From contig PHAB01000026.1 in assembly GCA_002840275.1 (NCBI GenBank), positions 1 to 32,377 of the forward strand: a DNA stretch of 32,377 nt, written 5' to 3'. The DNA is from Firmicutes bacterium HGW-Firmicutes-14. Lineage in GTDB: Bacteria; Bacillota; Thermincolia; Thermincolales; UBA2595. Positions 1 to 32,377 of the stretch are shown here, piece after piece (within the stretch, counting starts at the first letter, position 1; the number at the start of each line of letters is the position of its first letter). The translations under genes were made by a program, and so were the position numbers. The notes beneath the pieces were generated by a model. That model did no database searches. It saw only the letters and a list, made by a program, of their open reading frames with translations, and was not told the DNA's origin.

Positions 1-335
1 TTGAGAGAGTAGTTTTGATTGTTCCAAATGGCTACGGGTTTTTTGAGAACAGGCACTTTAATTTGCTTTTGGTCTTCGGGCTTTAATTTGCCATTTGTAT
101 GAACAGCTTTTTTATACCTGGCAAAAACGCTTTTTGCATCTTGAATTGCCTGGTTTTTAACAGCGCTGGGAAGGTTTGCGTTCACATCTTTGCTTGAATA
201 TTTGAGATTCATATCCGCCTCAACGTAGTTAACAACGATTTGATTCACCAGACAAATATACTCTGCTGTTATTGTTTTAAGGTGGTCAGCCTGTTCTTTA
301 GTTGGCTGAAGTTTGATTTTTACGGTTATTTGCAA
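1..335 (-). CDS. TnpB-type IS200/IS605 transposon protein, N-terminal part (window edge)
   Basis: This is the first 111 codons of a TnpB (IS605 OrfB-like) protein, the RNA-guided nuclease carried by IS200/IS605 elements; the rest lies beyond the left edge. Translation from a TTG at 333-335 reads LQITVKIKLQPTKEQ, the usual start of the family's N-terminal helix-turn-helix region. It later contains KKPVAIWNNQNYS, a stretch also typical of TnpB. The TTG start is chosen because an AAAGGAGGTG ribosome binding site sits five bases upstream and no closer ATG fits. The RuvC-like catalytic residues are outside the window, so it cannot be judged intact. Only the family assignment is claimed. Confidence 0.82.
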   Translation of the reverse strand, partial: MQITVKIKLQPTKEQADHLKTITAEYICLVNQIVVNYVEADMNLKYSSKDVNANLPSAVKNQAIQDAKSVFARYKKAVHTNGKLKPEDQKQIKVPVLKKPVAIWNNQNYSL

Positions 336-476
336 TTTTTCACCTCCTTTGCGAAGTTTTTTGGCTTTCGATGTATTGCTTGATACTTACAAGAGTATAC
401 AACATTTTTGTTTGACCTAAATTTAATATCCATATTTGTATTTTACTACCAATCATCATTAAATAAAAGCAAGTTA

Positions 477-511
477 AACCTATTGAAAAACATTGAGTTT
501 TTCAATAGGTT
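477..511. repeat. Perfect 14-bp hairpin near the IS end
   Basis: The arms AACCTATTGAAAAA and TTTTTCAATAGGTT flank a seven-base loop. Its place between tnpB and the inferred element end fits a subterminal hairpin recognised by the Y1 transposase of IS200/IS605 elements. It lacks the long T tract of a terminator on the minus strand. Confidence 0.6.
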
Positions 512-545
512 GTGCCTTATATCCCCATAGCTGAAGCCAGGGGCT

Positions 546-800
546 TTACGGCACTTTCGCGTAAAAATCTGTTGCGGGTGAAACAACCAGTTTCCCGCTC
601 TCAATGCACTCATTTGCGTCAATATTGCATTTTTCCAGGCTATCGATAATTTCTTTTTCTGAGGTCTCTTCAAACCAATATACACATTTCTCTTTTCTCT
701 CAAGACCAACGGCAATGAAAGCACTAAAATAGTCGATTCTTTTGGGTGTTCCATAATTTATATACGTTAAGTGCTCCCCACTTTTTATGCCGCCCATCAT
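546..800 (-). pseudogene. MEDS-domain sensor gene, 3'-truncated by the IS element
   Basis: The 84 residues match the start of a MEDS (methanogen/methylotroph DcmR sensory) domain: a GEHLTYINYGTPKR-like opening, a hydrophobic strand, then ERKEKCVYWFEET and a segment ending SPATDFY. MEDS domains usually run about 150 residues or more and are followed by a kinase or other output domain. Here the frame ends in TAA at 546-548, inside sequence that looks like the IS end, so the rest of the domain and any output module are gone. The start is one of two ATGs at 795-800, directly after an in-frame TAA. No convincing ribosome binding site is present, only a GGAG about 25 bases upstream. A dead remnant is the simplest reading. 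Confidence 0.6.
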
Positions 801-927
801 TTATAACAAATTCAATTCGACTCACTCCAATGTTTTTTTTCAGGAAACGATAATTCTATTATCATAACACTTTCTCCTTCCGATATTTTGGGAAAGAATG
901 TCTTTTCATGTCGATTACCATGTTTTA

Positions 928-2082
928 TTAAAATTTCTTTTGCATTGATAAAGCCACTGTCCCCGCTAAAGCAGGAAACACAAAAAGCAGTTTTACTGCC
1001 GCTGTAAGCCCATAAACATCTGCAAACAGTCCCACCAGGGAGACAACCAGTCCTCCCACACCGATGGCAAGTCCCATACTGATTCCTCCGGCCAATGCCT
1101 TATTATCAGGAATAAGTTCCTGGGCCATAACCACAGTAACGGAAAAGGAACCCCACAATAAACCGCCCGCACAGGCAAGCAATATATAGCTGATTATTCC
1201 TTCCGTATAAAAGAACCCGAAATAAGTAAAAGATGATAGGAACAATGATATTACTGTGACAGGCTTTTTCCCTGCCCAGTCCGAAATCCAGCCTCCAAGC
1301 AGGCTGCCCAGCACACCGGCGAACAACATGTAAAACACTAAATAACTTGCAGTTATAACCGAAAGCCCAGCCGCCTTAAAATAATTCGGCAGCAAAACTA
1401 TCAACCCAAAATAAGCCGCGGTACGTATTACAATTACAGCGACCAATTTTATCATTTCTTTCCCTGAACCAATTAGTGTTTTTAAAAGAGATTTTTTTAT
1501 GACAGGTGTTTCCTGTTTAACGATTTCTGCCTTTCCGACAGTTTTTAACAAAACCAATGAAACCAAAATCCCCGGAATAAGCAGGTAGAGAGTACCCGCC
1601 GAACCTGTGATGTTCAGCATGGGGACAAAAATAACGGGACTCAGGGCAAATCCCAGATTCCCGGTAGCCATAAAAATGCTCATCATCAGCCCTTTGCGCT
1701 CCCCGCTTGCTTCACTGGTGAGAAAAGATGCCTGGGGATGAAAAACAGCAATTCCCATCCCTGATAACGCTGCTAAAAGTACCAGAGCCAGGTAGTTATC
1801 TGTTAGACCTATCAGGCTTAGAAAAACGGTCATCCAGAAAGTCCCCAGACTAACAAACCAGTTTTTACCTTGTTTATCAATAATATAGCCCAGTAATGGC
1901 TGCATAATCGATGATGAAAAGGTGAATACCGAAACAAGAAAGCCTGCCTTGGCAAAACTGATTCCTGTATTAGAAATTAAAAACGGCAGATACTGGGGAA
2001 GAAAATTCGAATAAGCATCATTTACCAGATGGGCTCCCGCAATAATTAAAACTATACCGTACTGCACTTTGTTTTTAGTCAT
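928..2082 (-). CDS. MFS transporter, fosmidomycin-resistance (Fsr)-like
   Basis: This 384-residue polytopic membrane protein belongs to the major facilitator superfamily. About twelve hydrophobic segments can be counted. The opening after the first helix (HLVNDAYSNFLPQYLPFLI) and the first cytoplasmic loop (GYIIDKQGKNW) resemble Fsr-type drug/proton antiporters. A second such loop (GGWISDWAGKKP) starts the C-terminal half. It is the last gene of the 14-gene operon, so its likely job is uptake of the pathway substrate or export of a product rather than drug resistance; that role is inferred. The ATG at 2080-2082 is preferred to an upstream GTG because GGGAGTG lies six bases before it. That ribosome binding site overlaps the stop of the preceding gene. 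No clear terminator follows. Confidence 0.85.
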   Translation of the reverse strand: MTKNKVQYGIVLIIAGAHLVNDAYSNFLPQYLPFLISNTGISFAKAGFLVSVFTFSSSIMQPLLGYIIDKQGKNWFVSLGTFWMTVFLSLIGLTDNYLALVLLAALSGMGIAVFHPQASFLTSEASGERKGLMMSIFMATGNLGFALSPVIFVPMLNITGSAGTLYLLIPGILVSLVLLKTVGKAEIVKQETPVIKKSLLKTLIGSGKEMIKLVAVIVIRTAAYFGLIVLLPNYFKAAGLSVITASYLVFYMLFAGVLGSLLGGWISDWAGKKPVTVISLFLSSFTYFGFFYTEGIISYILLACAGGLLWGSFSVTVVMAQELIPDNKALAGGISMGLAIGVGGLVVSLVGLFADVYGLTAAVKLLFVFPALAGTVALSMQKKF

Positions 2083-2087
2083 TCTTT

Positions 2088-2411
2088 TCACTCCGGGAGT
2101 TTAAATTTAATTCCCAGCAAGGGAGCATGCTGCTGGGCTCCGTAAACATCACTGTCTCCTATATCTCCACTTATCATTGGCCTTCTAACAGTAATTTTTA
2201 TAGCGGCAGCCGGTTCAAATTCGATTATATCCAGTATATGGTGGTCCGGAATTCTATATAGCTCACTGATTAACCGGCGGGATATTACCTGGGCCCTCCT
2301 TACTTTGTCGTACCATTCCCGGTCATTGAATATGATATCTAAGGTCAATTCATATGGCCCGGCATTTTTGCTTCGTATGACACTCGCAATATCCGTCAGT
2401 TTTACTTCCAT
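2088..2411 (-). CDS. DUF4387-family protein
   Basis: This 107-residue soluble protein is recognised as DUF4387 from its opening KLTDIASVIRSKNAGPYELT, the central FNDREWYDKVRRA stretch and a C-terminal segment with VYGAQQHAPLL. Its biochemical function is unknown. Genes of this family usually sit beside, or are fused to, AtuA-like DUF1446 genes. Here the start overlaps the end of such a gene by ten bases, suggesting translational coupling and probably a complex. The ATG at 2409-2411 has a good AAAGGAGGGG site six bases upstream. A longer reading frame would begin 48 bases earlier inside the neighbour and is not supported. Confidence 0.8.
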   Translation of the reverse strand: MEVKLTDIASVIRSKNAGPYELTLDIIFNDREWYDKVRRAQVISRRLISELYRIPDHHILDIIEFEPAAAIKITVRRPMISGDIGDSDVYGAQQHAPLLGIKFKLPE

Positions 2412-3781
2412 CCCTGCCCCTCCTTTATATCCGTTAATTCTATCGGGAAAAGAGAGCATGGGTCTTCAACTGTGATAAGATGATTTAAACTAAATCTATA
2501 TACTTCACCGGCTTTAAAATCTGAAGGTGAATAGGGAAATGCAAGGTTACCGGCGGTCGAGATCCGGCCCCGGTAACCGTAATGCAGCATAGTTGACCTG
2601 GCAAAACTGCAGACAGTGTTGGCCAGTTCCTGGGAATCAGCAACAGCCTCGATAATTATGCCAAGTTCATGGGAAGTGATATTTTTCTGAGGTTCCAACT
2701 CTTCCATCACCCCGTTTTTCCCATAGATGTGAAAGAGCAGCCTGTATCTTTCTGCCGGAATGCCCGCAAAATTGTCTTTGACCCGCGCCCTGACACCTTC
2801 AATTATGTTTTCAACCTGATTAATGAAGACAGGGTCCCTGGCTCCCGCAATTGAAACTGTTCTGTATCCGGCTTTTTGGGCTCCCTCCAGTTTTATGGTG
2901 TAGACAGGCGCCGGGATCATCCGGCTCCCTGACACCCTGACCATGGTTGGATTGTACTGGCTGAAAACCGTGTTCCGGAGATCTATGAGTGTTCCCGGTC
3001 CCGGAAGCAGGTACGGATTGCTTTTTTCATACAAGGTATGGGCAGCCACAGAAGTGACTGTACAGCTTCTAACAGTATTCAGCGGTTCCAATAGAAAACA
3101 GTCTTCATGCAAATATCCTATCATACAGTCACTGCCGCTCCCCGGGGTTGCGGCAATAGCTGCACATTCAAGGATTTTCCCCATATGTAAAGCCAGTCCC
3201 GCATCAAAACCCATCATTATCGGCACCGCCGCAAAAACCGCCGGGTCATATGCCCTTCCGGCCAGTACTACATCGGCACCCATTTCCAGGGCTTTAATAA
3301 AAGGCTCTGTACCCATCTGGCCTACTATATGAGTACTGCCGGTAACATCTTCACGGCACAGTGGCAGCCCACAGGGAAGTTCTCTGGTCCTGTCTGAATT
3401 AAGGGCGTCAAGCACAATTTGTTTATGAATTTCAGCGTGGATTACGGCCAGTTTGAAGCTCAGGTTTTCCTTTTCGGCGATTTCCCTGATTATATCCAGA
3501 TTCCACATTAAATGGGGTTCCGCCCCTGAGCCGCCGGCTGATCCAATCAGAACAGGGATATTCAATTCCCTGCCGGCTCTTATGATCAAACGCAGATCCC
3601 TTAGAACAGCCTCCCGGTCAGTAAAAGAAACCCCGGCACCCAGGTAATAAGGCCCCGGGTCAGTAGAACCGGCGTCAACAGCGATCACATCAGGCCGGCG
3701 TTTCAACCCCTCCCGAAAAGACTCTTCCGGAAAACCATAGCCCAGTATGGCTGTGGGTGACAATATTCTTATTTCTCTCAT
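2402..3781 (-). CDS. AtuA-like protein (acyclic terpene utilization family, DUF1446)
   Basis: This 459-residue protein is of the AtuA/DUF1446 family. Visible family features are the N-terminal ILSPTAILGYGF strand, VDAGSTDPGPYYLG near residues 40-55, a glycine-rich IGSAGGSGAEPH near 85-95, and GADVVLAGRAYDPA near 190-205. AtuA is required for acyclic terpene (citronellol/geraniol) catabolism in Pseudomonas, but its exact reaction is not established, and family members occur in many unrelated catabolic clusters. In this window there are no terpene-pathway partners such as geranyl-CoA carboxylase, so terpene use should not be assumed. The ATG at 3779-3781 follows GGAAAGGA at suitable spacing; a TTG six codons upstream lies inside that site. 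It pairs with the overlapping DUF4387 gene. Confidence 0.83.
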   Translation of the reverse strand: MREIRILSPTAILGYGFPEESFREGLKRRPDVIAVDAGSTDPGPYYLGAGVSFTDREAVLRDLRLIIRAGRELNIPVLIGSAGGSGAEPHLMWNLDIIREIAEKENLSFKLAVIHAEIHKQIVLDALNSDRTRELPCGLPLCREDVTGSTHIVGQMGTEPFIKALEMGADVVLAGRAYDPAVFAAVPIMMGFDAGLALHMGKILECAAIAATPGSGSDCMIGYLHEDCFLLEPLNTVRSCTVTSVAAHTLYEKSNPYLLPGPGTLIDLRNTVFSQYNPTMVRVSGSRMIPAPVYTIKLEGAQKAGYRTVSIAGARDPVFINQVENIIEGVRARVKDNFAGIPAERYRLLFHIYGKNGVMEELEPQKNITSHELGIIIEAVADSQELANTVCSFARSTMLHYGYRGRISTAGNLAFPYSPSDFKAGEVYRFSLNHLITVEDPCSLFPIELTDIKEGQGWK

Positions 3782-3807
3782 AAGGCCATTCCTTTCCAAA
3801 AGGCAAT

Positions 3808-3827
3808 GAGGGCGGGAACCCGCCCTC
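3808..3827. other. Intercistronic hairpin
   Basis: An 8-bp GC-only stem (3808-3815 with 3820-3827) with a four-base loop lies between the stop of the phosphohistidine-domain gene and the AtuA-like gene. It has no T tract, so it is more likely an mRNA processing or stability element, or partial attenuator, than a full terminator. It is the only strong hairpin seen inside the operon. Confidence 0.5.
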
Positions 3828-3831
3828 CTCC

Positions 3832-5520
3832 TTAATCCAGTATCTCAACAATCCCCTTGCTTCCGTTCACCCGGATATGCTGCCCATTCTTAATGACCTG
3901 TGTTGAAATGCCTGTACCGATTACTGCAGGTATACCAAATTCCCTTGATACAATTGCCGGGTGAGACAGCATTCCACCGGCGTCTGTCACCAGACCGCGG
4001 ATCTTGGGGAAAACGGTAATCCACGCCGGACTGGTCATCCGGCACACCAGGATATCACCGGGCTTTATCTTGTCAAATTCATTGGGGGATTTGACAAGAA
4101 CCGCTGTCCCTTCCACTGATCCCGGAGAACCGGGAATTCCCCTGAATTCTTTTTGTTCCAGTTTGAATTGGTCTCTCTCAGCCTTTTCCGGGAATCCCCA
4201 AAGCCCCTTATATGGTTCTTCGTAATTCGACCATTGGGTAACAGTGCCAATCCAGTCGGGAGGTGATATTTTATCGGCGTCCTCATTCTCTTTCCTTCTT
4301 CTGGCCACTGTCTGTTTGGCGTCTAACAGGTCAGGTGAAGCAAACAGGGTTCTTAATTCATTGTACTGCAAGTAAATGATATCATCCGGCCGGTCTAACA
4401 ATCCCATTTTTACCAGGAGTTCGCCGATTTTCATTAACAGTATCCTGCCCCTGGCATGACAGCCCTGGTCAATCCAGAAATGGTGGTTAGGAGTCAGGGG
4501 CTGCATGGGCATAGCCAGGTCAAGAGCCTGTTGCAGCGCCTTTTTCTTTTCGTCGTCCTGCAACCGGTCGAACATGGCCTTAATCGAATCTTCCATGCCC
4601 TTTTTGGTTTTTTGAACTTCTTTTTCCACATCATATTCTGTTTCCAGGTAGGTCTTGATTAATTCTATTACCGGTATAGGGTTTTCCAGCCAGGTTTCAA
4701 ACAGGTATTCATGAGGATATATGGTTTTGTATCCAAATTCTTTTACGTATTCATCAAGTTTTTGCATGAATTCTGCTGCCTCGGCCGATTTTTTCAGCCT
4801 CTCGTAAATGTAAACAACCTCTTCCTCTTCTTCAAAAATCCTGCTTACCTGAGGGCTGCCCTTGACATAATCCCGCAAATCAGTTATACCCCTGATAGAA
4901 TCCCAGTTTTTATCATCAACTGAAACCAAAATCCGGCCGATCTCTTCTTCGTCAATTTGCCCAAATGCCTGGTGGTAAGCTACCCTAAACTCAATAGTGG
5001 ACTGAAACTGGGCCAGGTTTAAAATCCAGTGAAGTTTAAAATGCCTGATGTAAATATCGATATAGTCTTCCAAAAGAATCATCAGTTCTTCAAATGTGGC
5101 GTTTGCATAATCAAAATTGTCCATATACTCATAGTTTTTCTTTATTTCCGGCAAGAGCCGGTCATTCCACCACTTAAGGAAGTTCCGCGCATATACAGGC
5201 ATTATCCGTCCGTAGTACTGCCCTGTTGCCGGTAATTCTTCCGGCTCCCGCGGTTTGATGGCTGTGTAAATATACCGGTTTGTTACTTTCCCCAGCCACT
5301 CTTTGCCAAAGGGCGCCCAAAACCGGCGGTACATGTATTCACAGGTTTCCCCCCACCACGGGGTTAGGGTTTCAAACATTGGTGAAACGGGGTTGGGGCA
5401 GTGTAAATCATCATAAAACCAGTGAAACTTCTTTTCATCCTCATTTGCCCATTCCACGGGAAAGCGGTCATCACCAAAATACGTTTTTAACACTTTTGAA
5501 CCAAAAACCGTTTCGCTCAT
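3832..5520 (-). CDS. PEP-synthase-like phosphotransferase, substrate-binding and phosphohistidine half
   Basis: This 562-residue protein corresponds to the C-terminal part of small-molecule dikinases of the PEP synthase / rifampin phosphotransferase / phenylphosphate synthase group. Residues 1 to about 450 form a large mainly helical region. The last 90 residues are the swivelling phosphohistidine domain with the signature GGMLSHPAIVSRE, in which His520 is the expected phosphorylated residue. It has no ATP-grasp domain; that half is encoded separately at 7918-8880 in the same operon, as in phenylphosphate synthase. It also lacks the C-terminal PEP/pyruvate-binding TIM barrel of PEP synthase. 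The partner substrate is therefore probably another small molecule, bound by the helical region. A GGGGAGGT ribosome binding site precedes the ATG. The substrate is unknown. Confidence 0.85.
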   Translation of the reverse strand: MSETVFGSKVLKTYFGDDRFPVEWANEDEKKFHWFYDDLHCPNPVSPMFETLTPWWGETCEYMYRRFWAPFGKEWLGKVTNRYIYTAIKPREPEELPATGQYYGRIMPVYARNFLKWWNDRLLPEIKKNYEYMDNFDYANATFEELMILLEDYIDIYIRHFKLHWILNLAQFQSTIEFRVAYHQAFGQIDEEEIGRILVSVDDKNWDSIRGITDLRDYVKGSPQVSRIFEEEEEVVYIYERLKKSAEAAEFMQKLDEYVKEFGYKTIYPHEYLFETWLENPIPVIELIKTYLETEYDVEKEVQKTKKGMEDSIKAMFDRLQDDEKKKALQQALDLAMPMQPLTPNHHFWIDQGCHARGRILLMKIGELLVKMGLLDRPDDIIYLQYNELRTLFASPDLLDAKQTVARRRKENEDADKISPPDWIGTVTQWSNYEEPYKGLWGFPEKAERDQFKLEQKEFRGIPGSPGSVEGTAVLVKSPNEFDKIKPGDILVCRMTSPAWITVFPKIRGLVTDAGGMLSHPAIVSREFGIPAVIGTGISTQVIKNGQHIRVNGSKGIVEILD

Positions 5521-5576
5521 TTACATACCTCCCCTTATTTTGGTTCCCCGAATAACTGTTACCACATCCTTTCTTT

Positions 5577-5969
5577 TTATTCATTCCTGTCCTTAATATA
5601 AAGTGCCTGTGCACTGCAGTACTTTACACATTCACCACACAGGTTACAGATAGCCGGAGTATCCAGATCCCTGTGGACAAACACAACCCCCTCAGGACAC
5701 GATTGCACACAAAGCTTACAACAATTACAAAGATCCGCATCTATTTCATAAGCCCCGTTTGATGACTTGGTAATAGCCCCTGTGGGACATGCCTCCGCAC
5801 ATTTTCCACACCTCGTGCAGATTTTTACCAGATACATCCCTGAATCTTCCGATTCTCTAACACGCAGTGACGCTTTTCTGGGATTGATTTGACCAAATCT
5901 TTTTAGGGAACAGGCGCTTTCACAAGCCCTGCACCCCGAACACATGGCAGTATTTACCCGGAGATTCAA
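5577..5969 (-). CDS. Polyferredoxin with four [4Fe-4S] motifs
   Basis: This 130-residue iron-sulfur protein has four cysteine clusters. They begin CSGCRACESAC (about residues 11-21), CTRCGKCAEACP (51-62), CNCCKLCVQSCP (81-92) and CNLCGECVKYC (108-118). Each has the CxxCxxCxxxC pattern, so up to four cubane clusters are predicted, as in HycB/CooF-type electron-transfer subunits. It lies directly after the second AOR gene with a 38-base gap, making it the likely electron acceptor or donor of one or both oxidoreductases. The start is a TTG at 5967-5969 behind a perfect AAAGGAGGAGG site. No transmembrane or Tat signal is seen, so it should be cytoplasmic. Confidence 0.88.
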   Translation of the reverse strand: MNLRVNTAMCSGCRACESACSLKRFGQINPRKASLRVRESEDSGMYLVKICTRCGKCAEACPTGAITKSSNGAYEIDADLCNCCKLCVQSCPEGVVFVHRDLDTPAICNLCGECVKYCSAQALYIKDRNE

Positions 5970-6007
5970 CGATACCTCCTCCTTTCACCAATCAGTGTGT
6001 GGGACAG

Positions 6008-7894
6008 TTATTTGATGATTATATCGTGCTTTTCCAAATCCTCTGCTATATCATGCAATCCTGCCTGTTCCATAGTTTCCCGTTTGGGCACCCCAGTCTC
6101 CTGATCCCAGCCGCAGGCCGCATAATACCCGGCTTTCATTGTGTCGAAAACGTCATATTTCTGTCCTTTAGCTCTTCCCGACGGCAGTTCATCTTTTAGA
6201 AAACGCTCTGGCAGATAATCCTGTTCAGCGGTTAAACCAAGGCGGTTGTTAAAAGCCCGTTCGGTTAAAGCCACCCGTTTGGCAATATCCATGATCATAC
6301 CACTGTCCATTTTCACCCCCGCAGCTGATTCAATAAGAAGAGGTACAAGCTGCAGAGCCTTTTTCATGGTCACATCGGCTGATTGGGAATAGAAAGTATA
6401 AGGGAATTTACATACTCCGGCTATATCAGGAATGCAAACTATATCCTGCCAGAATTTTAATTTTTGTGTAGCCTGGGCCGGTTCGCTGACCTCCAGTTCA
6501 TAGGCACCGTGAGCGGAAATGCGTAAATGGTCGGCTCCCCTGCTGGCCACTGCGTAACGGAAGTTATAAACCTTCAGGGCGCGGGGGTCAAAGGTCGGAG
6601 GGTCCATACCCTTGATCTGGATAGCATAGTTTCCGGATTCCGGCCCAATCTCTTTTACCGCTTCCCCGAAACCCAGGGCCAGGGTATTGCCGAAACCCTG
6701 CCGGTAGGCAATCATTTCAATAAGTTGTAAAATCGCGTGGTAGTTTCCCCAGCTTAAATCCAGGCCTCCCGTGTCCCTGATTGTTAACAGGCCCTTCTCA
6801 AAACACTCCATGGCAAAGGCAATAACTCCGCCTGTGGTGCCCACGTCAAGCCCATAGTTATTGCACAGTTCATTGGCCTTAAGAATGGAGGCCAGGTTGT
6901 CATTTCCGCACTTACTCCCCATGGCAACCAGGGTATAATACTCCGGACCGCCGACGCGCGTACCTTTAAATTCTCCCTTATCAACTACACAATACCGGTC
7001 ACAGCGGCAGGGGCAGCAAAAGCAGCCCACAGTATTTAAAAGATAATTGTCTCTTAAAGCATCACTGTTGATTTTGCTGACCTGGTCAAAATAACCGGTC
7101 TGCCAGTTCCTGGTTGACATCCCCCCCAGGGAATTATGAAGGTCCACCAATGACGTAGTCCCGTATTGAGGTAAAACCCGGGCCGTCTGTTCATCAGAGG
7201 TCAACAGCTCCCAGATCTGTTCAACCGCCTCCTTAAACCCACTCAGGTCAGCCACTTCTATGCCCCGGGTTCCGCGAACGGCGATGGCTTTGAGATTCTT
7301 TGAACCCATAACCGTGCCCATCCCGGTTCTGGCCGCCAGGTGGTCATAATCAGCCACGATTCCGGCAAACCGGACCAGGTTTTCTCCCGCAGGGCCGATA
7401 GAGGCTACCCGTATACTGTCATCACCCACGTCCTGCCGGATCAGTTTTTCAGTTTCCCCGGTGGTCTTACCCCATAAATGGGATGCATCCCTTATTTCCA
7501 CCCTGTCATCATCTATCCATAAATACACACTTCTGGGGGCCCGGCCCCGGATAATCAGTAAATCATATCCCGCATGCTTCAATTCCGGTCCCCAGTGCCC
7601 GCCGCAATTAGCATCACCCAGAATACCTGTTAACGGTGACTTGGCCCCCACAACAAACCTGCTGGAAGCCGGAGCCATGGTTCCCGTTAAAGGTCCGGTG
7701 GCTATAATGAGGACGTTTTCAGGGCTGAGCGGGTCTGCCTTTGGAGGTATCAGGTCATATTGCAGGCGGGAAGTAAAACCACGCCCTCCCATATATCCGT
7801 TGATCAGTTCCGGGGAAAGTTTTTTACGATTAACTGCTCGTTCAGTCAGGTCGATTTCCAATACCTGCCCCGCATATCCTCCCTTAACAGACAT
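6008..7894 (-). CDS. Aldehyde:ferredoxin oxidoreductase-family protein (AOR-2)
   Basis: This 628-residue, full-length member of the tungsten-pterin AOR family would interconvert an aldehyde and its carboxylic acid using ferredoxin, or act on a related low-potential substrate. The N-terminal GGYAGQVLEIDLTER, the GYMGGRGF loop and the ATGPLTGTMAPASSRF stretch are standard for the AOR pterin-binding domain. Cysteines for the single [4Fe-4S] cluster are visible as CFCCPCRC (CxxCxxxC) near residue 295 plus a later Cys in IAGVCKFPY. It lies between the ATP-grasp gene (24 bases upstream) and the polyferredoxin gene. A AAGGGGAT site precedes the ATG. It is clearly homologous to AOR-1 but well diverged. 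The substrate cannot be read from sequence. Confidence 0.9.
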   Translation of the reverse strand: MSVKGGYAGQVLEIDLTERAVNRKKLSPELINGYMGGRGFTSRLQYDLIPPKADPLSPENVLIIATGPLTGTMAPASSRFVVGAKSPLTGILGDANCGGHWGPELKHAGYDLLIIRGRAPRSVYLWIDDDRVEIRDASHLWGKTTGETEKLIRQDVGDDSIRVASIGPAGENLVRFAGIVADYDHLAARTGMGTVMGSKNLKAIAVRGTRGIEVADLSGFKEAVEQIWELLTSDEQTARVLPQYGTTSLVDLHNSLGGMSTRNWQTGYFDQVSKINSDALRDNYLLNTVGCFCCPCRCDRYCVVDKGEFKGTRVGGPEYYTLVAMGSKCGNDNLASILKANELCNNYGLDVGTTGGVIAFAMECFEKGLLTIRDTGGLDLSWGNYHAILQLIEMIAYRQGFGNTLALGFGEAVKEIGPESGNYAIQIKGMDPPTFDPRALKVYNFRYAVASRGADHLRISAHGAYELEVSEPAQATQKLKFWQDIVCIPDIAGVCKFPYTFYSQSADVTMKKALQLVPLLIESAAGVKMDSGMIMDIAKRVALTERAFNNRLGLTAEQDYLPERFLKDELPSGRAKGQKYDVFDTMKAGYYAACGWDQETGVPKRETMEQAGLHDIAEDLEKHDIIIK

Positions 7895-7917
7895 TCAGAT
7901 CATCCCCTTATGTTTGA

Positions 7918-8880
7918 TTAAAGTGTGGTAATCGCCCTGCTCTGCAGCAGGTATACTTTACCTGCTTCTATGGCCCATTCTATATCCTGGGGGCAGCCCA
8001 TGTATTCTTCCAGCTTCTTACCCAAGCCAACTAATTGGAGGATTTCGGAATCAGCTAAAACCTGCTTTTCCCTCTTTTCCACCGGAACTTCTTTCTTCAC
8101 GGTCCCCTTTTGTGCTGCATTAGGGACAATCATCATGTCTTTTTTTGATACCTGTACATACTGTGTGTCTCCGCTAGTTTTGTCAATCAGGTAGAAATCA
8201 GGGGTAATAAAACCGGATACTACTGCTTCCCCCAGACCCCAGGTACCCTCGATTACCATACTTTCGGTATCCTTAGTTACCGGGTTAACCGTAAAAAGCA
8301 CTCCGGCCCTCTCAGAATTAACCATTTTTTGTATAACTACAGCAATACTGATTTGGGCTTCATCAAAACCCTTTTGCTTCCGGTAAAATATGGCCCTGGC
8401 ATTGTATAGGGAAGCCCAGCACTCCCTTATGTATTTATGAACATCTTCTTTACCTAAAACGTAAAGAAAAGTTTCCTGCTGCCCGGCAAAACTGGCTTCA
8501 CTTAGGTCTTCACAGGTTGCGCTTGACCTCACGGCGACAGGGACAGGATTTTCTCCGGAGATTTTTTCGTAGGCAGATTCAATTTCCTGAACAAGGGAAG
8601 GTGGAAGTGGTTTGCTGCGAATTAATTCCTTGATTTCACCTGATACCTTATTTAAGGAATCATTATTTTCATAATCTACCTTATCTAAAACTACAGCAAT
8701 TTGGTCAGAAATACCGGTTGCCGACATGGCCCTGGTAAATGCCCCGGCGCAGACCACAAACCCGGGCGGGACCGGCAAACCGGCCCTGACCATTTCACTG
8801 AGACTTGCGCCCTTCCCTCCGCCTAAATCCAGCCGGTCACGGGATATTTCACCAAGATAGGCTATGTCCAAGAAAATCAC
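7918..8880 (-). CDS. PEP-synthase-like phosphotransferase, ATP-grasp half
   Basis: This 320-residue protein is the nucleotide-binding domain of PEP synthase / pyruvate phosphate dikinase (PPDK_N), standing alone. Motifs include LGGGKGASLSEM with a PVPPGF turn (about residues 20-40), AVRSSATCEDLSEASFAGQ (about 115-135), NSERAGVLFTVNP (about 185-200) and a final IEWAIEAGKVYLLQSRA. The ATP-grasp fold appears complete, so the short length reflects gene splitting and not decay. It should phosphorylate His520 of the partner encoded at 3832-5520. The GTG start overlaps the TGA of AOR-1 (sequence GTGA), which implies translational coupling. AGGGGA lies directly upstream, so a TTG three codons further in is a possible alternative start. 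Placement between two AOR genes suggests the phosphoryl transfer and the redox steps belong to one pathway. Confidence 0.87.
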   Translation of the reverse strand: MIFLDIAYLGEISRDRLDLGGGKGASLSEMVRAGLPVPPGFVVCAGAFTRAMSATGISDQIAVVLDKVDYENNDSLNKVSGEIKELIRSKPLPPSLVQEIESAYEKISGENPVPVAVRSSATCEDLSEASFAGQQETFLYVLGKEDVHKYIRECWASLYNARAIFYRKQKGFDEAQISIAVVIQKMVNSERAGVLFTVNPVTKDTESMVIEGTWGLGEAVVSGFITPDFYLIDKTSGDTQYVQVSKKDMMIVPNAAQKGTVKKEVPVEKREKQVLADSEILQLVGLGKKLEEYMGCPQDIEWAIEAGKVYLLQSRAITTL

Positions 8881-10808
8881 TCCCCTGCATTATTCTTTTC
8901 TGTCAGCCACCCCAGGTCCAATTCACTTAGTTTGGCATCGGACGGTGCTCCGGAATTTAAGTCGCAGCCCGACATTTGATAATAAAGGTCCAGCGCCTTT
9001 TCAAATTCAGCCGGTACCAATGCGGAAGTCCCGTCCAGGGGACCGCCCTTCAGCGGAGTGAAGAAGCGGCTGGGCAGCCGGTCATCCCTGCGGGTTAAAC
9101 CGGCACGCCGGTTAAAAACCCGGGCCATATTGACAGCCCGTTCTCCTACTTTCATCAGTTCCCACAAATTAGTATTCCAGCCTGTAGCGCCATTGACTAT
9201 ATCAATGATTAAAGGAAGGGGCAGGAGCCCCCTGGAAACCGCTCCGAAAACACAGATACCAAGACAGTCATAGATACTGGTCAGCAAACTGGTATAGTAA
9301 ATCAACCGGACTTTTTTGAGGCTTAAATCTGTGGCCGGTACCGGTTCCGCCATTCCCAGGGGAGCGGCCCCGATGAATCCGGGTGCATCAGCCTTGGTAA
9401 AAAGGGTGTCATGCTGGGCAAACCAGTGGTCAGCCCCGAAAGGACTTACCGCGTACTGCAGACCGACACCCGTTTTTGTTCTCGGGTCATGGAGGGGTAA
9501 TTCCTGCCCTTTCACTTCCAGTAAACATTCTTCCGCCCCGCCGCCAAATACTGATGCGGCCGTGGCGCTTCCTTCGGCAAGAATGCCGCCAAAGCCTCGT
9601 CTGAAAGCAATCTGTTCTATTAAAGGCAGAATTACGTCCTCATTGCCAAAGTTCAGACATAACCCGCCTGTATCGGCTTCATTAATTATTCCTCTTTCAA
9701 AGCAGTCCATGGCAAAAGAGATGGTCATACCTGTGGAAATTGTGTCCAGGGTATACTTGTTGCACAGTTCATTGGCCTTGACCAGGAGATGCAGGCTGCC
9801 AATCCCGCAGTTGGAACCCAGGGCGGCCAGGGATTCATATTCGGGCCCGCCGTAAATCCTGTCTGTTTCAAGCCCTGCCGCTTTGCCCTCAACTATCCTT
9901 TTGCAGCGGATAGGGCATCCATGGCAGCCACCTTTGCTCACTACAACTTCTTCTTCTAACTTTTCAGAGCCGATGTCATTGGCCTGTTCAAATGCCGCCA
10001 AATGCCAATTGTTGGTTGGTAAGCTTCCTGCCGCATTGAACGCCTCCATCCCAATAGCAGTACCGGTTCGATGCAAACCCCAGCTCAGGGGGTGGTTTTT
10101 AAATTCACGGGCTGCCCACCTGGCTGCTTCCCGAACTTTTTCCCGGTCAAAAACCTCAACCTGCCTTGCACCGGAGACCGCCACAGCTTTCAGGTTCTTT
10201 GCCCCCATGACGGCACCCAGGCCGCCGCGGCCGTTAAAATGAGAGAGTTCATTACAGATACAGGCATACCTGACCAGGTTCTCACCGGCAGGGCCGATCT
10301 GCAGTATTCTGGCCCTGGGGTCACCCAGTTCCCCGGGTAAAATCTGCTGGACCTCTCCGGTCACTCTGCCCCAGAGATGGCCGGCATCCCTTATCTCTGC
10401 CCGGCCGTCTTTAATCCAGAGGTAAACCGGATGCTCAGCCCGTCCTTTAACCACGATGCCGTCAAAACCGGCCGATTTCAGCGCCGGGCCCCACCAGCCG
10501 CCGGCCTCGGATTTTGCCATACCCCCGGTCAGGGGGGATTTGGCACATATAACATAACGGGGTGAACACGGGCTGCCTGTCCCGGTTAACAAGCCACAGG
10601 AAAAAACCAGCATATTATCAGGCCCCAGGGGGTCCGCCGCCGGATCCATTCCATCCAGCAGCAGTTTAATGGCTGCCCCTGCTCCACCTCCAAACTGACG
10701 GTAAAAGGAATCCTCAAGCTTAAGAATATGTGATTCTTTCTGTGCAAGGTCCACAATAAGGTATTGACCGTTATAGCCTTTTCCGTTGCAGCCTTTACCG
10801 GAGTTCAT
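8877..10808 (-). CDS. Aldehyde:ferredoxin oxidoreductase-family protein (AOR-1)
   Basis: This 643-residue AOR-family protein has the same architecture as AOR-2. It begins with GYNGQYLIVDL and has the FGGGAGAA loop and the CGLLTGTGSPCSPRY pterin-domain stretch. The [4Fe-4S] ligands appear as CHGCPIRC (CxxCxxxC) near residue 300 and a fourth Cys in YDCLGICVFG near 510. The start is the ATG at 10806-10808, with GGGAGGGC upstream; a TTG directly before it is less likely. It follows the MoaD-like gene by 14 bases and overlaps the ATP-grasp gene by four. The two AORs may form a hetero-oligomer or handle successive substrates; the sequence does not decide. Insertion of tungsten rather than molybdenum is inferred from the family. 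Confidence 0.9.
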   Translation of the reverse strand: MNSGKGCNGKGYNGQYLIVDLAQKESHILKLEDSFYRQFGGGAGAAIKLLLDGMDPAADPLGPDNMLVFSCGLLTGTGSPCSPRYVICAKSPLTGGMAKSEAGGWWGPALKSAGFDGIVVKGRAEHPVYLWIKDGRAEIRDAGHLWGRVTGEVQQILPGELGDPRARILQIGPAGENLVRYACICNELSHFNGRGGLGAVMGAKNLKAVAVSGARQVEVFDREKVREAARWAAREFKNHPLSWGLHRTGTAIGMEAFNAAGSLPTNNWHLAAFEQANDIGSEKLEEEVVVSKGGCHGCPIRCKRIVEGKAAGLETDRIYGGPEYESLAALGSNCGIGSLHLLVKANELCNKYTLDTISTGMTISFAMDCFERGIINEADTGGLCLNFGNEDVILPLIEQIAFRRGFGGILAEGSATAASVFGGGAEECLLEVKGQELPLHDPRTKTGVGLQYAVSPFGADHWFAQHDTLFTKADAPGFIGAAPLGMAEPVPATDLSLKKVRLIYYTSLLTSIYDCLGICVFGAVSRGLLPLPLIIDIVNGATGWNTNLWELMKVGERAVNMARVFNRRAGLTRRDDRLPSRFFTPLKGGPLDGTSALVPAEFEKALDLYYQMSGCDLNSGAPSDAKLSELDLGWLTEKNNAGE

Positions 10809-10822
10809 CAATATGCCCTCCC

Positions 10823-11071
10823 TTACCCTCCGCCAAAAAAGGGAAATATTTCGACCAGGTTACCGTCCTGGATAATCGCATCATCCTCGGCCATCTGTTT
10901 GTTGAGAATAACACACCCTATTTCTCCCGGAATAAAATCATATTGTTTTTTAAGGTCTTCTATTGTGTAATCTCCATCGTTATCAATAATAATAACTTCT
11001 TCACCACCGCTGTGGCTAGAGTATTTTTCCCTCAGATATGAATAAAATTTTACCATAAACTTTTTCCCCAT
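10823..11071 (-). CDS. MoaD/ThiS-like sulfur-carrier protein
   Basis: This 82-residue beta-grasp-like protein ends in FFGGG, the flexible glycine tail that MoaD/ThiS family carriers use to form a thiocarboxylate. MoaD supplies the dithiolene sulfurs of molybdopterin, which AOR enzymes need as their tungsten cofactor. Its position immediately before AOR-1 suggests a dedicated or alternative MoaD for this system. The tail has three glycines where MoaD normally ends in exactly two, so either the last glycine is trimmed or the protein uses a GG pair one residue in. The ATG has AAAGGTG upstream, overlapping the stop of the preceding gene. No matching MoaE or MoeB is in the window. Confidence 0.75.
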   Translation of the reverse strand: MGKKFMVKFYSYLREKYSSHSGGEEVIIIDNDGDYTIEDLKKQYDFIPGEIGCVILNKQMAEDDAIIQDGNLVEIFPFFGGG

Positions 11072-11082
11072 ATTATCACCTT

Positions 11083-11802
11083 TTACTTTTTCCCTGCAGC
11101 CTCATAACCACTGCCTGGTTCATCAGTATTATCAGGTCCGCCTATATTACATGGAGCCCCCGCAGGTACCCGTTTGGGCCAGAAGGTATATGACTTGTTT
11201 TTGGACACTCCGCAAAGGGTGTACGCCTCCTCCAGGCCTGTTTTGATGTTTTTTCTTATCCCGTCATAAAGAATATTCCCCTGGCTGTCAATTCCCACCA
11301 TCAGGGGCCCAAAATCTGCCACATCCAGGCTCCATAAAGCCTCCGGGTAACCCAGGTCCAGCCAGTTGGCGGCAATAACCTGCCGGATCTGCTGTGTATA
11401 AAGGGCGGCACAGCCGCCTGTGGTCGACAGGTAACAGGAACCGGTCTTGGCTATGGCTTTTGCCGCAGCAGGGCCCATGGTCCCCTTGCCCAATGTAATA
11501 CGGATATTTAACTGTTCCGTCAGGGCTGCTGCCAGGTCAGTAAACCTTGAACTGGTGGTAGAACCGGCAGAAACCATCTGCCATTTCCCGTCATTCACGG
11601 CCACCACCGGGCCGCAGTGCCAAAGAGCGCCTTCTTTCAGATCTGCCGGCAGCCGGGCGCCCTGTGACAACAGGTCTAAGGCCCTCCGGTAACCCATGTC
11701 GCGCATGGTATGAATTTCACCGGTAATATATACAACATCTCCGATTCTTAACTTCCTTACCGCCTTTTCCCGGTACGGAAAGGCCAGGTGGATTTCGGTC
11801 AT
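11083..11802 (-). CDS. Fumarase/tartrate-dehydratase-like hydro-lyase, beta subunit
   Basis: This 239-residue protein is of the class I fumarase C-terminal (FumB/TtdB) family. Family landmarks are LRIGDVVYITGEIHTMRD near residue 20, a GSTTSSR stretch near 100, GKGTMG near 126 and LSTTGGCAALYTQQI near 145, followed by a DFGPLMVGIDSQGN strand. Two family positions look altered: HTMRDMGY replaces the usual RDAAH-type sequence, and GKGTMG replaces GKGGMG. This hints at a substrate other than fumarate or tartrate. About 30 extra residues follow the core at the C-terminus. It starts 15 bases after the alpha-subunit gene, and the two should form one [4Fe-4S] hydratase. Confidence 0.85.
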   Translation of the reverse strand: MTEIHLAFPYREKAVRKLRIGDVVYITGEIHTMRDMGYRRALDLLSQGARLPADLKEGALWHCGPVVAVNDGKWQMVSAGSTTSSRFTDLAAALTEQLNIRITLGKGTMGPAAAKAIAKTGSCYLSTTGGCAALYTQQIRQVIAANWLDLGYPEALWSLDVADFGPLMVGIDSQGNILYDGIRKNIKTGLEEAYTLCGVSKNKSYTFWPKRVPAGAPCNIGGPDNTDEPGSGYEAAGKK

Positions 11803-11816
11803 TTTGTATCCTCCCC

Positions 11817-12707
11817 TTATTCCATTTCAACCTTCCCGTCTTGATAGACTCTCGCCGTGGCGTGCCGGGCAGCCCAGCACTGGAACATTATAGAAATTGG
11901 AACAATAGCTGTATGTGAACCACGTATTTCTATATTGACCCCCAAGGCATAGTTCTTTCCTCCATAGCCCATGGGACCCAAACCTATCCGGTTCACTGCC
12001 TCCAGTAATCTTGTTTCAAGTTCGGCGATATACTTTTCTTGATGAGGCGCCGCAAAAGGCTGCCTGGCCAGAGCTCTCCTGGCGGCCAGCATTGAACTTT
12101 CCCCTGTCCCGCCGATTCCCAGGCCTATCAGCAAGGGAGGACATGGCTCTCCCATAGCGTCTTCCACCACATCCAGGACAGCTTTCATAGCTGCTTCAGC
12201 GATATCCTGGCTTGTGGGGACCCAGCACTGGGATGTTCTCATCTCTGACCCGAAACCTTTGGGTATGGCAGTAATCTCAAGGTAATCACAACCTGCATCC
12301 AGTTCATAGTGAATGATCGGTACGCCCCAGCCCGTGTTATTGTCTGTATTTTTCTTGGTTAAGGGATGAATCGTATTCAGCCTGAGGGGGATCTCCTCAC
12401 TGGCCCGGATTACACCCCGCGTAATGGCCCCCGGGAAATCAAAATCACTAGTTATCCCCTTGCCGATTTTGACCAAAAAAACCGGCAGTCCCGTGTCCTG
12501 GCATAAAGGTATTTGTTTGTCTTCAGCTATTTCCAGGTTAGTTAAAATGGTTTCAATCTGTTTACAGGCGATATTGGTTGTCTCCTGGGCCAAAGCATCC
12601 CGCAGGGCCTTTTTAACATCTTCCGGCAGTTGGATAACCGCTTTTCGCAGGAGGCTGAAAGCCAGTTCGCTGATCAGGCCTTCATTCAGTCCATTCAATA
12701 GAACCAT
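11817..12707 (-). CDS. Fumarase/tartrate-dehydratase-like hydro-lyase, alpha subunit
   Basis: This protein of about 296 residues is of the class I fumarase N-terminal (FumA/TtdA) family. It carries a [4Fe-4S] cluster that activates a hydroxy acid for dehydration, or the reverse. Cysteines suited to hold the cluster are in PLCQDTG (near residue 68), TSQCWVP (near 155) and GEPCPP (near 185). The start is uncertain. A longer frame runs back into the cupin gene but has no family similarity. The ATG at 12705-12707 begins the homologous region, but CTGGAG abuts it; a TTG three codons later has better spacing from that site. I keep the ATG. The gene follows the cupin gene by 25 bases and precedes its beta partner by 14. 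Confidence 0.85.
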   Translation of the reverse strand: MVLLNGLNEGLISELAFSLLRKAVIQLPEDVKKALRDALAQETTNIACKQIETILTNLEIAEDKQIPLCQDTGLPVFLVKIGKGITSDFDFPGAITRGVIRASEEIPLRLNTIHPLTKKNTDNNTGWGVPIIHYELDAGCDYLEITAIPKGFGSEMRTSQCWVPTSQDIAEAAMKAVLDVVEDAMGEPCPPLLIGLGIGGTGESSMLAARRALARQPFAAPHQEKYIAELETRLLEAVNRIGLGPMGYGGKNYALGVNIEIRGSHTAIVPISIMFQCWAARHATARVYQDGKVEME

Positions 12708-12732
12708 CTCCAGTGATTTATTGTGCAGTGAT

Positions 12733-13131
12733 TTATTTTTCCTGGAGGAATTTCTTGGTTTCTTCTGCCAGCTTCTCCAGGGGCCCGGAAATCTTAAGGG
12801 CCGGGACAAATACACAAAACAATTTCAGTGTCTCAGTTTTGCTTGTATTGATACACTGGTGTTCCACACCCCTCTGGGCAACCAGCACCGAATCGGTTTC
12901 CAGGGCAGACCTCTTGCCGTCCAGGATGGCCTCTCCCCTGCCCACAAAGTACATAATCTCATCATTATCAGGGTGGGTATGTAATCCTGTAGTTCCCCCG
13001 GGTGGAATATGGGAGAACAATATAGTAGCATTTTCATAACCGGTAATCTCCGGTGATTCGATAATTTTGATATACCTTTCGTTTGGCGGTTCGATATGGA
13101 CAGCTGGATATTTCCAACCCTCACTCAGCAT
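12733..13131 (-). CDS. Small cupin-domain protein
   Basis: This 132-residue single-domain cupin has the first metal-binding motif as GLHTHPDNDEIMYFVGRGE (two His, a Glu) and the second His in QRGVEHQC, so a metal site is likely. A short helical tail follows the barrel. Such stand-alone cupins can be isomerases, dioxygenases, lyases or sensors, and no specific reaction can be assigned. In an anaerobic operon a non-oxidative role is more plausible. The ATG at 13129-13131 has AGAGGTG five bases upstream; an in-frame GTG two codons earlier lies within that region. Confidence 0.8.
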   Translation of the reverse strand: MLSEGWKYPAVHIEPPNERYIKIIESPEITGYENATILFSHIPPGGTTGLHTHPDNDEIMYFVGRGEAILDGKRSALETDSVLVAQRGVEHQCINTSKTETLKLFCVFVPALKISGPLEKLAEETKKFLQEK

Positions 13132-13182
13132 ATGCACACCTCTTTTTTTATTTAGTCAAACAGCGGTAAGCTATCAGAACAA

Positions 13183-14415
13183 TTATTTGCCGCTAAGCAC
13201 ATCTTCAATTATTTCTTTAAAAGCCTCCAGGGGAACCTCCCCTTTCCAGATCATCGATTCAGTTTTCACCCTGCCGGCAATCTCTGCATACTGTTCCCTG
13301 GTTGCGGTCATCCCCATCTCAGACATTTTCATCTGGACCAGGGTTCTTCCTACACCTTTACCAAGGATGCAGTTGTAACCCGGCTCTCTGCCGATAAGTT
13401 CCGGCTGGAAGGGCATAAAAGTATGTTCCCGTCCGGCTTTTTTAAGTTTTGTCAGCATATCTACTACCATTCCGGATTGGTAGGTAAACTCATTACTGCC
13501 TACAATCGGTTTGTTCCGGGCTAACTTCTGTTTGGTCAGTTCTTCTACCAGGCGGGATACGGGATAAAGTTTTTCTAATTTAATTCCCGTATCAACCCCA
13601 AGGAGTAACTCCAGGGCAACGGCCACTTCTTCAGTGGCTGCATTACCGGCCCGCTCCCCGGCAGCATTTACTGCCGTATGCACTACAGAGGCGCCCGCTG
13701 CAACGGCCGAAATCATTACCGTAGTGGCCAGGTTAAAGTCATTATGGGCGTGAACCTCAATTGGAATACCGGGGATCCACTTCTTGATCTGATTAACCAC
13801 CCACATGGTTGTCCAGGGCAGGGAATGTCCAAAAGTGTCAGCCAGTCCGACATGGTCCGCGCCACCGATTTCAACCACACTCTTATATAACCTCTCAAGA
13901 AAAGGCAGCGGGGTTTTAAAGTCATCCCACGGCAGGGCAACGGTAAACAGCCCGTTGTCTTTAGCATATTTAACCACATCGGTAAATCTTTCAACTATGT
14001 CATCCTCACTGTACCCAAAAACAGCATTGGCAAAGAAGGGGTTGATGGGTCCCTCGATTTCCACCCCATAAGCGCCTGTCTCAAGAACCTTATCAATGTC
14101 TTCCCTTCTCCACCTGGAGAGGCAGATAATCTTGGCATCCAGGTCCATCCTGACAAGTTCCCTGGTTACTTCAAAGTCCTCTTCGGAAATAATCGGAAAT
14201 ATTTCTATACTGGCTGCACCCATGTTACTTAAGGCTTTGGCGATACGAATTTTCTCATCCGGTTTAAGGGCTATAAACGGGGCCTGCTCGCTTTCCCTTA
14301 GTGTCACATCATGGACTCTTACTTTTTCCGGCGGGGTCAGGTCTTTTCTAACTTCATCCAGGAAATTATAAGGTGTTACCCAATATTTATCAGTAAATTC
14401 TTCCATTCTTTTCAT
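13183..14415 (-). CDS. DRE-TIM metallolyase (isopropylmalate/homocitrate synthase-HMG-CoA lyase superfamily)
   Basis: This 410-residue TIM-barrel protein would make or break a carbon-carbon bond next to a 2-oxo acid, using a divalent metal. The signature region reads HDVTLRESEQAPFI near residue 35, and the metal-binding histidines are in EVHAHNDFNLA near residue 205. The DLRDGEQ-type motif that names the family normally has Arg-Asp; here it is Arg-Glu. A downstream NAAGERAGNAATEE loop is well conserved with isopropylmalate/homocitrate synthases. No LeuA regulatory domain is present, so leucine-type feedback is not expected. The ATG at 14413-14415 has GGGAGGGAG upstream. Direction and substrate are unknown; a retro-aldol step in catabolism is my inference from the neighbours. 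Confidence 0.85.
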   Translation of the reverse strand: MKRMEEFTDKYWVTPYNFLDEVRKDLTPPEKVRVHDVTLRESEQAPFIALKPDEKIRIAKALSNMGAASIEIFPIISEEDFEVTRELVRMDLDAKIICLSRWRREDIDKVLETGAYGVEIEGPINPFFANAVFGYSEDDIVERFTDVVKYAKDNGLFTVALPWDDFKTPLPFLERLYKSVVEIGGADHVGLADTFGHSLPWTTMWVVNQIKKWIPGIPIEVHAHNDFNLATTVMISAVAAGASVVHTAVNAAGERAGNAATEEVAVALELLLGVDTGIKLEKLYPVSRLVEELTKQKLARNKPIVGSNEFTYQSGMVVDMLTKLKKAGREHTFMPFQPELIGREPGYNCILGKGVGRTLVQMKMSEMGMTATREQYAEIAGRVKTESMIWKGEVPLEAFKEIIEDVLSGK

Positions 14416-14449
14416 ATGGCTCCCTCCCAATAATAGTTCTTAATTTCAA

Positions 14450-15226
14450 TTACTCTTCCTCAATTATTGCCACAGCCCTGCACCATCCTGCGCTGGCCTT
14501 ATCTATCAGGATAGGAAAAGCGCACACGGTAAAGCCAAAAGGTACCGGTATTTTATCAAGATTGGCCATGCTTTCGATGTGGCAGTATTCCCTTTCTCTT
14601 CCCGCATAATGTCCCGGCCACAGGGCGTTCTTTATCCCCTTCTTATACTCTTCTCCCATAACTTTAAAAGGTTTATCATAACCATAGCCATCTGTCCCTA
14701 TCAATTTCACTCCCTGATCTACCAGGTAAAGAGTTGCTTCCCGGCCTATACCGGGGTGGGAATTGGTATAATTGACATCATAGGCAAATTTATCGGCGCC
14801 TGTCATTATCAAGACAATGTCACCGGGGGAAATCCGGTAATTAATTTTTTCCAAAGCCTTTTTAATATCCTCATCGGTAATCAACTCTCCCGCTTTGCGA
14901 TGAGTGAGATCCAACACCACTCCCGGGCCATAAAACCACTCAAGGGGGCATACGTCAATTGTTTTTGACGGTTTTCCCTCACTTGTAGGAAAAAAATGCC
15001 AGGGTGCATCGACATGTGTTCCTGCATGGGTAATCAGAGTTATCTCCTCCCATGCCTGGCACATTCCGTCAGGGAATTCATCGGGATTTATCCCGATACC
15101 CTTTCCATGCGTCCTGGCACCTTCACGGTGGTCCCATCTCGTAATTTTGGGCGGCCACCCCTCCATAGCGCTGTTTTCAATCGATAGGCTTAGGTCAATA
15201 AAAGTGTACTTTCCTTTCTTAGCCAT
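14450..15226 (-). CDS. Cyclase-family metal-dependent hydrolase
   Basis: This 258-residue protein is of the cyclase/kynurenine formamidase-like family, which hydrolyses amide or lactone-like bonds using a metal bound by an HxGTHxDxPxH motif. The motif is present in full as HAGTHVDAPWHF near residue 69. Other typical parts are GPGVVLDLTH, a GDIVLIMTG strand and a LIGTDGYGYDKP stretch near residue 180. Relatives include N-formylkynurenine formamidase and isatin hydrolase, but neither tryptophan nor isatin pathway partners are present. It is the first gene of the 14-gene operon, preceded by AGGAG nine bases from the ATG. It may act first on a cyclic or amide-containing substrate; this is inference. 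Confidence 0.85.
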   Translation of the reverse strand: MAKKGKYTFIDLSLSIENSAMEGWPPKITRWDHREGARTHGKGIGINPDEFPDGMCQAWEEITLITHAGTHVDAPWHFFPTSEGKPSKTIDVCPLEWFYGPGVVLDLTHRKAGELITDEDIKKALEKINYRISPGDIVLIMTGADKFAYDVNYTNSHPGIGREATLYLVDQGVKLIGTDGYGYDKPFKVMGEEYKKGIKNALWPGHYAGREREYCHIESMANLDKIPVPFGFTVCAFPILIDKASAGWCRAVAIIEEE

Positions 15227-15238
15227 TCCCCGCAGCTC

Positions 15239-15260
15239 CTTTCCTTTTTATAAAGAAAAG
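15239..15260 (-). promoter_or_regulatory. Leader hairpin next to the operon's first ribosome binding site
   Basis: On the minus strand the leader forms a 9-bp stem (one G-U pair) with the four-base loop ATAA. Its 3' arm runs into the AGGAG (15236-15240) of the first gene and shares two bases with it. This could modulate translation of the operon. It is AT-rich and short, so the evidence is structural only. Confidence 0.35.
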
Positions 15261-15283
15261 TCAAATATTCACCCTTTGTTTTT

Positions 15284-15312
15284 ATTATACTAAATTTTTC
15301 ATTATACTACAA
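15284..15312 (-). promoter_or_regulatory. Promoter of the 14-gene operon
   Basis: Read on the minus strand, TTGTAG (15307-15312) and a perfect TATAAT (15284-15289) are separated by 17 bases, a good housekeeping-sigma promoter. It would start transcription about 50 bases before the cyclase-family gene. A second TATAAT-like box lies inside the spacer (AGTATAATG), so tandem starts are possible. Confidence 0.6.
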
Positions 15313-15402
15313 TAGACTCCTGTTAATTGCTTAAATCAAGGTTTAAGCGGTCAGTTTGAGGCTTTAACGGGAAATCAAGAGGTTTTGATTTCCAATTATT
15401 TA

Positions 15403-15462
15403 TTAATTATACTTAAAAAAATTGGGTGTTTATAAAATAATTCCTTGATTAATTATGCTTAA
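15403..15462. promoter_or_regulatory. Two copies of a candidate operator in the divergent control region
   Basis: TTAATTATACTTAA at 15403-15416 and TTAATTATGCTTAA at 15449-15462 differ at one base and are 46 bases apart, a little over four helical turns. A third near-copy (TTTATTATACTTAA) lies at 17634-17647, upstream of the xre-cupin gene. The second copy lies in the spacer of the plus-strand promoter, so binding there would block larA transcription. The obvious candidate binder is the XRE-cupin protein at 17843-18412. The region is AT-rich, so chance resemblance is the main risk. Confidence 0.5.
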
Positions 15463-15473
15463 GTTTCTATACT
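15445..15473 (+). promoter_or_regulatory. Promoter of the larA-like operon
   Basis: TTGATT (15445-15450) and TATACT (15468-15473) are exactly 17 bases apart, about 75 bases before the ATG of the LarA-like gene. One copy of the candidate operator lies inside the spacer. Confidence 0.55.
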
Positions 15474-15547
15474 TGAATTATAAGTACCGGTTTTTACTTT
15501 AGTTAAATTTTGAATTTGATATGTCAAAAATTTTAAAGGAGAATAAC

Positions 15548-16810
15548 ATGAAAATTACGCTGCCTTATGGGACATCCGACAAGACCGTCAATATTCCGGA
15601 CTCCTTTTCCGATGTCCAAATTCTGGCACCGGCTGTTATACCTGTTTTGGAGGATGTGCAAACAGCTGTCAGAGACAGTATCAACATTCCTGCCGCCGGA
15701 ACTCCTTTGCCAAAACTGCTGAAACCGGGTGAAAAAGTGGTTTTAATCATTAATGATATAACGAGAAAAACCCATAGTAATGTTTTTCTTCCATATTTAG
15801 TTGACTGCTGTATAGAAGCAGGGATTGTGGAAAAAGATATCACCATCATTGTAGCCAATGGCGCCCATAGAAGCCAATCAGCCGCTGAGCTGCGGGACCT
15901 GGCGGGTGAAAACATTTATAACCGGGTAAGGGTTATCAACCATGACTGCCGGGATGAAAGTAACCTGGTCCATGTTGGCACCACTTCTTTGGGGAACAGG
16001 GTTTATTTAAATAAGATTGCGGTAAATGCGGACAGGGTGATATTGATAGGTTCCATCAACTATCACTATTGCGCCGGGTATTCCGGCGGGAGGAAAAGTA
16101 TCGTTCCGGGAATTGCCGGCTACCACACCATCGAATTTAACCACCGGCTCATGCTTGACCCTAATTCTCAGCCCGGTATCCTTGACCAAAACCCAATGCA
16201 CCTCGATATGCTTGAAGGGTCCGAATTCCTGAAACCTGATTTCATGCTCAATGAAATTGTCAGTGACAATGGCAAAATAATTGCCCTGGTATCAGGTGAT
16301 TACATAAAAACCCACCTCGAAGGCTGCCGGATTGTAGATTCGGTCTTCGGGGTGCCTTTAAAGGAAAAAAGCGACCTGGTCATAGCCAGCTGCGGGGGCT
16401 ATCCAAAGGATATCAACCTGTACCAGACCCATAAAGCCCTGGAAAATGCCCTGATGGCGTGTAATCCGCAGGGAACTGTCATTTTGTTATCTGAGTGCAT
16501 TGACGGTGCAGGTTCTCCCGAACTGGAAGAAGAAGCCGGAAGAGGCTCAACCTTGGCAGAACTCGAAAAAAAGGTTGCTTCTTATTTCCAGCTGGGAATT
16601 CATAAGGCATATAAAATCCGCAGACTTACTCAGCAAAGGAGAACATACCTGGTTTCCGGCCTCGATCCGTCGATACCGACCGGTTTGGGGTTTTTAACAG
16701 CCCCATCCGTTGAAGAAGCGTTGACACAGAGCCTGCGCTCCACTTCAGTAAGTACTGTTTCAGTAATACCATATGCCTCGATTACCCTGCCAAGGGAGGT
16801 GGCGAGTTGA
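15548..16810 (+). CDS. LarA-family nickel-dependent racemase/epimerase
   Basis: This 420-residue protein of the lactate racemase (LarA, DUF2088) family interconverts 2-hydroxy-acid stereoisomers by hydride transfer through a nickel-pincer nucleotide. Landmarks include NDITRKT near residue 70, the histidine of VANGAHRSQS near 105, the cofactor-region GYSGGRKSIVPGIAG near 180 with its lysine, and the C-terminal GGYPKDINLYQTHKA near 285. LarA relatives act on several hydroxy acids, so lactate is not assured. The cofactor-making genes larB, larC and larE are absent from the window and would have to be elsewhere. The ATG at 15548 has AAAGGAG six bases upstream; an ATG nine codons earlier lacks a site. 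It is divergent from the catabolic operon and probably shares its regulator. Confidence 0.85.
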   Translation: MKITLPYGTSDKTVNIPDSFSDVQILAPAVIPVLEDVQTAVRDSINIPAAGTPLPKLLKPGEKVVLIINDITRKTHSNVFLPYLVDCCIEAGIVEKDITIIVANGAHRSQSAAELRDLAGENIYNRVRVINHDCRDESNLVHVGTTSLGNRVYLNKIAVNADRVILIGSINYHYCAGYSGGRKSIVPGIAGYHTIEFNHRLMLDPNSQPGILDQNPMHLDMLEGSEFLKPDFMLNEIVSDNGKIIALVSGDYIKTHLEGCRIVDSVFGVPLKEKSDLVIASCGGYPKDINLYQTHKALENALMACNPQGTVILLSECIDGAGSPELEEEAGRGSTLAELEKKVASYFQLGIHKAYKIRRLTQQRRTYLVSGLDPSIPTGLGFLTAPSVEEALTQSLRSTSVSTVSVIPYASITLPREVAS

Positions 16811-17622
16811 GAAAAGTTACATTTCTGGGCACCGGCAATGCCTCGGCAACTAAATGCTATAATTCGTGTTTCGCCATTTCCCAAAATGACGAAACTTTTC
16901 TGGTTGACGCCGGCGGAGGTAATCAGATAATTAATAACCTGAAAAAGGCAAGGATAAGCCTGGACAGCATACACAATATGTTTATCTCCCACAGTCACAC
17001 AGACCATATCCTCGGGGCAGTCTGGATTGTTCGCTTTATTGCGATGGCAAAATTAAAGGGCACCTATGGGGAAGACTTTTATATTTACGGTTCATCCAGG
17101 GTTCTTGACAGTCTGAGAACCATATGCAAACTGGCGCTCCCCGGAAATAATACGGATTTTTTTGATAATACAATTGTCTTTGTGCCGGTAGACCATGGAC
17201 AAGAAGAAAATATACTGGGTTGGAGTTTTACTTTTTTTGATATTAGGGGCGCCAGTACGGAACAGTACGGTTTTTCAATCATGTTCCCAGATGGGATAAA
17301 ACTTTCATTCTTCGGGGATGAACCATGTAAAGATGATTTATATTCATATGGAATGAATTCGGATTACATGATCCATGAGGCCTTTTGCCTTTACTCCCAG
17401 CGAAATAAGTATCTGCCCTATGAAAAACATCATGCCACCGTCAGGGAAGCCTGTGAAAATGCCGAAAAAATGAATGTCCAAAACCTGTTCCTGATTCATA
17501 CAGAAGAAGATAACCTGTCTGACAGAAAACAATTGTACACAAACGAAGCAAAAGGATTCTTCAAAGGGACAGTATATGTGCCTGATGATTTGGATGAAAT
17601 CATCATCGAACCGGCCGATTAG
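16807..17622 (+). CDS. Metallo-beta-lactamase-fold hydrolase (RNase Z-like)
   Basis: This 271-residue MBL-fold protein has the two-metal motif HSHTDH near residue 60, an Asp in FFGDEPC near 167, a His pair in KHHATVREA near 204 and a late His in LIHTEE near 225. The order resembles RNase Z and related small-molecule hydrolases. The start is a TTG (16807-16809) that overlaps the larA stop as TTGA, with GGGAGGTGG upstream, so the two genes are translationally coupled. RNase Z proteins are usually over 300 residues with an exosite for tRNA, which I do not see, so a hydrolytic step on a pathway ester or lactone is more likely than tRNA processing. That role is inference. Confidence 0.8.
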   Translation: MRKVTFLGTGNASATKCYNSCFAISQNDETFLVDAGGGNQIINNLKKARISLDSIHNMFISHSHTDHILGAVWIVRFIAMAKLKGTYGEDFYIYGSSRVLDSLRTICKLALPGNNTDFFDNTIVFVPVDHGQEENILGWSFTFFDIRGASTEQYGFSIMFPDGIKLSFFGDEPCKDDLYSYGMNSDYMIHEAFCLYSQRNKYLPYEKHHATVREACENAEKMNVQNLFLIHTEEDNLSDRKQLYTNEAKGFFKGTVYVPDDLDEIIIEPAD

Positions 17623-17633
17623 CAGGCAGCAAA

Positions 17634-17647
17634 TTTATTATACTTAA
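17634..17647. promoter_or_regulatory. Third copy of the candidate operator
   Basis: TTTATTATACTTAA differs from the copy at 15403-15416 at one base. It lies about 200 bases before the XRE-cupin gene, and shorter inverted half-matches (TTATAATTAA) occur at 17749-17758 and 17782-17791. This pattern is expected if the regulator also controls its own gene. Confidence 0.4.
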
Positions 17648-17725
17648 ATTCATTTCTTCTCAAATACTAAAATCCATGGTTGAGGGTAAATTTAAATGCT
17701 TTAATAGCAAAGCACAATAAAGGGC

Positions 17726-17755
17726 TTGATTATCCCGGGCCAAATAAATTATAAT
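17726..17755 (+). promoter_or_regulatory. Promoter of the XRE-cupin gene
   Basis: TTGATT (17726-17731) and TATAAT (17750-17755) are separated by 18 bases, about 88 bases before the ATG. The TATAAT box overlaps one of the inverted half-sites of the candidate operator, consistent with autoregulation. Confidence 0.5.
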
Positions 17756-17842
17756 TAATTTCGGATATGATTTATTTTTTCTTATAATTAAATTGCAACT
17801 TTACTGCAATTGCGTCAGACATTCTTTTCCTAGGAGGCAAAC

Positions 17843-18412
17843 ATGACCGACATTGGTAAAAAACTAAAGAAACTGAGAGAAAAAAAGAAGATGACCTTAG
17901 ACGAGCTGGCACAGCAATCAGGTGTAACGAGCAGTTACATTAGCCAGGTTGAACGCGCACTGATTAACCCCTCCATAGCAAAACTCTCTGCTATGGCTAA
18001 AGGGCTGGGTATATCATTGGGAGAATTGTTCAACAACGGGTCCACAACAGAATCAAGAAGCAACCATAATCCTCTCAATGTTCAAATCGTGAGAAAAGAT
18101 ATGAGAAAGTCTTTTTCTCTGCCAAAATCAAATACCGAGTACTTTTTGCTGTCACCTGACTTAAAAAGAAAAATCGAATTTGTCCTTACAGTTGCCCCGC
18201 CTTTTTCTTCCAGTGGTGAAGATATATATCACGAAGGAGAAGAGGCATGTTTTATCTTAAAAGGAACAATGTTATTAATAATTGAATCCCAGCAATATGT
18301 GCTTAATGAGGGTGACAGTGTGTATTTCGACAGTACACTGCCCCATCGATGGGAAAATCAAAGTTCTGAAGAACTGAGAGCTGTATGGGTAATTACTCCT
18401 CCCTCTTTTTAA
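17843..18412 (+). CDS. XRE-family regulator with C-terminal cupin sensor domain
   Basis: This 189-residue transcription factor has a helix-turn-helix at residues 6-60 (LREKKKMTLDELAQQSGV, then SSYISQVERALINPS). A cupin domain fills residues 105-188 (HEGEEACFILKGT, GDSVYFDSTLPHRWEN). Proteins of this build commonly sense a small metabolite in the cupin and control adjacent catabolic genes. It lies third in the plus-strand group and probably has its own promoter. It is the natural candidate to bind the 14-bp motif repeated in the control regions of both operons. AGGAGG precedes the ATG. Repressor or activator mode cannot be told from sequence. Confidence 0.88.
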   Translation: MTDIGKKLKKLREKKKMTLDELAQQSGVTSSYISQVERALINPSIAKLSAMAKGLGISLGELFNNGSTTESRSNHNPLNVQIVRKDMRKSFSLPKSNTEYFLLSPDLKRKIEFVLTVAPPFSSSGEDIYHEGEEACFILKGTMLLIIESQQYVLNEGDSVYFDSTLPHRWENQSSEELRAVWVITPPSF

Positions 18413-18462
18413 ATCAGGAGGAATTGTCCCAATCAGGCTGCGGTAACTGCAAAGACGAGTCT

Positions 18463-18583
18463 AAAAGGGGAAGGGCACGTTCCAACGGGCGGCAACGTCT
18501 CCGCCGGCAACTGCTCCCGCTTCGCGGATCGCAGGCCGGACGGATGACAGACTCGCCCTTTTGGAACATGCCCTTCCCTTTTT
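18463..18583. repeat. Long imperfect palindrome / rod-like structured element
   Basis: The outer arms, 18463-18485 and 18561-18583, are near-perfect reverse complements about 22 bases long. Inside them, shorter pairings continue the rod: GGGCG with CGCCC, GTCT with AGAC, CCGG pairs, CTGC with GCAG, and a CCGC-TTCG-CGG tetraloop. The plus strand ends in TTTTT and the minus strand in TTTT, so it could terminate transcription from both converging genes. The elaborate internal structure exceeds what a terminator needs. A REP/MITE-like repeat or small RNA is possible; no known RNA family was recognised. Confidence 0.5.
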
Positions 18584-18637
18584 ATCATCCCAATAATTTA
18601 TCAACAAGCCTATATATGGGACATTCTCATTCGTTTC

Positions 18638-18669
18638 AGCGGGAAGCTGATTTAAATCAGCTTCCCGCT
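18638..18669 (+). terminator. Terminator-like perfect 32-bp palindrome after the XRE-cupin gene
   Basis: Two 16-base arms (18638-18653 and 18654-18669) are perfectly complementary, and TTTATTT follows on the plus strand. This fits an intrinsic terminator for the plus-strand operon. On the minus strand the stem also follows the cytochrome stop within 17 bases but lacks a T tract. Confidence 0.65.
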
Positions 18670-18685
18670 TTTATTTAGAACCTCT

Positions 18686-21600
18686 TTACTTGTACCAAAT
18701 TTCGGTCCTGTAACCATACGAAGTTGGTCCGGCTCCGTCACTCAACTCAGTACTGTAGCATTTTACTGTAACATATCTTGCCTGTTTCTCAAATTCGGCT
18801 GAAATAACCGCGGCGCCGGGCTGGGGAGCATCGGACATGAGCTGCCAGCCGTTGGCAGTTAACTGCTCATTATAATAGCTCCATAATTCATCTATGGTTA
18901 TATCATGTCTCCTGTTGGAAAATACCACTTGCCCTGCCTCGTAACCGGCGGGAGTACTAGTATCACCGTTAAAAATGGAGGCCTCAATGGGTAAGGTCCA
19001 TGCAAAACCGCTGTAAATTGGAATATCAGCCGGCACTTTGTCGACAAATAATATATTATGTCCTTGAGTATGACAGCCTGCACAATTCAGGTTATTGGCA
19101 GCAATGGTCCGTTTTACCTTATTGTCTGCAGAGCTTGTATGGCAGGTCTCACAGTTATAGTCCTTATCAGGATTGGTTTTGGGATTGTTTAAATGCTCTT
19201 GAGACAAAGCGCTCACATGGCAGGTCTGGCAATTACTGTCAAGGTCACCGGTATGAAGTGATTCGTGGTCAGCCATCCCGTGGCAGGCCGAGCAGTTCTT
19301 GTTTTTGTCTGTAATAGCAGCCATAACGCCTGGATCTGTACTCTTGTGGCAGGTATTGCAGGTAATGGATCCGCCGTCTTGGTCAACCCTTCCTTCCCGC
19401 GCATGTTCCCTGGTGAGTGAAAGGGCATGGCAATCATTACAGCTTGACTCTGCTGTTTTGTGAAGTTCGGGAATGTCATGGTTGTTGAGAATTCTGGTGG
19501 GTTTAACCAGGGCCCCGGACCAGCCAAGAACAGGTGAATTAGGTTGATGACAGATTACACAATCCCACATCTCCCGGTTTTCCAGTACCCTGAAAGCCTT
19601 GGTAGTATCATAGTTCTGCAGCCGGTATTTGATATTGGGAGTGGAACCGTGCGGGGCTTCATCTATCCAGCCGCCGCTTCCATCTTCTTCGCCGTGACAC
19701 TGCCAGCATTCAGCCGGATATGAAATATAACTGTGGCAGGCATAACACCGGTTGTCACTGTGACTGCCATAGAAGGATACATTCTTGTGCAGGCTCTGGA
19801 AAGGTATCGCAGATTTAGGATACGTTTCGTGACAGGCAGAACAGCTTTCCATGCCGGAGTCTGCCATTTCCGGATAGGTGCTGATATAGAACGTCCAGTT
19901 TAAGCTTGTGGACAGGCCTCCATTGTCTTGTGCTGAGACTGATACATTATAGTAGGCTTCATTGGGTAAGGCTTCGGCAGGAGTGTATGTCAGGCTGCCG
20001 GAAACCGGATCATAATCAAAATTTACATCCTGCCCATTCAGTTTCATTACCACCGAAGCAGGGTCTATGCCGGTGTTAACATCTTTCACATTTACCGTAA
20101 TGGGGGATGTTGTATCTGATATATAGTTTTTGGGCTGCCAATTGGTGATGGAAGGCTTGGATTCAACATTTACTGTCCACGTCCTGCTGTCAGAGTATCC
20201 AAACACATTACCCCATGAGAGAGAGAGGGTGTGCTGACCGTCAGGAATTATGCCCGAATAATTAATATAGACCTTTTTCTTGCTTCTTACTAAATAATCT
20301 CCCGAACAGGAATCTATATATCCGTCATACCTGATATTGGCCGGAATTACCTGTCCATTTAGAGTTACTGCCGTATCAGGGGCAATATCAACCACATCTG
20401 TCAGTTCTGCGGAAAATTTCAGGTATCCATCAGTAATTGTTTTACCGTCAACGCCCATTACTGCCTTTAAAAGAGGGGCCGTGTCGGACATGGTGAAGAT
20501 CCATTTGGCGGTCCCGACATTTCCTGATGTGTCTGCAGCCGACACGAAAACCGAATAGTTGCCTGTGCTAAAGTCAAAATCATATTTAATAATTCCGGTT
20601 GCAGGGTCATAAGTATAATTTACGTTAGAGTTATTAATCTTCATTACTATGGACGCGGGATTAATCCCGGATTCATCAGTAACCCTTGCAGATACGGCTG
20701 AGATACTTCCCGTCTGAGTTCCGTCTGCCGGGGTAATTTCTGAGAAGACCGGTTTGGACGCAACATTGAAGGACCACTGTTTGGTGAGGACATTCCCGCT
20801 GACATCCGCTATGCTGATCTCTGCGGTATGGGGTCCGTCGCTAAGATTTGCATGATACTCCAGGATACCTTCTTTATAGCTTTGAACATAATAGTAACTG
20901 GTTCCCGTACAGGTGTCCACCAGCCACTTACCTTTGTAGCTAAAGACAGGCGTCACTGGAATACCGTCAATTTTCATGGCGGCCGAATTGTTATTCAGGT
21001 TATCATAAGTATCCCTGACATTTACTGATATTTTGGGGGCGGTAGTACCGACAGAGGCGCCGTCCTGGGGTGAAAGGCTGATCAATTGGGGAGTCCTGTC
21101 CACTGAAAAGGACCATGTCGTTGAATTGTTTGTCCCTAAGCTTGGATTGCTGACCGCCAGTTCTACGTTATGACTCCCGTCATTCAGCAAATTAACCGGT
21201 GTATAGCTGATTTTGTATGTACCTGCCAGGCTGCCGGGATTTATAACGGGAATAACCTGTTCCCCGTCAACTGACATCTGTACGTCAGCTGCGGAAATAA
21301 CCCCCTCCGTGACAGCTGCCAGAACTTCGATGAGGGGTTTCCCGGCCCCGGTAACTGAACCGTCTGCCAGAATCCGGGAACTGAAACCGGCGGTTTCAGC
21401 CCTGGTCCTGACGTTGAATGACCAGGTAACAGTTGACGGAGTACCGTTCTTGTCGGAAATACTCAATTCTACCGTATGCTGGCCATGGGCCAGGTTCGTT
21501 GCATTAAACTGCACCGTTCCCTCTTTATTGGTTTGGGTAACCCAGTATTGCTGCCCGGTGCAGGTATCAGTTACCCAGTATCCCTTGTATTTGAAGGAGG

Positions 21601-21862
21601 GACTTACTGCCTGCCCGTCAATCTTCATTGAAATTGTGCCAATATTGAGGTTATCGGTGGAATCTTTGATGTAGGCTGAGATGGTAAGATTGGGACTTTC
21701 AATAGTTGCTCCGTTTAGTGGTGTTAAATTGCTAAAAGTAATTGTCCCGGCAGCAGCTACTACAACCGTAGTCATTATTAGTACTAATACTAACATACTG
21801 ACCCAAATCAATCGCCTGACCGGTGTCATAGAGTGATAAGCCCTGACAATTTTTCTCCCCAT
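18686..21862 (-). CDS. Secreted decahaem c-type cytochrome with six Ig-like modules
   Basis: This 1058-residue exported protein has an N-terminal signal or anchor segment at about residues 15-37, ending VVVAAAG. Six Ig-like modules of about 90-110 residues follow, each closing with WSFNV or a similar strand. Ten haem-binding CxxCH motifs then run in a 270-residue stretch (CSACH, CYACH, CWQCH, CVICH, CNDCH, CNTCH, CSACH, CQTCH, CETCH, CAGCH). A compact domain of about 115 residues without haem motifs ends the chain. The build suggests an electron carrier held out from the Gram-positive surface on an Ig-like stalk, for extracellular electron transfer; that role is inferred. Modules 1, 3 and 5 contain an unusual DTCTG or DSCSG cysteine loop. 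The ATG at 21860-21862 has GGGGGG upstream. It forms a single-gene unit. Confidence 0.9.
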   Translation of the reverse strand: MGRKIVRAYHSMTPVRRLIWVSMLVLVLIMTTVVVAAAGTITFSNLTPLNGATIESPNLTISAYIKDSTDNLNIGTISMKIDGQAVSPSFKYKGYWVTDTCTGQQYWVTQTNKEGTVQFNATNLAHGQHTVELSISDKNGTPSTVTWSFNVRTRAETAGFSSRILADGSVTGAGKPLIEVLAAVTEGVISAADVQMSVDGEQVIPVINPGSLAGTYKISYTPVNLLNDGSHNVELAVSNPSLGTNNSTTWSFSVDRTPQLISLSPQDGASVGTTAPKISVNVRDTYDNLNNNSAAMKIDGIPVTPVFSYKGKWLVDTCTGTSYYYVQSYKEGILEYHANLSDGPHTAEISIADVSGNVLTKQWSFNVASKPVFSEITPADGTQTGSISAVSARVTDESGINPASIVMKINNSNVNYTYDPATGIIKYDFDFSTGNYSVFVSAADTSGNVGTAKWIFTMSDTAPLLKAVMGVDGKTITDGYLKFSAELTDVVDIAPDTAVTLNGQVIPANIRYDGYIDSCSGDYLVRSKKKVYINYSGIIPDGQHTLSLSWGNVFGYSDSRTWTVNVESKPSITNWQPKNYISDTTSPITVNVKDVNTGIDPASVVMKLNGQDVNFDYDPVSGSLTYTPAEALPNEAYYNVSVSAQDNGGLSTSLNWTFYISTYPEMADSGMESCSACHETYPKSAIPFQSLHKNVSFYGSHSDNRCYACHSYISYPAECWQCHGEEDGSGGWIDEAPHGSTPNIKYRLQNYDTTKAFRVLENREMWDCVICHQPNSPVLGWSGALVKPTRILNNHDIPELHKTAESSCNDCHALSLTREHAREGRVDQDGGSITCNTCHKSTDPGVMAAITDKNKNCSACHGMADHESLHTGDLDSNCQTCHVSALSQEHLNNPKTNPDKDYNCETCHTSSADNKVKRTIAANNLNCAGCHTQGHNILFVDKVPADIPIYSGFAWTLPIEASIFNGDTSTPAGYEAGQVVFSNRRHDITIDELWSYYNEQLTANGWQLMSDAPQPGAAVISAEFEKQARYVTVKCYSTELSDGAGPTSYGYRTEIWYK

Positions 21863-22012
21863 ATGCAGCCCCCCATATTCCGGTGAATTCACTTGAATCT
21901 CGCAAAATAAAAAAGACTAAATCATAATCTTATTGTTATCACAGCAATTAGACAAAATGATATAGTCCTAAGTTGATTATGAGAAAGCAGTACAAAGAAG
22001 TGTGCAAAGTAT

Positions 22013-22083
22013 AACTATTGATAGTTACTATTGTCCTGTACCTTTAGTAATATTGTACTATATCTATAGTAATATTTGTACTA
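22013..22083. promoter_or_regulatory. Repeated dyad elements upstream of the decahaem cytochrome
   Basis: Two direct repeats, TAGTAATATTGTACTA (22045-22060) and TAGTAATATTTGTACTA (22067-22083), start 22 bases apart, two helical turns. Each is flanked by TAGT and ACTA half-sites. A separate palindrome AACTATTGATAGTT lies at 22013-22026 and abuts a possible minus-strand promoter (AGGACA, 18 bases, TATACT). They look like binding sites for a regulator of the cytochrome gene, which is not in the window. Confidence 0.4.
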
Positions 22084-22135
22084 CTTTCTATCGTTTTCCG
22101 GAAAAATTATTAATAATTTCATCGGTTTAGCCAAT

Positions 22136-23254
22136 TCACCTGTACATGCCTGTCTGAACTATTTTAAAGTTTGCTTTCACCTCAAACCTGGCAGCCGGGT
22201 AAACATCATGCCAGTTTATTTTCTCCCAGATGAGCGGGTAAGCAGCCCTGAACTTTTCGCCAAATCCAAGCGGGTCAGAATTAAGCTGCTGCAGTTTCTG
22301 TAACAATCCATTGATATCCTTTCTAATTAATTCTGCAGTTTTAGTTTCAAATTGCTTTTTTTCCTGAAGAGTGATCTCTTTTTTTGTGGGATTCAGTTCT
22401 GAAACCTTCCCTGTTACATCAGTCCGGACCGTGAATGTCAGTACCCCTTTATTGTCAATTTCCGGGATAATCTTTGTACGGGATCTTATATCTCTATATG
22501 AAATCAATCCTTCGTTGTCCCCCAGGGGTGCTGTAAGGAAGCCAAAGGGCACATCCCTGATCAGAGCCGCTGTTTCCGTCTCCTTCATATTTATTTCCCC
22601 CACCATCCGTGGGCCTGAAAAAACTGCCAGCCCCGCTATCCGGTAGTTTTTCTGGTACTCCTCTATCATGGGCATAAAGGGGTCAGAGGTTTTATTATCA
22701 AGGTCAGCGAAAACCTCCCACAAAACTCCCGGCATCGCCAGAGGCTTTTTGCGCGGAGACTGGAGATACAGGCCGATAAAGTTACCGGGAACAAAATTTG
22801 TATTATTTTTTATTTCCATCAGTTTTTCCGGGTCTGACTTGGTGACCAGAAGGGGAATATTCATCGGCATGTTAGGCATCCGGCCGGTAAAATCAAGGAA
22901 ATTATCAATATTCATCCGGGCATATTCATCAGATATAATAATTACCCGCAACTGGCCAAAGAATATGGTCCGCGAAACGGCAGAAGCGAGATTTGACCAT
23001 GCGTCTGTAATATCACTCCCTTCGGCGGTAAGAACGATATGACGTTTTTCGAATTGTTGTTCCATACCCACTACCGGTGGAAGCAGGGTCCCAGGTACAG
23101 GAAACACGGCCCCCAGCTTCACTTTTTGCTGGCTGCCTGTATCCAGAAAAAGCACACCGACGCTTGAACGATTGTTCACCTCTTCTATATCCCAGCAGCC
23201 TGGCATAAATATCGAGACCAGCAAAATTAAAATCAGGTATTTCTTAAGAGGCAT
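22136..23254 (-). CDS. Ger(x)C-family spore germination lipoprotein
   Basis: This 372-residue germinant-receptor C subunit sits as a lipoprotein on the outer face of the spore inner membrane. A lipoprotein signal is clear: a hydrophobic stretch ending FMPGC, with the cysteine at about residue 20, followed by the family-typical WDIEEVNNRS. The C-terminal domain has the usual GFGEKFRAAYPLIWEKINWHD-type ending. The ATG at 23252-23254 has AGGTG upstream and overlaps the end of the B-subunit gene by 11 bases; a GTG four codons earlier is an alternative. It is the last gene of the ger operon. It appears intact even though the A gene is truncated. Confidence 0.88.
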   Translation of the reverse strand: MPLKKYLILILLVSIFMPGCWDIEEVNNRSSVGVLFLDTGSQQKVKLGAVFPVPGTLLPPVVGMEQQFEKRHIVLTAEGSDITDAWSNLASAVSRTIFFGQLRVIIISDEYARMNIDNFLDFTGRMPNMPMNIPLLVTKSDPEKLMEIKNNTNFVPGNFIGLYLQSPRKKPLAMPGVLWEVFADLDNKTSDPFMPMIEEYQKNYRIAGLAVFSGPRMVGEINMKETETAALIRDVPFGFLTAPLGDNEGLISYRDIRSRTKIIPEIDNKGVLTFTVRTDVTGKVSELNPTKKEITLQEKKQFETKTAELIRKDINGLLQKLQQLNSDPLGFGEKFRAAYPLIWEKINWHDVYPAARFEVKANFKIVQTGMYR

Positions 23255-24344
23255 GTCTTGTTTCACCTGTCTTTGTGATTAGAGTTATCAGCCAGACAAC
23301 CAGGGGCAATGTAAAAATAATCCCAAAACCGGCGATGCGTATATATCTAAAAATTTCCCGAAATTCAATAACACCGGGGACTGCCAAAGTCAATACCATA
23401 ATCAGAGGAAAGACAATAAACAGCACCCATTTATAGTTCAATGCTCCGAACAGTTCCGAAAACCCCTGTGCAGCTGCATAATAAAGCCCTGAGGTCGCGA
23501 GGGCAATCTGTGAATACCAGGCAACAGCAAAAAATATACCGAAAGTCTGTAGAAGATATGGTAAATTTGCCTTAGTAGTCATTTGCAGTGTGGGCCAGCC
23601 ATACCGGAGGACCCCTTTATAACCGTAAATGCCCACCGCAGAAAAGACCATGACAAATATTGGCACAACAGCCAGCAATGTCGCGGTGAAAACAATTTTA
23701 AACCCCTTGTTCTTTTCAGTAAGATAGGGATAAACCGCCAACACTGTGGCCATTGGGAAAAAACAGTAAAACATCTGTAAAGCGCCATAAGGAAGTTTGA
23801 GGCCGTCTATCAGAAACAACGGCTGAACCCGGTCAAATGCAAATCCCTGAAACGAAATTATAACTGACAGGAAGATAAAAAACACGGCTACCGGAAAAAT
23901 AAAGGCGGCAACTCTGGAGATACCCTCCACACCTTTATGTGCAACAAAAACTGCCGTCAACCCTACCAATAGCAATATAGCCCACAGCGGTGTACGCGGA
24001 AGAAAATACTCACTGAAAAGTTCCCCAATCAGCCTGGTTGCAAACGCTGATATTACCAATACAAAAACCAGGAAAACAAAACCAAGAGTTTTTCCGACAA
24101 CTTTTCCAAAAACGGCAGGAAGATATTCGATAACCGATTTATTCGGGAATTTATTCCCCACATATACTGTCGCGGCAATCACCGGGACAGCCAGGGCAAG
24201 TGCCAGGATAACTCCCCAGTAGCCATTTGAACCCCCATATTTGACGGCAACCAAAGGTGCATTCATGACTCCAAACCCGAAAACAGATGAAAATACCAAG
24301 CAGAACATCAGACCGGGGCCAATGCCGGTTTTTTCTCTTAACAT
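23244..24344 (-). CDS. GerAB-type spore germination permease subunit
   Basis: This 366-residue integral membrane protein of the amino-acid-permease-like GerAB family has about ten transmembrane segments. It contains the usual early GFGVMNAP motif and a SVIEYLP stretch near residue 75. GerAB subunits are thought to bind the germinant. It starts at an ATG directly after the TAG of the truncated A gene, with GGAGG 11 bases upstream, and overlaps the C-subunit gene. The reading frame looks complete and normal length. Confidence 0.88.
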   Translation of the reverse strand: MLREKTGIGPGLMFCLVFSSVFGFGVMNAPLVAVKYGGSNGYWGVILALALAVPVIAATVYVGNKFPNKSVIEYLPAVFGKVVGKTLGFVFLVFVLVISAFATRLIGELFSEYFLPRTPLWAILLLVGLTAVFVAHKGVEGISRVAAFIFPVAVFFIFLSVIISFQGFAFDRVQPLFLIDGLKLPYGALQMFYCFFPMATVLAVYPYLTEKNKGFKIVFTATLLAVVPIFVMVFSAVGIYGYKGVLRYGWPTLQMTTKANLPYLLQTFGIFFAVAWYSQIALATSGLYYAAAQGFSELFGALNYKWVLFIVFPLIMVLTLAVPGVIEFREIFRYIRIAGFGIIFTLPLVVWLITLITKTGETRHAS

Positions 24345-25142
24345 CTAAGCCTCATCCTCCCCTTCGGTTGTTCCCAGCCTGTCTTCCTGCTGCGGCCGAT
24401 AAGTGGGAGGCCTGCGGTAACTGGCCCACCAGGGCAGCCTTCCAAAGGCATCTACAGCATCTATCGTTAACGGGGGAGCCCAGGGGGCCAGATAAGATAT
24501 TCCAAAAGACTTGAGACCCGCCATATGGGCTAATATTATCAGGCCTGCAGACGCCAAACCCAATATACCAAAGGCTCCCGATGCAAAATAAAGAAAATAC
24601 CGGGCCAGCCGCCATGCTTGCTCTTTGGATGGATTGGCTGTGGAAAAAGAAGCCAGGGCTGTAAAAATAACCACAACCACTGTCACCCCGCCTACAAGAC
24701 CGGCTTGTATAGCAGCCTGACCCAGGACAATGCCGCCGCCGATACCTAAAATCACGTTTATGTTGGCCGGCAGTCTGACGCTTGCCTCCCGGAATATTTC
24801 AAAGATAAGGAGGGTAACAAAAACTTCTATTACTGCCGGAAATGGCATTTGAGTACGCCCGGATGCAATCACCTGGACTAAAAACGGTGGTAAAAGTTCA
24901 GGATTTACAGTGATTACGGCAATGTACAATCCCGGTAAAAAAATGGATGTAGCAGTACCTATAAACCTGACCAGCCTGAGAAATGTCCCAATCCAGTAAT
25001 TAAAACTGAAATCCTCGGGGGTCTGGTAAAACTCATTGGAGGTTGCCGGCACAACCAGGGCAATTATCCCCTTATTGGAATTGCTTATTACAGAATCAAC
25101 AAAGAGCCCCTTTTTAACTCTGGGAACATATAACAACGACAT
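24345..25142 (-). pseudogene. GerA-type germination protein, N-terminal half missing
   Basis: The 265 residues correspond only to the membrane part of a GerAA-type subunit. FYQTPEDFSFNYWIGTFLRLVRF matches the region just before the first membrane helix of the family, and about five hydrophobic segments follow. Complete A subunits are around 480-520 residues with a soluble N-terminal domain, which is absent. There is no ribosome binding site before the ATG, and a strong terminator (25160-25194) lies just upstream and would stop incoming transcription. The decayed toxin-antitoxin genes begin right beyond it, suggesting that a rearrangement removed the front of the gene. Expression of the intact B and C genes is therefore doubtful. 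A functional short variant is possible but less likely. Confidence 0.75.
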
Positions 25143-25159
25143 TTTTCGAGGTAACTTGG

Positions 25160-25194
25160 AAAAAAAATCTCCCTGAATTGTCTTCAGGGAGATT
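25160..25194 (-). terminator. Intrinsic terminator upstream of the gerA remnant
   Basis: On the minus strand a 12-bp stem (25183-25194 with 25166-25177) with a five-base loop runs into eight T residues. It follows the PIN pseudogene by about nine bases and would end transcription from the toxin-antitoxin remnant before the ger genes. Confidence 0.85.
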
Positions 25195-25203
25195 ATGCCT
25201 GGC

Positions 25204-25481
25204 CTATAATAGAGGATTTAAAGGCAAAAATCCGGTTATGACAAAATGGCGGTCAAAAGTGAAAGCCTCTTTGATGCCCATTTCATCCATAATGGCAAAA
25301 CTGACAGCATCTGCAAAGGATAGGTCATGGTCATTATATTTCTGAAGGTAGCTGAACGACTTATTTTCAATATGTTTATCTGACCAGACAATGATTAGAA
25401 ATTCTTCTTCTTGCATTTCATTATCCAGGCGGAAGTATCAACAAAGACTAAGTTACGGGTAGAAGCACAGTTTCTATTCAT
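25204..25481 (-). pseudogene. PIN-domain (VapC-like) toxin gene, internally deleted and frameshifted
   Basis: The first frame, from an ATG at 25479-25481, reads LVFVDTSAW, the opening of a PIN nuclease, and stops after about 28 codons. A second frame beginning near 25416 supplies the C-terminal half, including LSFADAVSFAIMDEMG and AFTFDRHF with the later acidic residues. Joined, they give fewer than 100 residues against 130-140 for a PIN toxin. About 30-40 residues between the two halves are therefore missing as well as the frame being shifted. The start overlaps the end of the antitoxin remnant by eight bases, the layout of a VapBC operon. It is not expected to be active. Confidence 0.7.
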
Positions 25482-25726
25482 TAAGCGCCTTATCATGATT
25501 CGCTGCCTGGTCTTTTCCGGCTTTAACAGAACCAATAAGTTTTGAAAACGGATCCTTTATAATCCCTTCACTGATTCCGAATTCTCTAATGGCTTGGCGA
25601 ACCACTTCTGATTCAGAGATTTGGCGTTACTTTGCAACAGTTTCAATTATTTTGGTGTCTTGCCGTTCGAGATGAAATAACTTTCTAACTTTTCGTCCGG
25701 ATTCAGATGTTTTTTTTAATAGACAT
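25474..25726 (-). pseudogene. RHH-type antitoxin gene, broken by frameshift and stop
   Basis: From the ATG at 25724-25726 (GAGGGGGCGA upstream) the frame hits a stop after seven codons at a run of eight A residues. Removing one A restores a frame that continues through KTSESGRKVRKLFHLERQD and then meets a TAA. Beyond that it resumes as QISESEVVRQAIREFG, the helix pattern of ribbon-helix-helix antitoxins, and ends at TAG 25474-25476. Two disabling changes make this a decayed partner of the adjacent PIN remnant. The call rests on hand translation in one frame. Confidence 0.65.
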
Positions 25727-25887
25727 GTAATCGCCCCCTCTTATTACCATTATACCACCAGCGATATCTTTTACAATAAAAATAGATATCGTTTTCCTGA
25801 AAACGGATTCATTTTTAAGCTAATTTCGCAACCACTTTATGCAATTTATTTATAACACAAAAGGTTTTTTTGGCAAGTTTGATAAAC

Positions 25888-25919
25888 TTGTATACAAATG
25901 TTGTTTTTTTGTATATAAT
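25888..25919 (+). promoter_or_regulatory. Promoter and palindromic operator of the XRE-ImmA/PIN pair
   Basis: A perfect TATAAT (25914-25919) lies 17 bases after TATACA (25891-25896), a four-of-six -35 match. The -35 element is inside the 10-base palindrome TTGTATACAA (25888-25897), and a second half-copy, TTGTATA, overlaps the -10 region. This arrangement fits repression by the XRE protein encoded just downstream. Confidence 0.55.
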
Positions 25920-25944
25920 AGAGGTGAAAGGAGGTTTCAATTTT

Positions 25945-27090
25945 ATGAATAAAAGCTTGATTGGCGCAAATCTCCGCCGGATTCGCGAAGCCCAGGGATT
26001 GAGTCAATCAGAGGTAGCGGACCGATCGGGTATATCGAGACTGGCCTACCGAAACATAGAAACCGGTTCTTCAACTCCCAAAGTATCTACTCTGCAAAAT
26101 ATTGTTGCAGGTATGGGGATTAAACTTCAAGATCTGTTTGTGCCGCTTCGAACTTTAAAGAATGTAAGGTTTAGAGCACTCAAAAAAATGAACAGCCGAG
26201 AAAACATTTTGTGCGAAGTTGCTCGTTGGTTGGACGATTTTAATCAGCTTGAGGACCTGTTAAAGCAAAATAAACCGTACTGCTTGGCAAATTTGCCTGG
26301 TCAATTATCCAAAAGAAAAGGGTTGTCCAAAGCAAAGAGGGCGGCAGAGTTAGCAAGACAAGAACTAAAATTAGGGGAAAAAGAACCAATCCGAGATATC
26401 TCGGGTTTATTAGAATCATGTGGAATCAAAGTATACCCTCTGACTCTAGCATCAGATGGTTTTTTTGGCTTATCCGTTTCCGAAAAAGATGGTGGTCCGG
26501 CCGTAGTGGTAAATGTCTGGGACAGAATTTCCGTGGAGCGCTGGATTTTTAGTGCTGCTCACGAACTCGGACATCTCCTTCTGCACATAAATACTTATGA
26601 TGTCGATAAAGTGGTGGAGGATAGTGATGAGGAGAAAGAAGCGAATTTCTTTGCCTCTTATTTCCTTATGCCCGAAAAAGTTTTTGAATCAGAATGGGAA
26701 GACACTTACGGCCTATATTTTTTGGACCGGGTTTTTAAGGTAAAACGTATCTTCCAAGTTAGCTATAAAACTGTTCTGTACAGGCTGGCCGAGAAATATG
26801 GGTCAGTAGTATGGGGCAAATTCCAGGCCGCCTACAAATTAAGATATCGCAAAACTTTAAACTTCACTGATGAACCTGAAGCATTATCCCCAGAAGAATT
26901 TGGACACGTACCGGAAATTTTACGAGCCCGCGAACCGGATTCTTTATCACCATCAAGCTTCATGGAAGATCGTCTGTCAAAACTTGTCCGTGAAGCTATA
27001 GAGAAAGATAAAATCACTTTAAGTCGGGGCGCGGAGATACTTAGACTTGACCTAGAATCGATGCGGGAAAGAATCGCTTTGTGGGACTAA
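25945..27090 (+). CDS. XRE regulator fused to ImmA/IrrE (M78) metallopeptidase
   Basis: This 381-residue protein has an N-terminal helix-turn-helix at about residues 5-60 (NLRRIREAQGLSQSEVADRSG). A zinc metallopeptidase domain follows, with the catalytic AAHELGHLLLH near residue 208 and downstream EKEANFFASYFLMP supplying a third ligand. Proteins of this type act as antirepressor proteases in mobile elements or as the regulatory or antitoxin half of toxin-antitoxin-like pairs. The ATG at 25945 follows GAAAGGAGG; a longer frame from 25870 crosses the promoter and is rejected. The PIN gene starts four bases after the stop, so the two form an operon. It probably represses its own promoter through the palindrome at 25888-25897. 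Confidence 0.87.
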   Translation: MNKSLIGANLRRIREAQGLSQSEVADRSGISRLAYRNIETGSSTPKVSTLQNIVAGMGIKLQDLFVPLRTLKNVRFRALKKMNSRENILCEVARWLDDFNQLEDLLKQNKPYCLANLPGQLSKRKGLSKAKRAAELARQELKLGEKEPIRDISGLLESCGIKVYPLTLASDGFFGLSVSEKDGGPAVVVNVWDRISVERWIFSAAHELGHLLLHINTYDVDKVVEDSDEEKEANFFASYFLMPEKVFESEWEDTYGLYFLDRVFKVKRIFQVSYKTVLYRLAEKYGSVVWGKFQAAYKLRYRKTLNFTDEPEALSPEEFGHVPEILRAREPDSLSPSSFMEDRLSKLVREAIEKDKITLSRGAEILRLDLESMRERIALWD

Positions 27091-27093
27091 GCC

Positions 27094-27603
27094 ATGAGTA
27101 AAAAAACGCCTGGTTTGTTAATCTTAGATGCCAATATTTTAATAGATTTTTTCAAATGTGAACGAACAGTTATTAAACTAATAAACAAACATGTCGGTCA
27201 GGTATTTTTGGCCACCCCTATCTTTGATGAAGTTAAACAGATCAAAGAGCGTGACTGTATCCGACTCGGGATTAAACTGATAGAACCAGACCTTGACCAA
27301 CTGGCCCAAGCCTCAGGTAACATCGGATCATTATCATTTCAGGACAATCTTTGTTTGATTCTCGCCAAAGAACACGCGATGACCTGTGTAACAAACGATA
27401 AACCTCTAAGGCGACAATGTGCTTCTAAAAAGGTACCAACTATCTGGGGTATCGAACTAATATGTATGTTGGTAGAATCCGGCGGGCTATCAGCAGAAGA
27501 CGGGAAAACCATTACACAAACAATTCAAGCTAATAATCCTAAGTATATTACACAAGCTATTGTTCAAAAGGCATTAATGAGAATTGGGGCAGTATCTGAT
27601 TGA
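27094..27603 (+). CDS. PIN-domain protein, likely toxin partner
   Basis: This 169-residue PIN-fold protein has the expected acidic residues in order: Asp in LILDANILIDFF (near residue 10), Glu in FDEVKQI (about 48), Asp in FQDNLCLILAKE (about 87) and Asp in VTNDKPLRRQ (about 106). These four would bind metal for RNA cleavage. Its immediate upstream partner is the XRE-ImmA protein. Pairs of COG2856-type proteins with PIN domains of this length recur as toxin-antitoxin-like modules, so a growth-inhibiting RNase is the likely role, not shown here. No good ribosome binding site is visible in the four-base gap; translation is probably coupled. Confidence 0.8.
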   Translation: MSKKTPGLLILDANILIDFFKCERTVIKLINKHVGQVFLATPIFDEVKQIKERDCIRLGIKLIEPDLDQLAQASGNIGSLSFQDNLCLILAKEHAMTCVTNDKPLRRQCASKKVPTIWGIELICMLVESGGLSAEDGKTITQTIQANNPKYITQAIVQKALMRIGAVSD

Positions 27604-27710
27604 CCAACTATAAAAATCCATCATTATTTAAATGTATTATATCATGACTTTGGCGAAGAGATAGTTATTTCCCCGGAGCCCCTAGTATATCTTTGAGAGG
27701 GTTTAACTCA

Positions 27711-27770
27711 AAATAAAAAAACTCACTGACCTTAGCCAGACTCAAAAGTGAGACATAACTAAGGTCAGTG
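27711..27770 (-). terminator. Terminator of rnpB
   Basis: On the minus strand a 12-bp stem (27759-27770 with 27724-27735) with an inner small stem is followed by a run of seven T residues ending near 27711. It lies about 20 bases after the 3' end of the RNase P RNA. Confidence 0.8.
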
Positions 27771-27791
27771 GTACATAAGTAAAAATAAAGG

Positions 27792-28248
27792 TAAACCGAG
27801 TAAATCGATAAGCCGAGTTCTGTCGTTGGATGATCATTTATCTGGGACGGCTGTTACCAGCCGCCTCAAGCGACCTTACCCGGGAGCGGAACGGGCCGTT
27901 CCATTGCCCCCCTATTCGGTCTTGCTCCAGGTGGGGTTTACCTAGCCGGCCAGTCACCTGACCGCTGGTGAGCTCTTACCTCACCGTTCCACCCTTACCG
28001 GCTGGGAAGTGGGATGTGGGATGTGAGAAGTGAGAACAGCGGTTGGAATTTGGAATAGCCAAATTCCTCCTTAATCTCACTTCCAACCTCTCACCTCCCA
28101 CCTCTCAACCGGCGGTTTGTTTCTGTGGCACTTTCCTTAGGGTCGCCCCCACTGGGTATTACCCAGCACCCTGCCCTGTGGAGCTCGGACTTTCCTCAGG
28201 TACCACCTTTCGGCCCGGTACCCGCGATCATCTGATTTACTCGGTTTC
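27792..28248 (-). ncRNA. rnpB: RNase P RNA (class A) with an expanded helix
   Basis: This is the catalytic RNA of RNase P, which matures tRNA 5' ends. On the minus strand it begins with a helix-P1 strand (ACCGAGTAAATC) and then has GAGGAAAGTCCGAGCTCC, the hallmark 5' core. Next come GGGGGCGACCC, AAGGAAAGTGCCACAGAAAC and, near the 3' end, GGTAAACCCCACC and ACAGAACTCGGCTTA. It closes with the complementary P1 strand (GATTTACTCGGT). The length of about 457 bases exceeds the usual 350-410. The extra length lies between CAGAAACAAACCGCC and GGTAAGGG, where helix P12 belongs (28004-28110). Ends are set from the P1 pairing and may differ by a few bases. Open reading frames inside it are not genes. 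Confidence 0.93.
28004..28110. repeat. Inverted heptad-repeat arms expanding RNase P helix P12
   Basis: On the plus strand 28004-28038 reads as five heptads (GGGAAGT, GGGATGT twice, GAGAAGT, GAGAACA). The segment 28076-28110 reads as five complementary-type heptads (CTCACTT, CCAACCT, CTCACCT, CCCACCT, CTCAACC). The two arms can pair over about 36 positions with many wobble pairs and enclose a 37-base apical region. Confidence 0.8.
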
Positions 28249-28267
28249 TATTTAACTGTGGACTTAC

Positions 28268-28296
28268 ATCTTAACATTTTTACCTCTGCAAGTCAA
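28268..28296 (-). promoter_or_regulatory. Promoter of rnpB
   Basis: On the minus strand TTGACT (28291-28296) and TAAGAT (28268-28273) are 17 bases apart, predicting a start near 28261, about a dozen bases before the RNase P RNA. Confidence 0.55.
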
Positions 28297-28309
28297 TTGT
28301 AACATTTTG

Positions 28310-29041
28310 TCAGCTTATATTCAACAAGTCCCATCTCATGGGGGAATATATAACAATCTCCGTTGTGTCTTCCAGGGCCTCGATTTTGTGATCCGAATTA
28401 CCGCTTACCACAAGTGCGGCGCCCGGGGTCATCAGGATATCCTGGTCAGCCACCACGTATTTTAGCAGCCCTTTGGTCAGGTAGCTGGCCTGCTCATGGT
28501 AATGGCTGTGAAAATCTATCCACGTCCCCTCTTGATAGGTAAAACGCACTACCATCATCTTGGGAGTAAAGGCCATGACCAGGCCGTTGATACCGGGTTT
28601 GACCTCGAATTCTATGGCTTGGGCCGTTATCCTGTCAGGTGACGCAATTGCTGCCGATTTAGCAAGCTCCCTGGAACGGCGGTTCTTATCGGCACTGACA
28701 TAGCTTATGGTGAAACGTTCAATCCCCTCGGCCAGTTTCTTAATCCGGTCATACAGGGGGATAATGTTTTGGGCACGAACCGACATATTCTCATTCAACT
28801 GGCCTGCCACCAGCCTGTTGTCCAGGTAAACCTGGACGTCTTTAAAATGCCATTCGGAAGCCCTGTTGAGTGCCCTTATGATTGCATGGTAAACAGTTGA
28901 GTTCTGGGTCTCCAGCCCTATGTATTCAGCTTCTTCAAAAAACGGTTCTCCTCTGGGATCGGTATGATAACACAGGCCTATTCCTGAATCACCGTTATTC
29001 TGCCTGGCATGGCCGCCAACAAAAATGAATAATGTATTCAA
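28310..29041 (-). CDS. RNase H-fold domain fused to a cupin domain
   Basis: This 243-residue protein has two parts. Residues 1-135 follow the RNase HI pattern (GGHARQNNGDSGIG, an AIIRALNRA helix, VYLDNRLVAGQLNE, then RSRELAKSA). Residues 145-243 form a cupin with FHSHYHEQASYLTKG and a closing VSGNSDHK. The RNase H catalytic set is mostly lost. The first Asp is Gly, the Glu of the TNN-x-AE motif is absent, the third Asp is kept in LDNR, and the last Asp position reads Arg. It is therefore probably a binding rather than a cutting domain. The start is a TTG at 29039-29041 behind AGGAGTGG. The pairing with a cupin is unusual, and no function can be given. Confidence 0.78.
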   Translation of the reverse strand: MNTLFIFVGGHARQNNGDSGIGLCYHTDPRGEPFFEEAEYIGLETQNSTVYHAIIRALNRASEWHFKDVQVYLDNRLVAGQLNENMSVRAQNIIPLYDRIKKLAEGIERFTISYVSADKNRRSRELAKSAAIASPDRITAQAIEFEVKPGINGLVMAFTPKMMVVRFTYQEGTWIDFHSHYHEQASYLTKGLLKYVVADQDILMTPGAALVVSGNSDHKIEALEDTTEIVIYSPMRWDLLNIS

Positions 29042-29161
29042 TTTATTCCACTCCTGTCATATACTTTTTTATGATAGGTTTTATAATAGTATATGAAGTA
29101 AAGAGCCTATTTGTTTGGGAAAAAGACAAGAAGTGGTATTAATCCGGTTTATTTCCCGGTG

Positions 29162-29875
29162 TCATTCGACAAACAGCATCCGCCCACAGTTGTCACATCT
29201 GAGGTTATGGGAATCAGTCTTCGCTTTTTTCAGCAGGTCGAAAGAGACACCCATATGGCATCCGGAACAGACCCCTTTCTCCAGGACTGCCAGCGGCTTC
29301 CCATCCTGGAACTTCCCGCTCAGTTTCCGATACCGCTCAAACAATTCGGGGGGCACTGCACCCTTTAGTTGATCCCTGTACTCCACCGTTCTTGCCAATT
29401 CTTTAGCCAGGTTTTCTTTTTTGGATTTATAGACTCCGCTGAGCTGGGCAAACCTCTCCTTCATATCGTTGAGTTCAGATGCGGCCTGTTTAATTTCTTC
29501 TTCGGCCGTCTCAATCATATCCATAAATCCGAGAGCTTCGTCTTCGTGGTTGGCCAGAGTTTCCTTCATGCCATTAATATTCTTTTCCGCTGTCTCAAGT
29601 TCTTTTGCTGTATTGATTTCACCACTGTACAGTTCTGAGCTGGCTTTTTCAATCTTCATCCTGGTGGCTGTTATGACGTCTTCCTCTTTCTTCAGCCTCT
29701 TTTTTACATCAGCCAGTTCTTCCTTCAACTCCCGGTATTTCTCTTGCCGCTCTTCGATATCCCCCTTCAAAACCCTTAGTTCCTTCAATTCAGGAATTCT
29801 CTTTAGCTGTCTTTCCAGGTTTGCCTCTACTTCATCAAGGCCCTGCAGTTCCCACAATTCCTTCAAACCCGTCAT
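29162..29875 (-). CDS. Coiled-coil protein with C-terminal C4 zinc ribbon (COG1579 type)
   Basis: Residues 10-170 of this 237-residue protein are a long, charged, heptad-rich helical hairpin. The C-terminus has a four-cysteine ribbon, CSGCHMG near residue 203 and CDNCGRML near 227. This is the COG1579 architecture, common in Firmicutes and Actinobacteria next to Nif3-like genes, as here. A nucleic-acid-related role has been suggested for the family but is not settled. The ATG has GGGGGAAG upstream. A terminator separates it from the Nif3-like gene, so it may have its own promoter, which I could not identify with confidence. Confidence 0.85.
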   Translation of the reverse strand: MTGLKELWELQGLDEVEANLERQLKRIPELKELRVLKGDIEERQEKYRELKEELADVKKRLKKEEDVITATRMKIEKASSELYSGEINTAKELETAEKNINGMKETLANHEDEALGFMDMIETAEEEIKQAASELNDMKERFAQLSGVYKSKKENLAKELARTVEYRDQLKGAVPPELFERYRKLSGKFQDGKPLAVLEKGVCSGCHMGVSFDLLKKAKTDSHNLRCDNCGRMLFVE

Positions 29876-29952
29876 GGTCTTCCCCCGCTTTCAGGAAATT
29901 TTTGTTTCCTCTTAAGCATAAATTAAGCACAACATTTAATTCCTCTTAGCAC

Positions 29953-29979
29953 AAAAAATAGAAGGCATTGCCTTCTATT
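29953..29979 (-). terminator. Terminator after the Nif3-like gene
   Basis: On the minus strand the near-palindrome from 29979 to 29957 (ATAGAAGGCA facing TGCCTTCTAT) is followed by six T residues, two bases after the stop of the Nif3-like gene. Confidence 0.8.
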
Positions 29980-29980
29980 C

Positions 29981-31099
29981 CTAATAATATCCAAAAGGGT
30001 CATAGTTAATTCGGGATACATGTACAGCCACCGGACTTTCTTCCTTGGCCAGGGCTTCTCCCAATATCCTGGCAATCTCCCCAGCAATGGGATATTCAGT
30101 GGCATAATGTCCCGCATCTATAAAATTCATTCCCATGGTCAGAACCTCCTGGGCTTCGTGGTATTTCAGGTCCCCGGTAACAAATACGTCAGCTCCTAAA
30201 AAAGCCGCTCTATGTATAAGCTGTGCACCGCTTCCCCCGCATACCGCAACTTTCTTAACCACTGCTTCGGGGTTCCCGCCATAGCGCAATGTGGTTATAT
30301 TCAGTGCTTCTTTCACCCTGTCCATGAAATCTCTAAGCTTAACAGGCATTTCCAGCCTCCCGGCTCTCCCCAGGCCCAGTTTTTCCCCCTGGTTGACTAG
30401 AGGATAAATATCATAGGCAACTTCTTCATATGGATGGGCATTGACCATTGCCCTGACAACCCTTTCCACGTGTTTTTCCCTGACTATGGTCTCCAGCCTT
30501 ACCTCGTCGGCATGTTCAAGTTCACCTACCTGTCCGATGAACGGGTTACAGCCTTCGGCCGCTTTAAACGTACCTGTTCCCCGGACGGAAAAAGTGCAGT
30601 CCGAGTAATTCCCAATCCAACCGGCACCGGCCCTCGCCATTGCTTCGCGCACGGCATCGGCGTGGTCTTCAGGTATGAATACCGTTATTTTATATAATTT
30701 CTCCACTTTGTCAGGGTTCAAAACCTGTATATCCTTAAGCTTCAGCTTTTCTGCCAGCACCCGGCTGACACCTTCTCTGGCCGAATCCATGTTGGTATGG
30801 GCACAATACACAGCTGTGCCGTTCTTTATTATCTCTGTGATCAGGCCGCCGTGGGGCAGGTCTGCCCTGATATTTTTCATCGGTTTGAAAATCAGCGGGT
30901 GATGGGACACAATCATGCTGACCCCAAGGCCTGCCGCTTCCCGTACTGTTTCCATGGTGACATCCAGGGTCACAAGGATACTGTTCACATCAGAAGACGG
31001 GTCACCTATGTGCAGTCCCACATTGTCCCAATCCTCAGCCAAGCCCTTGGGGGCCATCTGTTCAATTATATTAATTATCGTCTGGCACTTGACAGGCAT
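29981..31099 (-). CDS. Nif3/YqfO-like dinuclear metal-centre protein
   Basis: This 372-residue Nif3-family protein has the metal-binding parts split across its ends: NVGLHIGDPS and VSHHPLIFKP near the N-terminus, and VFVTGDLKYHEAQEV plus DAGHYATE near the C-terminus. A central insert of about 100 residues (roughly 130-230) matches the PII/CutA-like domain of YqfO-type members, giving the longer form typical of Firmicutes. The family is thought to be a GTP cyclohydrolase I type 2 or related hydrolase, but its physiological role is unsettled. The ATG at 31097-31099 has GGAGAGG upstream and lies inside the end of trmK, a 29-base overlap. Confidence 0.9.
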   Translation of the reverse strand: MPVKCQTIINIIEQMAPKGLAEDWDNVGLHIGDPSSDVNSILVTLDVTMETVREAAGLGVSMIVSHHPLIFKPMKNIRADLPHGGLITEIIKNGTAVYCAHTNMDSAREGVSRVLAEKLKLKDIQVLNPDKVEKLYKITVFIPEDHADAVREAMARAGAGWIGNYSDCTFSVRGTGTFKAAEGCNPFIGQVGELEHADEVRLETIVREKHVERVVRAMVNAHPYEEVAYDIYPLVNQGEKLGLGRAGRLEMPVKLRDFMDRVKEALNITTLRYGGNPEAVVKKVAVCGGSGAQLIHRAAFLGADVFVTGDLKYHEAQEVLTMGMNFIDAGHYATEYPIAGEIARILGEALAKEESPVAVHVSRINYDPFGYY

Positions 31100-31778
31100 C
31101 GGCAATCCTCTCCAGTTTCCTGGTCCTCTCCATAAGTCTTTGTTGTTTTATCCCGGTCTCGGGAGATCTGCTCAGCTGCATGGCAGCAATTATCTTTCGA
31201 TTCTTTCTGATTTTAGCTTTAATCATTTCAGCCAGCAGGGGATGTTTTTTTTCAAACAGCCGTGGTCCTATTGAAACCAGCGTCCGGTCTGTCTCCGTCT
31301 CCCTCCCCGGGACAGCCAGTATTATTTCATATATATGGCCGTCTTCCCTGACCAGGTCTTCATCTTCTATTCGCCAGCCGTTGGCAGCCAGCCATTCCCT
31401 CAAATCCCCTGAATCACCCATGGGCTGCAGCACAATCCGCTTTAACCGGGCTGCCGTTTCTCCGGCCAATTTCAGGATGTCCCTGATTGTACCTCCCCCC
31501 ATGCCGGCAATGACAGCTGTATCAACTTCTCCGGGCCAGGTTATATCCAGCCCGTCTCCCCGCCTGACCCCAATGCGGTCAGCAAGCCCGGCTTCTCTGA
31601 TATTATTGCAGGCCGCCTCCAGTGGGCCCTCGTTCAGGTCTCCCGCGATAACCCGGGAAGCAATCCCTTCCCTTATGAGGTAGACGGGCAACAGGGCATG
31701 GTCAGTACCGATATCGGCCACTGAACTGCCCGCCGGTATAAAGTTGGCGATACTCATAAGTCTGTGAGGCAGTTTCAT
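31071..31778 (-). CDS. trmK: tRNA (adenine(22)-N1)-methyltransferase
   Basis: This 235-residue SAM-dependent methyltransferase modifies A22 of tRNA. The SAM-binding motif VADIGTDHALLPVYL is at about residues 20-34. The family-specific VIAGMGGGTIRDIL follows near 88, and a coiled C-terminal region closes the chain. Order and overlap with the Nif3-like gene match the conserved Firmicute arrangement, in which sigA/rpoD often lies upstream. No clear ribosome binding site precedes the ATG at 31776-31778. The unusual hairpin array lies just upstream. Confidence 0.9.
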   Translation of the reverse strand: MKLPHRLMSIANFIPAGSSVADIGTDHALLPVYLIREGIASRVIAGDLNEGPLEAACNNIREAGLADRIGVRRGDGLDITWPGEVDTAVIAGMGGGTIRDILKLAGETAARLKRIVLQPMGDSGDLREWLAANGWRIEDEDLVREDGHIYEIILAVPGRETETDRTLVSIGPRLFEKKHPLLAEMIKAKIRKNRKIIAAMQLSRSPETGIKQQRLMERTRKLERIADACQVPDDN

Positions 31779-31894
31779 ATTAATATTATTTCAACATTAA
31801 GGTAATAAAAACCTCCAGGAATAACGAATTTAAAAAATATCATTTTACAGGTATGAGTGAAGGGTTTTTGGATACAATAACTAGCGTAAAGGGT

Positions 31895-32302
31895 TCATAA
31901 CAGCCGAGCGAAGATCATTACAGGCTCTTATCAGGGTCTGTAATGGTCGGGCAAAGGTTATTACAGGGTCATCCAATATGTTACCCTTTGGCTCTGTAAT
32001 AGCCGGAGCGCAGATTATTATGGGCGTCGTATGGGTCTGCAGTGGTCCGAACGATCACTGTGGGCTCAGTAGATGTCCATAATAGTCGGGCCACGATCAT
32101 AATAGGTTCTGGAAGGCTTTATATCCCGGTTAGATTCCGGGATGCCTAAGGGTCTGTAATGGCCGAAAGGTCATTACAGGCTCGGTAGGGGCTTATTATG
32201 GTCTGACAAAGGTTGTTATAGGTTCCGTAAGGTTCCGTAGCAGCCGAAAGGTTGCTGCGGGGTCTGTAGGGATCTATGGCAGCCGGCGGTAGGTTGTTAT
32301 GG
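31895..32302 (+). repeat. Array of nine covarying 11-bp hairpins, about 40-nt period
   Basis: Left and right arms are at 31895-31905/31913-31923, 31938-31948/31956-31966, 31994-32004/32013-32023, 32037-32047/32053-32063, 32077-32087/32095-32105, 32154-32164/32169-32179, 32193-32203/32211-32221, 32235-32245/32250-32260 and 32274-32284/32292-32302. A divergent tenth hairpin fills the gap at 32114-32147. Arm sequences differ, yet pairing is kept: the units starting at 31938, 32037, 32154, 32235 and 32274 pair at all 11 positions. Loops are GAAA or five to eight bases. G-T pairs outnumber A-C mismatches on the plus strand (about 22 to 8), favouring a plus-strand RNA. Nothing recognisable lies at 31779-31894 or 32303-32377, and no coding frame spans the array. 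Confidence 0.75.
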
Positions 32303-32377
32303 GCTCTTTCAGTTATTGGAAAGAAAAGCCCCTGACTGTGTTCTTACGCAAAAACCGAACTCAATCAGTTCCTGTTC

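Follow-up and report, generated by a model that had tools for sequence, protein, structure and literature searches.

A branched RNA with nine helical cassettes and a forespore-type promoter in many Bacillota

OLE RNA (RF01071) is a large, structured, free RNA of anaerobic or extremophilic Bacillota with extensive covariation, and ROOL and GOLLD are ornate RNAs of hundreds of nucleotides that assemble without protein (PMC12286853). The raiA motif RNA (ModT), which has been studied in C. difficile, is likewise structured and widespread in Bacillota (PMC11706538). In the forespore, two RNAs of Bacillus have been described: CsfG of Bacillus subtilis, which is made under sigma-F and sigma-G, is conserved in spore formers and co-precipitates with Hfq (PMC3574147), and Bvs196/S547, a forespore-specific RNA with a sigma-F/sigma-G promoter and a conserved structure. 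Deletion of Bvs196 lowers the heat and UV resistance of spores (PMC9147052), and forespore RNAs can therefore matter.

Here we establish by computation the fold, strand, conservation, promoter motif and repeated helix code of another RNA, found in the window, by which we mean the whole stretch of 32,377 nucleotides analysed from Firmicutes bacterium HGW-Firmicutes-14. It has very clear covariation and is present in about 42% of the sampled genomes of its phylum, yet it is in no RNA family database. With membership of an Rfam 15 family defined as a covariance-model score above the gathering score of that family, the window matches only RNase P, elsewhere along its length; Rfam gave no match for the element (E ≤ 5), nine homologous loci or L117 (E ≤ 2). 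A literature search that covered mainly open-access papers found no description of the RNA. A full-length OLE RNA lies in the same genome (C22:65021-65655, 502.5 bits), so that two large ornate RNAs coexist there; it is the only match of the OLE covariance model in the genome, with none at the present locus.

Fold, covariation and a shared wobble code

The element is one branched, single-copy structured RNA of about 420 nt on the plus strand (31888-32309; Table 1). Its first arm pairs with its last to form the closing stem P1, which encloses two single-helix arms (1 and 2) and three two-storey ones (3, 4 and 5). In each of the latter an internal loop separates the proximal helix from a distal one capped by a short loop. 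Closing stem and arms together comprise nine helices of 15-18 bp (18 in P1, 15 in one, 16 in the others), with 145 base pairs, 36 of them G-U, and no mismatch. Variants of GAGCNAA form the six junction linkers, and GNRA terminal loops cap arms 4 and 5. Folded on the plus strand, the segment 31895-32310 reaches -226.6 kcal/mol, far beyond chance (z = -17.4 against shuffles), whereas the minus strand attains only z = -3.9.

An earlier note on this DNA had seen arms with a period of about 40 nt, varied in sequence yet mutually matching, GAAA loops, and a preference for G-T over A-C that suggested an RNA, perhaps of many hairpins, transcribed from the strand opposite to that of trmK. These observations, and the RNA, strand and covariation drawn from them, are borne out; the array of hairpins upstream of trmK gives way to a single branched fold. 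The helices are 16 bp rather than the 11 bp described, and the nine local hairpins were a partial view, because every arm prefers its partner in the global fold: in a duplex-energy matrix, the best partner of each of the 18 helix arms is the model partner (18/18), despite a similar consensus in all arms. What had been taken for a divergent tenth hairpin belongs to arm 4, as an insert that varies among homologues, and Tandem Repeats Finder reports no array at the locus. That note did not anticipate the forespore-type promoter, the shared wobble code or the broad distribution described below.

Table 1. Coordinates of the RNA, its promoter and its surroundings in the window
Feature	Position	Strand	Basis or remark
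trmK, divergent neighbour outside the element	31071..31778	-	ORF; name carried over from first reading
-35-like element GTATG, sigma-F-type promoter	31851..31855	+	motif GYATA-N14-GGNNANANTA, 10/11 in window
-10-like element GGATACAATA, same sigma-F-type promoter	31870..31879	+	ends 8 nt before P1; enriched motif in homologous loci
Structured RNA, first to last base pair	31888..32309	+	fold, profile, covariation; transcript start inferred a few nt upstream
P1 closing stem, 5' strand, 18 bp	31888..31905	+	partner 32292-32309; 95.5% paired across 47 homologues
Junction linker 1, GAGCGAA (family consensus GAGCNAA)	31906..31912	+	linker comparison
Arm 1, helix 31913-31928/31933-31948	31913..31948	+	fold and covariation
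Junction linker 2, GGGCAAA; G31951 covaries with C32009 of linker 3	31949..31955	+	phylogenetic-null test
Arm 2, helix 31956-31971/31989-32004	31956..32004	+	fold and covariation
Junction linker 3, GGAGCGCA	32005..32012	+	covariation and linker comparison
Arm 3: proximal 32013-32028/32072-32087, 3x3 internal loop, distal 32032-32047/32053-32068	32013..32087	+	fold and covariation
Junction linker 4, GGGCCAC (consensus GAGCTAA)	32088..32094	+	linker comparison
Arm 4: proximal 32095-32110/32188-32203, distal 32150-32164/32169-32183, GNRA loop	32095..32203	+	fold and covariation
Variable insert within arm 4	32113..32146	+	length and sequence vary between homologues (alignment)
Junction linker 5, TGACAAA (consensus GAGCAAA)	32204..32210	+	linker comparison
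Arm 5: proximal 32211-32226/32269-32284, GUA/GUA internal loop, distal 32230-32245/32250-32265, GAAA loop	32211..32284	+	covariation; source of covariance model R1
Junction linker 6, GGCGGTA	32285..32291	+	linker comparison
P1 closing stem, 3' strand	32292..32309	+	fold and covariation
Left half of long palindrome running into contig C37	32311..32377	+	97-bp contig overlap; joined-contig fold -91.9 kcal/mol

Across 47 full-length homologues, 96.7% of cells retain the structure derived from the window, against 32-43% for slid versions of the structure on the same sequences. Both sides have changed in 115 of the 145 pairs, giving 1214 such cells, and none of 500 shuffles attains the observed pairing and double-change values. 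G-U cells outnumber A-C cells by 1707 to 50, which fixes the plus strand and shows that selection acts on the RNA. Relatedness inflates covariation counts, and we therefore made a phylogenetic-null test in the manner of R-scape, in which the substitutions of each column are scattered randomly on the tree. The structure accounts for 23 of the 24 column pairs that are significant with 46 sequences. With 89 sequences of less than 95% identity and 12 replicates, 48 column pairs lie above every null pair and 47 of these are in the model, at least three in each helix, so that all nine helices are supported; covariation above phylogenetic expectation, for which the earlier note had suggested looking, is thus present. 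The sole off-model pair, 31951-32009, joins linkers 2 and 3 (C-G in 55 sequences, G-C in 30) and extends arm 2; no other covariation of the kind expected of receptors or kissing loops emerged from the 89-sequence test. The locus is almost certainly a conserved structured RNA gene.

Superposition of the nine helices reveals a code common to all. Position 1 is G-C in 89% of paired cells and position 2 is A-U or G-C (R-Y) in 98%, while wobble pairs fill position 3 in 80%, position 12 in 90% and position 14 in 83%, with U.G at 3, G.U at 12 and U.G at 14 in each helix; positions 4-11 are free in sequence and covary. Eleven base pairs make about one turn of an A-form helix, so that the wobbles at 3 and 14, which are 11 bp apart, lie about one turn from each other and face the same side of the helix. 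The covariance model of arm 5 also matches arm 3 of the window (E = 9.5e-17), from which we conclude that the cassettes share a relationship.

Distribution and genomic setting

BLASTN places the element in 21 of 61 genomes, its own included. Identity is 84-86% along the whole element in four further genera of the family, 79% at the level of the order and 64-69% in the rest of the phylum. A conserved DNA pattern retrieved 37 stretches belonging to named genomes, including Pelotomaculum, Desulfofundulus, Desulforudis, Desulfovirgula, Ammonifex, Carboxydocella, Thermincola and Tepidanaerobacteraceae; nearly all of these stretches match, at full length, a profile made from 17 sequences. The pattern matched nothing in viral contigs, on which ground we rejected a phage origin.

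The search of relatives with a covariance model, also envisaged in the earlier note, used R1, a model of the 3' module (arm 5). Within the class, R1 has matches in 9 of the 10 genomes searched; across the phylum it detects the RNA in 168 of the 398 genomes sampled (118 of 266 genera), and its best E-values reach 1e-30. Among 12 genomes assigned to a Bacillus/Paenibacillus type by SpoIIE score or size, one has a clear match (G358) and the other 11 remain at background (best E 0.29). In G358, whose SpoIIE match is very strong, the RNA (at L118) is AT-rich and divergent, and its arms are rearranged or more numerous. The window's own genome has one copy, and some genomes have two or more: one MAG carries two full copies 2.6 kb apart (L027:1331-1734 and 3944-4338), and a second, partial copy occurs in another (L055:3087-3202). 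A mini RNA in G045 (L024:4640-4790) consists of the closing stem and arm 5 only, with a weak promoter match (8/11).

The RNA is intergenic, and the largest cluster of shared neighbouring ORFs covers 5 of 43 loci; because neighbouring genes are not conserved, we regard it as a free-standing gene. Flanking genes across loci include spoIVA (in a few lineages), glycerate kinase, TldD, IleS, a LysR regulator and thiC. Downstream genes are convergent in 59 cases and co-oriented in 31, and terminator-like hairpins follow the RNA at 40% of loci as against 3% of random windows. The gene trmK, upstream of which the earlier note had placed its hairpins, is the neighbour in this family only. Cis-regulation of trmK or any other gene was rejected, since neighbours are not conserved and downstream genes are convergent more often than co-oriented. 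At four loci the sporulation gene spoIVA adjoins the RNA convergently (identified by NCBIfam in L026 and L128, and in L030 and L043 through their resemblance to L026).

At the window locus the RNA is divergent from trmK. If the contig overlap is a true join, it is convergent with a gene on contig C37 that looks, by eye, like an MBOAT-type gene. The junction (window 32311-32377 with C37:345105-345287) forms a near-perfect palindrome of about 150 nt, which may explain the assembly break and is probably a terminator region in common with the MBOAT-type gene. Elsewhere in the window, by eye, a GerA-type spore germination ORF of 265 aa (24345-25142), which may be truncated, lies beside longer GerB- and GerC-like ORFs, and a 1068-aa ORF (18686-21892) with repeats and many CxxCH motifs is a probable surface multihaem cytochrome.

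A forespore-type promoter and sporulation

Upstream of the RNA stands a motif, GYATA-N14-GGNNANANTA, that resembles the sigma-F consensus. Scores of 9/11 or more occur in 83% of 41 upstream regions, compared with 2.4% of windows drawn at random from genomes, 7% of shuffled sequences and no downstream region, and in most of the 41 loci the motif sits at a fixed spot, 5-9 nt before P1. Because the motif had been defined on these loci, 54 further, independent loci from many families were tested: 85% score at least 9/11 and 56% at least 10/11, against 3.3% and 0.4% of random windows. A general sigma-A promoter was rejected, being only slightly enriched (29% versus 13% in shuffles) beside the strong sigma-F motif.

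The sigma-F and sigma-G consensus sequences overlap (PMC7438776). A similar motif, GTATA-N14/15-..ATACTA, precedes the SASP domain of SASP genes in these or related genomes, mostly by 44-54 nt, and 46% reach 10/11 against 3.4%; the GG of the RNA promoter is mostly missing from these motifs, as expected for sigma-G versus sigma-F. At spoIIR, used as a further promoter control, the motif was found in 8% versus 3%, where start positions are perhaps uncertain or the gene is perhaps read in operons.

Within the same 398 genomes, and with a strong SpoIIE match set by us at E < 1e-30, the RNA occurs in 161 of 329 genomes with such a match and in 7 of 69 without (Fisher p = 4e-10, uncorrected for phylogeny and hence confounded). 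About half of the SpoIIE-strong genomes have no RNA match, including nearly all Bacillus/Paenibacillus-type ones tested. In genus g102 (G114 and G378) the RNA is present and SpoIIE was undetected, and the promoter of G114 nevertheless scores 11/11 (L130). With a sigma-F/G-type promoter upstream, as in members of the forespore (sigma-F/sigma-G) regulon, the RNA is very likely to be expressed in the forespore, a compartment with few non-coding RNAs of known role.

Proposed role and comparison with known RNAs

From these sequences we infer transcription, forespore timing, protein binding and role. The locus would encode, as a free-standing gene, a large structured non-coding RNA made in the forespore of many endospore-forming Bacillota and probably transcribed by RNA polymerase with sigma-F, perhaps with sigma-G too. 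The transcript of about 420 nt would fold with its closing stem and five arms round a junction of six near-identical linkers, presenting nine 16-bp helical cassettes in which a common wobble pattern overlies a free, covarying background. Each cassette most likely docks one copy or half-site of a putative double-stranded-RNA-binding protein, which would let the RNA serve the developing spore as a multivalent scaffold or sink. Double-stranded-RNA-binding domains span about 12-16 bp; since one helix length recurs nine times, with the wobble code on one face and free sequence elsewhere, as would be expected if a reader recognised, again and again, the form of each 16-bp rod and a small number of contacts in its groove, multivalent protein docking is the favoured reading.

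Such a scaffold or sponge, mentioned in the earlier note, is thus the leading candidate mechanism, although the wobble pairs could equally serve RNA-RNA packing, and no candidate protein partner emerged from gene neighbourhoods. We give the whole explanation, a forespore-made structured RNA whose nine cassettes act as a multivalent protein scaffold or sink, slightly better than an even chance, and consider the predicted scaffold or sink function by itself evenly balanced between right and wrong. More tentatively, and with rather more doubt than belief, it may represent an unrecognised, widespread class of forespore RNA: a nine-site RNP (or RNA) body, an ancient sporulation component of Clostridia-type Bacillota, with the periodic wobble code as its docking signal.

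The main rival, unlikely in our judgement, is a particle of RNA only, without a dedicated protein, in which helices pack alongside one another or between molecules through periodic wobbles and GNRA loops into a compact or homo-oligomeric body like OLE, ROOL and GOLLD. Known large bacterial RNAs do assemble so (PMC12286853), the wobble pairs are one helical turn apart, the GNRA tetraloops and GUA/GYA internal loops are conserved and the six linkers are alike; but receptor or kissing-loop covariation is limited to the one linker-linker pair, and the same code in every helix, whatever its place, is no less consistent with repeated protein sites.

A decoy is less probable again: 16-bp rods with wobbles would bind RNase III or another double-stranded-RNA enzyme uncut and so protect, or shut down, RNA turnover in the forespore. 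The helices do end at 16 bp, set apart by internal loops or junctions, and wobble pairs may modulate the binding of such enzymes, as they reportedly do in adenovirus VA RNA; proximal and distal helices together, however, make rods of about 35 bp that may well be cut. We consider it very improbable that the RNA pairs in trans with spore mRNAs through its loops and linkers, since, although CsfG and Bvs196 are regarded as small RNAs, nearly all of it is paired and what is unpaired is mostly loops of 4-5 nt and linkers of 7-8 nt of one repeated sequence. A fast-evolving palindromic DNA repeat (REP/MITE-like or a recombination site) with no RNA function, an idea of the earlier note to which similar palindromic arms and the two copies in L027 might lend colour, is refuted for practical purposes by compensated, strand-specific pairing (G-U tolerance of 1707:50), by specific long-range pairing conserved across the phylum, by a promoter of its own and by a single copy in its own genome against the many dispersed copies typical of REP/MITE.

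For the preferred reading, a multivalent protein-docking RNA, the wobble code repeated nine times offers a simple, testable hypothesis of how one RNA could array many partner copies; if true, an RNA would join the known components of endospore formation across much of the phylum.

Among known systems, raiA/ModT is a separate family, and the present RNA has no Rfam match. It resembles OLE as a large, structured, free RNA of such Bacillota with extensive covariation, but OLE is about 600 nt long, at a separate locus, and Rfam models fail to match the present RNA. The ornateness and length of ROOL and GOLLD are also shared, whereas those RNAs are often found in phages or prophages and the present one, unmatched in viral contigs and in Rfam, has another fold. 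Bvs196/S547 is alike in forespore-type promoter and conserved structure, and differs by description in size (294 nt), place (hinT-ecsA, reported in Bacillus) and structure; the linker motif of the present RNA was absent beside HIT genes in six Bacillus-type genomes. CsfG has the forespore setting predicted for the present RNA, but it is an RNA of 136 nt at ylbG-ylbH with CU-rich loops, whereas the present RNA extends over about 420 nt among unrelated neighbours and is built of GNRA loops and helical cassettes.
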